Shown here in pieces: positions 1 through 64,000 of a stretch of DNA of 64,000 bases. How positions within the stretch are numbered: position 1 is the first letter of the stretch; every line of letters starts with the position of its first letter. Below the pieces are notes generated by a model, which was given only the letters and a program-made list of their open reading frames with translations, did not search any database and was not told the origin of the DNA. The stretch lies in IMG/VR virus record IMGVR_UViG_3300040808_000935, positions 1 to 64,000 of that record; one strand, given 5' to 3'. Position numbers and translations under genes: made by a program. Origin of the DNA: a virus.

Positions 1-1430
1 ACACTTTCTACAAGTTCGTCTACGTTAAGAGGCTCTGACATTGGTTTTTCTTCAGGCTTTACCGATATTTGGACTTCCATGTCCTTTGTATCTTTCTCAG
101 TAGTAGGGTTTGGTTGTTGTACTGGCGGTCCTTGTTGTTGGGAAGGCTGTTCAGTGTAATCTTCCTCGGGCATTCCCATGTCAACACCGGTGTCCTGTCC
201 GTCGTCAATTTGTGCTCCTGTATCCGGCTCGCTCATTTTACCATAGGAAGTATCTTCTGGTTGTCCGTCATATCCTTTATCCTGTCCGTCGTCTTTATAA
301 GGATCAGAAAAGGAGTCATCTTTAACAGAATTAAAAGCTTCCTCTTGTGCCTCTTTTTCTAACTTAGCCAACTCCTCTTGTAAGTCCTTTAATGCCTTAG
401 CAGAATCGTAACCTTCGCACCCTGTATCATATAAAGGATCAGCTGTGCAAGCCTCTTCGTATTGTTGCTGGGCATATGCCTCTTCGTAACCCGGACATTG
501 CGAATCATAAAGAGTGTTCATCTCACATTGTTGTGAAAAATATGCTTCAGCATAACCCGGACATTGTGAATCGTATAATGGACTTGCAGAACACTGCTGA
601 TTAAAATACGCATCTTCATATCCTGGACATTGATAATCATACAACGGGTTGCTATTACATTGTTGCGTAAAGTAGGCATCGGAATACCCTGGACATTGAG
701 AATCATACAAGGGATCTGCCTGACATTGTGCCTCAAAGGAAGGTTGAGTAGCAGCCGCCCAGTTTTGTAGATCTCCGTCGTAATATTCTCCTACCATTGA
801 CTCAAAGATAGATGTTACATCTTCTTGCTGATCCAACGGCACTTCTTGACTAACCTCTCCCCAATACCCAACGGTTATATTTGAGTAATTGATATTGACG
901 TCATCGTAGGTACTTGAGAATGTTCCGTCCTTGTTAATATCTAAAGAGAAGGTATTTAAATTTGGCCCGTTTTCTTTTTGGCTTTCGGTTCCATATATTG
1001 TATAAAATTCAGCAATATCAATCCATTCGTACTTCATGGAGTCGTCTGTGCCTGTTGTAACATACCTAGTCCCTTCAATACCTACAAGGTCTGTCCATAA
1101 AGGAGCTATGTAGTAACTCATAATCTGAGGACTTGGAAAATAGTTGTAACTGTTTATTGCTTCTTGTGGATCCCATGTAGAACCTATACAATAGGTATTC
1201 GTAGGATCACAACCTATAGCAGCCATTGGATCGTAGAATCCTACGATGCCATTATCGTACATTACAGAGTGCGTGAATATCTTTCCGTAAAAAGGAAAGG
1301 CAAAATTCAAAGGCACTAGAGCATATTCATCATCGCTGATATCATGCTCTGTTACAGTTTGTGCGTTAGAGTAGAAGGAGCAGAGCAAGAGCCCCACCGC
1401 CAACAAACCACTTCTTAGTATTGTTTTCAT
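1..1430 (-). CDS. Secreted NIDO-like protein with Cys repeats (3' end cut by window)
   Basis: Open from an ATG at 1430 down to base 1 with no stop. It starts with a signal peptide (basic KTILR, hydrophobic stretch, SNA|Q cleavage). Next comes a region resembling NIDO-type adhesion domains (FPFYGKIF, then NGIVGFYDP, then IAPLWTDL). About five tandem units of roughly 25 residues follow (plus-strand bases ~400-740), each carrying PLYDSQCPGY, AY and QQC with two cysteines. The rest is a charged, Asp/Gln/Pro-rich tail with a short coiled coil. It is probably a disulfide-rich virion-surface or host-envelope protein. It overlaps the upstream gene by 65 bases. The function is inferred from composition only. 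Confidence 0.7.
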   Translation of the reverse strand, partial: MKTILRSGLLAVGLLLCSFYSNAQTVTEHDISDDEYALVPLNFAFPFYGKIFTHSVMYDNGIVGFYDPMAAIGCDPTNTYCIGSTWDPQEAINSYNYFPSPQIMSYYIAPLWTDLVGIEGTRYVTTGTDDSMKYEWIDIAEFYTIYGTESQKENGPNLNTFSLDINKDGTFSSTYDDVNINYSNITVGYWGEVSQEVPLDQQEDVTSIFESMVGEYYDGDLQNWAAATQPSFEAQCQADPLYDSQCPGYSDAYFTQQCNSNPLYDYQCPGYEDAYFNQQCSASPLYDSQCPGYAEAYFSQQCEMNTLYDSQCPGYEEAYAQQQYEEACTADPLYDTGCEGYDSAKALKDLQEELAKLEKEAQEEAFNSVKDDSFSDPYKDDGQDKGYDGQPEDTSYGKMSEPDTGAQIDDGQDTGVDMGMPEEDYTEQPSQQQGPPVQQPNPTTEKDTKDMEVQISVKPEEKPMSEPLNVDELVES

Positions 1431-2379
1431 TGTCGTCCTTCATTTTAACTTCATCCAAAGCATTGTCTGGAACAAGTTCAGGATTGGCTAGCCAAAGTTT
1501 TTGAGCTTCTGCACCGATCTTACCTTCGAAAGGACAAGGGGTACCTGCCATCAACATGGCTTTGAATACTCTTTCATCTTGACACATAGCTGAAACTGCG
1601 GCAACTCTCATTCCCATATCATATAGAGTTTTAGAAAGTTTAATACGTTCACAGTTCATATCCCTAACGGACTTGCCGCCTGATAAACCCAACACTTGAG
1701 TTTGTATCGCGGCACTGACACCTGTTGTACATAAGTCTTGAGAATAAGAACTACCAATACTCGGTGCGATTGCGCTAGGAGGGGGTGACTTTATTTCCTG
1801 TACAATCTTTTGAGTTGAATTAGTCTCATTTACATTAATGTTCTCATTTCTGCTGTTATTGTTGTTGGTGTTATTTGTTGTAACATCAGAAGTAGAGTTA
1901 CTCGTACTATTGGAAGTAGAGTTGCTAGTGGTGTTGTTGGTGTTAGTATTTGTATTATTGTTCGTGTTGTTATTAGTATTCGTATTGTTGCTGGTACTAT
2001 TAACATTCTGATTTACATTGGTATTGTTGTTGTTAGTATTAGTATTGTTACTCGTGCTGTTTACCGTACTAGTATTAACATTGGTATTGTTGTTAGTATT
2101 CGTGTTGGTGTTGTTGCTCGTAGATGTACCGACATAATTGGTGTTATTATTATTGGTATTAGTATTCGTGTTAACGTTATTACTAGTTGATGTGCTAGTA
2201 TTATTGTTGGTATTGTTATTAGTGTTCGTTGCGGTACTGGTAGCGTTTGAGGTACTGTTTACCTCGGATGTGCTATTTGTGTTCACGTTTGTTGTTGTGT
2301 CTGTACTGTCTTGTGCATATACGTTTGCAACCATCATAAAAAGAACTGCTGCTAATGAACTTGTTATTAGCTTATTCAT
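1366..2379 (-). CDS. Asn/Thr/Ser-rich secreted protein with C-terminal membrane anchor
   Basis: 337 residues. An N-terminal signal peptide (hydrophobic LAAVLFMMVANVYA, cleavage before QD) is followed by about 165 residues of almost pure Asn/Thr/Ser repeats (TNTNNN, NSTSNNT). A globular part of about 120 residues has cysteines in LCTTG, MNCER, SAMCQ and GTPCPFEG. The protein ends in a short Gly/Ala/Leu hydrophobic segment. The Asn/Thr tract looks like a flexible or glycosylatable stalk. A TATAAATA box reads into it from 2471. It is probably a late-expressed structural or surface protein co-transcribed with the next minus-strand gene. I do not recognise the family. Confidence 0.75.
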   Translation of the reverse strand: MNKLITSSLAAVLFMMVANVYAQDSTDTTTNVNTNSTSEVNSTSNATSTATNTNNNTNNNTSTSTSNNVNTNTNTNNNNTNYVGTSTSNNTNTNTNNNTNVNTSTVNSTSNNTNTNNNNTNVNQNVNSTSNNTNTNNNTNNNTNTNTNNTTSNSTSNSTSNSTSDVTTNNTNNNNSRNENINVNETNSTQKIVQEIKSPPPSAIAPSIGSSYSQDLCTTGVSAAIQTQVLGLSGGKSVRDMNCERIKLSKTLYDMGMRVAAVSAMCQDERVFKAMLMAGTPCPFEGKIGAEAQKLWLANPELVPDNALDEVKMKDDNENNTKKWFVGGGALALLLLL

Positions 2380-2426
2380 TCTGGTCTCCTAGATTAATTT
2401 ATTTTTATGTACACCTCCAAAAACTC

Positions 2427-2455
2427 TTGACATATCAAAAAAAACTCTGTATACT
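2427..2455 (+). promoter_or_regulatory. Sigma70-type promoter for the 2569 gene
   Basis: TTGACA at 2427-2432, a 17-base spacer, and TATACT at 2450-2455. The predicted start is near 2462. It lies back to back with the minus-strand late box at 2464-2471. Confidence 0.8.
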
Positions 2456-2463
2456 TGTATCTG

Positions 2464-2471
2464 TATTTATA
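2464..2471 (-). promoter_or_regulatory. T4-type late promoter box (TATAAATA)
   Basis: TATAAATA on the minus strand, upstream of the Asn/Thr-rich gene that starts at 2379. This would give a leader of about 80 bases. It is intergenic, which sets it apart from chance copies inside genes. Confidence 0.6.
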
Positions 2472-2568
2472 AAATATCCAATGTTTATATTCGTTGGTTA
2501 TGGTATTATTGGTATTATTTTTTAGACAAAAGTCTTATAAATCTCTATGAGAGAGAGGAAGGGTTATT

Positions 2569-2892
2569 ATGGGAATGTTAAATTACTCTGGATCACTACG
2601 TTATAGCAAAACGGGTAAAAAGCGTAAAACTAAATCAATGGCTACCCCTCGCCGCCCGCGCAAAGAGTTTGTCCCACTCAAAGTTGAACCCAATATACAT
2701 CATCAAAGATCAGAAGAATTTCATAAGAAGTATCCCTCATTAGATACGGGTGCTTGTTCAACACATAAAGTCGAATCTCAAAAATACACTGGAGACCTTA
2801 TAACCGGCATTGCTACTATGCACAAATCCAATGCCGTTCCAGTTATGAAGGGTACGGATCAAGCCAAAGACATCGCTAGAATGCGACGTTAA
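2569..2892 (+). CDS. Conserved-looking basic hypothetical protein
   Basis: 107 residues. The N-terminal third is strongly basic (SKTGKKRKTK, PRRPRK), which suggests nucleic-acid binding. No enzyme motif is seen. It has a good ribosome site (GAGAGGAAGG) before the ATG and its own sigma70-type promoter at 2427-2455. A second promoter follows directly after it, so it is probably a single-gene early unit. I know no function for it. Confidence 0.65.
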   Translation: MGMLNYSGSLRYSKTGKKRKTKSMATPRRPRKEFVPLKVEPNIHHQRSEEFHKKYPSLDTGACSTHKVESQKYTGDLITGIATMHKSNAVPVMKGTDQAKDIARMRR

Positions 2893-2916
2893 ATACCAAA
2901 AAACTTCAAAAAGTGC

Positions 2917-2945
2917 TTGACATCCTCATATTTAGGTGTTATAAT
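2917..2945 (+). promoter_or_regulatory. Sigma70-type promoter for the ligase operon
   Basis: TTGACA at 2917-2922, a 17-base spacer, and a perfect TATAAT at 2940-2945. Transcription should start near 2952, just before the AGGAGAG ribosome site and the ATG at 2971. Confidence 0.85.
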
Positions 2946-2970
2946 TATACTATAACATTTAGGAGAGACT

Positions 2971-3177
2971 ATGAATATGAAATATGAGGGCCCGTTAACG
3001 GCTGCATTTGAAAGTGACGTTGAAGGCGTTGTCAAACAAGAGTTTATCACATACCGGGTTAAAGACGGTTTGCTGAGAAAAGAAACAACCACTAGAGTTT
3101 TTAATAAAGACTATACTGATTGGAACGATACATCATCAATCGAGCCAATTGTTAAAGTCGAAGGAGATTATGTATGA
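2971..3177 (+). CDS. Small hypothetical protein, first gene of ligase operon
   Basis: 68 residues, acidic, with no recognisable domain. The start is supported by AGGAGAG spaced a few bases upstream and by the perfect promoter at 2917-2945. It ends 4 bases into the ligase gene (overlap), so the two are translationally coupled. Proteins of this size precede other genes in T4-like marine phages, but I know no function. Confidence 0.65.
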   Translation: MNMKYEGPLTAAFESDVEGVVKQEFITYRVKDGLLRKETTTRVFNKDYTDWNDTSSIEPIVKVEGDYV

Positions 3178-4301
3178 TAGAGTCTTTACCAACTCTTTAT
3201 AAGAGAGATACCAAGGGTAAGATCCGTGTTTGGACTATTGAGTATACCGACGAAGAACCAGGTATTAGAACAATCGCAGGACTTCAAGATGGTAAGCAAG
3301 TTACTAGCGCTTGGAAAAAGACTGAAGGTAAAAACACCGGCAAGTCTAACGAAACTACAGATTACACTCAAGCAATTGCAGAAGCCAAGGCAGAGTGGAA
3401 TAAGAAAGTTGAAAAAGAATATTTTGAAAACGTAGATGACATTGACTCATATACAAAGTTCCAACCTCAACTAGCACACGACTATTCAAAGCATCCTCAG
3501 TTTGACGGACTGTCTCAACCTAAGTTAGACGGCATTCGTTGTATTGCTAGGAAAGATGGATTGTTTACTAGATCAGGAAAAGAGATCAACACTTGTCCTC
3601 ACATTGAAGAATATCTAAAAGAGTTTTTTGAGGAGAACCCTCATGTAATTTTAGATGGTGAACTTTACAATCACGAACTGAAAGAAGACTTTAACAAAAT
3701 TACTTCTCTTGTTAGAAAAGAATCTACTTCAATTGAAGAAGCCGCGGTAAGAGAAGCAATTGTACAATACCACGTTTATGATTGCGTGTTTACAACTAGC
3801 TTAGATGCTGATTTCTCAGATAGAATTTCTTTTGTGTCCGATGTATTTAATATTATATATTTAGAAGACGGGCAAATGGCTCCCGTTCAATCGGTACCAA
3901 CTGTTTATTGTGGCGACCAGGATGCTTTAGATGAAAGATACTCTTTTTATCAAGCCGAGGGTTACGAAGGACAAATGGTTAGAAACAATGCGCCATACGA
4001 AAACAAAAGAAGTAAGAACTTGCTAAAAAGAAAAGAGTTTATCACTGAAGAATATGATGTTGTTGCTGTTTTAGAAGGCTCAGGAAACTGGGAAGGTTAT
4101 GCTAAACACTTTACACTAGACTTAGGTGACGGAAGAACTTTCAATAGTGGAGTTCGAGGCAATCAACAAGTATTGAAAGAACTATTAGAGCAAGAAGTAA
4201 AACCAACTTGGGTTACTTGCAGATATTTTGAAAAGACACCAGACGGAATCCCAAGGTTCCCGGTTGTTATTGATTGGGGAGTTAATGCACGAGATGACTG
4301 A
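3174..4301 (+). CDS. ATP-dependent DNA ligase
   Basis: 375 residues. It seals nicks in duplex DNA during phage replication and repair. Nucleotidyltransferase motif I is QPKLDGIR, with the AMP-accepting lysine at about 117. Also visible are LDGELY (motif III), EGQMVR (motif IV) and LLKRKEF (motif V). The first ~90 residues (RVWTIEY, then AEAKAEWNKK) resemble the WGR-type N-terminal extension seen in some phage ligases. The C-terminal part (GYAKHFTLDLGDGRTF) fits the OB-fold domain. It is shorter than T4 gp30 (about 487 residues) and so is a compact phage ligase. It is expressed from the promoter at 2917. Confidence 0.93.
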   Translation: MIESLPTLYKRDTKGKIRVWTIEYTDEEPGIRTIAGLQDGKQVTSAWKKTEGKNTGKSNETTDYTQAIAEAKAEWNKKVEKEYFENVDDIDSYTKFQPQLAHDYSKHPQFDGLSQPKLDGIRCIARKDGLFTRSGKEINTCPHIEEYLKEFFEENPHVILDGELYNHELKEDFNKITSLVRKESTSIEEAAVREAIVQYHVYDCVFTTSLDADFSDRISFVSDVFNIIYLEDGQMAPVQSVPTVYCGDQDALDERYSFYQAEGYEGQMVRNNAPYENKRSKNLLKRKEFITEEYDVVAVLEGSGNWEGYAKHFTLDLGDGRTFNSGVRGNQQVLKELLEQEVKPTWVTCRYFEKTPDGIPRFPVVIDWGVNARDD

Positions 4302-4599
4302 TAAGGAGTTTTCACCTGAGGAACTCGCAAATAGTAATAGAATTTTTAAAAGTGCTACACCCAAGTATGATTGGTCCTGGTGGATTAAATGGTTTGGCAG
4401 TATAGCAGTTTTAATTGCAGTATCCATTAGATCAGCAGGACTTGCTGAATTTATTTTATATGATTTAGTTCTTTCCCTTGTCGGTGCATCTTGTTGGCTT
4501 GTTGTTGGCTTGATGTGGAAAGATAGAGCTTTGATTATGCTCAATGGCGTTATTACCTTTATGTTATTGAGCGGTCTAATAAAAGTATTGGTTGCATGA
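4285..4599 (+). CDS. Small membrane protein, three predicted TM helices
   Basis: About 104 residues from the ATG at 4285, which has GGGGAG just upstream inside the end of the ligase gene. An alternative ATG lies at 4294. A short acidic cytoplasmic start leads to WWIKWFGSIAVLIAV, then a second hydrophobic helix around LVLSLVGASCWLVVG and a third around VITFMLLSGLIKVL. It overlaps the ligase and the next gene (ATGA at 4596). Small membrane proteins like this occur in marine T4-like phages. The role is unknown, and inner-membrane localisation is inferred. Confidence 0.7.
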   Translation: MHEMTDKEFSPEELANSNRIFKSATPKYDWSWWIKWFGSIAVLIAVSIRSAGLAEFILYDLVLSLVGASCWLVVGLMWKDRALIMLNGVITFMLLSGLIKVLVA

Positions 4600-5189
4600 T
4601 TATAACCAAAGAACGTTTAGCCATATGGATGGATTATGTTAGATATCAAAATCACCTGAGCTCTAGATTCAGTGATTGTTTCTTTACAAGTCAACTTGAT
4701 AGTAAGGCTTGGTTGATTGAATCAATTGAAGACATGAAAATATCCGATGTTGTTATATTCGGAGGGTGGTACGGTGTTTTAGCAGGGCTACTTTCTGATA
4801 ACTTACTTTTCAAGTCTGTAAATATTACAACTGTAGATATAGATCCAGAGTGTAAAGACATTGTTAAAAGAATAACATTGCCTGACGATAACATATATCC
4901 TGTAACCTGTTCTATGGAAGACTTTGAATACAAGTTAACTCCGGACATGGTTATTAATACTTCTTGCGAACACATTACACAAGAGCAATACGAAAAATGG
5001 TGGAATAATATTCCTATAAATACTTGGTACGTTTTACAAAGCAATAACTTTGATATAGACGAACATATTAGAACAGCTAGTTCTTTGGAAGACTTTGAAA
5101 GACAATGTACCGACATAACAGGCATTATGTTTAAGGATGAATTTGAGACAGGTGGGTTCACCCGGTATATGATTATAGGAAGAAAATAA
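4596..5189 (+). CDS. Methyltransferase-like protein (paralogue of 55070-55747)
   Basis: 197 residues. It shows a Rossmann pattern: VVIFGGWYG in place of the usual GxGxG, an acidic strand end TTVDIDPEC, then VINTSCEHI where class I methyltransferases carry motif IV. The same arrangement (NSWLG, LVDIDPEA, ISLGCEQM, final IGKK) appears in the protein at 55070-55747, so the two are paralogues. A SAM-dependent transfer is plausible, but the glycine loop is unusual and the substrate is unknown. It is the first gene of the 4.6-16.6 kb accessory operon and is coupled to the desaturase gene by a 1-base overlap. Confidence 0.65.
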   Translation: MIITKERLAIWMDYVRYQNHLSSRFSDCFFTSQLDSKAWLIESIEDMKISDVVIFGGWYGVLAGLLSDNLLFKSVNITTVDIDPECKDIVKRITLPDDNIYPVTCSMEDFEYKLTPDMVINTSCEHITQEQYEKWWNNIPINTWYVLQSNNFDIDEHIRTASSLEDFERQCTDITGIMFKDEFETGGFTRYMIIGRK

Positions 5190-5941
5190 TGAATCTCACA
5201 ATGCCGTCCGCTTTTAAACAGGCGCAGTTTGTTATAAGAATGAATGCTATTATTGCATTCGTTCTGCTATTTAAATACGCATCAATCTTTTTAATACCTC
5301 TCATTTGGTTTGGCTTCTTGTTATATGGAACCTTATTTGAGATTTCACTTCATCGCTACTTTACGCATCGCTCATTTAAAACAAGCAAATACAAAGAGTA
5401 CCTATTAAGGTTCATTGCCTTTTTAATGGGACAAGGTTCTATATTAGGTTGGATCACTGTACATAGAACACACCACAGATATGCAGACACAGAAAAAGAT
5501 CCTCATAGTCCAAAGTATATGCCGTTATGGCGAGTCCTTACTGCAAGTTATGGTGACATGACTTCCCCTAGAATGATAATGAAAGAACTTAAAGGCCCTG
5601 ACGCTGAGTATTTAAAATGGGAAGCAAGATATTATGCGTTCCTTTGGGCCGCCCTATGGATTTTAACTTTATCTATTAGTCCGGTATTGTTGTTTGTTGT
5701 TTCAGGTGGTGCTACAATACAAATCATATCAGTCGGATTATTAAATATTATATGCCACCAGTATGGCGACAAACCATATGAAAATGCTTCCGCTTATAAT
5801 AACAAATGGTTGAATCTTCTTATAGGTTACGCCAACCACAATTCACATCATCACAAGCCATCGTCGTCCTACCACAAGCACGATCATGTTGGTTTTATTA
5901 TTAATAAATTTTTTGAGGACGTAAAAGAGAATGGCAAATAA
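5189..5941 (+). CDS. Fatty acid (acyl-CoA delta-9 type) desaturase
   Basis: 250 residues. A di-iron membrane desaturase that introduces a double bond into acyl chains. All three histidine boxes are present: HRYFTH at 55-60, HRTHH at 92-96 and HNSHH at 217-221. EKDPHSP follows box 2, as in the stearoyl-CoA desaturase family. Hydrophobic pairs near 16-50 and 150-185 are the membrane spans. The length is close to that of bacterial enzymes, so it looks intact. It lies inside a tight operon with radical SAM and sugar genes. The likely role is to modify host membrane lipids or a lipid-linked product. It was probably acquired from a cellular source. Confidence 0.9.
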   Translation: MNLTMPSAFKQAQFVIRMNAIIAFVLLFKYASIFLIPLIWFGFLLYGTLFEISLHRYFTHRSFKTSKYKEYLLRFIAFLMGQGSILGWITVHRTHHRYADTEKDPHSPKYMPLWRVLTASYGDMTSPRMIMKELKGPDAEYLKWEARYYAFLWAALWILTLSISPVLLFVVSGGATIQIISVGLLNIICHQYGDKPYENASAYNNKWLNLLIGYANHNSHHHKPSSSYHKHDHVGFIINKFFEDVKENGK

Positions 5942-7418
5942 CGAATCAGATGTAGATGGTATTCGATCTAGAACTAAAGAACTAGAAGCACAAGTAAGTC
6001 CGACATTTTGTTTAGCGAAGTGGCATCACACTTCCATCTATATGTATAGCGGACAAACCCACTCTTGTTACCACCCTCGCCCACACGATATTCCTTTACA
6101 AGGGTTGGCAGAAAATCCAGCGCAGTTACACAATACTCCTCAGAAAAAACAAGAGCGTGCTGAAATGCTTGTTGGTGAAAAGCCCGATGGCTGTAAGTAT
6201 TGTTGGAATGTTGAAGGACTTGATTCAGAGAATCCTGATATGCCTAATACCCATATCAGTGATAGAATGATTCGTAATCAGTCAATTCATACACCAGAAC
6301 GTATGGAAGAAATTTTAGCTAAGCCATGGGACTTTGATGTTAACCCAGAATATATTGAAGTAGCATTTTCAAACGAATGTAATTTTAAATGTGGTTATTG
6401 TCACCCTGCTGTTAGTTCTAGTTTTTATAATGAGATGAAAAAACACGGACCATTTAATATGGTTGAGAATCACGCATTAGATATTGACTACATTGAGGCA
6501 AGTGGACATCTAACGTCTTTAAAAGATGAAGACACCAATCCTTATGTTGCTGCTTGGTGGAAATGGTGGCCCGAGATGTCTAAGACATTAAACATTCTTA
6601 GAATTACAGGTGGCGAGCCGTTACTACACAAATCGACTTGGCGTTTGTTAGAAGAATTAAAACAAAACCCTAAACCTCATTTGGAGTTAAATTGTAACTC
6701 TAATTTAGGAATGGTAAATCGTCATGTTGTTAAGTTAACCAAATACATCAATGAACTTATGGAACTTGGAGCAATTAAGAAGTTTAAATTGTTTTCTAGT
6801 ATGGACACCTGGGGCCCTAGAGCAGAGTATTTGCGAACAGGACTAGACTTAGAGAAATGGGAAAAGAATCACGACACTTATATTAGAGGTTGTAAGTCTC
6901 ACATCACGCACATGGTAACATTTAATATTTTATCCGTGTCGTCATTTAAAGACTTCTTACAAAAAATATTAGACTGGCGTGCTGAGTATAATGATGTAAT
7001 TCCAATCATTGATCCTAGAAACCCAAACGACAGAAAGATTCGTTTTGACACTCCTTACTTAAAGGAGCCACTACAATATGATATGCACTTGTTGCCTAAA
7101 GAAGAATACCTTCCTTACTTCGACGAATGTTTAGATTTCATTCAAGAGAATATGAACGAAGAGGATTGTAGGACATTTAGCAAATTAGAGTATGAAAGAT
7201 TTAGACGTGTTCGAGATTATTTTGCAGAAGTTAATTATGATGAGAATAAAGTTAAAGAAGGACGAATAGATTTTTACAATTGGTTTACAGAACTTGATAG
7301 AAGAAGAAACACAAACTTTGTTGAAACTTTCCCAGATATGATTCCTTTTTGGGAACTTTGTAAGGGTTTGGCAGAGGAGAAAAAGGCAAACAGAATAGGA
7401 GTCACCCAGATTATATGA
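5931..7418 (+). CDS. Radical SAM protein with N-terminal twitch/SPASM-like domain (1)
   Basis: 495 residues. The radical SAM cluster motif is C150-x3-C154-x2-C157 (ECNFKCGYC), followed by RITGGEP, the GGE motif that contacts SAM. Before the barrel come C27, C46 (HSCYHP), C88 and C91 (GCKYCW), spaced like a twitch/SPASM auxiliary-cluster domain but placed N-terminally. The substrate is unknown. Such enzymes modify peptides, sugars or other small molecules. A paralogue lies at 13689-15209. It overlaps the desaturase by 11 bases, which implies shared expression. Confidence 0.85.
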   Translation: MANNESDVDGIRSRTKELEAQVSPTFCLAKWHHTSIYMYSGQTHSCYHPRPHDIPLQGLAENPAQLHNTPQKKQERAEMLVGEKPDGCKYCWNVEGLDSENPDMPNTHISDRMIRNQSIHTPERMEEILAKPWDFDVNPEYIEVAFSNECNFKCGYCHPAVSSSFYNEMKKHGPFNMVENHALDIDYIEASGHLTSLKDEDTNPYVAAWWKWWPEMSKTLNILRITGGEPLLHKSTWRLLEELKQNPKPHLELNCNSNLGMVNRHVVKLTKYINELMELGAIKKFKLFSSMDTWGPRAEYLRTGLDLEKWEKNHDTYIRGCKSHITHMVTFNILSVSSFKDFLQKILDWRAEYNDVIPIIDPRNPNDRKIRFDTPYLKEPLQYDMHLLPKEEYLPYFDECLDFIQENMNEEDCRTFSKLEYERFRRVRDYFAEVNYDENKVKEGRIDFYNWFTELDRRRNTNFVETFPDMIPFWELCKGLAEEKKANRIGVTQII

Positions 7419-7425
7419 GGCTCCA

Positions 7426-8169
7426 ATGGCAAATTTAATATTAGGTTTAGGCGATTCTCTTATCGGAGGCTGTGAGTGCGAGTCCCCTCCCAAACATTCT
7501 TTTATTGCTACTGTAGCTAAGGAGTTTGGCTGGGATCACCTTGTGATTGCAGAATCAGGCATATCAAATCTTGCAACTATAACAAATGCCTTTACTAGTG
7601 ATTTTGATTGGAGTAAATACGACAAAAAAATTATTATTATTAATATTGCACATTATCAAAAACTAAGTTTACTAGCAGATAGAAGAGAAGACAGGAATTG
7701 GGAAACATTTCTACCCAAAGGAAAGAAATGGGCTAGTTGGTCAGAAAATAAAATAATAGTTAATAATGGTTTAAAAGAATTCATCACACCCGAACTCGGA
7801 CAAAGACAATTTTATTCTGATTATAAATTATTAGAAGCATTTAAAACATTACACGGGTTCAGCGATATTTTTATGATACCTTCTATAGAGAATCTTACAA
7901 AGGAATTTTTTTCGCCAGACATCGAGGGTTACAATGAGTTTCCTTGGGAAAATATTTTAGAGATTGATGGCATACGATCATCCTGGCATTGGTGTTATTG
8001 GAAAGCCCATGGTGTAATAGATTACAACGCAAGAATAGATCAGGATTGGTGGTTGTTTTCAAAGGGCGAAAAAAGAACAAGATATTTTCATGAAAGAGGA
8101 CACCCTAAAGAAGAGATGCAAGAATTATATGGCAAAGCAGTTGCCAACCACCTAAGAGAAAAGATATGA
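7426..8169 (+). CDS. SGNH/GDSL-hydrolase-like protein (1)
   Basis: 247 residues. The start GLGDSLIGG is block I of the SGNH family (nucleophile serine in GDS at residues 9-11). ERGHPKEEMQELYG near the end supplies the C-terminal histidine of the catalytic pair. Family members remove or transfer acyl groups on lipids or glycans. The middle is divergent, so the assignment rests on these two blocks. It is one of three SGNH-like proteins in this operon. It overlaps the next gene (ATGA). Confidence 0.65.
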   Translation: MANLILGLGDSLIGGCECESPPKHSFIATVAKEFGWDHLVIAESGISNLATITNAFTSDFDWSKYDKKIIIINIAHYQKLSLLADRREDRNWETFLPKGKKWASWSENKIIVNNGLKEFITPELGQRQFYSDYKLLEAFKTLHGFSDIFMIPSIENLTKEFFSPDIEGYNEFPWENILEIDGIRSSWHWCYWKAHGVIDYNARIDQDWWLFSKGEKRTRYFHERGHPKEEMQELYGKAVANHLREKI

Positions 8170-9167
8170 AAATTTTTATAACAGGCATTGCAGGATTTTT
8201 AGGCAGTCATTTAGCTGAAGAACTTTCTGCGTTGGGACATGAGGTATCGGGCAACGACAATCTTGTAGGTGGTGAAGTTTATAACGTACCTAAAAATGTA
8301 GACTTCTCTTTTGCTGATTGTACTGACTTTTGTGCAATGGAAAAACTGTTAGAAGGTGTAGACATTGTAATACACGCAGCAGCCACAGCACATGAGGGGT
8401 TGTCTGTATTTAGTCCATCCTTTATTACTAAGAATATTTTTGAAGCATCAGTTACAACTATCTCAGCAGCCATATCAAACAATGTTAAGAGGTTTGTATT
8501 CTGTTCTTCCATGGCAAGATACGGTAATCAAGTAGCACCCTTTACTGAAGACATGGATCCAAAGCCGGTTGATCCTTATGCGATTGCCAAGGTAGCCGCA
8601 GAACAAGTATTACAAAATCTTTCTGAAACACACGGCATGGAATGGAACGTCGCTGTGCCTCATAATATTATTGGGCCGAGACAAAGGTATGACGACCCGT
8701 TTAGAAATGTCTTGAGTATAATGTTAAATAGAAACTTACAAGACAAACCTGTTTACATATACGGAGACGGTGAGCAAGTTAGATGTTTTTCTTATGTGTC
8801 TGAATGTACGGACTCATTAATTAAAATGGCACTAGATCCTAACATTACAAGTGAAGTTATTAACATTGGCCCTGATGAAGGTGAGATTACTATTAATCGT
8901 TTAGCAGAATTGGTTGCGAGCGAGACTGGTTGTAACTTAGAACCTATTCATGTTGCAGATAGGCCGAGAGAAGTTAAAATATCCCACTGCTCAAGCGATA
9001 AGGCAAGAAGATTGTTAGACTATAAACCTACTATTACACTTCAAGAGGCAATAAGAAATACAGCAGATGAAATTCGTATACGTGGGACAAAAGAGTTTGA
9101 TTATACTTTCCCTTTAGAAATTAATTCAGACATTACACCGGACACCTGGAAAAAGAGACTCATTTAA
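8166..9167 (+). CDS. NAD-dependent epimerase/dehydratase (extended SDR)
   Basis: 333 residues. The Rossmann start GIAGFLGSH gives GxxGxxG at 7-13, the catalytic pair is Y138-x3-K142 (YAIAK), and SSMARYG supplies the serine strand. PHNIIGPRQRY and VINIGPDEG are typical substrate-domain stretches of sugar-nucleotide epimerases and dehydratases. It should interconvert an NDP-sugar for the neighbouring glycosyltransferases. The length matches the family. It overlaps the next gene by 1 base. The exact sugar cannot be read from sequence. Confidence 0.9.
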   Translation: MKIFITGIAGFLGSHLAEELSALGHEVSGNDNLVGGEVYNVPKNVDFSFADCTDFCAMEKLLEGVDIVIHAAATAHEGLSVFSPSFITKNIFEASVTTISAAISNNVKRFVFCSSMARYGNQVAPFTEDMDPKPVDPYAIAKVAAEQVLQNLSETHGMEWNVAVPHNIIGPRQRYDDPFRNVLSIMLNRNLQDKPVYIYGDGEQVRCFSYVSECTDSLIKMALDPNITSEVINIGPDEGEITINRLAELVASETGCNLEPIHVADRPREVKISHCSSDKARRLLDYKPTITLQEAIRNTADEIRIRGTKEFDYTFPLEINSDITPDTWKKRLI

Positions 9168-10156
9168 TGAATGATTGGGTCAATCCTTATCAACAAAGGA
9201 TCAGGAATAGCCCGTGGATTCCAGAACAAGATAATATTTACAGTATAGGTGTAGCTGGTTCATTGTATGAGTGGACACAGGCGAATGGCAAATCCCTATT
9301 CCATTTTCTAGATCTAGAAAAACTAAAAAACAAAAAAGCAATCCTTGTTATTGATTATACTATTGAAGGTTATGATGAGCCTTGGATTTATGATTGGCTT
9401 TACAAGGAATCAAAACGCTACGGGATATCACCCGAACAAATTGTTTATTGTCCAGGTGACTTGAGCGCTAAATCTGATATAATAAAAACTATACCCTTTT
9501 GTTGGTTTGAGAAAAAAGCGTTTCTCAATACTTTAGAACAACCCGTCCCAACATTCGAAGATCATTTAAATTATAAAAAAGATAATCCGACTTTGTTGTT
9601 TAATTGTCCTCAAAAAAGAATACGTGGGCACCGAAAACTTTTTGATACTAAAATAGAATCAATTAAAGACAAAGGGATATACAGTTTTATCGGCACCGAT
9701 CAATTTATAGAAGGCGATAAACACGAAGAAGAACTAAGTTATTACATAGATAGATTCCATCAGCAATACTGCCTCGATACGTTTGTTACCATTGTTAGCG
9801 AGCCACAATATTTTGGTGATAGCAAATTTTTAAGTGAGAAAATATTTAAACCAATTGCCTGCTCACACCCATTTATAGTTCTTGGAACACAAGGGTATCT
9901 CAAGGAGTTAAAAAAGAAAGGTTATAAAACTTTTGATAATTGGTTTGACGAATCGTATGATGAGATGCCAGATAATCTTAGAATGGGAAGTATAATAAAT
10001 ACGTTGAAAGAAATTGATTTGATACAGGACAAAACATCTTGGTTTGAATCTATGAGAGAAACATTGGAGCATAATTATAAGGTAATGCAGACTAATTATA
10101 TTAATCACAATGTAGCAACTACTATACGGAATTACGCTAATGAAATTTGCTTTTGA
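9167..10156 (+). CDS. Exostosin/GT10-like glycosyltransferase (1)
   Basis: 329 residues. The C-terminal half carries FVTIVSEPQYF, then FLSEKIFKPIACSHPFIVLG and GYKTF. This pattern (an SE-K-x-F-K helix and an HPFIVLG strand) resembles the nucleotide-sugar site of exostosin-type and fucosyltransferase-type GT-B enzymes. The next gene has the same pattern and QKRIRxHR, so the pair are paralogues. A transferase acting on the product of the upstream epimerase is a reasonable inference. Identity is moderate because the match rests on one region. Confidence 0.6.
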   Translation: MNDWVNPYQQRIRNSPWIPEQDNIYSIGVAGSLYEWTQANGKSLFHFLDLEKLKNKKAILVIDYTIEGYDEPWIYDWLYKESKRYGISPEQIVYCPGDLSAKSDIIKTIPFCWFEKKAFLNTLEQPVPTFEDHLNYKKDNPTLLFNCPQKRIRGHRKLFDTKIESIKDKGIYSFIGTDQFIEGDKHEEELSYYIDRFHQQYCLDTFVTIVSEPQYFGDSKFLSEKIFKPIACSHPFIVLGTQGYLKELKKKGYKTFDNWFDESYDEMPDNLRMGSIINTLKEIDLIQDKTSWFESMRETLEHNYKVMQTNYINHNVATTIRNYANEICF

Positions 10157-11477
10157 GGATAAGACATATTTAAATAATTTTAAATTGTGTGGTGATAAGA
10201 ATAACTCAGGCTTGTTACGATTCACCCCCTGTCCTATGACCTCTACACTTGTTAGGTATTGGCAAACTAAAGATAGGTATAACAATTTAAGTTTTGCTAA
10301 TTATTCTATTTACCACCACGGTATCGATTCAGACACTACAATAAAATATCTAATATCGACAGGTGTTAATCACAGTCCAGGAGAATGGTGTGGCCCTGAT
10401 AGAATGGGACAAGGATACAATCCCAGCCACCCAGATAGAAAAAGTGTTTTTGCTCTTTTGAACGACAAATATTTAAAGGACTTACAAGACAACAATGCCA
10501 TGTTAATGTTGGACCAAAGTCATGAGGGGTATCAAGTACCTTGGCTTTGGAGTTGGTTTCATAACGAATGTGATGACAATAACATTTCACCTAGAAATAT
10601 AATCTATGTAACCGGCAATTGTTTAGCAGAAGAACAATATACTTCATGGGCAAATACACATGGCATTGTAACAAGAATTAAAGTTGTTCCGTATACACAC
10701 TTTGAAAATATGATTAATGTAACTGCTGAGAATAGAGTTAGAATTGACGGTGGAGATCCGTTGCCAACATTTGAAAGCCACATTGAACATAAAACTAATA
10801 ACCCTGAGGAACTAAAAACTTTTAACGCATTACAAAAAAGAATTAGACCTCACAGAGTTTGGTTATACAAGATGTTGCACGACCATAACCTATTGCAAGA
10901 TGGACTCTGTTCTATGAACGAGTTTACACAATACAACACCTATTTAGAAGGCAAGTCTTTACCTGAAGATGTTATAGATAAATATAATGAGGGTTTGCCG
11001 TTAAAGGTTTATAACAAAGCAAACAATGAAAAAGATGACGGGTATTATATAACAAGATTTAATGATGAAACAATACTCAACACCTTTGTAAGCGTTGTAA
11101 GCGAGGCATCGTTTGCTGATATGGATCAGACTTGTTTTTTAAGTGAAAAAACTTTTAAGTCGATTGCTGAATATAGTCCTTTTATTGTTTATGGCAATAG
11201 GCGTTCTTTAGAGTTTTTGAAAGACTTTGGTTACAAGACATTTCATCCTCATATAGATGAGACTTATGATACGCTACCAACATTTGAAAGATTGGAAGCA
11301 ATTATTAAAGAAATAACTAGAATTAAAAATATTGAAGATAAGGTTGAATGGTTTAAAGGTATGGAAGATATATTACAACACAATAGAGAAGTGTTGAGAA
11401 AAAACTCTAATGATTATGTTCCTAAAGCAATGATAGACGTCCACAGATATTATGAGGAAACTTTAAATGTACGCTAA
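10140..11477 (+). CDS. Exostosin/GT10-like glycosyltransferase (2)
   Basis: 445 residues, a longer paralogue of the preceding protein. It shares QKRIRPHR, FVSVVSE, FLSEKTFKSIAEYSPFIVYG and GYKTFHPHIDETYD with it. The extra length is N-terminal. The start at 10140 overlaps the previous gene by 17 bases. Tandem paralogues in a sugar cluster suggest successive transfer steps on one glycan. Like its neighbour, the call depends on the C-terminal GT-B-like motif. Confidence 0.6.
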   Translation: MKFAFEDKTYLNNFKLCGDKNNSGLLRFTPCPMTSTLVRYWQTKDRYNNLSFANYSIYHHGIDSDTTIKYLISTGVNHSPGEWCGPDRMGQGYNPSHPDRKSVFALLNDKYLKDLQDNNAMLMLDQSHEGYQVPWLWSWFHNECDDNNISPRNIIYVTGNCLAEEQYTSWANTHGIVTRIKVVPYTHFENMINVTAENRVRIDGGDPLPTFESHIEHKTNNPEELKTFNALQKRIRPHRVWLYKMLHDHNLLQDGLCSMNEFTQYNTYLEGKSLPEDVIDKYNEGLPLKVYNKANNEKDDGYYITRFNDETILNTFVSVVSEASFADMDQTCFLSEKTFKSIAEYSPFIVYGNRRSLEFLKDFGYKTFHPHIDETYDTLPTFERLEAIIKEITRIKNIEDKVEWFKGMEDILQHNREVLRKNSNDYVPKAMIDVHRYYEETLNVR

Positions 11478-12504
11478 CGAATATGACGCAATTAATAAAG
11501 ACTTAGAGCGTACTAGAAAAGCGGTTATTGTATTCGGTGATTCTTTTGTGGAAGGTCAAGGCTCTATTGATGAAAAGATTTTAAACAAATACCCACATCA
11601 CATAGACGACGGTAATGTAATAAAATTCGATATAGACGTAGAAGAAAAAAAACAAATTGTTAAGGATTTTCCAGATATACAATTAGAGTTACTTGGCGCA
11701 GAAGGTGATATGCGTTGGGAGTTAAATGTTGTACACCATGAAAGAAACAGAAACTTTGGTGCTCATCTTTGCAATGAGCATTTAAATAAAGAATGGACTC
11801 ATATCAATTTTGGCATGAGGGGTAATGGTAACAGAGCTAGTATAATGAATCTTTTTCTGCACCCGTTTTTGAATTTAGACGTAGCTAAAGAGTTTATTAT
11901 AATATATGTACCAAGCGGCCCAGAAAGATTTGATTTCTCTCATAGAGAAAATCCAACGGGAGGTTCACCGGGTCATTTCTATTTTGAAACTATGTGGCCT
12001 ACTGCTAATACTGCGCGGGCCGGTTTACAAGATCAATTTGAAAGACAAACTAAAGGTAAACCGACTGATATAGAGGACAGGGCATACTACCGGGCTTCTT
12101 TGTGGGAGGCTTATGGGCATTACGTTTACTCAGAGAGAATGATAGCACAAGAACAAGTCTTACATTGGCAAGTATTAAACCAATGGATGCGTAGTAGAAA
12201 AATAAGAAAGTTTTTATGGACTCCTGCATTTGATAACCGTTGGTCAAGAAAACATTTTTTACGATCGGGGTTGGCTCCATCCTTAGTAGATAGTTTTCCG
12301 TGGGATAAAAAATTCAGCCCAGGAGGATACAACTCATTTGTAAATCTTGTAGAAGCTCAAGAAGGGCTAAAGTACAATAGCTTTTATAACTACATGGGCA
12401 CAGGATCTCCTGAGGGCTGGATTACAGCGTGCGCACACCCATCATACAAAGGGCACAAAAGATTCGCAAAAACAATTTATGAGGAATTAAAAGATGTCCT
12501 ATGA
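11467..12504 (+). CDS. SGNH/GDSL-hydrolase-like protein (2)
   Basis: 345 residues. AVIVFGDSFVEGQG gives block I (G24-D25-S26). NFGMRGNGNRAS resembles block III, with the conserved Gly/Asn. ACAHPSYKGHKRFA holds the C-terminal histidine. It belongs to the family of acyl or acetyl esterases and transferases that act on polysaccharides. It overlaps both neighbours by 11 bases, so it is cotranscribed. An O-acyl-modifying role on the cluster's glycan is inferred. Confidence 0.65.
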   Translation: MYANEYDAINKDLERTRKAVIVFGDSFVEGQGSIDEKILNKYPHHIDDGNVIKFDIDVEEKKQIVKDFPDIQLELLGAEGDMRWELNVVHHERNRNFGAHLCNEHLNKEWTHINFGMRGNGNRASIMNLFLHPFLNLDVAKEFIIIYVPSGPERFDFSHRENPTGGSPGHFYFETMWPTANTARAGLQDQFERQTKGKPTDIEDRAYYRASLWEAYGHYVYSERMIAQEQVLHWQVLNQWMRSRKIRKFLWTPAFDNRWSRKHFLRSGLAPSLVDSFPWDKKFSPGGYNSFVNLVEAQEGLKYNSFYNYMGTGSPEGWITACAHPSYKGHKRFAKTIYEELKDVL

Positions 12505-13450
12505 TCCAATGGCGTTTGACCAACTTATAGACGATACGCCAATTAAAAAATTTAAGAACCTAGGAGATGGTTTCAGATCCGAGCACGACGAAGATGGAGT
12601 TTTGTTTCCTGCTCCTATTGCTCTTTGGGAGAAATATCCTTTCCTCCCTTTAATGTCTAGTTCCAGCCCTGGCAACGTCCAAGACTTTGTTATAGGTGAC
12701 ACCGAGAATGACTATGAACAACACAAAATAGAAATGGGCCCTGATTGGAAATACTACAACACACCTATAAAATATATTATTAATGATAATGGTTACCGAG
12801 CGCCTGAATGGAACACCATTGACTGGGAGAATAGTTATGTCCTATTAGGTTGCTCTTGTTCATTTGGTGTTGGATTAGATGAGGAAGAAACTTTGTCTAG
12901 GCATTTATCAATTGGACTTAAGGCTCCTGTTATAAATCTGGGCTACCCGGGTGGTTCCAATGAAACCATCATTTTCAACTTGTTGAGACTTCTTAAACAC
13001 TACCCTAAACCTAAAGGGGTTATTATACAGTGGACAACTTTAGATAGGGCTATAATGTGGCACAAGCTTCAGCATTATAACTTAGGTCCTTGGGATATTG
13101 CTAATTATCCGCCCACAAGAACAAAGACATTTGATGGAACAGATTGTACCGAGCAATACCTAACTATGTTTTTAGATCAATACAATGAAGTAGGCAAGAA
13201 CTATATGTGGGGACAGATGGCTAAGGAATTATTAAAGTCTGCAAACATACCTTCTTCTTACTTTTCTTTTTTCGGTAACACATCAACTGTTATGAGATGT
13301 AATTGGAACGCTATGGATCCTGATCAAAAGAACGTACCCGTTTCAGAGTTGACTCGCCTTGAATGGGCAAGAGACTTGGTACACCCAGGAAATTTATGTA
13401 TGAAAAGAACAGCAGAGAGAATTATTAAAGACAAATTGTTGGTAAGATAG
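12494..13450 (+). CDS. SGNH-like protein with altered catalytic block (3)
   Basis: 318 residues. Block I reads VLLGCSCSFGVGLDEEET: the usual GDS is GCS here, so the aspartate is replaced by cysteine. NLGYPGGSNETI fits block III, and RDLVHPGN supplies the C-terminal histidine. The fold is therefore SGNH-like, but the chemistry may differ. The gene closes the first part of the accessory operon, and a new promoter starts just after it at 13464. Confidence 0.55.
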   Translation: MSYDPMAFDQLIDDTPIKKFKNLGDGFRSEHDEDGVLFPAPIALWEKYPFLPLMSSSSPGNVQDFVIGDTENDYEQHKIEMGPDWKYYNTPIKYIINDNGYRAPEWNTIDWENSYVLLGCSCSFGVGLDEEETLSRHLSIGLKAPVINLGYPGGSNETIIFNLLRLLKHYPKPKGVIIQWTTLDRAIMWHKLQHYNLGPWDIANYPPTRTKTFDGTDCTEQYLTMFLDQYNEVGKNYMWGQMAKELLKSANIPSSYFSFFGNTSTVMRCNWNAMDPDQKNVPVSELTRLEWARDLVHPGNLCMKRTAERIIKDKLLVR

Positions 13451-13463
13451 GTATAATAAATAC

Positions 13464-13492
13464 TTGACAGTAGACTTATTATAATATATAAT
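13464..13492 (+). promoter_or_regulatory. Sigma70-type promoter
   Basis: TTGACA at 13464-13469, a 17-base spacer, and TATAAT at 13487-13492. It drives the small gene at 13515 and the radical SAM/carbamoyltransferase pair. A second TATAAT at 13480-13485 has an unsuitable 10-base spacer. Confidence 0.8.
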
Positions 13493-13514
13493 ACACTTAT
13501 AACTAGGATTATTT

Positions 13515-13673
13515 ATGAAAGATTTTAAAGCAAAACAGAAAGAACTCACAGAACTTAATGCAGACGGTAATGAAGATCGTAACAGAGAAGGTGAGTCTTC
13601 ATCTAAAGAACAAGAAGAGTTGAAGAAACGACTTGAAGAATTGAGGAAGAACGACCCCTTTATTTACGAATAA
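13515..13673 (+). CDS. Small charged coiled-coil protein
   Basis: 52 residues, found by reading the gap between two larger genes. It is almost all charged (Lys/Glu/Asp), with a heptad-like helix EELKKRLEELRKND near the end. AGGATT lies just before the ATG, and a strong promoter ends 22 bases upstream. The next gene follows after 15 bases. No function is known. It could be a small binding partner or regulator of the radical SAM protein. Confidence 0.6.
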   Translation: MKDFKAKQKELTELNADGNEDRNREGESSSKEQEELKKRLEELRKNDPFIYE

Positions 13674-13688
13674 AAGAAAGGTTATATT

Positions 13689-15209
13689 ATGTCTGATTAT
13701 GATACCGCTGCTGATGTAGCAGAGAAGCAACTTAGAAATATTTCTAATACTATGTGCTACGCCAAGTGGAGTCAAGTGTCTTTACATTTGCCCAATGGTA
13801 GAACGCACTCTTGTTATCACCCTCCCACGCACGCAATAGATGTTGAAGAGATTAAAGAAAACCCTTCAGCACTACATAACACCAAACAGAAAAAAGAAGA
13901 AAGACAAATGATGCTTGACGGCAAGCGTCCTTCTGGTTGTGAGTATTGTTGGAAGATTGAAGACACCGGGAATAGAAGTGATCGTGTCTACAGGAGCGGA
14001 GAATATTGGGCACAAAATTCTAGAAAAGATATTATAGCGAGTACAGGAAATAATCTAGAAATTAATCCGAGATACGTTGAGGTTAATTTTAATCAGGCTT
14101 GTAACTTTAAATGCTCTTACTGTTCGCCACACTTATCTAATACATGGGAAAGAGAAATATCTAGACACGGTGCCTATGAGATTATTGGTACTGACGGCAA
14201 ACGTTCAAGACATAATGACGTAGGGCACTTAGATAAAATTGGCATGATGCCGAAAAAATTATCACAAAAAGAAAACCCGTATGTTGAGGCGTTTTGGAAA
14301 TGGTGGCCCGACCTTTATCAGACACTAGAAGTTTTTAGAATGACTGGTGGCGAACCATTAATGGACTCTAATACATTTAAAGTTTTAGAATACATTTACG
14401 AGAATCCTAATGCTTGGTTGGAAGTAAGTGTTACAAGCAATATGTGTCCTCCCAAGCCAGCGCTTATGGATAAGTTTATTTCTTTATTACAAAAATTAGA
14501 AGAGATACAAATTTGGCATAGCGAAAGATGGAATCCAGGCTCAGGAAATAATTGGTATGTTAATATGGCAGTTAAAAACTTTGCTGTCTTTGTTAGCTTG
14601 GACGGAATGGGAAAACAAGGAGAATATATACGGGACGGACTTAAAATGAAAACATTGAAAAAGAATGTTGACAGAGTCCTAAGCGAGACTTGTAATACAA
14701 CTGTTAGCTTTATTAATACTTTTAACTCTTTAAGTTTACCTACTTTTAAGGAGTATTTGCAGTATATTTTAGAACTTAGAGGAGAGTATTCGAGGGAAAA
14801 ACAGGGCGTAAAGAAGATTCCTATATATGACGAATATAACACACACCCAGACTTTGAAGTACACCCTAGACAGCGTATTTGGTTTGATGTTCCTTTGTTA
14901 CGAAATCCTCAGTGGCAATGTATCAATACACTTCCACCACAGTTTGAAAAATACTTGATTGACGCTATTCAGTTTATGGAAGAGAATACAGACACAGATA
15001 ACTTTGTTGGTTTTTATGATTTTGAAATTGACAAAGTAAAAAGAAATTTAGAATGGATGCGAGCTAGAAACAATTCCAAGGAAGTTACAACAATAGCAAG
15101 AAAGAATTTTGTTAAGTTCTTTAAGCAACATGATGAAAGACGTGGTACAGATTTAGTAGAGACGTTCCCAGAATTTAAGGACTTATGGAGAAAATATGGC
15201 GAAGAGTGA
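13689..15209 (+). CDS. Radical SAM protein with N-terminal twitch/SPASM-like domain (2)
   Basis: 506 residues, a paralogue of the protein at 5931-7418. The radical SAM motif is C138-x3-C142-x2-C145 (ACNFKCSYC), followed by RMTGGEP. The N-terminal auxiliary cysteines C23, C42 (HSCYHP), C84 and C87 (GCEYCW) match the first copy in spacing. Both end with a similar RRxTxxVETFP stretch. It overlaps the carbamoyltransferase gene by 14 bases, which suggests the two act on one product. Confidence 0.85.
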   Translation: MSDYDTAADVAEKQLRNISNTMCYAKWSQVSLHLPNGRTHSCYHPPTHAIDVEEIKENPSALHNTKQKKEERQMMLDGKRPSGCEYCWKIEDTGNRSDRVYRSGEYWAQNSRKDIIASTGNNLEINPRYVEVNFNQACNFKCSYCSPHLSNTWEREISRHGAYEIIGTDGKRSRHNDVGHLDKIGMMPKKLSQKENPYVEAFWKWWPDLYQTLEVFRMTGGEPLMDSNTFKVLEYIYENPNAWLEVSVTSNMCPPKPALMDKFISLLQKLEEIQIWHSERWNPGSGNNWYVNMAVKNFAVFVSLDGMGKQGEYIRDGLKMKTLKKNVDRVLSETCNTTVSFINTFNSLSLPTFKEYLQYILELRGEYSREKQGVKKIPIYDEYNTHPDFEVHPRQRIWFDVPLLRNPQWQCINTLPPQFEKYLIDAIQFMEENTDTDNFVGFYDFEIDKVKRNLEWMRARNNSKEVTTIARKNFVKFFKQHDERRGTDLVETFPEFKDLWRKYGEE

Positions 15210-16647
15210 TAAGATAGTTTGGGGTGTTGCCGCGGGTACACACGATGCCTCTCTAACTGTTATGCAAGGTGATGAAATATTATTCGCATCTCATTCAGAA
15301 AGATTTAGTAGAATTAAAAATGACAAGGACCTACATCCAAAACTTGTAGAGTATGCTTTAACATTTGGCAAACCCACAAAAGTATATTGGTATGAGAATC
15401 CTCTACTCAAGGCATATAGAAAATGGGGTGCCGGTCAGAAGAACCTCTGGTTGAGCCCTAAAAAATATATGAAATCGTACGGCATTACTGCACCAATTAA
15501 ATGGGGACTACACCACAAGTCTCACGCGGCCGCAGGACTATATACGTCTCCCTTTGACGATGCCGCGGTAGTAGTTATTGATGCTATTGGTGAAATGCAA
15601 ACCACATCAATATGGGAAACAACAAAAGATAGAAAACTTAAAAAACTTATTTCTTGGAACTACCCATTTTCAATAGGTCTCTTTTATTCTGCGTTTACTG
15701 CTAGAGTAGGGCTGAAGCCAAATGAAGATGAATACATTCTAATGGGAATGTCTGCATACGGAAACCCAGATAGATTCTATGATGAAATTTGTGGCTTGAT
15801 TGATGCAGAATATAATTTTCACCAGGGTGTTAGGCACTGGAGACCAGAACTAAAGCCTGAAGATTATTTTGACGTTGCCGCCGCAGTGCAAAAACTATAT
15901 GAAAAGAATTTAGAAATTATGTTAGTTAAAGCCAAAGTCAGATCACAAAAGAATAATCTTGTACTGATGGGCGGGTGTGCATTAAATTGTCTGGCAAATA
16001 GACTTATTCCTTACCACTTCGAAAACAGTTGGATAATGCCCAACCCAGGTGACGCTGGTTCTTCATTGGGAGCAATATTAGCAGCAAGAGAAACTCAGGC
16101 TAGATGGAGAAGCCCTTACACGGGTTATGACATTAAAGGCGAATACCCCACGCAAGCTATACTAGATGAATTGTTTAAAACTGGCATGGCAGGAGTCGCA
16201 AACGGCAAAGCAGAGTTTGGACCTAGGGCATTAGGCAATCGAAGTTTGTTAGCAGATCCTAGGGGCAGTCGAATGAAGGATAAAGTTAATAATATTAAAC
16301 AGCGACAAGAATATAGGCCGTTTGCTCCTGTTATTAGACTGGAAGATGTAAAGGAATGTTTTAATGTGCCTGATGATTTCGCCTCTCCATATATGCAGTA
16401 CGTTGTTACTTGTAAACAACCAAAGAAATATCCAGCAATTGTTCATGAGGATGGGACGTCAAGAGTACAAACTGTTACAAAAGAACAGCATCCTGGATTG
16501 TATGAATTGTTAACAATCTGGAAGGAGCGCACAGGCTGCCCAATGTTACTAAATACAAGTTTAAACATCAAAGGACAGCCTATTGTGAACACCGAAAAAG
16601 AAGGTAGAAAGTTTGAAAAAGTTTACAATGTAAAGGTGTTTTCTTAG
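15196..16647 (+). CDS. Carbamoyltransferase (NodU/CmcH/TobZ family)
   Basis: 483 residues. It transfers a carbamoyl group from carbamoyl phosphate, through a carbamoyl-adenylate, to a hydroxyl on a sugar or antibiotic-like product. The N-terminal Kae1/ASKHA-type domain has GTHDASL, HHKSH (metal ligands H106 and H110) and IDAIGE. The catalytic region has MGGCALNC and NPGDAGSS. The C-terminal domain has FGPRALGNRSLLADPR and MLLNTSLNIKGQPIV. It is about 100 residues shorter than NodU, but FEKVYNVKVF looks like a natural end for phage-type members. It closes the sugar/radical SAM operon. Confidence 0.9.
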   Translation: MAKSDKIVWGVAAGTHDASLTVMQGDEILFASHSERFSRIKNDKDLHPKLVEYALTFGKPTKVYWYENPLLKAYRKWGAGQKNLWLSPKKYMKSYGITAPIKWGLHHKSHAAAGLYTSPFDDAAVVVIDAIGEMQTTSIWETTKDRKLKKLISWNYPFSIGLFYSAFTARVGLKPNEDEYILMGMSAYGNPDRFYDEICGLIDAEYNFHQGVRHWRPELKPEDYFDVAAAVQKLYEKNLEIMLVKAKVRSQKNNLVLMGGCALNCLANRLIPYHFENSWIMPNPGDAGSSLGAILAARETQARWRSPYTGYDIKGEYPTQAILDELFKTGMAGVANGKAEFGPRALGNRSLLADPRGSRMKDKVNNIKQRQEYRPFAPVIRLEDVKECFNVPDDFASPYMQYVVTCKQPKKYPAIVHEDGTSRVQTVTKEQHPGLYELLTIWKERTGCPMLLNTSLNIKGQPIVNTEKEGRKFEKVYNVKVFS

Positions 16648-16666
16648 GTTCAGAGCCGAAGAAAGA

Positions 16667-16674
16667 TATAAATA
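16667..16674 (+). promoter_or_regulatory. T4-type late promoter box (TATAAATA), leaderless arrangement
   Basis: TATAAATA with exactly 5 bases between it and the ATG at 16680. By the T4 late-promoter geometry, +1 would fall on the A of the ATG. No ribosome site is correctly spaced before that ATG. Confidence 0.6.
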
Positions 16675-16679
16675 AAAAC

Positions 16680-16976
16680 ATGGGACAGGTAGTAAACTTT
16701 ATAAGACGTAAAGAGCCCGAAGCGAAGGCTATCATCGGGTACAGGATGTCCTTCTATTCTGAAGAAGAGCTAGAGATAGCATTGGTTGCCCTCAATATGT
16801 TTGGGTGGGATCAAATCAGATACACAAAAAACAATCTAAAAGGAATTGATCCTTTGTTTATCAAAAGATGTTTGTTACGATTAAAACATTTAGACTGGAT
16901 ATCTAGAGATGGAAGAAGGTTAATTGATAATATCATATCTAATGTAGAAGAAATATACCAAGAGAAAGTAGGATAA
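16680..16976 (+). CDS. Hypothetical protein
   Basis: 98 residues, helical and mixed-charge, with no motif I recognise. It is preceded by a late-type TATAAATA box 5 bases from the ATG and by no usable Shine-Dalgarno sequence, so it may be read from a leaderless late mRNA. It is followed after 2 bases by the next gene, making a two-gene unit that ends at the terminator at 17339. Confidence 0.6.
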   Translation: MGQVVNFIRRKEPEAKAIIGYRMSFYSEEELEIALVALNMFGWDQIRYTKNNLKGIDPLFIKRCLLRLKHLDWISRDGRRLIDNIISNVEEIYQEKVG

Positions 16977-16978
16977 CT

Positions 16979-17293
16979 ATGCCGATATATTCGTTTGAAA
17001 ATAAGGAGACAGGTGAAGTCAACGATCACCTAATGAAATATTCCGAAGTTGAACAATTTCTAGAAGACAACAAAAATTTAAAACAAGTCATTACTGGCTG
17101 TTTCTCTATTGTTGGAGGAACAGGAGATAGAACTAAAGCTCCAACAGGCTTTAAGGAAGTCTTATCCAAAATTAGCGACGCAAATCCAAATTCAAATCTC
17201 GCAAGTGATTATGGGAAAAAGGATGCCAAGTCTGTTAAAGTCAGAGAGGCAGTACAACAGGTGAAAAAGAGATTAGGAAAGATCCACGATTAA
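16979..17293 (+). CDS. FmdB-like N-terminus, cysteine-free hypothetical protein
   Basis: 104 residues. The opening MPIYSFENKETGE resembles the start of FmdB-type zinc-ribbon proteins, but the zinc cysteines are missing and only C41 (TGCFSIVGG) is present. Then comes PTGFKEVLSKI and a basic helix near the C-terminus. Similar small proteins occur in T4-like marine phages with no defined role. It is cotranscribed with the preceding gene and followed by a clear terminator. Confidence 0.6.
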   Translation: MPIYSFENKETGEVNDHLMKYSEVEQFLEDNKNLKQVITGCFSIVGGTGDRTKAPTGFKEVLSKISDANPNSNLASDYGKKDAKSVKVREAVQQVKKRLGKIHD

Positions 17294-17338
17294 TACTAAG
17301 AATTCAATAAACTGTCATTATGTTTTATTGATTACCGA

Positions 17339-17370
17339 GGCGGCATAGAGTTTCTGTGCCGTCTTTTTTT
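17339..17370 (+). terminator. Rho-independent terminator
   Basis: A 10-bp stem (17339-17348 with 17354-17363, including two G-U pairs) around a 5-base loop, followed by seven T. It ends the 16680-17293 unit, and phoH begins 34 bases further on. Confidence 0.85.
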
Positions 17371-17403
17371 CAACCTAAAAACCGTAAACACCGGAGAACT
17401 AAG

Positions 17404-18156
17404 ATGGCTAAACGACAAAAACTGCAAGTAGTACATAACACTTGCGATCGTAATCCTCCCAATAACAATAGTCTAAAATTGCGTATAGATGATATGGCAA
17501 CTTTCTCGGCTATGACTGAAACACAAGGACAATTCTTTTCGTTATACAAATCCAACAAAGCGTTTCTATTACACGGATGCGCAGGAACCGGGAAAACTTT
17601 TATTGCTTTATATCGAGCATTAGAAGAAGTTTTAATGAAAGGCAATTCTTATGATAAAGTAGTTATTGTTAGATCTGCGGTACCGTCTAGGGACATTGGG
17701 CACTTACCGGGCGACGAAAAAGAAAAGACTGAGGTATATAGTTTACCCTATCAGTCTATGTGTCAAGACTTTTTTCCAAAAAAACCTACACCATACAAGC
17801 GCTTGCTTGAACAAAAGCATTTAGATTTTATGTGTACATCTTTTGTACGGGGTATAACCTTAGATCATGCTATTGTAATTGTAGACGAATGTCAAAATAT
17901 GAATGACATGGAAATCAACAGCATTATGACTCGACTAGGCAATACGTCTAAGATTATATTTTGCGGCGACTTTAGACAGACTGATCTTTACAAGAGAGGC
18001 GATATGTCTGGACTCAAGAAGTTTATGGTAATCGCTGAGAATATGCAATCATTCAGAACAGTCGAATTTGTACCTGAGGACATTGTTAGATCTAGCATTG
18101 TTAGAGAGTACATCGAAGCTCGAATGGACTTCGAGGACAAGTTCGAAAATAGTTAA
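17404..18156 (+). CDS. phoH: PhoH-like ATPase
   Basis: 250 residues from the ATG at 17404, with GGAG just upstream. An upstream in-frame start at 17356 lies within the terminator T-run and is unlikely. Walker A is GCAGTGKT at 58-65, and Walker B is IVIVDECQN at about 157-165. GDFRQTDL is the sensor-like motif of the PhoH P-loop family. PhoH is common in marine T4-like phages and is linked to phosphate stress or RNA/nucleotide metabolism, but its exact role is unsettled. The length is normal. Confidence 0.92.
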   Translation: MAKRQKLQVVHNTCDRNPPNNNSLKLRIDDMATFSAMTETQGQFFSLYKSNKAFLLHGCAGTGKTFIALYRALEEVLMKGNSYDKVVIVRSAVPSRDIGHLPGDEKEKTEVYSLPYQSMCQDFFPKKPTPYKRLLEQKHLDFMCTSFVRGITLDHAIVIVDECQNMNDMEINSIMTRLGNTSKIIFCGDFRQTDLYKRGDMSGLKKFMVIAENMQSFRTVEFVPEDIVRSSIVREYIEARMDFEDKFENS

Positions 18157-18164
18157 AATAATGC

Positions 18165-18193
18165 TTGACATTTAGAATATCCTGTAGTATAAT
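18165..18193 (+). promoter_or_regulatory. Sigma70-type promoter
   Basis: TTGACA at 18165-18170, a 17-base spacer, and a perfect TATAAT at 18188-18193. It drives the 66-residue gene at 18223. Confidence 0.85.
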
Positions 18194-18222
18194 TGTTTAT
18201 ATAATTGAGAAAGAGGTGTGTT

Positions 18223-18423
18223 ATGCTACAGGATAGTGTTGTTGAGGTGTTACAAGAGGTCACCGATTGGGGAGATTCCCCTGTAACCAATGGTGAATAT
18301 CACCTAAATGCGGCTGGGCAACTAGTCGGATATCGTCCAAATACGGATTCTCCCGTCAAATTCTTCTCTAAACCGATGAAGTTATTCTCTAAAACTCGAA
18401 GAAAATTCCAAAAGATTTCATAA
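18223..18423 (+). CDS. Small hypothetical protein
   Basis: 66 residues from the ATG at 18223, preceded by GAAAGAGGTG. The TTG-started extension to 18205 is not needed. The C-terminus is basic (KLFSKTRRKFQK), after a stretch with GEYHLNAAGQLVGYRP. It has its own strong promoter, and a second promoter follows it, so it is likely an early single-gene unit. No family is recognised. Confidence 0.6.
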   Translation: MLQDSVVEVLQEVTDWGDSPVTNGEYHLNAAGQLVGYRPNTDSPVKFFSKPMKLFSKTRRKFQKIS

Positions 18424-18481
18424 ATGCTGTTGTTTCAGTATGTTACAAGGGAAAATAATTCAAAAAAAGTGCGTTTTTTGC

Positions 18482-18510
18482 TTGACTTTTGGCAAAAAAG
18501 GTTGTATAAT
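18482..18510 (+). promoter_or_regulatory. Sigma70-type promoter
   Basis: TTGACT at 18482-18487, a 17-base spacer, and TATAAT at 18505-18510. It drives the 18555 gene and probably the exonuclease gene. Confidence 0.8.
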
Positions 18511-18554
18511 ACTTGTATAAAATGAAAAAACAACTTAAAAAACGTGAGGTTTAT

Positions 18555-18926
18555 ATGGAAAAGTTACTACAGAAAACACAAGAAGTCGCAGATTTGATGC
18601 TCAAAGACTACGACAATTGGACTAAAAGATGTGCCGAGGCTAACGGCTGGGACTATAAAAGTTCCGAAGAAAAGGGTGTTACAATAACACTAGAAGAAGG
18701 CAGAAACTTTATTAAGTTCGTTAAGACTGATGGTCAGTCTTGTGTGAACGGGTTTGTTGTTAAGAATCCACCAAAAGGAATTGACAACAAAACAGGCAAA
18801 CCTTTCCAAGTTGGTGACTTGTTAATGGCAGCGTCCTGGTCGGCTCCTGCGAAAAACTTTGCAAGAGGAAATGTGTTTCAACCCGAGACACTTGGTAAAT
18901 GTATTAGATGGACAGGAGTTCTTTAA
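18555..18926 (+). CDS. Conserved-type hypothetical protein
   Basis: 123 residues from the ATG at 18555, which has GAGG 5 bases upstream. In-frame starts at 18513 and 18522 lie at or near the predicted transcription start and lack a ribosome site. Central GRNFIKFVKTDGQSCVNGFV and later GDLLMAASWSAPAKNFARGNVF look like a compact beta domain. It overlaps the exonuclease gene by 19 bases, so a link to DNA metabolism is possible but not shown. Confidence 0.65.
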   Translation: MEKLLQKTQEVADLMLKDYDNWTKRCAEANGWDYKSSEEKGVTITLEEGRNFIKFVKTDGQSCVNGFVVKNPPKGIDNKTGKPFQVGDLLMAASWSAPAKNFARGNVFQPETLGKCIRWTGVL

Positions 18927-19585
18927 AATTGTTTGAACATAATATTGTTGAGATACCTCAACTAAAACAAATTAACACAGACGCCGGAAGGAGATATGAA
19001 ACTCCTTCTGGTACGCTGTACCCGTCAATTACGACAATCTTATCTCATAAGTCTAAGCCCTTTATTGATGCTTGGCGTAAACGAGTAGGAGCAGATGTTG
19101 CTAACAAGATTAGCAATAAAGCCTCAACTCGAGGGACAAAGATTCACCAATTGTGCGAAGACATTCTTAATAATAAATTGACAGACGATTCAAGTCTCAA
19201 TTATATTGATAAAGAAATGTTCCAAAAGTTTCGTCCTTTGTTAGACGACATAGGTGTGATTAATAGTATTGAATCCAAGCTATATTCAGATCACCTACGT
19301 CTTGCAGGACAGGTTGACTGCATTGCCGAGTATAAAGGCAAAGTGTCAATTATTGATTTCAAAACTTCTATGAAACGTAAAACTAGAAGTATGTGTGAAA
19401 ACTATTTTATACAATGCTGTGCTTATGCTATTATGTTTGAGGAGCGTACAGGTATTCCTGTATCTCAGCTAGTAATACTTATGGCAGTCGAGGGTGAAGA
19501 GCCCATCGTATTTTGTGAGAAGAGAGACGACTATGTTGCCAAACTTCTAGAAGCAAGAGACGACTACGAAGCGGCGTATAAATAA
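18908..19585 (+). CDS. PD-(D/E)XK exonuclease, RecB/MGME1-like
   Basis: 225 residues. The nuclease core is AGQVDCIAE (D137), then IIDFKTS (D150 and K152), then a helix with Q (YFIQCCAYA). Upstream TRGTKIHQLCED is the typical first helix with His and Glu. This matches RecB-family and mitochondrial-genome-maintenance-type single-strand exonucleases found in T4-like marine phages. The likely role is processing DNA ends during replication, recombination or host DNA breakdown. Its last codons overlap the late-promoter box of the tmRNA. Confidence 0.85.
   Translation: MDRSSLKLFEHNIVEIPQLKQINTDAGRRYETPSGTLYPSITTILSHKSKPFIDAWRKRVGADVANKISNKASTRGTKIHQLCEDILNNKLTDDSSLNYIDKEMFQKFRPLLDDIGVINSIESKLYSDHLRLAGQVDCIAEYKGKVSIIDFKTSMKRKTRSMCENYFIQCCAYAIMFEERTGIPVSQLVILMAVEGEEPIVFCEKRDDYVAKLLEARDDYEAAYK
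19577..19584 (+). promoter_or_regulatory. T4-type late promoter box (TATAAATA) for the tmRNA
   Basis: TATAAATA over the last codons of the exonuclease gene. The predicted start, 6 bases downstream at 19590, coincides with the beginning of the tmRNA acceptor segment. Confidence 0.6.
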
Positions 19586-19589
19586 AATG

Positions 19590-19855
19590 CCTGTTGAGGG
19601 TTGTAGTAAAACGAGGCTGGACTCGGGTTCGAATCCCGACAGCTCCACCAAAAGCATACTAGTGTCCAGTTAAGTTTGGAACACATCTGATAAAGTGGCT
19701 AGTGTGCTTTTGATGGGGCTGACAAGGTATCGACAGTCAAGAAAATAAGCAACAAGAGGGTCGTCAGAGTAGACGTAAAAACTATTTTAATCTAAATGCA
19801 AACGCAAACGATTACGCATTAGCAGCATAAGCTAATTGGGGTATGGGCTCCACCT
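19590..19855 (+). ncRNA. ssrA: Permuted (two-piece) tmRNA gene
   Basis: The order is inverted relative to a standard tmRNA. First comes the acceptor segment with T-stem TCGGG/CCCGA around TTCGAAT (19623-19639), then CAGCTCC-A-CCA ending at 19650. A linker follows, then GGGGCTG (19715-19721), which pairs with CAGCTCC (7 bp, third pair G-U, the alanine identity pair). CAGTC at 19734-19738 can pair with GGCTG at 19615-19619 as helix 2. The tag frame ends ANDYALAA-stop (stop 19828-19830; resume codon GCA at 19798 or 19804), enclosed by TTAGC/GCTAA (helix 5). It rescues stalled ribosomes and tags proteins for decay. The outer ends are approximate. Confidence 0.93.
19651..19714 (+). other. tmRNA intervening segment hairpin (removed on maturation)
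   Basis: Bases 19651-19662 pair with 19699-19710 (12 bp, one G-U), directly after the encoded CCA and 4 bases before GGGGCTG. A smaller inner stem pairs 19664-19669 with 19677-19683. The hairpin stacks on the acceptor stem, as expected for the spacer that joins the halves of a permuted tmRNA precursor. Confidence 0.85.
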
Positions 19856-19892
19856 TATAATCAAACGGGCCCAACATTAAAGGAGGACTTCC

Positions 19893-20387
19893 ATGAGAAC
19901 AATTCTAGGAATAATCTTGGGACTTTCAACTTTTCCAAGTACAGGTACAGGATTAGATGAACCCACAGATGTTGATTTAAGACAAGTACATTGTTTAGCA
20001 CACAACATTTATTTCGAAGCATCCAACCAAGGAACTGCTGGAATGGTTGGAGTAGGACAAGTAACACTCAATAGAGTAAAGTCTAAAAAATATCCTAATA
20101 CAATTTGCGAGGTTGTATACCAAGCAGAGTATAGGATAAACTGGAAAGGTAATAGAGTTCCTGTCCTAAATCGGTGCCAGTTCAGTTGGTATTGTGATGG
20201 GAAAGCAGAAACAATACGTTACCCAAAGGATTATGATGAAGCTTATATTATGGCAGAACTTCTAATAGAAGACCGCCTAGTTGATATAACAGATGGTGCC
20301 TTATTTTATCATGCGGATTATGTTAGCCCAAAGTGGGCAAAGAGCATGGCACAAAAAATAAAAATAGGCGACCATATCTTTTATTAA
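19893..20387 (+). CDS. SleB/CwlJ-type cell-wall hydrolase (probable endolysin)
   Basis: 164 residues. The Hydrolase_2 (SleB) core is CLAHNIYFEA with catalytic E42, then GQVTLNRVKS and CQFSWYCDGK. It cleaves peptidoglycan glycan strands. The first ~20 residues (ILGIILGLSTF) form a short hydrophobic segment that could act as a signal or signal-anchor, so export may not need a holin. AAAGGAGG lies 5-6 bases before the ATG. It sits straight after the tmRNA and may share the late promoter at 19577. Lysis at the end of infection is the inferred role. Confidence 0.85.
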   Translation: MRTILGIILGLSTFPSTGTGLDEPTDVDLRQVHCLAHNIYFEASNQGTAGMVGVGQVTLNRVKSKKYPNTICEVVYQAEYRINWKGNRVPVLNRCQFSWYCDGKAETIRYPKDYDEAYIMAELLIEDRLVDITDGALFYHADYVSPKWAKSMAQKIKIGDHIFY

Positions 20388-20391
20388 AAGT

Positions 20392-20420
20392 TTGACAAAT
20401 TACAAAAAAGATTATATAAT
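20392..20420 (+). promoter_or_regulatory. Sigma70-type promoter, leaderless arrangement
   Basis: TTGACA at 20392-20397, a 17-base spacer, and TATAAT at 20415-20420. The ATG at 20427 is only 6 bases downstream, at the expected +1, and no ribosome site is present. Confidence 0.8.
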
Positions 20421-20426
20421 ACACAC

Positions 20427-21302
20427 ATGAATAAAACAATTCCAAATATTATAGTAACCGGCGGGTGTGGATTTATTGGGTCACATCTTGTTGAAAGACT
20501 TCTAGCAGAGGGGTTCTTTGTTACTGTAGTAGATGACAGACGGGCGGGTAACAATGTAGTTACGCATCCTAATGTGTTATACATTTTCCAAGACGTGGGA
20601 GTATTCAATCCTTTTGTTTCAGAGATAGACCCGCCCGTCGCAATATTTCACTTAGCAAACAGTCCGAGAGTTAGACGCTCTTTAGATTACCCTACAGAGA
20701 CCATTGTCAATAATGTTGTTACTACTGCCACTGTCTGTGACTGGGCACGAGTAATGAACTGTAGGCTGTTCTTCGCTACATCTTCAAGTACCAAGTATAT
20801 TAAGGAATCGAGAAACCCTTACACTTGGAGCAAGTATACCTGCGAAGATATGTTAACCCTTTATAAGGATCTATACGGACTAGAGTACACAAAGATGTTC
20901 TTTTATAATGTGTACGGTCCTCGAGAAGCAGACTATGGCGAGTATAGCACAGTTATTAGAAAATTTAAACAGGATTACTTACAAGGAAAAAGTTTGACGG
21001 TATTTGGCACAGGTGCTAAAGAAAGAGACTTCACCCATGTTTATGATGTTGTCCAAGGATTGTTAGATTTATTGATAGACGAACAATGGTATGAGAATGT
21101 ACACCTAGGCAAAGGTTCACCTCAGACTATTCAGTCTATTGCAGAAGAATTTAATACTTCAATTGTCTACTCTTTTGATAAAGAAGGAGAGGCACAAAGA
21201 ACCATGTGTGAACGACCGTATACAGAGTGCCCAACGAATGTTCATACTTATATTAGAAACTGGGTACGGGAGAACAGCGGTGACCGCCAAATTAGTCGTT
21301 GA
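20427..21302 (+). CDS. NAD-dependent epimerase/dehydratase (extended SDR)
   Basis: 291 residues. The Rossmann motif is GGCGFIGSH (G12-G18), the catalytic YTWSK gives Y132-x3-K136, TSSSTKY is the serine strand, and VYGPREADYGEYS is typical of UDP-glucose/galactose-type epimerases. It is a second sugar-nucleotide enzyme, separate from that at 8166-9167. It has its own promoter with the ATG at about +1. It sits upstream of gp33, gp59 and gp32, an odd place for a sugar gene. The product may feed the glycosyltransferases elsewhere in the window. Confidence 0.88.
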   Translation: MNKTIPNIIVTGGCGFIGSHLVERLLAEGFFVTVVDDRRAGNNVVTHPNVLYIFQDVGVFNPFVSEIDPPVAIFHLANSPRVRRSLDYPTETIVNNVVTTATVCDWARVMNCRLFFATSSSTKYIKESRNPYTWSKYTCEDMLTLYKDLYGLEYTKMFFYNVYGPREADYGEYSTVIRKFKQDYLQGKSLTVFGTGAKERDFTHVYDVVQGLLDLLIDEQWYENVHLGKGSPQTIQSIAEEFNTSIVYSFDKEGEAQRTMCERPYTECPTNVHTYIRNWVRENSGDRQISR

Positions 21303-21309
21303 CAATACT

Positions 21310-21570
21310 ATGACAGAAGAAAAAATAAGTGATGTGCTTTTAATCACTAAAAAATTTAAAACATCTATAGAATTTTCACAATTTATTGAGAGACGTTCCT
21401 TTGACGAGAGATCGTCAATCATGGACGTTATAATTGATTATTGTGAGAAGGAACAAATAGAACTTGAGTCCGTTAACAAATTACTTAGCCCTAGTCTTAA
21501 AGAAAAAATTAAGGTAGAGGCGATGTCATTAAATATGCTCAAGGAGAAAGAAAATCAATTACCAATATAG
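21310..21570 (+). CDS. 33: Late transcription coactivator, gp33-like
   Basis: 86 residues from the ATG at 21310. The longer frame from 21139 runs inside the epimerase and is discarded. The C-terminal half, MDVIIDYCEKEQIELES then SPSLKEKIKVEAMSLNML, matches in layout the T4 gp33 core (…AFLEENSIPE… then IIEKIQSEAIDENLL). In T4, gp33 bridges the sliding clamp and RNA polymerase at TATAAATA promoters, and such boxes are present in this window. Its position next to gp59 and gp32 agrees with the T4 order (33-59-32). Confidence 0.85.
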   Translation: MTEEKISDVLLITKKFKTSIEFSQFIERRSFDERSSIMDVIIDYCEKEQIELESVNKLLSPSLKEKIKVEAMSLNMLKEKENQLPI

Positions 21571-21577
21571 GTACAAT

Positions 21578-22186
21578 GTGGATCCCTTTGATGTTTACAA
21601 ATTATATCTAGCTTTAAAGTTACACTTTACAACAGAAAGCTATGATATAACTAAAACTAAGGGTGCCGTGAGAGGTAAGAAAGAAACTTTTTTAAAGAGA
21701 AAAGATCTTACTTCAATTCGTAAACTAGCTAGAGATTATAGCAAGAAGGAAGTAATAGAATTGCTTGTTGCTAACTTTGTTAGTGGAGATAAATGGGGAG
21801 GAGTGTTTGACACTGATTCCGCAGAACGGTACAAGAAGTGGTTGACAACTAGGGATCGTTTGTTGTATACTTTTGGAGTAGATTTAGATAAAGTTATTTT
21901 CCGTATGGAGATAGAAGAGTCTAAGTCTGCAATTGAAGAAGAAGGGCATCCACTTATTTTTAAGATGTTGATGAGTGGTGAAATAAATTTAGAAACAGTT
22001 GTTATAATGGAAAAATTGATTCCATTTGTTGACAAGTATAAAGACGATTTTGTATTAGATGAATTGTGTTTATTGGTTTCTAAATATAAACCTTTTGTGA
22101 GGATTGATAAACAATCCGTTATGGAAAAACATCTGAACGCAATACAGAAGGTGTACGGCAATGTCCAAGTCGAGACGAAATCTTGA
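21578..22186 (+). CDS. 59: Helicase loader, gp59-like
   Basis: 202 residues from a GTG at 21578. The overlapping ATG at 21576 is out of frame. FDVYKLYLALKLHF then YDITKTKG resemble T4 gp59 (VYKLYLMIKQH then YDVIKYN). LLVANFVSGDKWGG matches the conserved LVAN region. gp59 loads the gp41 helicase onto gp32-coated single strands at forks and recombination intermediates. The length is near T4's 217 residues, and the order 33-59-32 is kept. It overlaps the next small gene by 26 bases. Confidence 0.88.
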   Translation: MDPFDVYKLYLALKLHFTTESYDITKTKGAVRGKKETFLKRKDLTSIRKLARDYSKKEVIELLVANFVSGDKWGGVFDTDSAERYKKWLTTRDRLLYTFGVDLDKVIFRMEIEESKSAIEEEGHPLIFKMLMSGEINLETVVIMEKLIPFVDKYKDDFVLDELCLLVSKYKPFVRIDKQSVMEKHLNAIQKVYGNVQVETKS

Positions 22187-22367
22187 TGAAGATAAAAAAA
22201 TAAAAAGAGTCGGCAAAACGGTAAAGCAGAAGCTTGACAAATACCCAGCTCTTATATATAATATGTACTCATCTGATAACACGGATGAGATACAAGGTGT
22301 TATGGACGAACTTTACAATGAAGAACGAAATAACAAATATATAACGCAATACAACGCATACAAATAA
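22161..22367 (+). CDS. Small basic hypothetical protein between gp59 and gp32
   Basis: 68 residues. The start is highly basic (SKSRRNLDEDKKIKRVGKTVKQK), followed by an acidic and aromatic helix (IQGVMDELYNEERNN). It overlaps gp59 by 26 bases, and gp32 starts 14 bases later. The context suggests a role with single-stranded DNA, but no family is recognised. Confidence 0.6.
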   Translation: MSKSRRNLDEDKKIKRVGKTVKQKLDKYPALIYNMYSSDNTDEIQGVMDELYNEERNNKYITQYNAYK

Positions 22368-22381
22368 TACAGGAGAAATAT

Positions 22382-23293
22382 ATGTCGTTTAATTCACTAT
22401 CGGATCTACGCAAAGCGCGTGGTGGCTTCGACAACTTAATGAAAGAAGTCGAAAAAATTGGTAACCCTAGTCAAGGAAATAATTCCGCTGACGAACGGGA
22501 ATGGAAACCCACAGTAGATAAAGCAGGCAACGGTTATGCCGTTATTCGCTTTCTTGCACCAACAAAAGGAGAGGAATTTCCTTGGGTGCGTTTATGGAAT
22601 CATGGATTCCAAGGACCTACTGGCAAATGGTATATCGAAAACTCTCTCACTACCCTAAATCAGAATGACCCTGTTTCAGAATTGAACAGTGAACTCTGGA
22701 ATAGTGGCGTAGAGGCAAATAAGGAAATCGCTCGTAAACAAAAGCGAAGACTTGCATACTATGCTAATATTCTTGTAGTACAAGATTCTGGCAACCCTTC
22801 GAATGAAGGTAAAGTGATGCTTTACAAATTTGGTAAAAAGATCTTTGACAAAATTAAAGATGTTATGCAGCCACAATTTGAAGATGAAGCTCCACTTAAC
22901 CCATTCGACTTCTGGGACGGTGCTAACTTTAAACTAAAAATTCGTCAAGTGGAAGGATACAGAAACTATGACAAATCTGAGTTTGATTCAGCATCACCAG
23001 TAGCAGCAACCGATGAAGAAATCGAAGCAATCTGGAGTAAACAGCATTCTCTACAAGAGATCGTTGCTCCAAGCAACTTTAAAGATTACGCAACTCTGAA
23101 AACGAAACTGACACAAGTTTTAGGATCAGGTGCTTCAGTCGGAACTGCAGAACAGGTTTCAATGCAAACTAACGATGCCGAAGATGATAACTTTGCACAA
23201 AAAGTTGTTGCTCAGCAAGCTACAGTAAGTAGCGCATCCGAAGATGAAGATGAAACTTTATCCTACTTCGCAAGTCTAGCACAAGACGACTAA
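22382..23293 (+). CDS. 32: Single-stranded DNA-binding protein gp32
   Basis: 303 residues, as in T4 (301). The basic N-terminal region for self-assembly includes LRKARGGF. The OB-fold core runs around GYAVIRFLAPTKGEEFPWVRLWNHGFQG and LAYYANILVVQD. The acidic C-terminal tail is EDEDETLSYFASLAQDD. The protein contains no cysteine, so the zinc site of T4 gp32 (His and three Cys) is absent. The region WYIENSLTTLNQNDP takes its place. AGGAGA precedes the ATG, and a terminator follows the gene. Confidence 0.95.
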   Translation: MSFNSLSDLRKARGGFDNLMKEVEKIGNPSQGNNSADEREWKPTVDKAGNGYAVIRFLAPTKGEEFPWVRLWNHGFQGPTGKWYIENSLTTLNQNDPVSELNSELWNSGVEANKEIARKQKRRLAYYANILVVQDSGNPSNEGKVMLYKFGKKIFDKIKDVMQPQFEDEAPLNPFDFWDGANFKLKIRQVEGYRNYDKSEFDSASPVAATDEEIEAIWSKQHSLQEIVAPSNFKDYATLKTKLTQVLGSGASVGTAEQVSMQTNDAEDDNFAQKVVAQQATVSSASEDEDETLSYFASLAQDD

Positions 23294-23302
23294 GGAGTTT
23301 GT

Positions 23303-23331
23303 AAGGGGTCGGCAACGGCCCCTTCTTTTTT
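23303..23331 (+). terminator. Rho-independent terminator after gp32
   Basis: A 9-bp stem AAGGGGTCG/CGGCCCCTT (23303-23311 with 23316-23324) with a GCAA tetraloop and a T-rich tail. It ends the gp33-gp59-gp32 unit. Confidence 0.9.
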
Positions 23332-23334
23332 ATT

Positions 23335-23913
23335 ATGATAGTAATCTCAATGCCACGATGTGGTGGAACTAAATACTGCCAAGACTTGTCCAATACAACA
23401 GGACTTCCTTATAAGGGAGACATGGACATTTACAACCTTCCCGAATTAGGATCGGTTTGGCACCATATTAAAACTACACACCACGAAACTAATACTGGCG
23501 GATTGATTACAATCGACGATACTGTAGACACGGTATCTAACTATAAGGACAACATCGTTCTAATTAACAAAAACTTTACACCCATGTTACCATTCGGCGA
23601 TGTGTATTTAATTAGAAAGAACCTTAGAAACATCTTTACAAGTTTAACCGAGTATTGGCTACGAATAGGTGGGGGAGAGTTTCCTACCATATTTAATGAA
23701 AAGAACTTGAAAGAGATGGCAGTTCAGTGTAAAATATACATTGAATATTTAAACAACAATAATATTGAACCGGTTTATTACGAAGATTATTTTAACGATC
23801 ATCCTCACAATACACCAATACTAGATAACCACAAAGCTAAGGAAGCATACTTACACTTTATAGATGAGACTATGTCTCAATTAGGATTAAGCGCTCTTAG
23901 CTCAACTGGATAG
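23335..23913 (+). CDS. Sulfotransferase-like protein
   Basis: 192 residues. The N-terminal SMPRCGGTKY fits the 5'-phosphosulfate-binding loop of PAPS-dependent sulfotransferases. VYLIRKNLRNIFTSLTEYW fits the 3'-phosphate-binding strand and helix (RNP-x-D-x-x-S type, degenerate). It is shorter than typical cellular enzymes. The ATG at 23335 lies just after the gp32 terminator, so how it is transcribed is unclear. The last 23 bases overlap the tRNA-Arg gene. A sulfated glycan or lipid target would fit the sugar genes in this phage, but the substrate is unknown. Confidence 0.6.
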   Translation: MIVISMPRCGGTKYCQDLSNTTGLPYKGDMDIYNLPELGSVWHHIKTTHHETNTGGLITIDDTVDTVSNYKDNIVLINKNFTPMLPFGDVYLIRKNLRNIFTSLTEYWLRIGGGEFPTIFNEKNLKEMAVQCKIYIEYLNNNNIEPVYYEDYFNDHPHNTPILDNHKAKEAYLHFIDETMSQLGLSALSSTG

Positions 23914-23967
23914 AGCAACGGCCTTCTAAGCCGTAGGTTGCAGGTTCGAGTCCTGCAGGGCGCGCCA
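23891..23967 (+). tRNA. tRNA-Arg, anticodon TCT
   Basis: 77 bases. Acceptor GCGCTCT pairs with AGGGCGC (one G-U), the discriminator is G, and CCA is encoded. The anticodon loop CTTCTAA gives anticodon TCT for AGA codons. The T-arm is GCAGG-TTCGAGT-CCTGC. It overlaps the end of the sulfotransferase-like gene by 23 bases. AGA is frequent in this AT-rich sequence, so the tRNA probably supports phage translation. Confidence 0.95.
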
Positions 23968-24008
23968 ATTAACAGAGGTCATTATGACAAGTAAAAGAGT
24001 ATATCGCA

Positions 24009-24218
24009 ATGACAATGCCGAATGAAAGACGTTGGGCAGTTAACAACACTAGACAGTTCCTTCTAGACTTAATGGATCCTAAGAAAACTCCTAGGGTACC
24101 AAGTGCTGTACGCAAAGAAGCATATCGTTGCTTAAAGCATTATCCAGGCGACTACCATATGGAAAAAGCGTCTGAACAGGCACCTAACATATTTGGAGAG
24201 TGGGACAGTGGATTATAA
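24009..24218 (+). CDS. BPSL0761-type small protein
   Basis: 69 residues. RRWAVNNTRQFLLDLMDPKKTPRVPSAVRKEA then CLKHYPGDYHM fits the BPSL0761 family of small proteins found in Proteobacteria and their mobile DNA. The function is unknown. The start may be 24009 or the second ATG at 24015. It overlaps the next gene by about 11 bases. It may have come from a bacterial source. Confidence 0.6.
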   Translation: MTMPNERRWAVNNTRQFLLDLMDPKKTPRVPSAVRKEAYRCLKHYPGDYHMEKASEQAPNIFGEWDSGL

Positions 24219-24546
24219 TCCAGACAGTTGGGTAGTATTAAAGATTAAAGAAGGCAAAGGTACATTCCCTTTTTACAAAGTTCTAGCAGGTTGGAGTGGT
24301 GGTTACTTGGATGGTGACTCTTGGCGTATGAACAGCGGTATCACTGGTGTAGAGAAACAGGCATATCTGTATGGATTCTACGGTAGTTCTGGTTCTGTGT
24401 ATTGGTGTCATAAAGGAGGTTATCGCTTGTCAATGTCGCTCGCTGGAGTGTATAATCAACTCAAAGAGAAAGAGAAATTCAAAGGTCAGATTCAACTGAT
24501 GCCCGAAGATACTGATTGGCTTAGTATTGATTGGGTGATAGAATGA
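24208..24546 (+). CDS. Hypothetical protein
   Basis: 112 residues from a GTG at 24208, preceded by GGAGAG. A TTG at 24193 is an alternative start. It is rich in Trp, Tyr and Gly (AGWSGGYLDGDSWRMNSGIT, GFYGSSGSVYWCHKGGYR), suggesting a small beta fold. It ends TDWLSIDWVIE. No family is recognised. It lies in a run of small genes between tRNA-Arg and chorismate mutase. Confidence 0.6.
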   Translation: MDYNPDSWVVLKIKEGKGTFPFYKVLAGWSGGYLDGDSWRMNSGITGVEKQAYLYGFYGSSGSVYWCHKGGYRLSMSLAGVYNQLKEKEKFKGQIQLMPEDTDWLSIDWVIE

Positions 24547-24562
24547 CATTATATATAAGAAC

Positions 24563-24856
24563 ATGAAAAAAGTACAACCAAAACAAATGGACTCTGTAAG
24601 GGAAACAATCGACAAACTCGACAGACTTCTTGTAGAATTAATTGGCCAACGTATAACTCAAATAGAACAAGCAGCCTTTATTAAAGGGGATAGGAATCTT
24701 ATTATTGATGAATGGCGTATCGAAGACGTTATTACAAAGGTAAGAGCCGCTGCTGAAACCCACTATGTTAATCCAAATTTAGTAGAAAAAGTTTGGAGAG
24801 TATTAATTGACGAATCTATCAAACATGAATTTGATGTTTACGATTCTAGCAATTAA
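24563..24856 (+). CDS. Chorismate mutase, AroQ/PchB type
   Basis: 97 residues, all helical. VRETIDKLDRLLVELIGQR, then AAFIKGD, then DEWRIEDVITKVR, then a final helix LIDESIKHEF. R13, R30 and K41 occupy the places of the AroQ active-site Arg, Arg and Lys, and the DE-x-R motif near 49-52 is kept. The layout is closest to the PchB-like form common in Alphaproteobacteria. It would convert chorismate to prephenate (or cleave isochorismate), diverting aromatic metabolism. Its stop codon shares TTAA with the stop of the converging tape-measure gene. It was probably captured from a host. Confidence 0.85.
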   Translation: MKKVQPKQMDSVRETIDKLDRLLVELIGQRITQIEQAAFIKGDRNLIIDEWRIEDVITKVRAAAETHYVNPNLVEKVWRVLIDESIKHEFDVYDSSN

Positions 24857-27702
24857 CCTCGATATCTACGATCCTGATAACGTTCAATTGTATTAGTATT
24901 TGGCCTAGGAGTAGGTGCATTGGCTACGACAACTTTAGGTTCTTTACTAGCGCCACCACCACTATTATTTGTAACATTGTTAATCACAGGAGCCGGTGCG
25001 TTTTGTGACGCTGGCATATTCTCTAGAGCAGTGCCTGTAGGTACAGGTTGTCCCGGAGCAGCAGTAGCTATCATTGTTCCTTGTTCTAATTGATCGGCTG
25101 ACTCAAACTTGTCTTCGGGCTTGCCGAATATCCGATCGTTTTCTGATCGGAGAGTCTTCTCTAGTCCTGTTTCAGCGCTATCATCTGACAGGAAAGGGTG
25201 ATCGGTGTGAGCACCTGAGTCCGGATACAGCATCTGCATAGATTTTTCCTGTAACTCTTCAGGTACATCCTGTCCGTTGATTTTAGTTACCTTGCCCATC
25301 TTTACTGTAGCTTCCACTTTACCTTTACTTGTATCAATACCCATCTCTTGAGCGATCTGTTCAACTACAGCGGTCTTATGATCACCTTCTTTTTTTCTTC
25401 GCTCAATTTGATTTTGTCTTCTGTTAGAGGCACCACCGGCAAGTCCTTCTGCTTGTTCAGGGTTAGAGGTATCAGTGGTTTCTAGTTTGGATAAGTCTAC
25501 ATTAGCACCTTCTGCTTGTAGTTTTTGTATTGCCGCATCTTTGTTTTGTATGGCCTTTACAAGTCCCGCATTCTTCATTGCTGCCTTATCATTATCAGAG
25601 TATTCATCTTCTGATTTGTCACCTAACAGTGCTTGATAATTATCTTCAGCTTGTTTCTCAATCTCTGCTCTTAACTCTGGGTTTACTTCTTCAATTTTAT
25701 CTAAAGCTACTTGGGCTGCCTCATTTGATTCTGCAATCTCGCCCGGATCGACGGGTATTGCATCTGCTAAAGCCTCGCCTGCTTTACCACCTAACCAACT
25801 ACCACCAAAGTATCCTAAAGCACCACCTATAATACCACCAATAGCTGTACCAACAATAGGAACAACAGAGCCAATAGCTGCACCTGCGGCCGCCCCTGCT
25901 ATAGCTCCACCAGCACCACCGGCACCTGAACCAATGGCCTCACCTTTTTGTGATTGTGCTTCTTCCGCGGAGATTTCTAAATTCTCCATTTTATTTTCGG
26001 CGGACATGACACCTGTTACTGCTTCATAGGCACCCATGCCCACACCCGCAATGGCACCGCCGAAGCGGCCAATACTGCCCATGGCGCCCTTCATTACACC
26101 ACCGCCGAGTAATCCTTTACTTGTTCCTTTTAAGGCCTTGCCGATTTTACCCATTCTGCTTTTAGGTTTCCGGCCGCTTTTGTTTTTACCTTTGTTTTTA
26201 CCACCGAAGCCGCCAAAGAATCCACCGCCGCCATCGCTGCCACCCATACCACCGTTGGCAGCAACATCTTCTAAAATGTCTTTGATGTCTTCTAGAAGTT
26301 CTACTTGTTTTTGACCTGTAGTCTCTTTATCTATTCCACTTTTAAATGTTCCATCACCTGGCTTAGTGCTTGTTGCTCTAGCTTGGGCTACCTTACTAGT
26401 GTTGTTATTAGTAGTATTCTCAGTAGTCTTTGTATTTGTAATCTTATTATTGTTTTCTTCTGTAGCAGAATCTAGTGCTTGACTAGTGTTATTAGATGTT
26501 TTTATAGAGTCTGTTTTTATTTTTACAGTCTCAGCTTTAATTTCTTTTGTTCCACCTTCTATAGTGTTGGTTTGAATCTCTTTACTAGACTCTTTTTCTA
26601 TAGTAGACTCTTTTTCTATAGTAGACTCTTTTTCCTTAGAAGCGCCTTTAGTTTTCTTAGACTCAGCGGGAGATTTAACATCAACTTCATCTCCGCCAAT
26701 TAACTGTAGACCCTCTGCACCAACGGCAGCTGCCATACCTTTGGCTTGGTCTTCTTTGGCAATTTCCATACGAGCATTTTTAGCTTGCTGTGCGTCGGCG
26801 GCTTTATCGCCTGTTCCCAATACCTTAGATGCTAGGCCGCTCATTATACCACCACCGCCAGATAAGCCGCCGGTATTGGCATCACCGAATAAACGTGTTG
26901 GACTGAATGCTTGTTTTACTGCTGTTAATCCTGTAGCACCTTGATCTATATTAAGAGCTTCTTTTATTCTACTACCGGATCTTAAATCTTTTTTAACATT
27001 GTCTAAACCCAATGCCTGGTTTATCTTGTCTTTATTGTCGCCTGCTTTTGTTTCTAGTCTAGCAACTTGTTTAGATATTTCATTTTTGGCTTTCTCTGCA
27101 TCCTTACCTTTGAGGTCTTGTGCATTAGCCATAAGTTCGACAAGTTTCTTTAGCTCTGCTTGTGTTTCATCGCCTTCTTTTTCAAATATTTCTTGTAGGG
27201 TACCTGCATTGTCGCCAATATTTTTAGATAAACCTGCAGATGCTTTAGCTGCTCCAAACCCTAAGGTACTTGTATTCTCTTCCATTGCGCCAATAGTTTT
27301 ACCTTTTCTAATACTATTAGCTAGTGACGCTATTCTAGATTCACTATCATCGAACCTTTCTTCAGTAGCATATTGTCCAGATGTTTCGTCTCTGAATTTT
27401 TCTCTGCCTTGCTTGTCGGTTTCCTTTCTTACTAATGTTTCACCGCCAATTTTAAGTCTACGCATTTGGTTGTTGGCATCGCCGCGAACGGATCTAGCTC
27501 GGACATCTTTTAAGTCTTCGTTCGTCGTATCTGATAACACTTCAGTAGAGAGATTTCTTGTTTTATCATAAGACTGTATACCCTCTGATCTAGAATCTTC
27601 TAGCGCAGATGCCGAGCCACTTTGTTTGAGCTCGTTATCCTTCATGGACTCTTCTCGCAAGTCCTTTTTACGGGTGTCTTTTAAATCGTCTCTTTCAGCC
27701 AT
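24853..27702 (-). CDS. Tail tape measure protein candidate (gp29-like role)
   Basis: 949 residues. A long charged helical N-terminal half is followed by low-complexity Lys/Glu/Thr/Asn stretches, including three near-identical EKESTIEKESTIEKES units. Next is a Gly-rich segment (GGMGGSDGGGGFFGGFGG) and two hydrophobic Gly/Ala regions near 540-590 and 610-680. This is the usual make-up of tape measure proteins, which set tail length and cross the host membrane. It lies directly after gp26 and its frameshift extension, as tape measures follow their chaperones. There is no close sequence match to T4 gp29 (590 residues), so the call is by position and composition. Confidence 0.75.
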   Translation of the reverse strand: MAERDDLKDTRKKDLREESMKDNELKQSGSASALEDSRSEGIQSYDKTRNLSTEVLSDTTNEDLKDVRARSVRGDANNQMRRLKIGGETLVRKETDKQGREKFRDETSGQYATEERFDDSESRIASLANSIRKGKTIGAMEENTSTLGFGAAKASAGLSKNIGDNAGTLQEIFEKEGDETQAELKKLVELMANAQDLKGKDAEKAKNEISKQVARLETKAGDNKDKINQALGLDNVKKDLRSGSRIKEALNIDQGATGLTAVKQAFSPTRLFGDANTGGLSGGGGIMSGLASKVLGTGDKAADAQQAKNARMEIAKEDQAKGMAAAVGAEGLQLIGGDEVDVKSPAESKKTKGASKEKESTIEKESTIEKESSKEIQTNTIEGGTKEIKAETVKIKTDSIKTSNNTSQALDSATEENNNKITNTKTTENTTNNNTSKVAQARATSTKPGDGTFKSGIDKETTGQKQVELLEDIKDILEDVAANGGMGGSDGGGGFFGGFGGKNKGKNKSGRKPKSRMGKIGKALKGTSKGLLGGGVMKGAMGSIGRFGGAIAGVGMGAYEAVTGVMSAENKMENLEISAEEAQSQKGEAIGSGAGGAGGAIAGAAAGAAIGSVVPIVGTAIGGIIGGALGYFGGSWLGGKAGEALADAIPVDPGEIAESNEAAQVALDKIEEVNPELRAEIEKQAEDNYQALLGDKSEDEYSDNDKAAMKNAGLVKAIQNKDAAIQKLQAEGANVDLSKLETTDTSNPEQAEGLAGGASNRRQNQIERRKKEGDHKTAVVEQIAQEMGIDTSKGKVEATVKMGKVTKINGQDVPEELQEKSMQMLYPDSGAHTDHPFLSDDSAETGLEKTLRSENDRIFGKPEDKFESADQLEQGTMIATAAPGQPVPTGTALENMPASQNAPAPVINNVTNNSGGGASKEPKVVVANAPTPRPNTNTIERYQDRRYRG

Positions 27703-27707
27703 CGCTT

Positions 27708-27833
27708 TTAACCTTGTTGTTTAGACCTCTCAGCCTTTTTCTTTAAATGTGTTATTAACATAGCAACGTAAACTTCTCTTTCCCATGGCATCATATTTTC
27801 TAGTTCCGTCAAACTGTAATGATGTTCTTGCAT
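27708..27833 (-). CDS. Probable -1 frameshift extension of gp26 (tail assembly chaperone)
   Basis: 41 residues if started at the ATG at 27833. The same frame runs back unbroken into the end of gp26, where T-TTT-TTC lies at 27896-27890. A -1 slip there would read EHFF-RLTLSQDSLENYYKT and on through SLTELENMMPWEREVYVAM to the stop at 27708, adding about 62 residues. The arrangement tube-G-GT-tape measure with a slip near the end of G is the classic tail-chaperone design. A separate small gene (gp51-like) is the alternative. Confidence 0.7.
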   Translation of the reverse strand: MQEHHYSLTELENMMPWEREVYVAMLITHLKKKAERSKQQG

Positions 27834-27883
27834 TAACAAAAAATTAGTCTTGTAATAATTCTCAAGACTATCCTGAGAAAGAG

Positions 27884-28576
27884 TTAGGCGAAAAAATGTT
27901 CGTATCCATTGATATTAACACTGTTCTGCCCTTCACATTTAGGACACTTGAAATCAATCGTGTGCCCGAGTAAAGGAACATTCTCAAAAAATTCTTTAAC
28001 TTTTGAAAGTGTATTTACTGGCATATTGTCTATATATTCAATTAACTCTTTATAATCTATATCCTTTGCTTCCCAAACTTCATCTTCACTATAGATGCAT
28101 TCAACGCATTCTAAGATGAGTTCGTCGTCTTGTAGATTTTCCGCTTTGCCCATTGTTTTGGCGGACGGGTATTTTAAAACAATACCGTTCTTATCGTCAA
28201 TTTCAATCTTTCTATTAGCCTTTTCTTCTAGTCCAACAAGTTTGAAATCGTTCAAGTTTACCTGCCATGGCAAATTAGCAGAACAATGTCCACAAATAAG
28301 AGTGAACTCTTGTAACTCACTTACTGACTTAGATCTAAGTTGTAAGAAGATCCACTGTAAATCAAACATAGGAATCTCTTCCACATCCAATTCGCCAAAG
28401 GAACAGTTACTTACAACCTGTTGACAAGCTGCCACCATTTCAGAGGCATCTTCAGCCTCGCTAGCAAGTGTTAATATTTTTTCTTCTTTTACAAGAAAAG
28501 GCCTAAATTTCATCTCTTTTTTAGATGAAGGTATTTCCAACTTAAATGTTGGCGTTTCAATTGTGGGTAATCCCAT
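27884..28576 (-). CDS. 26: gp26-like baseplate hub/tail chaperone
   Basis: 230 residues (T4 gp26 has 208). It carries two CxxC pairs, C95/C98 (ICGHCSA) and C211/C214 (KCPKCEG), which likely bind zinc. The opening IPSSKKEMKFRPFLVKEEKILTLA is typical of gp26 homologues. In T4, gp26 acts in hub assembly. The gene order here and the slippery site near its end suggest it also serves as the short form of a tail-assembly chaperone. AGGAGAATATA precedes the ATG. Confidence 0.85.
   Translation of the reverse strand: MGLPTIETPTFKLEIPSSKKEMKFRPFLVKEEKILTLASEAEDASEMVAACQQVVSNCSFGELDVEEIPMFDLQWIFLQLRSKSVSELQEFTLICGHCSANLPWQVNLNDFKLVGLEEKANRKIEIDDKNGIVLKYPSAKTMGKAENLQDDELILECVECIYSEDEVWEAKDIDYKELIEYIDNMPVNTLSKVKEFFENVPLLGHTIDFKCPKCEGQNSVNINGYEHFFA
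27890..27896 (-). promoter_or_regulatory. Slippery heptamer T-TTT-TTC for -1 frameshifting
   Basis: In the gp26 frame the codons are CAT-TTT-TTC-GCC-TAA, so the X-XXY-YYZ phase is correct. The slip site lies two codons before the zero-frame stop, and the -1 frame is open for about 180 bases. Confidence 0.7.
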
Positions 28577-28598
28577 TATATTCTCCTAATAAATAAAA

Positions 28599-29129
28599 TC
28601 AAATTCGCTCCCAATACGTGGAAGCCATTGTTATTGAACACCTAATTGCTGATGTGTTTGCCGATGATACGGGAATCAAACTCAAAAGTTTAGGCATTGT
28701 TTCATAAAATTTCCATCCAGCTAATACTGAATCGTCCACAGCCAAAGAGTATATAGATATTGATCCGTATATATCTTCTGGATATGAAGTTTCTTTAGAC
28801 ACAGGATCAGAGCAAAGAAAAGCCCAGTTTTCAAACGCTGTTCTAATGCCCCAGTTTTGGTCTGCTAAGAAAGTGAACACCGCTTCTGCACCTAAGAACT
28901 CTAAGTTTTGTGTTCTATACTCTGTCCAAGCACCAATTCTAAAAGGCAGGTTTGTTGCAACCAATCCAGGTATTTGTGCTTCTTCACATAATATTGAAGT
29001 TGTTCTAGCGACGTCAGGTGGTAAGGCAAGACTGCCAGGAAAGTTGACAACCACCTCAAACCTATCGGAACGAGGAGTATGTGAACTTCTAACTGTAGCT
29101 AGAAAATTACCAAAATTATTTTGTGCCAT
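28599..29129 (-). CDS. Tail-tube-fold protein (tube or baseplate tube initiator)
   Basis: 176 residues. SDRFEVVVNFPGSL, ILCEEAQIPGL, RTQNLEFLGAEAVFTFLAD and a C-terminal strand ending STYWERI follow the plan of contractile-tail tube proteins (gp19/gp54 type). It lies immediately upstream of gp26, where a tube gene is expected. It is shorter than T4 gp54 (about 320), with no close match to T4 gp19 seen by eye. A tube-initiator role is the best guess. It abuts the previous gene by a 1-base overlap. Confidence 0.65.
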   Translation of the reverse strand: MAQNNFGNFLATVRSSHTPRSDRFEVVVNFPGSLALPPDVARTTSILCEEAQIPGLVATNLPFRIGAWTEYRTQNLEFLGAEAVFTFLADQNWGIRTAFENWAFLCSDPVSKETSYPEDIYGSISIYSLAVDDSVLAGWKFYETMPKLLSLIPVSSANTSAIRCSITMASTYWERI

Positions 29130-29680
29130 TATAGTAGCTCCCTACTGTCTCTCCAAACCTCGGCATTGTCTGCACCTTGGAAGTCTGCCAGCGGAAGGAA
29201 GATTGCCGGTTTCCAATGATCTGGATTGATTTTTAAAAATTGTGACTTGACCCCATCTATACGATATCGCTTAATACACGCTTTAATTCCTGGAAATTTT
29301 TGTATTATGCCCCAACTAGTTGATGTGAACTTTCCGTCTTTAGAAATGTTTAATAGCTTTGCGAATAAATCGGCTCTAAGCATAGGGGGTAGGTAATGTA
29401 AGTTGATGCCGTAGAAACCACCTTTAGTATTTTCTACGGGTATACACAAAGGGAATCTATCCCAATACGGGAGTCGGTCTTTGTGTTTAGCATCATATAA
29501 GAACATATAGAGGCCACTATTAACTTCAAGAGAGTTTTTTAGTTCTCCCAAGTCAGAGCGTCTAGCATCTACAGGTGAATTAATGCCGCTAGCTAGCTTA
29601 CGAACAGCTGTCATATACCATTGATATGATCTGTCTTTGTTTCCTGCTTGTCCAGATAACTGGTGAAATACGTCTTTCAT
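29129..29680 (-). CDS. Phage structural protein of unknown role
   Basis: 183 residues. The core DRLPYWDRFPLCIPV then GGFYGINLHYLPPMLRADLF is a pattern I associate with a conserved virion protein of marine T4-like phages, but I cannot name it with confidence. The N-terminus is helical and basic. A TATAAATA box lies exactly 5 bases before the ATG, and no ribosome site is present, so the mRNA may be leaderless. Its position between gp4 and the tube-like gene supports a tail or neck role. Confidence 0.65.
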   Translation of the reverse strand: MKDVFHQLSGQAGNKDRSYQWYMTAVRKLASGINSPVDARRSDLGELKNSLEVNSGLYMFLYDAKHKDRLPYWDRFPLCIPVENTKGGFYGINLHYLPPMLRADLFAKLLNISKDGKFTSTSWGIIQKFPGIKACIKRYRIDGVKSQFLKINPDHWKPAIFLPLADFQGADNAEVWRDSRELL

Positions 29681-29685
29681 AAACG

Positions 29686-29693
29686 TATTTATA
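29686..29693 (-). promoter_or_regulatory. T4-type late promoter box (TATAAATA), leaderless arrangement
   Basis: TATAAATA on the minus strand with 5 bases (CGTTT) to the ATG at 29680. The predicted +1 is the A of the ATG. It overlaps the stop of gp4. Confidence 0.65.
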
Positions 29694-30132
29694 AGGGTAA
29701 GCCTAGTTCCTTTTCAGTTATTATCATAAATTCCCACCCTCTGTCTAAACAAAACTCTGTAGCAGTTTCCCATTTAGCTAGATTAACACCGTATGTCATA
29801 ACCTCATTAATAAATCTTTTGGTTTTACGTTTAGGTATTACGGGTTCCTTTGTGAATCTATAAGGCTTAACTTCGATTAAATATTTTTTAGATTCAGTCT
29901 TTACAAAGAAGTCTGGAAAATATCTGTGTATCTTTTTATCCAGAGGCGATCTATAAGGTATTACAATTTCTTCAGATCCCCAAGCAAGCACATCTGTATT
30001 AGTATCACACCAATTCATAAACTTTAACTCATAACTAGATCTGTATATAATCTCCATAGAGTTGCCAACGTATTTCTCAGGATTGTTACAAACAAACCTG
30101 CCCTTATAAACATTCTTAGAATACATTACCAT
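29689..30132 (-). CDS. 4: Head completion protein gp4, TnsA-like nuclease fold
   Basis: 147 residues (T4 gp4: 150). RSSYELKFMNWCDTN then YFPDFFVK and KYLIEVKP give the E…D…ExK pattern of TnsA-type PD-(D/E)XK nucleases, as known in the gp4/gp50 family. In T4 it completes filled heads before tail joining. The C-terminus has WETATEFCLDRGWEF, also typical. It overlaps the upstream 87-residue gene by 7 bases. The call is strong from the core motif and length. Confidence 0.88.
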   Translation of the reverse strand: MVMYSKNVYKGRFVCNNPEKYVGNSMEIIYRSSYELKFMNWCDTNTDVLAWGSEEIVIPYRSPLDKKIHRYFPDFFVKTESKKYLIEVKPYRFTKEPVIPKRKTKRFINEVMTYGVNLAKWETATEFCLDRGWEFMIITEKELGLPL

Positions 30133-30389
30133 TCCTCTATCATAGGTTTTAGTTTTTTGGTGTGTAAATCTTCTAACATTTTAACAATGGGTTGCCCGTC
30201 GGTTAGTAGAAATAAATCCATATCTTCTTTTGTCTGTGTTACAAATGTCATTCTGATTCTCACAGGATCTGTTTGATCCGGGAAAAATTCTATATCATCA
30301 GTAAACTGTGCCGTCTTTAAGACATCTTCTATGACATTAAAATCAAGAGCAAGGTTGTCTCTGATAAAGCTTAATCGCCAAGTGTACAC
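30126..30389 (-). CDS. Hypothetical small protein between gp4 and the ANL enzyme
   Basis: 87 residues, acidic, with a compact alpha-beta look (DDIEFFPDQTDPVRIRMTFVTQTKEDMDLFLL). It overlaps both neighbours (7 bases with gp4, 19 with the ANL gene), so it is part of one minus-strand unit. I do not recognise the family. A structural role is possible from the context. Confidence 0.55.
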   Translation of the reverse strand: MYTWRLSFIRDNLALDFNVIEDVLKTAQFTDDIEFFPDQTDPVRIRMTFVTQTKEDMDLFLLTDGQPIVKMLEDLHTKKLKPMIEEW

Positions 30390-31681
30390 AAATATCCTCT
30401 CAATTGATCCATATTAACTTTGGTTTCTGTAGTAAAATCTTTCTTGTTTAATGTCGTAATAGTTTTAAATATATTTGTATTTATCCTATCTGTATTGTAG
30501 CTAACAGTAGGCTCCCATAGAACTAAGTGTAAGTCTTCTCCTACAATGTCAAACTCTCCAGCATAATGTTTACTTACAAAATTATCTAAAACGTGTTTTT
30601 TATCTCTACCCATATGTATCCAGGTGTTTCCTTTTTTATTTAATTGATCGCCTAACAATCTTTTATTAGGCCATAGTTCGCAGTTAACAACTACTCTGTC
30701 ATCTACAAGTTCCATGGTATAAAAGTCATCTGGTTGACAACCTAAACTGCTCTTTGTCCAATCACTATCTTTTGTAACATGATTGACTAGAAGTGGAATA
30801 CCGGTGTCGATAGAACCGAAGTGAGACATAAATTCAATATTATTTTCCTCACACAATCCTACAAAATAATCTGGCACTGTAAATCCACTCATGTTAATTA
30901 ATAAGGTTGTATCTAATTTGGGTATTGCTTTTAAGAATATATCCATACACCGCATATTGATCATCATCATTTTAGTTGGTTGCCATTTAACTATTTCATC
31001 TGCAAACCAACCTGAAATATGTTCAACTGTCATTGGATTCATTACAATGTTTCTGTGATTGTCAGATGCCATTAGGCTAGGAAACAAATGAGTTAATATG
31101 CTACTAGCGTGGTGCATATTTTTACTGTGAACAACTTTATCATCTTTTACAAACTTGAACACATCTATATTTCTTTTGGATATTGTATAAACCTCATTCT
31201 GCGTAAACAGCACTGGCTTAGAATCACTTGTTGTGCCTGAGGTCGAGCCTAATAGATAAGGAGTATGTAATTCGTTAAATTTATCTTCACATTCTTCATA
31301 ATAATTTAAAATATCGTCTTCGTGTAAAACATTCTCACTATAACGCTCTACCATAATGTGGTGAATAGGATGAGATTTTAACCAATCACATTCTACTGTA
31401 AACTTAACGGGTCCAAACAAACCTAACTTTGTTTTGTGTATTGTTTGTGGGTTTACAGGGAAATCTAATATGAAAAGGATCAATCCTAATTCAGCGGCTG
31501 CAAAAGACAACGCAACTTGATTAACGTTAACTTCCATAATTGATATAGCAAGTTTATCGCCTTTCTCAGCGTTATACTTATGTTTTAAGAGGTGTTTCCA
31601 GCGATTTGTTAGACTAATAATATCAGATTTAGTGTATCCATCATAATCAAGCGAATCATTAATAATATTTGTTGTGAGCAT
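30371..31681 (-). CDS. ANL-superfamily adenylating enzyme (acyl/aryl-CoA synthetase-like)
   Basis: 436 residues from the ATG at 31681. A TTG at 31684 adds nothing. The P-loop-like A3 motif is GSTSGTTSDSK at 145-155. HFGSIDTGIP (287-294) fits A5, and LLGDQL then HMGRDKKHV (343-363) fits A7/A8. The A10 catalytic lysine appears kept in ETKVNMDQLRGYL (K421). It should activate a carboxylate as acyl-AMP, perhaps then onto CoA or a carrier. It is shorter than usual (500-550), mainly in the C-terminal subdomain. It lies between head-completion and baseplate genes, opposite gp48. Confidence 0.85.
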   Translation of the reverse strand: MLTTNIINDSLDYDGYTKSDIISLTNRWKHLLKHKYNAEKGDKLAISIMEVNVNQVALSFAAAELGLILFILDFPVNPQTIHKTKLGLFGPVKFTVECDWLKSHPIHHIMVERYSENVLHEDDILNYYEECEDKFNELHTPYLLGSTSGTTSDSKPVLFTQNEVYTISKRNIDVFKFVKDDKVVHSKNMHHASSILTHLFPSLMASDNHRNIVMNPMTVEHISGWFADEIVKWQPTKMMMINMRCMDIFLKAIPKLDTTLLINMSGFTVPDYFVGLCEENNIEFMSHFGSIDTGIPLLVNHVTKDSDWTKSSLGCQPDDFYTMELVDDRVVVNCELWPNKRLLGDQLNKKGNTWIHMGRDKKHVLDNFVSKHYAGEFDIVGEDLHLVLWEPTVSYNTDRINTNIFKTITTLNKKDFTTETKVNMDQLRGYLCTLGD

Positions 31682-31691
31682 CAATAGGCCT

Positions 31692-31699
31692 TATAAATA
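31692..31699 (+). promoter_or_regulatory. T4-type late promoter box for gp48 operon
   Basis: TATAAATA 31 bases before the gp48 ATG, with AAAGGA as ribosome site. The predicted start is about 31705. It faces an opposing box at 31731-31724. Confidence 0.75.
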
Positions 31700-31723
31700 A
31701 AGTAAAGTTTAACATACAAAGGA

Positions 31724-31731
31724 TATTTATA
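31724..31731 (-). promoter_or_regulatory. T4-type late promoter box for the ANL operon
   Basis: TATAAATA on the minus strand, covering the bases just before the gp48 ATG. The predicted start is about 31718, running left into the ANL gene. It is intergenic and opposes the box at 31692. Confidence 0.6.
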
Positions 31732-32879
31732 TGAGTTTTTTCTCATTCTTTGAAAGCGACGACGATGGGGTCGTTACCGAAGATAGCCGTCAGGATGCTA
31801 GGACCGCAGCTCGTAACGAACAAAGAGCTAGAACCTCTGCGGTTGTTAGCTCACCGACAACAGCGTCATATCCTTCTGATGCTAGTGCAGGTAGACAACC
31901 ACATAGTGTTGTATTCCATATTAATGCCAGATCTAATTCAGCTGCAGGAGCAGCAGCCCAATCTGCTAATGCAGGCACGGCGGCTTGGAATAATGCACAA
32001 GGGGCTTTACAAAGTCAACAGGCAAGTGAAAACAGAGCATCCGCAGATGCTAGCGATACAGTAATGGCAGGAGCCTCGGCTGTAGCGGCCGGCGCTTTAA
32101 CGGCAGCCATAGGGCCAAAGATGACAGGGGACAACGCATCTAAACTAGCAGTGCCACTTCTTGCTACAGGAGCGGCAGTTGTTGCTGGAGCACTTGGTGG
32201 ATCTTTAACAGGTTCGAATAATACAGTTAGACTATTAGGATCAATTCAACTACATATCTCACAAGCACCGGTTACAGCATATAGTGCTAACTGGGACGAA
32301 GAAACATTAGGCACAGCAGCAGGCTTGTTAGCAAGTGGTAGAGCTGGGTTGTCAGATATTCTTGGCGGGGCTGAGTATCTTTCTCGTGGTGTTATTGGCG
32401 CGGCAGCTAATATTCCAAAAGAGCTAGGTATCGGCGATCAAAACATTGCAGGAGCAATTGAGGCAACATCTAAGAAAGTAGCAAACCCATACAAAGAACA
32501 ATTGTTTAAATCAATGGGATTCAGAAAGTTCTCTTTTGAATATAAGTTTATGCCAAAGAATGCAAGCGAATACAATACAGTTCAAGGCATACTTAAACAG
32601 TTTAGATTACATATGCACCCAGACAAAGGACAAGACGGCTTTTTCCTAATTTATCCTTCAGAGTTTAATATTGAATATCGCTATAAGGGCGGAGTAAACG
32701 GACACATTGCTAAAATTGCATCCTGTGTTTTAACCGATATGAAAATTACATACGGTTCTTCTGATGGAACATTTAATACTATTAAAGGCACGGGTGGCGC
32801 GCCAAACGAAATTAATATGTTGTTGTCCTTCACAGAACTAGAAACATTAACAACAGATAGAATCGAGGACGGGCTATAA
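31731..32879 (+). CDS. 48: Baseplate tail-tube cap gp48
   Basis: 382 residues (T4: 364). The N-terminal ~150 residues are Ala/Ser/Gly-rich with hydrophobic helices. The C-terminal domain FSFEYKFMPKNASEYNTV, then ILKQFRLHMHP, then FFLIYPSEFNIEY and INMLLSFTELETLT is the conserved gp48 tube-cap region. It sits on top of the baseplate and starts tube polymerisation with gp54. It is driven by the late box at 31692. The stop overlaps the gp53 start by 1 base. Confidence 0.88.
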   Translation: MSFFSFFESDDDGVVTEDSRQDARTAARNEQRARTSAVVSSPTTASYPSDASAGRQPHSVVFHINARSNSAAGAAAQSANAGTAAWNNAQGALQSQQASENRASADASDTVMAGASAVAAGALTAAIGPKMTGDNASKLAVPLLATGAAVVAGALGGSLTGSNNTVRLLGSIQLHISQAPVTAYSANWDEETLGTAAGLLASGRAGLSDILGGAEYLSRGVIGAAANIPKELGIGDQNIAGAIEATSKKVANPYKEQLFKSMGFRKFSFEYKFMPKNASEYNTVQGILKQFRLHMHPDKGQDGFFLIYPSEFNIEYRYKGGVNGHIAKIASCVLTDMKITYGSSDGTFNTIKGTGGAPNEINMLLSFTELETLTTDRIEDGL

Positions 32880-33385
32880 TGTATTTTAAAAATATGCCAA
32901 ATATTGTTTATAAGTTTAATGACAAACAAATCCTTGTTAAAGATATATTCAGAAGAATTCAACTATCTACAGAAGCAAAAGATAGACGCCAACTAATCAA
33001 TTACATTATTGAAGACGGCGAAACCCCAGATGCAGTTGCTTATAATTTTTATGGGTCTTCTGAAATGCACTGGCTTATACTTTTAGTTAATGAAATATTC
33101 AGTGTAAAAGAAGAATGGCCTATTCACCAACAAGACATTTTTAGATATACAGAAAGCAAGTACGGTGTGGGTAACGCTTCAGATATCCATCACTATGCAC
33201 TCTCAGAAGATACAAATATTATCGTAGACTACAATGCCGCTGATTTGGCTAATGGTGTAATTGAGGAAGTTACTAACTATGCCTACGAAGAATCTTTGAA
33301 CGACGACAAGCGTCAGATTTTTCTATTGAGGAACGAATATGTTCAACAATTTACTATGCAGTATAAAAAACTAATACAGGCTTAA
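32879..33385 (+). CDS. 53: Baseplate wedge protein gp53
   Basis: 168 residues (T4: 196). YKFNDKQILVKDIFRRIQL, then YIIEDGETPDAVAYNFYGSSEMHWLILLVN is the gp53 family signature (LysM-like region). It completes the wedge and lets six wedges join round the hub. The gene order gp48-gp53-gp27-gp5 places it in a baseplate operon. The next ATG is 1 base after its stop. Confidence 0.92.
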   Translation: MYFKNMPNIVYKFNDKQILVKDIFRRIQLSTEAKDRRQLINYIIEDGETPDAVAYNFYGSSEMHWLILLVNEIFSVKEEWPIHQQDIFRYTESKYGVGNASDIHHYALSEDTNIIVDYNAADLANGVIEEVTNYAYEESLNDDKRQIFLLRNEYVQQFTMQYKKLIQA

Positions 33386-33386
33386 C

Positions 33387-34691
33387 ATGGCAGAACTTAT
33401 ATACAAGCCCGGTGAGGTGAGAATTGAGAATCTTGCTATTACAAATGCCAAAACCGGCGACACATTAGATTTAACAAACTTCGCAGCTGAGATTAATATT
33501 TACGAAGATATCTTTTCTCCTGTTATATTTGGTAACATTATTATATCTGATGCTGTTAATGCTATTAATACTTTTCCTATCCTAGGAACAGAAGTTATTA
33601 ACATAAAACTTAGAACCCCTCAATTAGGAACAGCGATTGAAGGTAATTTTCAGCTATACGCTATTGAAGACAGGCAGCTGTTAACAGACAGAGAACAGTC
33701 CTATAGACTAGCTTTTATTTCTAGAGAAGGATATAGGGACCAAGTTACAAACATCTCTAAAACTTTTAGAGGTAAAACCCATGAGATTGCGGCAGATATC
33801 TTTGGTGAATATGTACAATTAGACAAAGATTTAATTATAGGCGACACCCCACATCAAAGTAAAATAACTTATACTTCTAACTTTTGGACAGCCTTTAGAA
33901 ATTTTAATTTTTTATCTAAGAGATCAAAGGGTTCAGACTTAGGGGCAAATGATTTTTTATTCTTTGAAACTAATTCTTCTTTTTGGTGGGCATCAACTGA
34001 ATGGTTAATTGACGAACAATTAAAGAATGGTTTATTCGAAGAGTACATATACGAACCACCTGGAGTAAAGCTACCTAGAAGGGTTAGTGGTTATAATTTT
34101 GTTGGGGCAGTTTTGCCGCCCGAATTTACACAGGTAGAAGATATAAAAATACCTAAAACTATGGACTTGTTAGAACAACAAGACTCAGGGTTTTATTCTA
34201 ATGGTGTTAGAGCTTTTAATTTTACAACAGGCGAACATTTTGAAAAGAACTTCAACGCTATAGAGGAATGGGAAAAGTATGTTAGGACAGACAAAGGTTC
34301 TATTATTCCCGCACTTGTTGAGAAGATGCCCTATAGTAATGTGCAATTTATTCCTCTAAATAGTTGGGTACATAATGATTACGAATTTGATGATGAATAT
34401 TTAGATAATCCATCACAGAGACAGACATATTCTAACTCATTTAAACAATTTAAGTTTCAAATGGAAGTGCCGGGAAGAACAGACATAGAAGTGGGTAAAC
34501 TTATTGTTGTCATGTTTCCTAATGTAAAAAGTAAAACAATAGACGACCCACAAACTATGGATATGGCTTTTGACGAATTGTTAACGGGCCCTTATCTAGT
34601 AACAGCAATTAACCACAAAATAGATAATGCTAAACATTATATGATTTTAGAAATAGTAAAAAATGGACTAACCAAGTCTATAGGAGATTGA
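33387..34691 (+). CDS. 27: Baseplate hub gp27-like
   Basis: 434 residues (T4: 391). IENLAITNAKTGDTLDLTNFAAEINIYEDIF and NIIISDAVNAINTFPILGTE match the first tube-like domain of gp27. The C-terminal part has VPGRTDIEVGKLIVVMFPN, typical of hub proteins. It forms the trimeric ring that links tube and spike. It is immediately followed by the gp5 spike gene (1-base gap), with which it forms a complex. Confidence 0.88.
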   Translation: MAELIYKPGEVRIENLAITNAKTGDTLDLTNFAAEINIYEDIFSPVIFGNIIISDAVNAINTFPILGTEVINIKLRTPQLGTAIEGNFQLYAIEDRQLLTDREQSYRLAFISREGYRDQVTNISKTFRGKTHEIAADIFGEYVQLDKDLIIGDTPHQSKITYTSNFWTAFRNFNFLSKRSKGSDLGANDFLFFETNSSFWWASTEWLIDEQLKNGLFEEYIYEPPGVKLPRRVSGYNFVGAVLPPEFTQVEDIKIPKTMDLLEQQDSGFYSNGVRAFNFTTGEHFEKNFNAIEEWEKYVRTDKGSIIPALVEKMPYSNVQFIPLNSWVHNDYEFDDEYLDNPSQRQTYSNSFKQFKFQMEVPGRTDIEVGKLIVVMFPNVKSKTIDDPQTMDMAFDELLTGPYLVTAINHKIDNAKHYMILEIVKNGLTKSIGD

Positions 34692-34692
34692 G

Positions 34693-36534
34693 ATGAGTGA
34701 TATTAGAATGCCTAAGTTCTTTTGGTGGATTGGAGTCGTAGAAGATAGACTCGATCCAGAATTCTTAGGTAGATATAGAGTTAGAATTTTAGGTTATCAT
34801 ACGGGTAACAAAGAAACTCTACCAACTGAAGATTTGCCTTGGGCGGTACCAGTACTCCCAGCAAATTCGGGCAGTATGTCTGGCGTAGGCGTGAGCGGTG
34901 GCGGGCTTGTTGAGGGCTCTACTGTTATTGGATTTTTTGCTGACGGCGAAGATGGACAATCTCCTCTTATATTTGGAACATTCCAAACAAATCCTCAAGT
35001 CGATTATAATGGCAACGATCCTGAATCTGCAGCTGTGGATTCAGCAAAAACCTCAGAGATGATTGCTGAACTTACTAAACAGGTACAAGGATTAGAAGAG
35101 ATAATCCGACAACAGGCAAGAGAAAACAAACCTACAGAAAGTTACGAAGCAGAAAGAGATTTACTCAAACAACAAATCGACGCCTTAAATGGTGTTGGTG
35201 ATACTTTGGGATTTACTGATCCTAGAAAAATATTTCCTAGAACTCCAACAGGCACGGGTTATAACACATTAAAAGAACCAAACTCTAGTAGACTTTCTAG
35301 GGGCCCAGATGCAGAACTTCACGCTTCACTTGTTAATAAAAGAACTACAAGACTGGGAGAAGAAGGCACAGAGATTCCTATGGCAACCGCTGCTAGTGTT
35401 GTATCGGTATTAGACGATAAAGACGGTGTACCATACGAAAGACCTTTCTGGGAAGAACCACATCCTAGATTTGGGTGGGACAAGAAAAGTTATTGCCCAC
35501 ATGGCACTAAGCCAACTTCAGAACACATGAAGTTTAGCGAGTCTTCACTTTACCCTTATAACAGAGTTCTTGAAACAGAAACAGGACACATATTTGAAGT
35601 TGATGATACACCAGACAATGGAAGAATACACGAGTATCACAACTCCGGCACATTTTACGAAATACAAGCAGACGGTAAAAAGATAACCAAAGTAGTTGGT
35701 GACGATTACGACATTACAATTAGAGATAAAAAAGTTTTTATTGGTGGTAGCTGTACTGTTACTATTGAAGGCGACGCTAGTGTTTATGTTAAAGGTAATA
35801 GCTACGAGGAAGTAGATGGAGACAAATTTGTAAGCGTAAAAGGAGATCATGTTACAAAGGTTGGCGGTAACCAAGTATTAGAAGTGTTAACTGATTCCAA
35901 TTCACAGATCAATGGATCAAAGGGTTACAGAGTATCAGGCGACGATAGTGAAACTATTGTTGGTAATCAAACACACTCAGTTGCCGGAACAAAGATGACC
36001 ACAGTCAATGGCAATGTAACAGAAAAATATTTGAGTGAGGTTAAGGTTACTGTAGGAAAGAGTTATGCTCAACTAGTTGCTGAGAAATGGAATGTAGGTT
36101 CAGGCAAAAACATGGGACTTGGTTCGGCCGAGAAAGTAAATATTAAATCTAAATTAGAAATGGAAATTGAATCTGAGTCAACACAGCTAGTCAAGTCTAA
36201 AGAAGAACAAACCTTTACGGCGCTTGCCACACAAGTATTTAATGTTGGCACAGTACAGACAATGACAATGGGAGCTGATGAAGTACCAGCAGATGGAGAC
36301 ACACCTGCAGAACCAGCAGTACCTGGAGAGCAGATCATCGGAGTGAAAGGTGGCACCCAAACGTTTACAGCAGATCAAACTATTATTGAGAATGATGTAA
36401 GGATTGAAGGAGCTACACATTCAGTCGAAGATGTTTCAACAGATGCGGGCAATGGACCTACATTGGCTACACATAAACATAAAGAGATACCGGGTAGCGG
36501 CGATCCAACAGATACAACGGTAGCAGACGCGTAA
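34693..36534 (+). CDS. 5: Central spike gp5-like, without lysozyme domain
   Basis: 613 residues. The N-terminal OB-fold (about 1-110) has WWIGVVEDRLDPEFLGRYRVRI, DLPWAVPVLP and LIFGTFQ, as in gp5/VgrG proteins. A coiled coil (about 118-165) and linker follow. From about 310 there is a long run of beta-helix repeats (GSCTVTIEGDASVYVKGN, KGDHVTKVGGN). The T4 lysozyme domain that lies between these parts is not seen. The spike would therefore pierce the outer membrane without its own muramidase, unless another protein supplies it. Confidence 0.9.
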   Translation: MSDIRMPKFFWWIGVVEDRLDPEFLGRYRVRILGYHTGNKETLPTEDLPWAVPVLPANSGSMSGVGVSGGGLVEGSTVIGFFADGEDGQSPLIFGTFQTNPQVDYNGNDPESAAVDSAKTSEMIAELTKQVQGLEEIIRQQARENKPTESYEAERDLLKQQIDALNGVGDTLGFTDPRKIFPRTPTGTGYNTLKEPNSSRLSRGPDAELHASLVNKRTTRLGEEGTEIPMATAASVVSVLDDKDGVPYERPFWEEPHPRFGWDKKSYCPHGTKPTSEHMKFSESSLYPYNRVLETETGHIFEVDDTPDNGRIHEYHNSGTFYEIQADGKKITKVVGDDYDITIRDKKVFIGGSCTVTIEGDASVYVKGNSYEEVDGDKFVSVKGDHVTKVGGNQVLEVLTDSNSQINGSKGYRVSGDDSETIVGNQTHSVAGTKMTTVNGNVTEKYLSEVKVTVGKSYAQLVAEKWNVGSGKNMGLGSAEKVNIKSKLEMEIESESTQLVKSKEEQTFTALATQVFNVGTVQTMTMGADEVPADGDTPAEPAVPGEQIIGVKGGTQTFTADQTIIENDVRIEGATHSVEDVSTDAGNGPTLATHKHKEIPGSGDPTDTTVADA

Positions 36535-36544
36535 GGAGGAGAAA

Positions 36545-37186
36545 ATGAGTTGTGGACCAGCGGCAGGATTAAAAGGACTAGCAGATAAGATAGAGGCTGC
36601 TAATGATGAATTAGATAGTTTATTGGAGAGTGCCACAGGTGGTATTACCGATTTACTTGACAGCTTAGAAAGCATAGTCCAAGAGGAAGTTAATGGCATT
36701 GAGGATAAACTTACTAGTATGATCCCTTCATTGTTAGATCCTCCGCCCGATAGTATTTTAGGACAAGTACAGGATATTGGTAAACTCTTAGCTTTGGGTG
36801 TTGTTGCAGGACCTCAGGTACTTGCAGCAGCAAAAAACTTTGAAACAAAATGGGGCGGCATTCTTAAATCTAATCCAGTCTTTGATGGGGACTTAGAAAT
36901 AAGTGACATCGGTGGAATGGTGGATTTGTTAAGACAGGGAGCAGCAGATATAGACGGTCTATGTAAACTTCTCCCCAACGTAAAAGATGACGGAATTGTT
37001 ATTAGCATTTTAGCGTCTCCTGTAAGTTTCCCTGAAGTAGATGCAGTCGCTATGATAAAAGGACACAAATTACCAGAATTGCCAAAACCCAAATTTGAAC
37101 TTGAAGTTGGTAGACAGAAGAAGGAAGCAGAAGCATCCTTTGTAAACTATGAAGTTCCTAAGATTTATTTTGGCCCAAGAGGTTAA
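36545..37186 (+). CDS. Hypothetical baseplate-operon protein
   Basis: 213 residues. An N-terminal helical part is rich in Leu, Asp and Glu (ESATGGITDLLDSLESIVQEEV). It then has a short hydrophobic helix (LLALGVVAGPQVLAAA) and a C-terminal basic tail. It lies between the gp5 spike and gp25, so a baseplate or spike-chaperone role is likely. AAGGAGG lies just before the ATG. I do not know the family. Confidence 0.65.
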   Translation: MSCGPAAGLKGLADKIEAANDELDSLLESATGGITDLLDSLESIVQEEVNGIEDKLTSMIPSLLDPPPDSILGQVQDIGKLLALGVVAGPQVLAAAKNFETKWGGILKSNPVFDGDLEISDIGGMVDLLRQGAADIDGLCKLLPNVKDDGIVISILASPVSFPEVDAVAMIKGHKLPELPKPKFELEVGRQKKEAEASFVNYEVPKIYFGPRG

Positions 37187-37192
37187 AGGAAG

Positions 37193-37200
37193 TATAAATA
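37193..37200 (+). promoter_or_regulatory. T4-type late promoter box (TATAAATA), leaderless arrangement
   Basis: TATAAATA in the 19-base gap before gp25, with 5 bases (CAGTT) to the ATG at 37206. The nearest purine-rich site (AAAGGA) is about 15 bases from the ATG, too far for normal use. Confidence 0.65.
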
Positions 37201-37205
37201 CAGTT

Positions 37206-37610
37206 ATGGCCATAACAAATCTATCATTAAGTAAGATATATAAAGACATAGACTTCGGGTTTAAGGCAAACCCGGCATCTGGCGACCTTTCTAAGAAAAT
37301 AGATGTTAAAGCTGTGTTGCAGTCTGTTAAAACACTGATCATGCTTAACTATTACGAAAAGCCGTTTCGCCCAGAGATTGGGACAGGAATTCGGGGGCTA
37401 TTGTTTGAACCGCTGTCTCCTGTAGTCGGTGCTACATTAGAAAAAATAATTGAGCAAGTAATAGAATCATATGAGCCTAGAGCAAAAAAGATTAGAGTTA
37501 TTTCAGAGCCAGATTATGATAGTAATACATACCGCATGACCTTAGAGTTTTACGTGGTTGGTATTGAAAGTCAACAAAAACTACAGGTAGAATTAAAGAG
37601 GTTAAGATAA
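37206..37610 (+). CDS. 25: Baseplate wedge gp25, lysozyme-like family
   Basis: 134 residues from the ATG at 37206 (T4: 132). A frame extending to 37149 overlaps the previous gene and is rejected. YKDIDFGFKANPASGDL then PFRPEIGTGIRGLLFEPLSP then ESYEPRAKKIRV is the gp25 signature, shared with T6SS TssE. It belongs to the wedge inner ring and initiates the sheath. The TATAAATA box 5 bases upstream suggests a leaderless late mRNA starting here. Confidence 0.92.
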   Translation: MAITNLSLSKIYKDIDFGFKANPASGDLSKKIDVKAVLQSVKTLIMLNYYEKPFRPEIGTGIRGLLFEPLSPVVGATLEKIIEQVIESYEPRAKKIRVISEPDYDSNTYRMTLEFYVVGIESQQKLQVELKRLR

Positions 37611-37613
37611 GCA

Positions 37614-39524
37614 ATGGCACAATTAAACGTAACAGAACTAGACTTTAACAATATAAAACAGAATTTAAAGGCTTATCTATCTTCCCAAGAAGAATTCTCA
37701 GACTTTAATTTTGAAGGTTCTGCTTTGAACGTCCTGATGGATACCTTAGCATATAACACGCATTACAACGGTATGTTGGCTCATATGCTTGCAAATGAAA
37801 ACTTTTTAGACAGTGCCATTAAAAGATCCTCGGTTGTTTCTTTAGCCAAAGCGCTAGGCTATACTCCTGTTTCTAAAAGAGCGGCAAGTGCTAGAGTCAA
37901 TATTTTACTCTACCCAGATCCTTCGTATACACCAACAGTTTACACACTAAGCAGAGACACACAATTTAGAGCAACACTTGATGGAAAATCTTATGTATTT
38001 TATCCACAAGAAGATCGCTTAATTCCTCTAGTCAACTCAAACGGAGTAGACTTATTTTACTTTGCGGATGTTGAGATTAAAGAGGGTAGACGACTTAGCA
38101 ATAGTTTTTTAATTGATTCTAATAGTAGATCAGGACCTTTAGTGGTACCGAATGCCGACATTGATACAACAACATTGAGAGTAAGAGTACAAAACTCAGC
38201 AACAGATGTTGGCGTTAGAACGTTTGTTAAAAAGTCTGGCTTTATAGATGTTAAAGGAACTGACAATGTTTATTTCTTGGAAGAAGGCCCTACAGGGCTT
38301 TATCAATTAAGGTTCGGAGACGGTGTTATAGGACAAAAGTTATCCGAAGGCAACATTGTAATTATAGATTATCTAAACACTTCAGGTATTAATTCTAATA
38401 CCGCAAAACAATTTACTATTACAGACGTTTTGACAGGTTCTGGAGAAACACTATCAGTTCAAACAGTATCACCTGCATCGGGCGGCGCTACAAGGGAAAG
38501 TGTTGATAGCATTAAAATTAATGCTCCACGATACAATGCTACAAAAGAAAGAGCAGTTACATCTAACGATTATGAATCACTAATTAAGATTGAAAATCCA
38601 TCAGTACAATCTGTATCTGTTTGGGGAGGAGAAGAAAACGATCCTCCTATGTACGGAAAAGTATTTGTCTCGTTGAATCCGTTTCCTGGCAGTGTTATTA
38701 CAGAAAATACCAAACAAAAAATTCTAACAGAAATTATAACTCCTAGAGCACCTATTGCTATTGAGCCAGAATTTATAGATCCAGAGTATACTTATGTTGG
38801 AGTTAAAACAGTCGCTACATATTCTGTCAAAGAAACAGCACTAACATCTGGACAGATTTCAGCTGCCGTTAATGCCGCAATACAGGGCTACTTCACAACT
38901 GAATTAAATATTCTAAATAAGAGTTTATATTATTCTAGATTGCATGAAGTAATCAAAACAGTTTCGCCATCTATTATTTCAGTGGCTCTCAACCTAACTA
39001 TACAAAAAAGAATCTCTTTAGTAGATTTAAATGCAGTTGGAACATTGTTCTCAAACTTCAATGAAAAAATTCAACCCAGAACTTTACACACTACTTGGTT
39101 TAATGCTGTTGTTAATACACAAACATACAAGTGCAAAATTATTGACTTGCCAGAAGCAACCGTAGTATCACCTAACCACAATGGCTTTGGTAAACTTTGG
39201 TTACAATCTGATACAGGTAAAAATATTGCAGAGATTGGAACTATTAATTACGACACTGGTAAACTTACTATTTTAAAACTTCAAGTGTCCTCTTTATATG
39301 GCACTGAGACACATTTACGTCTCACAGTAGACCCACATAATACGACTAAGGATATTACAACAGATATCTTAACTAGAACATCAGAAATAAAAGAGTCTGC
39401 TGTTGTAGCGAAGCCATCGAAAAATACAATTATAACTCTCAATCAAACAGTGGGAGATATCATAACTGGAGCAAGATCTTCATTCATAATTGAAGCAAAA
39501 CCAAGAGTAAAAGAGACACTGTAA
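37614..39524 (+). CDS. 6: Baseplate wedge gp6 (gpJ-like)
   Basis: 636 residues (T4: 660). FNFEGSALNVLMDTLAYNTHYNGMLA then FLDSAIKRSSVVSLAKALGY, NDYESLIKIENPSVQSVSVWGGEEND and later GKVFVSLNP are conserved gp6/gpJ features. gp6 forms the dodecameric ring that drives the baseplate from hexagon to star. The start follows gp25 by 3 bases. Confidence 0.93.
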   Translation: MAQLNVTELDFNNIKQNLKAYLSSQEEFSDFNFEGSALNVLMDTLAYNTHYNGMLAHMLANENFLDSAIKRSSVVSLAKALGYTPVSKRAASARVNILLYPDPSYTPTVYTLSRDTQFRATLDGKSYVFYPQEDRLIPLVNSNGVDLFYFADVEIKEGRRLSNSFLIDSNSRSGPLVVPNADIDTTTLRVRVQNSATDVGVRTFVKKSGFIDVKGTDNVYFLEEGPTGLYQLRFGDGVIGQKLSEGNIVIIDYLNTSGINSNTAKQFTITDVLTGSGETLSVQTVSPASGGATRESVDSIKINAPRYNATKERAVTSNDYESLIKIENPSVQSVSVWGGEENDPPMYGKVFVSLNPFPGSVITENTKQKILTEIITPRAPIAIEPEFIDPEYTYVGVKTVATYSVKETALTSGQISAAVNAAIQGYFTTELNILNKSLYYSRLHEVIKTVSPSIISVALNLTIQKRISLVDLNAVGTLFSNFNEKIQPRTLHTTWFNAVVNTQTYKCKIIDLPEATVVSPNHNGFGKLWLQSDTGKNIAEIGTINYDTGKLTILKLQVSSLYGTETHLRLTVDPHNTTKDITTDILTRTSEIKESAVVAKPSKNTIITLNQTVGDIITGARSSFIIEAKPRVKETL

Positions 39525-42074
39525 ATGTCAAATATAATACCAAGTTATTATAGATATATTTCAGGATTAGTAATTACTAATGCGGGATCTGGGTTTACCT
39601 CGGTTCCTGATATCGTAATTTCTGGTGGCGGTGGTACTGGCGGTGCCGCGGTTGCCGAAATCTTTAATGGTAGAATTATAGGCGTAACACTTACCAATAT
39701 TGGTACTGGTTATACTACATCTCCTAATGTTGCCGTAGTGGGCGGCGGTGGAAGTGGTGCAGTTATTACTGCTAACGTATCCTTTGCCTCAGGTGTGGGT
39801 GAGATAGCTAATGTAAAAGCTAGTTCTCTTATAGACAAAGATCTTCCAGAGTTTGTTAGACAAGACCACCCAGAATTCACAAATTTTATTAAGAAATATG
39901 TTGCTTGGATGGACCAAGAAGGCAATCCAAATAATATACTTCTAAACAAAAAGTATAATGATATAGATTCTGCTACAGAAGCAGAGCTGCTAAAGTGGCA
40001 AAATCAATTAGGCAGGGACTTGCCTAACAGTTTAGCAGTAGATAAAAAGACCCTACTAAAAAGATTAAAAGATCTTTATGAGACAAAAGGATCTAGAAGA
40101 TCCATAGAACTATTCTTCAGATTATTGTTTGACGAAGAAGTTACTGTTTACTACCCACAGGAAGAACTATTAAGAGCATCTGACGGCAGATGGGTTGAAG
40201 ATAAGGCGATTCGTGTATCTGGTATTGCAGGACAGGCTGACTTACTAACATACCAAGGCAAGTTAATTGACATTCATGTCTTTAAGACTGTTGGTACACT
40301 TACAACATCAAAGATCATTGAAGCCACTGTAACACAGGTTGAAAAAATTGCCTACTCTAAACCCACAACTTATGAGTTCATAGTTCAATTACCAGCCGGC
40401 ACAACGAATATAGACGGACCGGGTGCAGACGCCTCATTAAATATAAATGTAACTGCTGGAGTAATTACATCTGTAGACGTATTGATAGCAGGATCTGGAT
40501 ATAATGCAGCGCCAGTACTGGAAATATATGACAGCGCAGGCACAGGAGCAGATTTAAGAGTAATTGTTGAAGACGGAAAAATTGCTAGCGTAACTGTTGC
40601 CGACGGTGGTTCTGGTTATGTTGCCCCCGAATATATTTTAAATTATGATAGCATTCAAACTTATGTCACTTTAAGAGGCGAAACAGTACCTGAAGGATAT
40701 TTAATTAGAACACTGAACAGTGTTACTACTGTCACTCCTTACACTGGAGACAATCTTAATTTACGAGTTGGTAATATTTTTGAGATTAATGAATCAGGAG
40801 ACGACGGCAGAGGATATGCCCTAGATTATTTTGCAGAAGAATACACATATATCGGCGGCGACAACGGCGCTTATATTAGAGTAGAACGAGTAGACACAAC
40901 CGGAATGCCAACATTGTGGTCAATCGTACAATCTGGTTCTGGCTTCTTAGGAGCAGATACAACTTTGCCCATTACAACACCAAGTGGGTTAAATTTTAAT
41001 ATCAAATTAATTACAGGGTACTTATATTCTTATCCTGGTAAATACTTAAATGATAGAGGCAAACTATCGGACGTAAACAGACTACAAGATAATAGAAAAT
41101 ATCAAAAGTATTCTTACGTTGTTAAAACCGGAATTCCACAAAGCCGATGGAACAAGTCTATAAGAGAATTGGTACACCCCGCGGGTATGGAAGTTTTCGG
41201 CGATCTAATTATTAAACACAATATAGATTTTGGCGCAAACTTATCTATAGTAACAGACGGTGTTATCTTCAGTAAGTTCTTTGCAACTGATGATGTTAAT
41301 GCTTCTGTTATTGTAGTTAGGCTACATATTTACAAAAACTTCTCAGAGGCATTAAATGTTTCTGAAAGTGTAAGTAAGACTTTCGGAATTAATAAACAAG
41401 ACACCACCACACAAGGTGAGTCGGTACTTCAACTATTTGAAACAAGTAAATCTGATACAGCAAATGTGTCTCAGATATTTGATAGAGTGGTGGATTATAA
41501 TAGAGAATTTCAGGAGGCACAAAATGCCACTGATATATTCGAATCATTAATTTCGTACAATAGGACGTTTACTGAAAATCAGTCAACTTCCGAATTAATT
41601 GCTAAGGTACTAGGCAAAGCAGAATCAGAAACAGTAGCACTTTCAGAAGATACTGTTTATGATATGCAGAAAGGTATACAAGAGAGTCTCACAGCAGTGG
41701 GCTCATTTGGTTTAGAATTTAATCAAGGCACTATTACAGACTCTGTAACGGCTACATCATTGCCCGCAATTACGGCAGGTATTGTACCACACGAAGAGGA
41801 GGCTCAGACGTTTGAAGAATTGCATATTCTAACAAACAGTTATGCTGCCCAAGATTATTTCCTGGAAGATTACGTAGGGAGTATTATTTCCTATATAAAT
41901 AAACACAAGAAACTAGTGTTAACGGCGTCTGCTATAGATAGCGTTGCACTTAATACAACAACAACTTTAACCCCAGATTCCACTAGTAGCTCAGACTCTG
42001 GAATATTAAACTTACAGGATTACGCAGGAGATGTATTCGGCGGAGATTATGTAGGTAGTGGATATGGAATTTAA
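39525..42074 (+). CDS. Large baseplate/structural protein (gp7-position) with GSGYT modules
   Basis: 849 residues. Two N-terminal Gly-rich units (NAGSGFTSVPDIVISGGGG, then NIGTGYTTSPNVAVVGGGG) are of the same type as in gp8 and the giant fibre gene. The body has DLPEFVRQDHPEFTNFIKKYV, then LYETKGSRRSIELFFRLLF and YYPQEELLRASDGRW. More GSGY units appear at about 310-370. The C-terminal third is helical and repetitive (SESVSKTFG, YNREFQEAQNATDIFES). It lies between gp6 and gp8, the place of gp7 in T4. Homology to gp7 is not visible by eye. Confidence 0.75.
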   Translation: MSNIIPSYYRYISGLVITNAGSGFTSVPDIVISGGGGTGGAAVAEIFNGRIIGVTLTNIGTGYTTSPNVAVVGGGGSGAVITANVSFASGVGEIANVKASSLIDKDLPEFVRQDHPEFTNFIKKYVAWMDQEGNPNNILLNKKYNDIDSATEAELLKWQNQLGRDLPNSLAVDKKTLLKRLKDLYETKGSRRSIELFFRLLFDEEVTVYYPQEELLRASDGRWVEDKAIRVSGIAGQADLLTYQGKLIDIHVFKTVGTLTTSKIIEATVTQVEKIAYSKPTTYEFIVQLPAGTTNIDGPGADASLNINVTAGVITSVDVLIAGSGYNAAPVLEIYDSAGTGADLRVIVEDGKIASVTVADGGSGYVAPEYILNYDSIQTYVTLRGETVPEGYLIRTLNSVTTVTPYTGDNLNLRVGNIFEINESGDDGRGYALDYFAEEYTYIGGDNGAYIRVERVDTTGMPTLWSIVQSGSGFLGADTTLPITTPSGLNFNIKLITGYLYSYPGKYLNDRGKLSDVNRLQDNRKYQKYSYVVKTGIPQSRWNKSIRELVHPAGMEVFGDLIIKHNIDFGANLSIVTDGVIFSKFFATDDVNASVIVVRLHIYKNFSEALNVSESVSKTFGINKQDTTTQGESVLQLFETSKSDTANVSQIFDRVVDYNREFQEAQNATDIFESLISYNRTFTENQSTSELIAKVLGKAESETVALSEDTVYDMQKGIQESLTAVGSFGLEFNQGTITDSVTATSLPAITAGIVPHEEEAQTFEELHILTNSYAAQDYFLEDYVGSIISYINKHKKLVLTASAIDSVALNTTTTLTPDSTSSSDSGILNLQDYAGDVFGGDYVGSGYGI

Positions 42075-42091
42075 ACAAATGGAGAATAACA

Positions 42092-42532
42092 ATGTTTAAT
42101 AAAGATAGCCTTAAGGCTAAAGGTAAAGTCCATGTAGTCGTTAAAGACGCTCAAGGTTTAGTAAAAGAAGAATTTACTACTAACAACCTAGTCGTTGACG
42201 CAGGTTTAGATTTTATTGCATCAAGAATGAATTCTACACCTGGAGCGATGTCACACATGGCAATTGGTTCAGACGATACAGCAGCAACTTCAGTCGATAC
42301 CCAGCTGGGTAACGAACTGGCAAGAGTAGCTCTAACTTCTGATACTGTTACAAATAACTCTATTGAGTTTGTAGCATCATTTGCTGCAGGTACAGGTACA
42401 GGAGCAATTACAGAAGCAGGCGTTCTTAACGGCGCATCTGGCGGCACTATGCTTTGCCGTACAGTGTTTTCTGTAGTTAACAAAGGCGCTCAAGATACTA
42501 TGACAGTAACTTGGACCGTAACTATTTCTTAA
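42092..42532 (+). CDS. Small virion protein, tail-associated
   Basis: 146 residues. VHVVVKDAQGLVKEEFTTNNLVVDAGLDFIASRM then MAIGSDDTAAT and ITEAGVLNGASGGTMLCRTVF fits a class of phage tail or fibre accessory proteins seen also in prophages. Their role is not defined. AATGGAGAATAAC precedes the ATG. It lies between the gp7-position protein and gp8. Confidence 0.65.
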   Translation: MFNKDSLKAKGKVHVVVKDAQGLVKEEFTTNNLVVDAGLDFIASRMNSTPGAMSHMAIGSDDTAATSVDTQLGNELARVALTSDTVTNNSIEFVASFAAGTGTGAITEAGVLNGASGGTMLCRTVFSVVNKGAQDTMTVTWTVTIS

Positions 42533-42549
42533 TAGAATAGGAAAATATA

Positions 42550-44160
42550 GTGGCAGTATTACTACGACAAATTGGAAGAGCAGAGTTAGCAAGATCCTAT
42601 TATAGAGATATAATTAATGGATATGATATCTTTAACTTTGCGGTAGGTAAAACTACACCTTGGGCTGATGAAGAATCGCCTGAGCTTCCAATTGACTCAG
42701 ATTTATATGTGAACAATTTCAAAAATGAAACATTGTTTCTACAAAAAATAAATCCAGCAGATATCTGTCTACTAGCAAGAAGAATTGACTGGACTAGTGG
42801 GACTGTTTATGACACTTACGACATAAACTACTCCCCTAGTTCATTGTCATATTCAGGTGCGTCTACGTTACATGAAGCGAACTTTTATGTAATGACAGAC
42901 GAATATAAAGTGTACAAGTGTCTTGGCAACAATTATAATGCTCCAAGCACAATAAAGCCTAATAGTATTAGTTCTTCAGTACACGAAACTTCCGACGGGT
43001 ATGTATGGAAATTTTTATTCCAAATTGCATCCTCGGACAGGACAAGATTTTTAGACTCCGAACATATACCAGTTAGAAAACTAACAGGAGCCCCAGAGTT
43101 CGACGTCAACGGTGAATTAGATTTAATCACCGTAACAGCGCCAGGTAGCGGGTATACCTCAGCACCGGCAGCTGTTATAACAGGAGATGGTATTGGGGCA
43201 ACCGCAGAAGTTACCGTAGTAGCAGGAGAAGTTACGGCTATTAATATTACAAATGCCGGCTCAGGTTACACCTTTGCATTCATCTCATTAGTGGGCGGCG
43301 GTGGAACTGGCGCAACAGCATCGGTATCACTCGGTGACGTTGATGCTCTCCCTTCACTCCAAACAAACGTAGAAGGTTCTGCAGTTTCTGGAACGTTGGA
43401 CAGAATTGATATTGTTACAACAGGACAGGATTATATTGCCGGCGATGCTAAATGTGTGGTTGAAGGCGACGGATCTGGAGCAGAATGTACAATATTTGTA
43501 GCCCCAGGAACAGGAGCTATATTAGGAGTAGAGATTACAAATCCAGGATCTGGATATACATGGGTTAACGTTACAATTGTTAATACCGACCCTGCAGCCA
43601 CTGGCTCGGGAGCAACGGCTCGTGGTGTTATATCTCCTCAGGGCGGACACGGATCACACCCACCCAAAGAATTGTTTGCTACTACTCTCGGTATTACTAT
43701 ATCCCTTGCTGATAATAGTAACGAAGATTTGATAAAAGGAAACGATTTTAGACAAGTTGGACTAATTAAGAATGTCCAAAATTATTCAGACAGTAACATA
43801 TATAATAACCTCACAGGAACAGCAAGTTTTATAGTTAATGTAGATCTAGCTGATGCTTCAAAATATGTTGAAGACGATATCATTCAAAGTAATGATAAAG
43901 GTAGATTTAGAGTAATTACCTCAGTCGCAAATAGCGATGGATTAACTCAAGACGTATACTTACAAGGAATTGTTCCGTATATTACGGTAGCTAGTATATT
44001 AGAAAATACCACTCAAGGGGAGACTGGAATGACTATAAATAGTATTACAGCTCCCGAGGTTAATATGAAAACCGGAACTCTAGTGTATATAGAAAACAGG
44101 CCTGCTATTACAAGATCTACAGATCAGGTTGAAACTATTAAAGCTATAATTAATTTTTAG
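42550..44160 (+). CDS. 8: Baseplate wedge gp8 with large inserted GSGYT region
   Basis: 536 residues from a GTG start (T4 gp8: 334). The termini match gp8: an N-terminal FNFAVGKTTPWADE, then DGYVWKFLFQI, and the C-terminal TGTLVYIENRPAITRSTDQVETI (T4 has EMIYMENRPPIIMAMDQTEEI). Between about 185 and 360 lie Gly-rich units (APGSGYTSAPAAVITGDG, NAGSGYTF, NPGSGYTW) absent from T4. These explain the extra length. gp8 is a wedge part linking gp10/gp7. The insertion probably makes a surface-exposed beta module. Confidence 0.88.
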   Translation: MAVLLRQIGRAELARSYYRDIINGYDIFNFAVGKTTPWADEESPELPIDSDLYVNNFKNETLFLQKINPADICLLARRIDWTSGTVYDTYDINYSPSSLSYSGASTLHEANFYVMTDEYKVYKCLGNNYNAPSTIKPNSISSSVHETSDGYVWKFLFQIASSDRTRFLDSEHIPVRKLTGAPEFDVNGELDLITVTAPGSGYTSAPAAVITGDGIGATAEVTVVAGEVTAINITNAGSGYTFAFISLVGGGGTGATASVSLGDVDALPSLQTNVEGSAVSGTLDRIDIVTTGQDYIAGDAKCVVEGDGSGAECTIFVAPGTGAILGVEITNPGSGYTWVNVTIVNTDPAATGSGATARGVISPQGGHGSHPPKELFATTLGITISLADNSNEDLIKGNDFRQVGLIKNVQNYSDSNIYNNLTGTASFIVNVDLADASKYVEDDIIQSNDKGRFRVITSVANSDGLTQDVYLQGIVPYITVASILENTTQGETGMTINSITAPEVNMKTGTLVYIENRPAITRSTDQVETIKAIINF

Positions 44161-44169
44161 GAAAAATAA

Positions 44170-50373
<6,204 letters not shown>

Positions 50374-50377
50374 AATT

Positions 50378-50620
50378 ATGAAGACTATAAATACTACATT
50401 AATAAGCCTAGACGATTCCGCAGAGTTAAAGAGAGACCCTCACTCTAAGGCATTGTTAAGCACTAGTATTAACAAGCTCGAAGCGTATCGAGAGAAAAAG
50501 AGAGTTAATTTACAACAGAAAATGCGTATAGATCAATGCGTAGATGATATAAATACTCTTAAACAAGAGATGACAGATATTAAAGTAATGTTAACTCAAA
50601 TTATTAATAAAATTAATTAG
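50378..50620 (+). CDS. Small coiled-coil protein
   Basis: 80 residues from the ATG at 50378. The frame from 50357 overlaps the giant gene and is less likely. It is charged throughout, with a heptad helix at the end (DINTLKQEMTDIKVMLTQIINKIN). It lies between the giant fibre gene and the next fibre gene. It may be a fibre-assembly chaperone or trimerisation factor, by position only. Confidence 0.55.
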   Translation: MKTINTTLISLDDSAELKRDPHSKALLSTSINKLEAYREKKRVNLQQKMRIDQCVDDINTLKQEMTDIKVMLTQIINKIN

Positions 50621-50631
50621 AAGGTAAAGAC

Positions 50632-51132
50632 ATGGCAACAATTACATTAAGATCAGTTAAGGGTAGTCCTTTAACTAATAATGAAGTCGATACAAACTTT
50701 ACCAACCTAAATACTGACAAATACCAATCCGGGGACTCAATCGTAGCCGCTGATTTAACAGCATCCGGAGATTTTTCAGTAACCGGTGAGACTAAGCTTG
50801 GTACTACTTCGGGTGTTACAGCAGCAGGAACAACACAAGGTGACGCAACAGCGTTAACAAAAACCTTCCACGTTGTAACTAATGCGACGGCAGCACAAGG
50901 TGTCAAACTACCAGCAGCAGAAACCGGTAAGGTTGTTACAGTATTAAACGACACTTTGGTAAGTATTAAACTATGGCCTGAATCGGGCGATCAAATAGAC
51001 GGTGGTAGCGTAGACGCAGCTAGAGATCTAGGTCCTGGCATGACTCTGAGGCTTGTAGCGATCTCAGGCGTTAAATGGAATTCGCTTTCAGATACACTAA
51101 TTTTTAACAGCTCAGGCACGAGGATTAATTAA
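50632..51132 (+). CDS. Tail-fibre-type protein
   Basis: 166 residues. The opening ATITLRSVKGSPLTNNEVDTNFTNLNTDK is the phage fibre N-terminal type found in marine myoviruses. It continues with short beta repeats (DLTASGDFSVTGETKLG) and GVKLPAAETGKVVTVLND. The C-terminus (LVAISGVKWNSLSDTLIF) is beta-rich. AAGGTAAAG precedes the ATG. It probably forms part of a short fibre. Confidence 0.7.
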   Translation: MATITLRSVKGSPLTNNEVDTNFTNLNTDKYQSGDSIVAADLTASGDFSVTGETKLGTTSGVTAAGTTQGDATALTKTFHVVTNATAAQGVKLPAAETGKVVTVLNDTLVSIKLWPESGDQIDGGSVDAARDLGPGMTLRLVAISGVKWNSLSDTLIFNSSGTRIN

Positions 51133-51134
51133 GA

Positions 51135-52526
51135 ATGAGACCTTTACGAATCAAAGCATCAGGCACTCCTATAACAGGTGCAAATTACCAGGGCTTACAA
51201 GAGATGAGCGATGGTGAAATTAATCAATATCTCTCAAATGTTATTACACAAAAGTTTGCCGATGACTCTGATGGTACAGGCACAGCTGAGTTAAACATTA
51301 ACGGATCGGGTACTGGCATTGGTACATTCGTTGATACACAAAGAAACGATGCAATTGGCGCTCACCCTTCAGGTGGAGCTACCACAACTACTAATTACGC
51401 ATTTAACCAAGTAACAACAGCAGCAACCGAAAGTATTACTGATAGAGTAGTTGGTTGGGATAACGCAATCAAACAAATGACTGACGGCGACTTAGATACT
51501 GACGTTTTAGATAAAGCGATTGATAGTATGGTTACCGAATCAGATTACACCGTTGGACAGTATTCACTTAGACCTACTGCTCCTACAGGCGGCACGTGGA
51601 CATCTAGATATACAATTACAGACACCGCACAAGGCGGCAACTCCACAACTTACTTGTGGCAAAAGACTGCACCTACATCTAGCCCCAACTCAGATTTAGC
51701 AGCACTTAAAACTGACGGATCTTCTGTTAGAATGATGAGCGATGCAGAAATGGAACAGATGGTTCCTAGTTTTAGAAATAGAATCATAGATACAAATATC
51801 GGAACATACAAGGTACAACAATCTGCTCCTTCATCTGGTGGTACTTGGGTACAGATGGGAGATTCCTTTAGTAACACTCAACAGGAAATAGAATCTGAAA
51901 ACTATGTAGGGAACTACACAGGATCTTACACCGGGGCTTATAACCAGGCGTTCTCAGGAACATATGCAGGTAACTACACGGGCGCCAAAACATACACCGG
52001 TAACTATTCTGGAACATATGCAGGTAACTACGTGGGTGGTTATGTGGGCGCCAAAACATACAGTGGAAGCTACTCAGGTAACTACGCAGGATCGTATCAA
52101 GGTAACTATGCAGGAACTTCAGCATATGCTGGAAACTATTCTGGATCGTATCAAGGTAACTATGTTCTATATTACGCAGGTTATGCACACGCTACATATA
52201 CAGGATACTATTCTGGAACGTATACGGGTTACTACACAGGACCTAAGACATACACCGGGTACTACACTGGAACGTATACTGGTTACTACACAGGTAACTA
52301 TGTAGGAACTTCAGCATATTCCGGAACCTATACAGGTTACTATGATGGAACCTATACAGGTAACTATGTAGGAACTTCAGCATATACAGGTTACTACACC
52401 GGCTCATATACTGGGTATTTCTCAGGATCGTATTCAGGCACATATGCCGGAACATACGCAGGCGACACTATTCAAGCGAGTAAAGAAACACTTTCAACCA
52501 TTGCACTTTGGTTGAGAACTGCTTAA
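51135..52526 (+). CDS. Fibre protein with Tyr-Thr/Ser-Gly repeats
   Basis: 463 residues. The first ~255 residues are ordinary fibre sequence with an APTGGTW/APSSGGTW pair. Residues ~255-450 are about 40 short units of the form GxYxGxY (such as GNYTGSYTG, GTYAGNYVG, YTGYYTGTY). It ends with a short helix (ETLSTIALWLRTA). Alternating Tyr and Gly would give a stiff beta or silk-like rod with exposed aromatic side chains, suitable for binding sugars. It is the last gene before the second accessory island. Confidence 0.75.
   Translation: MRPLRIKASGTPITGANYQGLQEMSDGEINQYLSNVITQKFADDSDGTGTAELNINGSGTGIGTFVDTQRNDAIGAHPSGGATTTTNYAFNQVTTAATESITDRVVGWDNAIKQMTDGDLDTDVLDKAIDSMVTESDYTVGQYSLRPTAPTGGTWTSRYTITDTAQGGNSTTYLWQKTAPTSSPNSDLAALKTDGSSVRMMSDAEMEQMVPSFRNRIIDTNIGTYKVQQSAPSSGGTWVQMGDSFSNTQQEIESENYVGNYTGSYTGAYNQAFSGTYAGNYTGAKTYTGNYSGTYAGNYVGGYVGAKTYSGSYSGNYAGSYQGNYAGTSAYAGNYSGSYQGNYVLYYAGYAHATYTGYYSGTYTGYYTGPKTYTGYYTGTYTGYYTGNYVGTSAYSGTYTGYYDGTYTGNYVGTSAYTGYYTGSYTGYFSGSYSGTYAGTYAGDTIQASKETLSTIALWLRTA
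51898..52470 (+). repeat. Tandem 12-base-type repeats encoding GxYxGxY
   Basis: Dense short in-frame repeats such as GGTAACTAC and GGAACATAT, with longer repeated blocks (for example GTAGGAACTTCAGCATAT twice near 52301 and 52368). This is a site where unit number could vary by slippage or recombination. Confidence 0.8.
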
Positions 52527-52533
52527 ATAGGAC

Positions 52534-52562
52534 TTGACAAGGCATTATATATAAGTTATAAT
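52534..52562 (+). promoter_or_regulatory. Sigma70-type promoter
   Basis: TTGACA at 52534-52539, a 17-base spacer, and TATAAT at 52557-52562, starting the accessory island. The ATG at 52594 has TGGAGTAA upstream. Confidence 0.85.
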
Positions 52563-52593
52563 GCCGTTATACATTTTAATTATGGAGTAAATT

Positions 52594-53088
52594 ATGGCGA
52601 GAAGTAAAAAGAAGTTTGATGTCAAAGATGTCAAAGTTGAACTAATCGATCCTAAAAAAGCAAAAAAAGAACCTACCAAATTTGAATTTCCGTATTGGTC
52701 CAATAAGGAAGCAAAGCATCTTATTGCTACTATTGTTATGCCAGATGGCAGACGTAGCCTCGCTTCTATTATGGATAAGGATGGAACGAATCCCGACTAT
52801 CTAGCAATACTAGAACAATTCACCGAAGAACAAATTGACGAAAATACCGCAGAGGGTCTAAAGCGCAGAAACGAAAATGTGCGTAGACAAATGGAAAGGC
52901 GAGAAGCCGAAGCAGCAAGAGCACAACAAGAATCACTGTTTGCATCAAAGTTGGAAGCATTTGAAATACCTCTTATTAAAAACTCTACCAACGTCGAGTT
53001 TAAAAAACTAATTCGAAAGTCCAAATCTCCTATGGAGGTAGCAGCATACGCTACGATATTGTTACAAAAAGAATTAGAATCCGAATAG
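52594..53088 (+). CDS. Charged hypothetical protein
   Basis: 164 residues. The Lys-rich start ARSKKKFDVKDVKVELIDPKKAKKE is followed by WSNKEAKHLIATIVMPDGRRSLASI and a long charged helix (RRNENVRRQMERREAEAARAQQ). Proteins of this plan are found in T4-like marine phages, with no known function. It has its own sigma70-type promoter. The next gene follows after 9 bases. Confidence 0.6.
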   Translation: MARSKKKFDVKDVKVELIDPKKAKKEPTKFEFPYWSNKEAKHLIATIVMPDGRRSLASIMDKDGTNPDYLAILEQFTEEQIDENTAEGLKRRNENVRRQMERREAEAARAQQESLFASKLEAFEIPLIKNSTNVEFKKLIRKSKSPMEVAAYATILLQKELESE

Positions 53089-53097
53089 GAATATATT

Positions 53098-53826
53098 ATG
53101 TCTAAGCGAGAAGGCGACGGTTTTGTAATTGTCGCAACTAAAATGCCAGGCTACTTTAGAGCCGCAATCAAACTAGCAGAGTCTATTATAGACTTTTGGC
53201 CCGAAGCTAAAATTACTTTCTACACAGAAGAAAAATGGGTAGACACCGCACACCCAGAGTGCGAACTAAAACCTGGACAATATCAATTATTTGATAATGT
53301 AATTACATGGGAAGTCCCTAGTCATATTAGAGCTAAACTCTGGGCACTAGAACATACTCCATACGAAAGAACTTGTTATTTAGATTGTGATATGGAATGT
53401 TGGCATGAAGATATCCAAGATGTTTTTGATCTACTCGGCGATAAAGATTTAGTCTTTACAAAGATAAGACCTTACAATGCCAAACTAACAAAACTTTCAA
53501 ACACAGAAGAAATGACTATGCACTGTGGTTGGTTTGTTTACAACGACAAACCTGATACACTGGCTCTAATGAGTGCGTGGTATGGTGAATACTTACACCA
53601 ACAAACAAAAGAATATGATATCGCACATTATCCTATAGACGCAATTAAATGGGATACTTTTACAATGTGGCGACTATTAACTTACAGCGATCATAAAGTA
53701 AATTGGGGATTTATTAATGAGCCTGACGCAAGGTGGAACTTTGTAAACGGATACAAGGATGAAGAACTTCAAGGGACTGACATCGTTTTATACCACTACA
53801 CAATTCCTAATTGGCAGCTTAAGTAA
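53098..53826 (+). CDS. Glycosyltransferase, GT-A fold with DxD
   Basis: 242 residues. FVIVATKMPGYFRAAIKLAESI then KITFYTEE is the GT-A Rossmann start. RTCYLDCDME gives D96-x-D98, the metal and nucleotide-sugar motif. AKLWALEHTPYER and PIDAIKWDTFTMW fit GT8-like transferases. The acceptor is unknown. It overlaps the methyltransferase gene by 1 base, and both may act on the same glycan. Confidence 0.7.
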   Translation: MSKREGDGFVIVATKMPGYFRAAIKLAESIIDFWPEAKITFYTEEKWVDTAHPECELKPGQYQLFDNVITWEVPSHIRAKLWALEHTPYERTCYLDCDMECWHEDIQDVFDLLGDKDLVFTKIRPYNAKLTKLSNTEEMTMHCGWFVYNDKPDTLALMSAWYGEYLHQQTKEYDIAHYPIDAIKWDTFTMWRLLTYSDHKVNWGFINEPDARWNFVNGYKDEELQGTDIVLYHYTIPNWQLK

Positions 53827-54449
53827 TGAGTGAAGTCGAGCAGTGGAAACTTTACAATGAGTGGACATACGACAACTTCTTTTCAGAAATTAAAGAGACA
53901 GATTCAGTTTTAGAATTGGGACCTTTAATCGGATTCCACACAGAACTTATCCAAAGAAGAAAACCAAAAATTCTTAAGGTTGTAGAACCTAACACAGGTG
54001 ACGCACTAGAGGCTTTAAAGGTTAAGACATCATTAAGTGATAATCAAATATACAATGGCACTGCAAATGATTATTACAAAGAACATAATGAGACATTTGA
54101 TACGGTAGTTTGTTGCGGACTACTTTATCACTTGCTAGCACCAGAACACTTGTTAGAGCAGATAGTAAACCGATCTAAACCTAAAAGAATTATTATATCT
54201 AATTTAGAAGCAAAAGATTCTATTGTCAAGTATAATACTAGGGAAGATGGTAGAGAGGCGTTTGCTAGATCTGATGATAAAGGAATAACTAAACCTATTA
54301 GATATGGAGTTTCTTTATCTGCAGATACAACACGAGGTATGTTAGAAAGTGTTGGTTATAAATGTTTGAGAAACTTAAATACAGTAGGTATCTGGGATAA
54401 GTATATATATTATTGGCAACTATATGAGGTAGACAATGAAATGGGTTAA
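53826..54449 (+). CDS. SAM-dependent methyltransferase (class I)
   Basis: 207 residues. SVLELGPLIGFHTELI is motif I (an E-L-G-P loop), LKVVEPN is the acidic strand 2 end, and DTVVCCGLLYHLLAPEHLL is the motif IV/post-IV stretch typical of small-molecule or sugar methyltransferases. The length fits a stand-alone core. The acceptor is not evident. Its neighbours are a glycosyltransferase and an oxygenase-like protein. It overlaps the next gene by 14 bases. Confidence 0.78.
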   Translation: MSEVEQWKLYNEWTYDNFFSEIKETDSVLELGPLIGFHTELIQRRKPKILKVVEPNTGDALEALKVKTSLSDNQIYNGTANDYYKEHNETFDTVVCCGLLYHLLAPEHLLEQIVNRSKPKRIIISNLEAKDSIVKYNTREDGREAFARSDDKGITKPIRYGVSLSADTTRGMLESVGYKCLRNLNTVGIWDKYIYYWQLYEVDNEMG

Positions 54450-55086
54450 CATAAGCGACGAGCTATTAGATATTCTTCAACCGTACACCGACTGGTTTTT
54501 TAGTCAAGACTTAACTGAACTTGAAAAACATATTGACGGGAAAAGAGCAGGCGACGAAACTATAGATACTGCCTGTGAAAAAGAATACTTAGATATGATT
54601 GTTGCAAAGGATGGCGCCCATGTTGGATACCCAGAACATACAAAATCTATAGATATATTAATGGACGAAAGAACTCCTCGTGAACACAGAGAAAAGTGTC
54701 AAGAGTTAAATAGAGAATTGTGTGCTTACTTAGGTGCTAGAAATCAAGCAGTTCAAGTTTACTATCCTAAAGACGGATTTATGGCCTGGCACAATAACTG
54801 GAATGCATCTGGCTATAATATTCTTTTATCTTATAGTCCAACGGGTAATGGATTCTTTAAGTATTTAGATCCTAAAACTAAAGAACTTGTTACAATGAAA
54901 GATAAAGCAGGTTGGGCTTGTAAAGTAGGATACTACGGAAGGGGTAGAGAACCTGACAAAGTTTATTACCATTGTGCAGGTTCATATGAAGATCGCCTTA
55001 CTTTAGGGTTTGTTATTCCACATTTAGAATTGTGGCGTAACATGATTGAAGATATCTCAGGAGAAGATGCTACTTCTTACCAATAG
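54436..55086 (+). CDS. 2OG-Fe(II) oxygenase-like protein
   Basis: 216 residues. VQVYYPKDGFMAWHNNWNA then YNILLSYSPTGNGFFKYLD and VYYHCAGSYEDRLTLGFVI fit a double-stranded beta-helix with two histidines, as in 2-oxoglutarate/iron hydroxylases common in marine phages. The iron ligand set (H-x-N/D…H) is plausible, but the acidic ligand is uncertain. It converges with the minus-strand methyltransferase gene and overlaps it by 17 bases. Confidence 0.55.
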   Translation: MKWVNISDELLDILQPYTDWFFSQDLTELEKHIDGKRAGDETIDTACEKEYLDMIVAKDGAHVGYPEHTKSIDILMDERTPREHREKCQELNRELCAYLGARNQAVQVYYPKDGFMAWHNNWNASGYNILLSYSPTGNGFFKYLDPKTKELVTMKDKAGWACKVGYYGRGREPDKVYYHCAGSYEDRLTLGFVIPHLELWRNMIEDISGEDATSYQ

Positions 55087-55747
55087 CCATAAATCTATCG
55101 TAAAACTTTTTACCGTCCCACGAATAATAATATTGAATTGTCTTGCCACTATAATAAGTGTCCTTTAATCCTATATTTTCTATTAGCGCAAGTTCGCTAT
55201 CAACACAATTAATGCCGTACATTTCTTCCATTACGTTAGAAGACTGACAAGCAAATATTGCATGCTTGTTAGCAGTATAAAGATCTTGTAACGGATACAT
55301 CTGTTCGCACCCTAAAGATATAACAACATCTACATTCATCTGATTAAGTTCGTCAAACGCAAAAGGAACATCTAAGTTCCAGTGATTAATCTTAATGAAC
55401 TCTTCTTTAATATAATGCCCATTAAAAACTTTAGATAACTCTAAAGCCTCAGGATCAATATCGACCAAGTGTAGTTGCCCTACAGATAAGTTTTCACAAA
55501 GCAGAGGCACTAAAGGAATACCTAACCAAGAATTTAGAACAAGAATATTCAATCCTTCTTCTTTCATATAGTGTTCTTCTAGAACTTTCTTTAGTTCTTC
55601 CACCATCCAAATACCTGCTTCCATAGTATTCGGATTGAGAGCCTGTCTAAAGTCCTCATGTTTATGCTTCATTTCATGTTCGACTTTAGCTAGTCCATCG
55701 CCCCAGTGTTGGAGACTGTTTAAAAAATTATAGTTCAAATTTGACAT
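55070..55747 (-). CDS. Methyltransferase-like protein (paralogue of 4596-5189)
   Basis: 225 residues from the ATG at 55747, with GGAAGGAAAGAAG directly upstream. The longer frame to 55888 lies inside the previous gene and is rejected. NILVLNSWLGIPLV, then LHLVDIDPEALEL, VVISLGCEQMYP and the final FMAIGKK repeat the plan of the 4596-5189 protein. The fold is Rossmann-like and the glycine loop is atypical. It is the last gene of the minus-strand glycosyltransferase run. Confidence 0.65.
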   Translation of the reverse strand: MSNLNYNFLNSLQHWGDGLAKVEHEMKHKHEDFRQALNPNTMEAGIWMVEELKKVLEEHYMKEEGLNILVLNSWLGIPLVPLLCENLSVGQLHLVDIDPEALELSKVFNGHYIKEEFIKINHWNLDVPFAFDELNQMNVDVVISLGCEQMYPLQDLYTANKHAIFACQSSNVMEEMYGINCVDSELALIENIGLKDTYYSGKTIQYYYSWDGKKFYDRFMAIGKK

Positions 55748-56411
55748 CTTCTTTCCTTCCCATTGAATCAAATAAACAAACGTAAGGCATTTGTCTATAG
55801 ACTTGTTTTTCTGTATCATGGGGCCAAATATAACCTTGGTTATAACTGTACGCCCACCCAATTGGAAAATATTTAATCCTAGCAACACCGCGGTGTCCGA
55901 AGAAATTATCTATTCCCCTGTAATACCAAAGTATCTGTTTTAGATGCTTGTTAAGATATAAAGTAATATCTTCGGTATTTAAATTATCATTCCATCTTAA
56001 AACTGACGAGTTCAAGTCAGTATACTTATGTGGAATGTGTCTTGTATCTTTATATTGAGTTTCCATATCATGCCAGTGTGTCTTAATGAAACACAAACAA
56101 TCCTCAGGATCAAACTCAACCCATTCGTCTAAGTTTCTTTGAATGATAACATCTAAGTCGAAAAACATTTTCTCGCCCTTTTGACGAACTACATTATCAT
56201 CAAACAAGTACATTTTATTCCACCACTTTTCTAAGTTATTATTTTTAGGTAGTGGAATAACATTTATATCTTCAGACAATCCTCTAGGGTCTTCTGTTAA
56301 ACAAAAGAACTTAAACTCTGAGCTAATGTTCTTAACACAGGATTCGTAAATTGCTTGAACGTGCTTGTGGGAATACTTGTTTCCCCACTTCACGGTATAA
56401 ATGTTTATCAT
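55728..56411 (-). CDS. Glycosyltransferase, K-W-G family (1)
   Basis: 227 residues from the ATG at 56411, which overlaps the previous stop as ATGA. NIYTVKWGNKYSHKHVQAIYES opens the GT-A domain. MFFDLDVII gives the DxD motif at about 85-87, and WAYSYNQGYIWPHD lies near the end. It shares the opening (KWG-x-KY) and the DLD motif with three other proteins in this strand run (56408, 58917, 59665). The predicted substrate is a nucleotide sugar and the acceptor is unknown. Confidence 0.75.
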   Translation of the reverse strand: MINIYTVKWGNKYSHKHVQAIYESCVKNISSEFKFFCLTEDPRGLSEDINVIPLPKNNNLEKWWNKMYLFDDNVVRQKGEKMFFDLDVIIQRNLDEWVEFDPEDCLCFIKTHWHDMETQYKDTRHIPHKYTDLNSSVLRWNDNLNTEDITLYLNKHLKQILWYYRGIDNFFGHRGVARIKYFPIGWAYSYNQGYIWPHDTEKQVYRQMPYVCLFDSMGRKEDVKFEL

Positions 56412-57220
56412 TGCCAATGCTTTAATAGTTTAGGATCTACCAACTCATCTTGTTTGGTGTGTCCTCTACTCTTATCCTCAAATGGTAGTAAGTCTACATT
56501 AAACACGCAAACAATACAACCTTCTCTATAAACTCCGACATCCATATCACCACTGTCCCAATCTCTACCTCTGTTATACGAATAGGCGTATTCAGATGGG
56601 AAGTAGTCCCACAGGTTTTCACCATAGATGCCCCATTTCCAACTGTGATAGTTATCTGTTCCGTCGGTATAAGTGAACCATATCTTTTCTTGATTCTCTA
56701 ATACATCGTTCCAAATAATCTCACATTGATCATCGCTCCAAACTTGACAGGACCCGTTTGTGTATGCGCCGTGTGAAAGTTTGAATCTTCGTGTTTTCAT
56801 TGGGCGGGGATCTTGCCACCATGAACGCATCTTTGTAGGACGCTCCATGTTGTAAGTAATGATAGGTTCTAAATCACGTTGAATGATGACATCCAAGTCA
56901 AAGAAAATAAAGCGGCCAGTAGGTTTATCGTCTGCAAAATTATGAGTATTGAATACAAACGTCTTGGGTCTATCCCAACATCTTGCCATGCCGTACTTGA
57001 AGTTGTCGCCACCAAACCAATACTTAGGATGGATATTGGGAATATCAGGAAAATCAATAACTTTAATATCATCTAAAAGTCCTTCTGCATCGTCGGTATA
57101 ACAATAAAAATGAAAGTCGTGTTTTTTGTCGACATGCCGTTTCGTCATGTTATACAAACGATTAACAAAATGAGGCCCATACTTTGAGCCCCATTTAGAG
57201 CAGACTATATTTACCCTCAT
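56408..57220 (-). CDS. Glycosyltransferase, K-W-G family (2)
   Basis: 270 residues. NIVCSKWGSKYGPHFVNRLYNM, then FHFYCYTDDAEGL, IFFDLDVIIQRDLEP (D108-x-D110) and EYAYSYNRGRDWDSG are the same blocks as in its neighbours, most like the 58917-59699 protein. It is coupled at both ends by 4-base overlaps. Likely role: addition of one sugar residue in the island's glycan. Confidence 0.78.
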   Translation of the reverse strand: MRVNIVCSKWGSKYGPHFVNRLYNMTKRHVDKKHDFHFYCYTDDAEGLLDDIKVIDFPDIPNIHPKYWFGGDNFKYGMARCWDRPKTFVFNTHNFADDKPTGRFIFFDLDVIIQRDLEPIITYNMERPTKMRSWWQDPRPMKTRRFKLSHGAYTNGSCQVWSDDQCEIIWNDVLENQEKIWFTYTDGTDNYHSWKWGIYGENLWDYFPSEYAYSYNRGRDWDSGDMDVGVYREGCIVCVFNVDLLPFEDKSRGHTKQDELVDPKLLKHWQ

Positions 57221-57453
57221 AGTTCTTCCACGACGTGTTGAATGACAAAATCTCTACCATACATCAAGCTATAGTTAACTAGCTCAGAAACAATATCCTT
57301 TGTCTTTTCCTCAAATTGATTTTTATTACAATGAACGACAATAGAAACAAACTTGCCGTTTCTAACAGAGTCGATTACATCGTCCGTATCTTTTTTATCC
57401 CAAGTATCAAAGGATCCAAAATACGCATCCGCTTTCCTTGTTGATTTATACAT
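57217..57453 (-). CDS. Small hypothetical protein in glycosyltransferase run
   Basis: 78 residues from the ATG at 57453, with GGAG 9 bases upstream. A GTG at 57468 is the alternative start. Basic start, then DAYFGSFDTWDKKDTDDVIDSVRNGKFVSIVVHCNKNQFE. It overlaps the previous gene by 8 bases and the next by 4. No family is recognised. It may be a partner of the SPASM-like protein. Confidence 0.6.
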   Translation of the reverse strand: MYKSTRKADAYFGSFDTWDKKDTDDVIDSVRNGKFVSIVVHCNKNQFEEKTKDIVSELVNYSLMYGRDFVIQHVVEEL

Positions 57454-58951
57454 TTTTGCACGCTCCACATTTTAGTTTACAAATGTTGCTAGGGTCTAGT
57501 TTTAATTTATTATTGAAGTATGCTGTGTAAAAAGCATTCGTCAAAATAGACTCTAGCGGTTCTAACTTACAATTGTTGGCCTTCCAATTATATATGATGT
57601 CTGTATCTTCATAAGGATTAATGTCTGCTTCTAGTATTTCTCTAGCAGTGTAAACACACGGGAAAACATTTCCTCGCTTGTCTATGTAACATTTATTCTC
57701 AATTTTAGATTTACATCTAACCTTCTTCTCAAATTTAACTTTTACATCTACATAGTCTGCCTCTTTAGGTTTTGTTTGTAGAGTATCAAGTTCTATTAAC
57801 TTATAGTCTGGAAGTTCTTTAACAATTATTCTTTCTTCTTTAACTGGTAGTTCAGGTGGCTTGTTTTCAATAAAAGTAAAGCCACTGAATTTATGTTTTT
57901 TGGATAACGCTCTTGCCTCTTCAATGTCATTATCAGATTGTGTGGTTCTAGTGTATTGCCAAAAAACACGAGCTCCACTCTTTAACAAGGCCTTTGCATT
58001 TGTAATTTGTTTATCAAAGTCTTTGTTATTAATGTCATCAATTGTAGCAGTGATGTTACCCATTTTTCTATATAGTATCCCGGTGCTACCCCACCAAAAT
58101 TCATCATGTGATGTTAAGTCTGTTAATACATCTACACTCACACCTTCAAACTCTAGAAAGTATTCAGAGATGTCGTAAAAGTCCTCACATAAACTTGGCT
58201 CTTCTACGTCATTGGATAAAATTAACTTGGTCATTCTAGACTTTCCTAGAAAGTCCTTATTAAAGATCCTAACAACCTCATCATAGCTAAATCCATTTAC
58301 TTCCATTTCTATTTCAGAAGGCAAGTAAGGATACAAATCTATAGACCTATTATAACAGTTTTCTACGTAGCTGTCAAGAGTATGAGTGTACCAATAAGGA
58401 AAGGTAACGATATCATCTGTAAGACTAATTGGATAGTCTTTGTTTTGTGTATTTAAAAACGGAAGTGATGGTAGTTCGTTAACTTGAAACTCTTGTTTGA
58501 ATTCGTAGTTATAAAATGTTATGTCTTGTTCGTCTCTATCCCATTTTTGTATCAGATTCTGTACATATTTGTTCTTATGTATATAATATGTAACATTTTC
58601 GTCTTGCATTAAAACTTTATCAATACCACTGCCTTTGTACGATAAAAGGGCCATAGGATCATTTAATAAGACGTTTGGAGTAGTAAAAAGACTAACTCCA
58701 TTATCCTTGGTATGTTGTATTAAGTCTATTTCTAACCACTGCTTTCCATACTTTGGAACATGGAATTGAATGCCGTCTACAAAGCCGTCTCGCTTTTTAG
58801 TGCTATTGATATTGTCGAGTTCTTCCTGTGTAGTGAAAACAAAGAAGTCAAAAGGCTGCTCAATCAGGTTCTTTGCCTGAGTATAGAAATTGTTTATATG
58901 GATTTGACTGTACTTACTATCCAGTAAGTTTGCTATTAAAGTTAGCTCCAT
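57446..58951 (-). CDS. GT-like N-terminus fused to a SPASM-like Cys region
   Basis: 501 residues. The N-terminal ~60 residues (LIANLLDSKYSQIHINNFYTQ, then FDFFVFTTQEEL) resemble the opening of the neighbouring glycosyltransferases. The middle has barrel-like segments (GNITATIDDINNKDFDKQI, ARVFWQYTRT). The C-terminus has CKSKIENKCYIDKRGNVFPCVYT, which is SPASM-like, and ends with C491-x3-C495-x2-C498 only three residues before the stop. No CxxxCxxC occurs earlier, so this is either a degenerate radical SAM/SPASM protein or one in unusual order. Confidence 0.6.
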   Translation of the reverse strand: MELTLIANLLDSKYSQIHINNFYTQAKNLIEQPFDFFVFTTQEELDNINSTKKRDGFVDGIQFHVPKYGKQWLEIDLIQHTKDNGVSLFTTPNVLLNDPMALLSYKGSGIDKVLMQDENVTYYIHKNKYVQNLIQKWDRDEQDITFYNYEFKQEFQVNELPSLPFLNTQNKDYPISLTDDIVTFPYWYTHTLDSYVENCYNRSIDLYPYLPSEIEMEVNGFSYDEVVRIFNKDFLGKSRMTKLILSNDVEEPSLCEDFYDISEYFLEFEGVSVDVLTDLTSHDEFWWGSTGILYRKMGNITATIDDINNKDFDKQITNAKALLKSGARVFWQYTRTTQSDNDIEEARALSKKHKFSGFTFIENKPPELPVKEERIIVKELPDYKLIELDTLQTKPKEADYVDVKVKFEKKVRCKSKIENKCYIDKRGNVFPCVYTAREILEADINPYEDTDIIYNWKANNCKLEPLESILTNAFYTAYFNNKLKLDPSNICKLKCGACKNV

Positions 58952-59699
58952 GCCAATGCCTCAAAAGTTTCTCATCTTGTAATTCACTCATTTTAATCTG
59001 CGCCTTAGCTGCAGGGTCTGGAGTTAAGTCTGTATTAAACAAACAAACTTTATACTCCTCTCTATATTTATACTTCTCTTTATCCTCTTTATGATGAGCT
59101 CCTCTATTATAAGAGTAAACCCAATCCCAAGGAATGTTGCCCCAGAACTTTTTTTGTCTCCAGTAATGGTAGTTATCTGATCCTTTAAAGAATGTTTTAA
59201 ATACTACATCTTGGTGTTCTAGAACATCGTAGTAAATTTTCTCACATTGACTCCCATTCCAACACATCATACTAGAATTAAAATAAGTTCCTCTAATATC
59301 AATAAAGAATCTCTCATGTTGTTGTCCGGGTGGTTGCCATTTAGATTCGATTATTCTAGGTTTGTTTGCTAGATTGTATAGATCGTTTATATTGTTTTGA
59401 ACAATAACATCTAAATCAAAGTAACACCATTTACCCTCATAGCCTAGCCACTTATGAGAGTTGAATACAAGGAACTTAGCACGATCCCAACAAAAGTTTT
59501 CCTTTCCAAACCAATAGTCTGGATGCAGTGGCTCAATATTGGGGATAGGCGCGGTGGCGCAATCGAGTCCTTCTGCGTCATCTGTAAAACAGGTAAAGGT
59601 GCAGGGTCGAGTATAGTGTCTCTCAACCATTGCCTTTAAATTGTTTACATATTCAGGAGAATATTTACTTCCCCATTTGATACATACGAAGTTCATCAT
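58917..59699 (-). CDS. Glycosyltransferase, K-W-G family (3)
   Basis: 260 residues (a second ATG at 59696 is also possible). FVCIKWGSKYSPEYVNNLKAM, then FTCFTDDAEGL, WCYFDLDVIVQNNINDL (D95-x-D97) and DWVYSYNRGAHHKED. It is closest to the 56408-57220 protein. It overlaps its neighbours by about 35 bases on both sides. GT-A fold and nucleotide-sugar use are inferred from the DxD motif and the family layout. Confidence 0.78.
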   Translation of the reverse strand: MMNFVCIKWGSKYSPEYVNNLKAMVERHYTRPCTFTCFTDDAEGLDCATAPIPNIEPLHPDYWFGKENFCWDRAKFLVFNSHKWLGYEGKWCYFDLDVIVQNNINDLYNLANKPRIIESKWQPPGQQHERFFIDIRGTYFNSSMMCWNGSQCEKIYYDVLEHQDVVFKTFFKGSDNYHYWRQKKFWGNIPWDWVYSYNRGAHHKEDKEKYKYREEYKVCLFNTDLTPDPAAKAQIKMSELQDEKLLRHWHGANFNSKLTG

Positions 59700-60315
59700 A
59701 TCTTTTTGCTATGTCCTCTTGAACTGATTCTTGTCCATTCAATAATGCTATTGTTGCGTCTTTTATTTTACCACCATCAAACCAAAATGAATAAACCTCA
59801 TTTTCGGGAAAGTGTTCAAATGTAAAACTCTCATGGTATAAAAACCTATCATCACCTGCATACTTTACCATATAGTAATCTTTATTCTTTTCCCAGTAAT
59901 CATATATATGTCTGTTATCTTCCCACATCATCACACTAGAATTAAAATTGCTTAAATAATTATATGACCACCTACTGTCTTTGTGATAAGGGAATTCTTG
60001 AGGTTTCCAGTAAGTGTAACATATGATGGGGTTCTTGTCAAGCATTTTCCACAAATGTTCTATACCTTTTTGTATTCTAATATCTAAGTCTAAATAAAGA
60101 ACTTTGCCTAAGTTTTCAAGTTTGAACAGTTTAACCTTTTCCCAATGCCCTTCAATTTCATGATCTATAGGTATTGTTGTTATATTTTTATTGAGTCCAA
60201 TAGGATTATCAGTTACACAGACGCGGTTGTAGTCACCTGGAATAGAATTATAAATACGATTAACGTCCTCAGACGTATATTTGTCCCCGTATTTTAATGT
60301 CAAAATTGTTTTCAT
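59665..60315 (-). CDS. Glycosyltransferase, K-W-G family (4)
   Basis: 216 residues. TILTLKYGDKYTSEDVNRIYNS, then VCVTDNPIGLNKN, VLYLDLDIRIQKGIEHLW (D76-x-D78) and FNSSVMMWEDN. It is the first gene of the minus-strand run and the most divergent copy. The 51-base gap to the plus-strand fibre gene holds a plus-strand late box. I see no clear minus-strand promoter there. Confidence 0.75.
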   Translation of the reverse strand: MKTILTLKYGDKYTSEDVNRIYNSIPGDYNRVCVTDNPIGLNKNITTIPIDHEIEGHWEKVKLFKLENLGKVLYLDLDIRIQKGIEHLWKMLDKNPIICYTYWKPQEFPYHKDSRWSYNYLSNFNSSVMMWEDNRHIYDYWEKNKDYYMVKYAGDDRFLYHESFTFEHFPENEVYSFWFDGGKIKDATIALLNGQESVQEDIAKRYDELRMYQMGK

Positions 60316-60332
60316 ATCAAGTTATATTTTCT

Positions 60333-60340
60333 TATAAATA
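60333..60340 (+). promoter_or_regulatory. T4-type late promoter box for the fibre modules
   Basis: TATAAATA in the divergent gap, 26 bases before the ATG at 60367, with AAAAGGATAA as ribosome site. Confidence 0.7.
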
Positions 60341-60366
60341 AACGAGTATAAAAGGATAACCCGTAA

Positions 60367-60693
60367 ATGGCAACTGTTTCAAATTTAGTAATAGATCAAG
60401 GTACAACTTTTTCTCTTACTATGCAATTAGATAACGAAGACGGTTCAGATAAGGACCTGACTAGTTATACTGTGAATTCGCAAATACGAAAATCGTATTA
60501 CAGTAATACTTATACAAGTTTTACAACCGCGAAAACAAATTTGACGGGCGAATTAACCATATCTTTAACAGCAGAACAGACTTCAAGTCTTAAAGCAGGA
60601 AGATATGTATATGATATTGAGATTTCCTCAAGTGCAGAAACATTAAGAGTGCTTGAAGGAATCGTAACAGTAACTCCAGAGGTAACCCGATAA
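60367..60693 (+). CDS. Tail-fibre accessory protein (BppU-like beta domain)
   Basis: 108 residues. VIDQGTTFSLTMQLDNEDGSDKDLTSYTVNSQIRKSY then LSLTAEQTSSLKAGRYVYDIEI is the immunoglobulin-like beta domain seen in many phage fibre or baseplate upper-protein families. It overlaps the next gene by 1 base. It is first in the late fibre operon starting at 60333. Confidence 0.65.
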   Translation: MATVSNLVIDQGTTFSLTMQLDNEDGSDKDLTSYTVNSQIRKSYYSNTYTSFTTAKTNLTGELTISLTAEQTSSLKAGRYVYDIEISSSAETLRVLEGIVTVTPEVTR

Positions 60694-60926
60694 TGGCTAT
60701 CAAGATAACTATACCAAGTAGTGGATCTTCAAACCGAGTAATTACTAACACCACCAAAAACTCTAAACAGGTGACCAGTGCTAAAGTAGAACAGCTCGCG
60801 AATATCGACATATCGAATGGTTTACAGGATGGTTATACACTGGTATATGATGAGCCTACGGGCAAGTGGGTAGCACAAAATATCGAAGCAGGACAATTGG
60901 AAAGCTTAGATGGTGGTACTTATTAA
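60693..60926 (+). CDS. Small fibre-linked protein ending LDGGTY
   Basis: 77 residues. AIKITIPSSGSSNRVITNT then DISNGLQDGYTLVYDEPTGKWVAQNIEAG and final ESLDGGTY. The same last motif ends the proteins at 62511 and 63302. The GYTLVYDEPTGKWVAQN stretch is a short repeat unit common in marine phage fibres. It could act as a tip or connector of the fibre. Confidence 0.6.
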   Translation: MAIKITIPSSGSSNRVITNTTKNSKQVTSAKVEQLANIDISNGLQDGYTLVYDEPTGKWVAQNIEAGQLESLDGGTY

Positions 60927-60978
60927 GAGTTTTAATTTATATTATAAAATTACAAACAAACATTCTAGGAGATAATAA

Positions 60979-62511
60979 ATGGCAACAGTAATTCAAATTA
61001 AAAGAAGTACCGCAGCTACAGCCCCTACAACATCGGATCTAAACGAAGGCGAACTGGCGTATAGCCAGGATAAAGCCAACTCAGGTGATTCCGCGATTCT
61101 TTATATTGAATCGGTTGATTCCTCAAATCAACAGGTTGTACATAAAATCGGTGGTAAATTTTACACCGATATCGTAGACGGTGCCTCTTCTTCTAACACA
61201 GCTTCACAGCTTGTTAAGAGAGACGCAAGTGGAGATTTCTCTGCAGGAACAATTACAGCTGATCTTACAGGTAACGTAACAGGAGATTTAACCGGAGATG
61301 TCACAGGTGACGTAACAGGCGACCTTACTGGTAACGTAACGGGTAATGTCACAGGTGACGTAACAGGCGATGTAACCGGCGATATCACTGGTGCAGTAAC
61401 AGGTAACGTAACAGGTGATGTAACTGGTGACCTTACAGGTAATGTAACAGGTAACGTAACAGGTGATGTAACTGGTGACCTTACAGGTAACGCAGATACA
61501 GCAACAACAGCAGCGGCACTAACAACAGCTAGAGCAATTGCTCTTACAGGTGACGTAACAGGTACAGTAAATTTTGACGGTTCAGGCGATGTAAGTATTG
61601 CAACTACAATGGCAGCAGACGCTATTGCACTTGGTACAGACACTACAGGTAACTATGTTGCCACAGTAGCAGACGCAGGAAGCGGCAACCTTACAGTAAC
61701 TGGCTCAGGTTCTGAAACAGCAGGTGTAACACTTGATCTTTCTAACTCAGGCGTATCCGCAGGTTCATACGGTTCTACAACAGCAGTTCCTGTTTTAACA
61801 GTAGACGCTAAAGGTAGGGTCACTGCTGCAACTACAGCAGCAATTGCAACATCATTTGATATTGCAGCGGACAGTGGAACAAATGATACAGTAGCTGGTG
61901 GCGAAACACTTACTTTTGCTGGTACAGCTAACGAAGTAACAACAACCGTATCAGACAATCAAATTCAAGTTGGACTAGCAACAAACCCAACAATTGGCGG
62001 TAACCTAACTGTATCTGGTAACTTAACAGTTTCTGGAACTACAACACAGGTTAACTCTCAGACATTGACAGTTAATGATCCATTATTTAAAGTAGCAACT
62101 GGCAACTCTAGTGACGCTTTAGACATTGGTTTTTATGGTATCTTTAACGACGGCGCTGACAAATACTCTGGTTTATTCAGAGATGCTAATGACGGTAAAT
62201 ACAAAATGTTTACTGGCTCTAGCGTTGAGCCTACAACAACTGTTGACACTACAGCAAGTGGCTATTCCGTAGCAACATTGGTTGCCAACATTGAAGGCAA
62301 CGTAACAGGCGGAACTATTTCTGGACTATCAGCAGCGATTGGTGTTGCAGACGGTGGTACTGGCGCAAGCACTTTTACTTCAAACGGTATCGTTTATGGT
62401 AACGGAACTAGCGCTCTACAAGTAACAGCAGCAGGCACAGAAGGGCAACTGTTAATGGCAGATGCTAGCGGCACGCCTGTTTGGGCAACACTAGACGGCG
62501 GTACGTTCTAG
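60979..62511 (+). CDS. Tail fibre protein with GNVTGD repeats
   Basis: 510 residues. The N-terminal VIQIKRSTAATAPTTSDLNEGELAYSQ is the fibre attachment module. Residues ~90-175 repeat GNVTGDLTGDVTGDV about 15 times. Then come long beta stretches (ATNPTIGGNLTVSGNLTVSG) and a C-terminal head of about 150 residues with DIGFYGIFNDGADKYSGLFRDA. It ends TLDGGTF. It is probably a trimeric fibre. TAGGAGATAA precedes the ATG. Confidence 0.8.
   Translation: MATVIQIKRSTAATAPTTSDLNEGELAYSQDKANSGDSAILYIESVDSSNQQVVHKIGGKFYTDIVDGASSSNTASQLVKRDASGDFSAGTITADLTGNVTGDLTGDVTGDVTGDLTGNVTGNVTGDVTGDVTGDITGAVTGNVTGDVTGDLTGNVTGNVTGDVTGDLTGNADTATTAAALTTARAIALTGDVTGTVNFDGSGDVSIATTMAADAIALGTDTTGNYVATVADAGSGNLTVTGSGSETAGVTLDLSNSGVSAGSYGSTTAVPVLTVDAKGRVTAATTAAIATSFDIAADSGTNDTVAGGETLTFAGTANEVTTTVSDNQIQVGLATNPTIGGNLTVSGNLTVSGTTTQVNSQTLTVNDPLFKVATGNSSDALDIGFYGIFNDGADKYSGLFRDANDGKYKMFTGSSVEPTTTVDTTASGYSVATLVANIEGNVTGGTISGLSAAIGVADGGTGASTFTSNGIVYGNGTSALQVTAAGTEGQLLMADASGTPVWATLDGGTF
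61260..61490 (+). repeat. Tandem repeats encoding G-N/D-V-T-G units
   Basis: About 15 copies of 12- to 15-base units such as GGTAACGTAACA and GGTGATGTAACT, in frame. Several 30-base blocks are nearly identical (61392-61445 and 61440-61490). Confidence 0.8.
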
Positions 62512-62534
62512 AATAATTAATTAAAGGAAATATT

Positions 62535-62777
62535 ATGAGTGAACAAAATCCAAATAATGTAGTTGACGAATATATTGCATTACTAAGTGCAAAACTTAAC
62601 GAAACAACGCAAGAAAATCTCGTTCTAAAAGCTAGAATGAATATCTTACAAAAAGAACGAGATGCTCTTACGGCTCAGTTAGAAGAGTTAAACATACAGG
62701 AGAAAGAGGAAGATGGTAGACACAGTAATCAAACTGAAGAGGTCGGAAACAGCTTCGGCGGTGCCCACGCAGGCTAA
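62535..62777 (+). CDS. Coiled-coil protein between fibre genes
   Basis: 80 residues. The central helix VVDEYIALLSAKLNETTQENLVLKARMNILQKERDALTAQLEEL has clear heptads. The last ~24 residues overlap the next gene (65 bases) and are less ordered. AAAGGAAATATT precedes the ATG. It may be a fibre trimerisation chaperone or connector. Confidence 0.65.
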   Translation: MSEQNPNNVVDEYIALLSAKLNETTQENLVLKARMNILQKERDALTAQLEELNIQEKEEDGRHSNQTEEVGNSFGGAHAG

Positions 62778-63024
62778 CTTAGAAGTTGGTGAGGTTGCTC
62801 TAAATTTAGCAGACAAGATACTTTATACAAAGAATACCGACGGTGCGGTTGTAGCAGTATCTAACTATGTTGTAGGAGATGCCAACTTGGTGTTCCCAAC
62901 AGGTGATTACGGCGACATGACTGCATCAAGTGTAGATGCTTTTGGTGTTGCAACTGAAAGATCTTATGATTGCCGAACTGCTCCTCCTGGAATACTTATA
63001 ACTGAAGATTTCGGAACACTTTAA
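62713..63024 (+). CDS. Fibre attachment-module protein
   Basis: 103 residues from the ATG at 62713, preceded by AGGAGAAAGAGGAAG. DTVIKLKRSETASAVPTQANLEVGEVALNLADKILY is the same N-terminal module as in the 60979 fibre. The C-terminal part (TGDYGDMTASSVDAFG, then PPGILITEDFG) is short. It is either a small connector or a fibre module without a shaft. Confidence 0.65.
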   Translation: MVDTVIKLKRSETASAVPTQANLEVGEVALNLADKILYTKNTDGAVVAVSNYVVGDANLVFPTGDYGDMTASSVDAFGVATERSYDCRTAPPGILITEDFGTL

Positions 63025-63047
63025 TTCAAAATCTAGGAGTATAACCA

Positions 63048-63302
63048 ATGACAACTCAAGTACAATTTAGAAGAGGTACTACAGCAGAAAACAATAATTT
63101 CACTGGCTTAGCCGGAGAGGTTACAGTTAATACTGGTAACTATGCTATGAGAGTTCACGATGGTGCTACTCAAGGCGGTCACGAATTGATGCTAGCTTCG
63201 GCTTCTAATATTTCAGGTAACATACCCTTTACAAATATTAGTGGTACGGTAGAAGCAGATACCCTCGCTGACGGCTCTACATTAGACGGCGGAACATATT
63301 AA
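63048..63302 (+). CDS. Short Mtd-N-type fibre module protein ending LDGGTY
   Basis: 84 residues. TTQVQFRRGTTAENNNFTGLAGEVTVNT then MRVHDGATQGGHEL matches the N-terminal module of tropism determinants and of the next gene. The C-terminus is STLDGGTY, as at 60926. TCTAGGAGTAT precedes the ATG. It is likely an attachment or connector unit in a modular fibre. Confidence 0.68.
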   Translation: MTTQVQFRRGTTAENNNFTGLAGEVTVNTGNYAMRVHDGATQGGHELMLASASNISGNIPFTNISGTVEADTLADGSTLDGGTY

Positions 63303-63321
63303 ATAATTTAGGAGATTAGAA

Positions 63322-64000
63322 ATGCCAACACAGGTACAATTTAGACGTGGAACTGAAGCACAAAACAATGCTTTTACTGGTGCCGCCGGTGAACTTTCCT
63401 TCGATACAGAGAACTCAGAACTCCGTGTCCATGATGGAAGCACACAAGGTGGATATGTAATAGCAAAAGACTCAGCAGTTCCCACAACATCAGATGACCT
63501 TACAGAAGGGTCAACAAATCTATTTTCAACGAACGAACGTATTGACGATAGAGTAGCTGCTCTTTTAGCAGCAGGCACCGGCATCACATTGTCTTATGAC
63601 GATGATGCTGGAACATTAACAATTAACGGACAATCTGGAGACATTACAGGCGTTACAGCAGGTAATGGTTTGACAGGTGGCGGTGAGTCTGGACTAGTAG
63701 AAGTTAATGTTGTCGGAGGAACAGGTATCAGTGTAAATGCAGATAGCATTACTGTTGATATGACGGACTTCAGCACTGACGACTTAGCAGAAGGTTCAAC
63801 CAAGCTTTACTATACAGATGCTAGAGCACAAGCAGCCATTAGTGGCGGCACAGGTGTTACAGTAACATCTGGTTCAGTAGCAATTGGACAAGCAGTAGAT
63901 ACTACATCTAACCCAACTTTTGCAGGTGCTACATTTACAACAGACGTTGAAATGCAAGGCGATATTATCCCAGATACAGATAATACACATAGTCTTGGTA
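63322..64000 (+). CDS. Tail fibre protein, Mtd-N-type N-terminus (3' end cut)
   Basis: Open from the ATG at 63322 to the window end (226 residues seen). PTQVQFRRGTEAQNNAFTGAAGELSFDT then LRVHDGSTQGG is close to the preceding gene, so the two arose by duplication. Repeats of the type DDLTEGSTNLFSTNERIDDRVAA and DDLAEGSTKLYYTDARAQAAI follow, typical of phage fibre shafts, with GNGLTGGG beta units. TTAGGAGATTA precedes the ATG. Confidence 0.78.
   Translation, partial: MPTQVQFRRGTEAQNNAFTGAAGELSFDTENSELRVHDGSTQGGYVIAKDSAVPTTSDDLTEGSTNLFSTNERIDDRVAALLAAGTGITLSYDDDAGTLTINGQSGDITGVTAGNGLTGGGESGLVEVNVVGGTGISVNADSITVDMTDFSTDDLAEGSTKLYYTDARAQAAISGGTGVTVTSGSVAIGQAVDTTSNPTFAGATFTTDVEMQGDIIPDTDNTHSLG

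Follow-up and report, generated by a model that had tools for sequence, protein, structure and literature searches.

The tmRNA gene and its anatomy

The window, a stretch of 64,000 nucleotides from IMG/VR virus record IMGVR_UViG_3300040808_000935, carries an intact circularly permuted tmRNA gene on its plus strand at 19589-19873, identified by the covariance model RF04321 (tmRNA_permuted) and concordantly by ARAGORN. The RF04321 match spans 19589-19830 and the full length of the model (1-213) with 103.3 bits, more than twice the cut-off of 47 (E 4.8e-19). ARAGORN calls a single tmRNA in the window, of the permuted type, at 19558-19921, with the tag ANANDYALAA. A sequence-only reading had proposed a phage-borne permuted tmRNA at this position, and both searches bear it out.

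The order of parts, evident in the sequence and in the ARAGORN call, is acceptor half, encoded CCA, spacer and tag half, as the same reading had described. The acceptor half (19589-19650, from the RF04321 alignment and the sequence) consists of a 5′ segment that pairs with the coding half, the T-arm (19623-19639, with stem strands 19623-19627 and 19635-19639), the acceptor 3′ strand CAGCTCC (19640-19646), and A73 with the encoded CCA (19647-19650, CCA at 19648-19650). The intervening spacer of 64 nt (19651-19714) is predicted to fold into a terminal stem, two inner hairpins and a TGAT tail; the proposed 12-bp spacer hairpin is recovered as this terminal stem, which pairs 19651-19662 with 19699-19710 and includes one U.G pair. 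The coding half (19715-19873, from the sequence and RF04321, its exact mature ends being presumptive) begins with the acceptor 5′ strand GGGGCTG (19715-19721) and runs to a 3′ hairpin, UGGGCUC/GGGCCCA (19844-19850/19867-19873). The earlier placement of the gene end at 19855 therefore falls inside the coding half, which reaches to about 19873. The tag frame and its stop occupy 19798-19830 in the ARAGORN call; its 10 amino acids replace the eight of the earlier ANDYALAA, which had missed the first two codons, and end in a hydrophobic-AA degradation signal.

The 7-bp acceptor stem, the T-stem and the G3-U70 alanine identity pair had also been claimed, and all are present in the sequence. For the RNA of 19616-19726 the predicted fold contains the T-stem, and its acceptor stem continues into the stem of the spacer (-47.6 kcal/mol, z -5.9, none of 200 shuffles equal). 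In this fold the last four bases of the spacer, TGAT, lie opposite ACCA, so that the acceptor helix would be continuous with the spacer helix.

Phage context and neighbouring genes

The source is a marine T4-like phage of bacteria, akin to pelagimyophages. It carries T4-like genes for a gp32-type single-strand binding protein and for baseplate hub and wedge proteins, and its wedge protein is 34-36% identical to those of HTVC008M, Mosig, BUCT-ZZ01 and Melnitz, which are among its best relatives. All four of these phages carry a permuted tmRNA over the cut-off. Upstream of the tmRNA lies a PD-(D/E)XK-type exonuclease gene (18908-19585, +; phrog_298, E 7.4e-72), the last codons of which overlap a promoter octamer. 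Directly downstream is a gene for a cell-wall hydrolase or endolysin (19893-20387, +; phrog_938, E 6.5e-22) with the ribosome-binding site AAAGGAGGA. The position first described, in a T4-like phage with an exonuclease on one side and a lysin on the other, thus holds.

This position is common, not universal. Among the matches listed, and for loci fetched by tmRNA pattern and not by homology of the neighbours, a same-strand exonuclease lies upstream in 54 of 119 phage tmRNA loci and a same-strand lysin downstream in 47 of 125; an upstream exonuclease or downstream lysin in opposite orientation was found in none of the pattern-fetched loci listed. No SmpB gene was found in the 64.5-kb record, which is a piece of a phage whose relatives measure 141-156 kb.

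Several further features were noted at these loci. The window contains genes for two radical SAM proteins, a nucleotide-sugar epimerase and a Nol-like carbamoyltransferase at 5931-16647, likely a glycan or metabolic cluster, and a tRNA-Arg (TCT) at 23891-23967, an anticodon also reported for Melnitz (PMC9004378). In two close relatives, L002 (about 2630-2975) and L004, a small gene (MSNPYELR...) lies between tmRNA and lysin, bracketed by two copies of the tmRNA 3′ hairpin; the same gene is found 3′ of the tmRNAs in L008, L013, L136 and L150. A PqqA-like precursor peptide (PF08042, 39.5 bits, cut-off 21.1) lies directly 3′ of the phage permuted tmRNA in L149 (about 3284-3355). Permuted tmRNAs are unannotated in the deposited records of HTVC008M (KC465899.1, 145161-145370), BUCT-ZZ01 (ON615601.1, 116952-117248), Xanthomonas phage Rb1, Rhodobacter phage RcXuper and Alcaligenes phage QDWS595 (L529, L530 and L531). 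Near the BUCT-ZZ01 tmRNA, ARAGORN calls a tRNA with anticodon CTA (L521 2875-2950, minus strand; named Pyl), possibly an amber suppressor.

Structural conservation and proposed function

The phage tmRNA set is a sample in which many contigs are fragments, and its sequences are related, so that counts do not represent independent events. The 101 distinct phage T-arm/acceptor strings listed were partly fetched by a pattern fixing CTCCACCA and GGGG, letters that are no independent evidence. Each acceptor pair can form in 100% of these strings and each T-stem pair in 96-100%; changes on both sides of a pair are frequent, and G3-U70 is invariant. The terminal stem of the spacer likewise keeps a fixed register. 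With a tail of exactly 4 nt, a mean of 9.1 of 10 pairs form in the phage spacers listed, against 4.5 in shuffled sequence and 8.6 in cellular spacers; a tail of 2 nt gives 5.9 pairs, and tails of 3 or 5 nt fall below shuffled sequence. Since cellular and phage spacers share one register, phage precursors appear to keep the cellular form, which is consistent with host processing. The fixed register, with TGAT opposite ACCA, thus supports maturation by host enzymes as in cellular two-piece tmRNA.

We consider it probable that the window gene is a functional phage permuted tmRNA with a late-type promoter and two-piece maturation, serving in rescue and tagging with host SmpB. Transcription would proceed from the late-type TATAAATA promoter and start at the 5′ end of the acceptor half. 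In the precursor, acceptor stem and spacer stem are predicted to form one long helix, from which the RNase P and 3′ processing of the host would excise the spacer; the two resulting RNAs would stay joined through base pairing, by analogy with cellular two-piece tmRNA. The product could be charged with alanine by way of G3-U70. Host SmpB is its presumed partner, as no SmpB was found in the available sequence; the scheme presupposes that SmpB, RNase P and ClpXP are all supplied by the host. The RNA would then rescue ribosomes stalled late in infection, adding ANANDYALAA, and the ALAA end should send the tagged fragment to ClpXP.

The alphaproteobacterial layout of the sequence-only reading did not fare as well. 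The window scores 47.5 bits with the Alphaproteobacterial model RF01849, narrowly under the cut-off of 50, while the Betaproteobacterial model RF01850 gives 88.5 bits, narrowly over its cut-off of 84; the relatives L008, L021 and L023 do exceed the RF01849 cut-off. The clade-specific models disagree, a specifically alphaproteobacterial assignment is not supported, and the narrow RF01850 pass does not fix descent. The tag pattern of the window is absent from all 84,980 species genomes searched and so gives no inference of a host.

Promoter and timing of expression

The octamer TATAAATA, of the T4 late-promoter type and with presumed promoter activity, lies at 19577-19584 (+), 73 nt before the end of the CCA. 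It has no -35 box, the -35 region showing only 3/6 matches to TTGACA. Among the matches listed, the octamer stands 70-110 nt before the CCA end in 63 of 164 phage copies, 51 of them in the 70-79 bin, and it is nearly missing from the rest of the 400 nt upstream in the phage copies listed. None of 33 cellular permuted tmRNAs has it at the corresponding position. The window holds 15 occurrences against 7.7 expected, several of them directly before structural genes. The octamer, its position and the missing -35 box are all late-promoter features, and the window copy looks like a late promoter; because it lacks a -35 box it reads as late-only, and late expression of the window tmRNA is plausible.

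Other phage copies differ in this respect. Many have TTGACA 17 nt ahead of the octamer, which often appears to be composite, doubling as a sigma-70 -10 box. Among the matches listed, the -35 sequence is a perfect TTGACA in 26 of 65 phage copies with the octamer, so that early or constant expression is likely in these relatives. The idea that the octamer signifies late-only expression in every phage copy was dropped, given the -35 boxes in many. In Melnitz, the promoter has been described as early (PMC9004378), yet it contains TATAAATA, whereas the window copy without a -35 box reads as late-only.

The authors of the Melnitz study proposed that phage tmRNA acts early, tagging host proteins for degradation or keeping host translation going, and the location of Melnitz ssrA directly after an early promoter (PMC9004378) agrees with this, as does the spacing of TTGACA and octamer in many phage copies. 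We regard early action as rather unlikely for the window gene, given its poor -35 region and the lysin directly downstream. Moreover, the exact octamer is the commonest -10 sequence in copies with a -35 box (36 of the 77 listed), exceeding any TATAATNN form, which suggests late use too.

A role other than rescue, in which the RNA would act against host trans-translation as an inhibitor or decoy by titrating SmpB or alanyl-tRNA synthetase, is improbable. The model for such a role is mycobacteriophage DS6A, whose tmRNA has no tag: strong inhibition of tmRNA by a DS6A-like molecule is reported, perhaps through SmpB titration (PMC4131195). Blocking host rescue could benefit a phage. The tag frame of the window gene is complete, however, and 125 of 134 phage tags among the matches listed keep an [LIVM]AA ending, which would be needless for a decoy and indicates that the degradation signal is retained in phages.

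Exchange of the spacer block

Close relatives of the window differ from it in one block of the tmRNA gene. One contig, L003, matches the window without a difference over 8.7 kb. Three others (L002, L004 and L005) encode an exonuclease protein 100% identical to that of the window, with 97-99% DNA identity around the locus. An alignment of these three with the window delimits a replaced block at 19623-19725 (+) that takes in the T-stem, the acceptor stem, the spacer and the next few nucleotides. Within it the window differs from the three contigs at 47-49 positions, 33-35 of which are owed to spacer length, against 0 differences in the adjoining 103-nt bin upstream and 0-1 in that downstream. 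The changes to T-stem and acceptor in the window lineage are compensatory.

The spacer of the window recurs in two phage loci, L328 (95% identity) and L322 (89%), with tag-coding bodies that are only 59% and 54% like that of the window. Relative to the window, the terminal stem of these spacers is altered with pairing kept, and the inner helix covaries from CAC/GUG to CGC/GCG. In at least 22 pairs of phage tmRNAs the bodies agree to 90% or more, whereas the spacers are less than 60% alike. Melnitz and contig L383, for example, share one tag and have bodies 93% alike, while their spacers (142 and 54 nt) are unrelated, and in L182 and L390 body and 5′ segment are identical and essentially the spacer alone differs. 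That the tRNA arms always move together with the spacer was rejected, several pairs differing in the spacer alone.

Taken at the level of sequence comparison, these patterns show that the spacer has repeatedly been exchanged between phages, probably through recombination of co-infecting phages across conserved flanks. In the permuted gene, paired arms and spacer are contiguous and hence replaceable as one unit; recombination during co-infection could replace the mutually paired T-arm, acceptor stem and spacer without breaking pairs.

A different origin for the block, in which the gene persists chiefly because elements such as satellites integrate or recombine there and the replacement is their trace, we judge very improbable. 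The T-arm is a part often used by integrases, and the replaced block begins there. Genomic islands frequently integrate at tmRNA genes (PMC11915505). However, the two strands of the T-stem change jointly with the far acceptor strand, unlike the outcome of a single T-loop crossover, and in several pairs the spacer alone has changed. No integrase or element was seen at the window locus, and tags and promoters are conserved, which shows that the RNA itself is under selection. Chimeric assembly as the source of the block differences is hardly credible, and so is a decaying relic gene: most of the sequences are metagenomic contigs, but one variant is common to two separate samples (L002 and L004), the window variant occurs in two records (the window and L003), isolated phages carry the gene, Melnitz and L383 repeat the pattern, and the changes are compensatory with all elements intact.

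Spacer content

The spacer of the window (19651-19714) contains no ORF, and an Rfam scan of the spacer alone returned only tmRNA pieces and chance microRNA models. Some relatives have spacers with ORFs for peptides with a single membrane-type span (L037 and L194, with similar ones in L176/L258, L195, L223 and L338); in several of these an AGGAG-like site follows immediately after the CCA and the stop lies within the conserved TGAT. ORFs with a single hydrophobic span are also seen in the spacers of L384 and L263, and lysins are near several of the loci, so that these may be lysis or membrane microproteins. A second type of spacer peptide, CxC...CGKC (MYLCICNNVREGDTEKYHLIGTNCGKCIS...), is conserved in L006-L016 and L245; these Cys-rich frames have no stop ahead of the tag half and continue into it. 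Differences at first, second and third codon positions fall mostly on the third (0, 2, 9 for L008/L013; 4, 4, 16 for L008/L245; 3, 0, 7 for L176/L258). Among the cellular controls a spacer ORF was seen in L482 only, a contig that is similar to the L195 type of phage spacer and is possibly phage sequence itself.

By length alone, ATG ORFs of at least 15 amino acids are not enriched in spacers (21 against 15.9 expected). ORFs occupying at least 70% of the spacer are enriched, with 14 against 4.2 expected and a shuffle maximum of 12. In Pfam no spacer peptide had a match over the cut-off (zinc_ribbon_6, E 0.003, and Fer2_BFD, E 0.7, fell below it), and the CxC...CGKC peptide had no match as a free-standing gene in isolate phages. 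The frames suggest that some phage spacers are translated; that of the window does not look coding.

We tentatively propose, as a reading with somewhat less than even chances, that the phage permuted tmRNA is a cassette platform whose spacer would be an exchangeable slot for functional cargo and not waste. The slot would be swapped among phages with or without the pairing arms. It would hold either a microprotein gene of the single-span or CxC...CGKC type or, as the window does, a structured RNA, and its content would be made together with late or lysis genes. Should working microproteins be encoded there, a gene for ribosome rescue would also serve to carry cargo, a role for the tmRNA spacer that is unmentioned in the literature open to search.

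Comparison with known systems

Phage-borne permuted tmRNA is a known kind of gene, with annotated copies in Melnitz and Mosig. A two-piece tmRNA was reported in the Methylophilales phage Melnitz in 2022, when 53 two-piece structures were counted among phage tmRNAs, 50 of them marine or aquatic (PMC9004378). The family RF04321 was introduced in a study that lists 79 unique bacteriophage tmRNA sequences (PMC11915505). No description of the window copy, the block exchange, the promoter placement or the spacer ORFs was found in a search of mainly open-access literature, and the cassette behaviour is possibly new. The late-type promoter at the presumed mature 5′ end and the phage tags that retain a degradation signal offer handles for study, and the whole replacement of paired arms and spacer, with the remainder identical, is a natural experiment.

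The closest counterparts are Melnitz (MZ577097), Mosig (MT647606) and HTVC008M (KC465899), related T4-like phages that resemble the window in an RF04321 score over the cut-off and in an exonuclease shortly upstream; Melnitz also has TATAAATA at equal distance. Their tags (ANDNYVPVDYALAA, GEDNFALAA and ANFNEYALAA) differ from ANANDYALAA. In Melnitz and Mosig late-transcription genes come next, whereas a lysin follows in the window, and Melnitz combines a -35 box with its 142-nt spacer where the window has no -35 box and a 64-nt hairpin spacer.

The cellular permuted tmRNAs of Alpha- and Betaproteobacteria share with the window the order of parts, G3-U70, the register of the spacer stem and a TGAT-like tail. 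The window differs from them in a tag found in 0 of 84,980 species genomes, in TATAAATA (0 of 33 cellular copies) and in missing the RF01849 cut-off. Mycobacteriophages, including Bxz1, Wildcat and DS6A, likewise carry a tmRNA or a tRNA-like domain (PMC4131195). Theirs are listed simply as phage ssrA, with none marked as permuted (PMC4131195), whereas that of the window is permuted; and while DS6A has little beyond the tRNA-like domain and no tag half (PMC4131195), the tag half of the window gene is complete.

Follow-up and report, generated by a model that had tools for sequence, protein, structure and literature searches.

A conserved C-terminal tail in marine phage fibre proteins and its probable docking into N-terminal sockets of the next fibre protein

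Results

Gene content of the fibre cassette

The window (the whole stretch of DNA analysed, 64,000 nt, positions 1 to 64,000 of the 64,526-bp IMG/VR record IMGVR_UViG_3300040808_000935) comes from a T4-like marine phage. Its gp5-like and wedge-subunit baseplate genes are located at 34.7–44 kb and a very large protein of the phrog_358 family is encoded at 44170–50373. The fibre cassette lies at the end of the window and includes the following features:

60367–60693, + strand: LtfC-like / BppU_N-like beta-sandwich protein, 108 aa (PHROG 1084, E=2.4e-27)
60693–60926, + strand: adapter, 77 aa, with a tail and no socket, C-terminus ESLDGGTY
60906–60923, + strand: type 1 tail LDGGTY, the C-terminal residues of the adapter
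60979–62511, + strand: long fibre protein, 510 aa, with N-terminal socket, repetitive shaft and C-terminal tail
60979–61158, + strand: KRS-type socket of the long fibre (profile A2, E=3.7e-16)
62491–62508, + strand: type 1 tail LDGGTF of the long fibre, which ends ATLDGGTF
62535–62777, + strand: small probable coiled-coil protein, 80 aa, with weak coiled-coil matches only
62713–63024, + strand: small socket protein, 103 aa, with KRS socket and type 2 tail
63004–63021, + strand: type 2 tail EDFGTL of the small socket protein, which ends TEDFGTL
63048–63302, + strand: mini coupler, 84 aa, with Mtd_N socket (PF18454), short linker and type 1 tail
63282–63299, + strand: type 1 tail LDGGTY of the mini coupler, which ends STLDGGTY
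63322–64000, + strand: distal fibre protein with Mtd_N socket (PF18454, 47.9 bits)

The first protein of the cassette also matched PHROG 3304, annotated as 'L-shaped tail fiber protein assembly' (E=2e-22), and scored 16.9 bits against Pfam LtfC (PF23926), which is under the curated cut-off of 27 bits; its gene also precedes the adapter gene in the relatives, and the protein is presumed to be the virion anchor of the fibre. In the small socket protein only the N-terminal socket (62719–62862; profile A2, E=2.8e-20) matched phage long-tail-fibre families, such as phrog_1699 (E=2e-9). The mini coupler, whose aligned relatives were 66–84 aa long, matched Pfam Mtd_N with 46.0 bits at a curated cut-off of 26.3, its socket covering positions 63048–63182 (profile E=1.5e-19). 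The socket of the distal fibre was located at 63322–63453 (profile E=1.6e-17), and the reading frame of this protein was still open both at the end of the window and at the end of the 64,526-bp record.

The order of LtfC-like gene, adapter of ~70–90 aa and long fibre was kept in five named phages. The adapter ended with NGGSF and the fibre with IDGGTF in both Prochlorococcus phages P-HM1 and MED4-213, while the corresponding endings were NAGAF and IDGGSF in Pelagibacter phage Mosig, NGGTF and IDGGTYS in Methylophilales phage Melnitz-3, and ESGQY and IDGGTY in Limnohabitans phage DC31. The cassette of the cyanophages (Kyanoviridae and relatives; T4-like GC 211, 508, 509, 510 and 511 in P-HM1) matches the one found here in gene order and in its kinds of tail and socket; the annotations of its genes are limited to hypothetical, 'baseplate wedge initiator' or 'L-shaped tail fiber protein assembly' and do not mention the tail.

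The C-terminal tail

A preliminary description of this DNA had reported that three neighbouring proteins, ending at 60926, 62511 and 63302, finish with ESLDGGTY, ATLDGGTF and STLDGGTY, and all three endings proved exact on re-reading. The complete 64,526-bp record had three occurrences of the degenerate motif followed by a stop, all of them in forward orientation, and none of the reversed pattern that was used as a control. The codons differed between the three tails of the window (TTAGATGGTGGTACTTAT, CTAGACGGCGGTACGTTC and TTAGACGGCGGAACATAT), indicating a protein signal and not a DNA repeat. A fourth protein of the cassette (62713–63024), absent from the preliminary description, carried the related tail TEDFGTL, and only four of the 70 genes called in the window ended with either type of tail.

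The comparison was extended to 80 IMG/VR loci fetched via the LtfC-like neighbour gene and not via the motif; adding the window and the named phages brought the set to 1156 genes and ~348,000 residues. An internal occurrence as frequent as the terminal one, named in advance as the result that would speak against the motif, was not found: the motif lay within one residue of the stop in 143 cases, all five other occurrences were placed 2–4 residues before the stop, and no deeply internal occurrence was present in the ~348,000 residues. The tail was found in many phages besides the one analysed. In a DNA scan of viral contigs with a single-codon version of the motif, in which the codon after the motif was left free, a stop directly followed the motif in 68 of the 120 matches, compared to a chance expectation of ~5–6. 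Each of the 53 non-redundant tails had its own DNA spelling. The information content was ~1 bit at position -7 and 3–4.3 bits at positions -6 to -1, the latter values being partly set by the definition of the motif.

In 24 cultured genomes, the real-frame sites of the loose motif with a stop were adapters and fibres, and the remaining loose matches were either followed by TGG, that is, by no stop, or, in the four that were checked, belonged to frames of 5–37 codons. The latter four, from P-HM1, Bellamy and S-SCSM1, carry the motif with a stop and were rejected as chance. The [LI]DGGT[FY] tail is real, located at the extreme C-terminus and selected at the protein rather than at the DNA level.

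The socket domains

The socket is an N-terminal domain of ~45 residues, either of the KRS type ('IxIKRSxxxxxPxxxxLxxGELA') or corresponding to Pfam Mtd_N. The KRS domains of the proteins at 60979–62511 and 62713–63024 had no match to PF18454, while the alignment of a KRS-only profile with Mtd_N in hhalign gave 74% with E=2.9e-5, providing moderate support for a distant relationship between the two types, as judged from profile comparison. The KRS-only profile was used for this purpose since profile A2 itself contains Mtd, and the match of A2 to Mtd was discarded as circular proof of kinship. The Mtd_N query alignment A3, which opens with a lightly smoothed, self-made Mtd-like sequence, was used only for fetching loci. 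In the comparison with PDB sequences, the mini coupler matched Mtd chains only, the adapter had no match in a direct sequence search and the KRS-only profile found nothing significant.

Structures were predicted with AlphaFold2 for single chains of proteins that are expected to be trimers. The model of the mini coupler had a socket with pLDDT ~83 and a disordered tail with pLDDT ~46. The model of a natural read-through of adapter, linker and KRS domain (A4, L011:332-814) had a mean pLDDT of 64 with ~51 in the tail, and this monomer gave no docking signal and no meaningful match to PDB folds.

Association of tails with sockets

In loci which were not chosen by the motif, a socket gene was found at most two genes downstream of 114 out of 117 tail-ended genes compared to 156 out of 779 other genes. 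The difference was the same in kind when the loci were chosen solely by one socket type: with the KRS socket, a socket followed 78/78 tail-ended genes versus 49/202 others, and with Mtd_N 73/80 versus 70/351, all three contrasts being conservative because the comparison groups include coiled-coil genes and other tail classes. The socket came either directly after the tail-ended gene or after one small coiled-coil gene. The socket proteins themselves behaved according to their position, with a tail present in 91 of 107 that had another socket protein after them and in 6 of 41 that had none.

The common grammar of the locus was an adapter with tail, a fibre with socket and tail, a coiled coil, a small protein with socket and type 2 tail, a mini coupler with socket and tail and, finally, a distal fibre with socket. 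Chains shorter than this adapter-to-distal-fibre arrangement were present in some loci.

The number of tails was also balanced by the number of sockets. A profile search of the whole record found exactly four sockets for its four tails, one of which was of type 2 (EDFGTL), and the numbers were equal in 15 of 16 tailed cultured genomes. A socket was present for every tail, either linked or unlinked, the exceptions being S-B43, where three tails were accompanied by two sockets, S-SCSM1, where a KRS socket was detected but not a tail, and a small number of partial contigs. Some of the motif-ended proteins from the pattern scan came from contigs that yielded no socket (L106, L115, L140 and the 87-kb L101).

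Unlinked pairs and natural fusions

Since gene adjacency might be misleading, phages whose adapter gene has no socket gene after it were searched over their whole genomes, where docking would predict a socket at another site. In seven of them (S-T4, S-SRM01, ACG-2014f, S-CAM7, AG-345-L05, Sf-CH8 and S-SKS1), the adapter was followed by the gp13 neck gene or its equivalent and not by a socket, and each of these genomes had a single tailed adapter and exactly one socket, ~80–110 kb apart, with the remote socket belonging to a large fibre-like protein. In S-T4, the pair consists of a 72-aa adapter and an 836-aa socket fibre, whose genes are ~82 kb from each other. S-8S55, S-CAM9 and P-SSM2 had two tails each and as many sockets, of which one was remote. 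Gene adjacency was rejected as a requirement, given the co-occurrence of tail and socket ~80–110 kb apart. Bellamy and S-SM2 had the LtfC-like gene, and neither a tailed adapter nor a socket was found in them. Overall, all 16 genomes that have a tailed adapter also had a KRS socket, compared to one of the eight that lack such an adapter (Fisher 2e-5, a nominal value which ignores relatedness, as the phages are related and not independent).

Natural fusions of adapter and fibre provided a different line of evidence. One is present in Pelagibacter phage HTVC008M, where the adapter part, which matches the adapter of Mosig (BLAST E=5e-12), continues directly into the fibre shaft, and both the tail and the KRS socket were missing. 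Adapter-shaft fusions were also present in contigs L054, L055 and L056, which belong to a different sequence group; the tail was absent from them as well and no socket was found in these partial records. Such a loss of both elements is to be expected if their sole role is the joining of these two proteins. The tail is tied to the sockets by gene order, by number, by gene content at unlinked sites and by joint loss in fusions.

Discussion

Proposed role of the tail

The C-terminal tail probably docks into the socket with which the following protein starts and, by doing so, links the fibre segments, although direct binding is what we infer from sequences. The tail would be a short linear plug entering the N-terminal KRS or Mtd_N socket of the protein that comes next in the fibre, and proteins made as separate chains would thereby be joined C-terminus to N-terminus into one multi-protein fibre. 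In the phage analysed here, the chain would consist of the LtfC-like anchor, the adapter, the long fibre, the small KRS protein, the mini coupler and the distal Mtd_N fibre. With trimers on both sides, three tails would meet a three-fold socket, and the order along the fibre would follow the gene order. The preliminary description had suggested either a docking tag for fibre assembly or a tag for a common partner. The former is now the best-supported reading, with the KRS/Mtd_N domains as the partner predicted from adjacency and from unlinked co-occurrence; the latter agrees with the socket fold being shared, but each tail seems to have a socket protein of its own.

The strongest competing explanation is that a common third protein binds the tail, such as an assembly chaperone, the intergenic coiled-coil protein or the LtfC-like anchor, and that the link to the sockets is indirect, through the same assembly pathway. 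Many phage fibres need chaperones, the adapter adjoins the LtfC-like gene, and in the loci compared the small coiled-coil gene frequently separates the long fibre from the gene of the following socket protein. We nevertheless consider it unlikely: the cassettes of Melnitz-3 and DC31 keep tail and socket without a coiled-coil gene, the tail counts track sockets and not coiled coils, and the LtfC-like protein is kept in Bellamy, S-SM2 and the fusion phages, which have neither the tail nor a KRS socket.

It is even less probable that the tail is a structural cap, which closes the C-terminus of the trimeric fibre, binds nothing and recurs as a shared end module. A segment of the type 'DGxxLvYdxxxxkW' or 'GTDGYxLYSNSGTPxW' does precede the tail in a number of adapters and long fibres, but the mini coupler has the tail without such a segment, and the tail is carried by many unrelated ends, which show ~1 bit of conservation. 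Furthermore, a cap does not predict co-occurrence over ~100 kb, equal counts or joint loss in fusions.

Two other explanations are refuted. A feature of the DNA itself, such as a recombination site or a gene end copied recently, might have been suspected from the frequent recombination of phage fibre genes and the placement of the motif at gene ends, but the codons differ already among the three window copies, and all 53 of the 53 non-redundant tails differ in nucleotides while the protein motif is kept. Chance likeness of glycine-rich ends, conceivable with G, T and D abundant in fibre proteins, is contradicted by the terminal placement (143 terminal versus 5 near-terminal cases) and by the real-frame sites in the 24 genomes being adapters and fibres.

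Comparison with known fibres

The proposed architecture resembles that of the T4 long tail fibre (gp34-gp35-gp36-gp37), where several proteins are placed end to end with the C-terminus towards the next one, although T4 has a separate hinge protein, gp35, and the likeness is one of architecture and not of compared sequences, with neither a DGGT[FY] tail nor a KRS domain being claimed for T4. Joints between separate phage fibre proteins are poorly known even in T4, where the contact of the gp34 C-terminus with the distal half of the fibre was still open in the work cited (PMC5537660). The neck fibre of the Anabaena phage A-1(L) (gp82-gp81-gp80) is also encoded by neighbouring genes and formed by trimers arranged head to tail as a chain of beads; in the passages compared, it differs in that N-terminal beta-hairpins meet the previous trimer and many copies of one protein are used, and a short C-terminal consensus is not described there (PMC10966104). 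End-to-end fibres made of several proteins are thus already known, whereas the tail found here appears to have no earlier description: a literature search, most subscription journals being outside its reach, found nothing on DGGTF or on a C-terminal docking motif conserved among fibre proteins.

With a tail of six residues and a socket of 45 residues, the predicted joint is small and widespread in marine phages, and it lends itself to tests with peptides. Most of the fibre genes of marine phages are annotated merely as hypothetical, and the tail-socket rule may help to find fibre proteins, to pair those that are far apart in the genome and to predict their order. It also suggests a candidate binding partner for the Mtd_N domain.

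Type 2 tails and the Mtd protein of BPP-1

The proteins located upstream of Mtd_N proteins and lacking DGGT[FY] often ended with D[LFYW]G[STA][LIV] / D[LFY]G[STG][LIV]. In many other cases the endings before Mtd_N proteins were different, such as MMMGA, IAVALG and RTYGWII, indicating that the socket fold is not restricted to the DGGT[FY] tail; it probably accepts several kinds of tail. A more general joining code, in which C-termini of the D-x-G-x-hydrophobic type (DGGT[FY] and D[LFY]G[ST][LIV]) would serve as plugs for N-terminal sockets of one common family in many phage groups and would be reused within one fibre, seems to us about evenly balanced between true and false. If it is true, the number and order of the fibre segments could be read from the genome, and the best-known example would be Mtd of the Bordetella phage BPP-1.

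BPP-1 agrees with the proposed docking: according to a paper on related proteins, the N-terminal beta-prism of Mtd presumably fixes the trimer to the fibre protein (PMC10743442). The Mtd_N domain is common to Mtd of BPP-1 and to the mini coupler and distal fibre of the phage described here; the difference is that here the Mtd_N/KRS domains start several chained fibre proteins, with type 1 tails upstream. The BPP-1 protein bbp9, encoded directly upstream of mtd, has the C-terminus LADLGGIA, which is similar to the type 2 tails.

Other C-terminal endings and tail arrangements

Among the comparison loci selected by the presence of the Mtd_N socket domain (L211-L290), the proteins encoded upstream of the Mtd_N genes recurrently carried two further C-terminal endings, DPLTDIFMMMGA and FATAIAVALG; in phages S-CAM1 and S-CAM3 the protein at this place ended with RTYGWII. 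All three endings may be plugs of further classes that fit the same socket fold.

In phage S-B43 and the loci L302 and L322, two short adapter-like proteins, ending with IDGGGF and YDGGSF, followed each other ahead of the fibre that bears the socket; this set also included a coiled-coil protein with the end AGDGGTFE. The small proteins of L106 and its relatives, and of L115, L131, L144 and relatives, terminated with SLSTIDGGTY or ITANSIDGGTY and were followed by genes for non-socket proteins; a search for a socket in the short contigs L106 and L115 gave a negative result.

Other genes in the window

62535-62777, small ORF, probable coiled coil, separating the long fibre from the next socket protein
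55070-60315, minus strand, gene run between the baseplate and fibre genes
19558-19921, predicted tmRNA, encoded tag peptide ANANDYALAA
23891-23967, tRNA-Arg

The small ORF overlapped with the start of the 62713 gene and had a counterpart at the same position in many relatives; its product may be either a chaperone or a part of the fibre. The minus-strand run is possibly a phage-borne glycosylation island: four or five of its genes had the N-terminal pattern '...KWGxKYSxxxVNxxY' in common, 59665-60315 weakly matched Glyco_transf_8, and 57446-58951 had an additional, weakly matching SPASM iron-sulphur domain.
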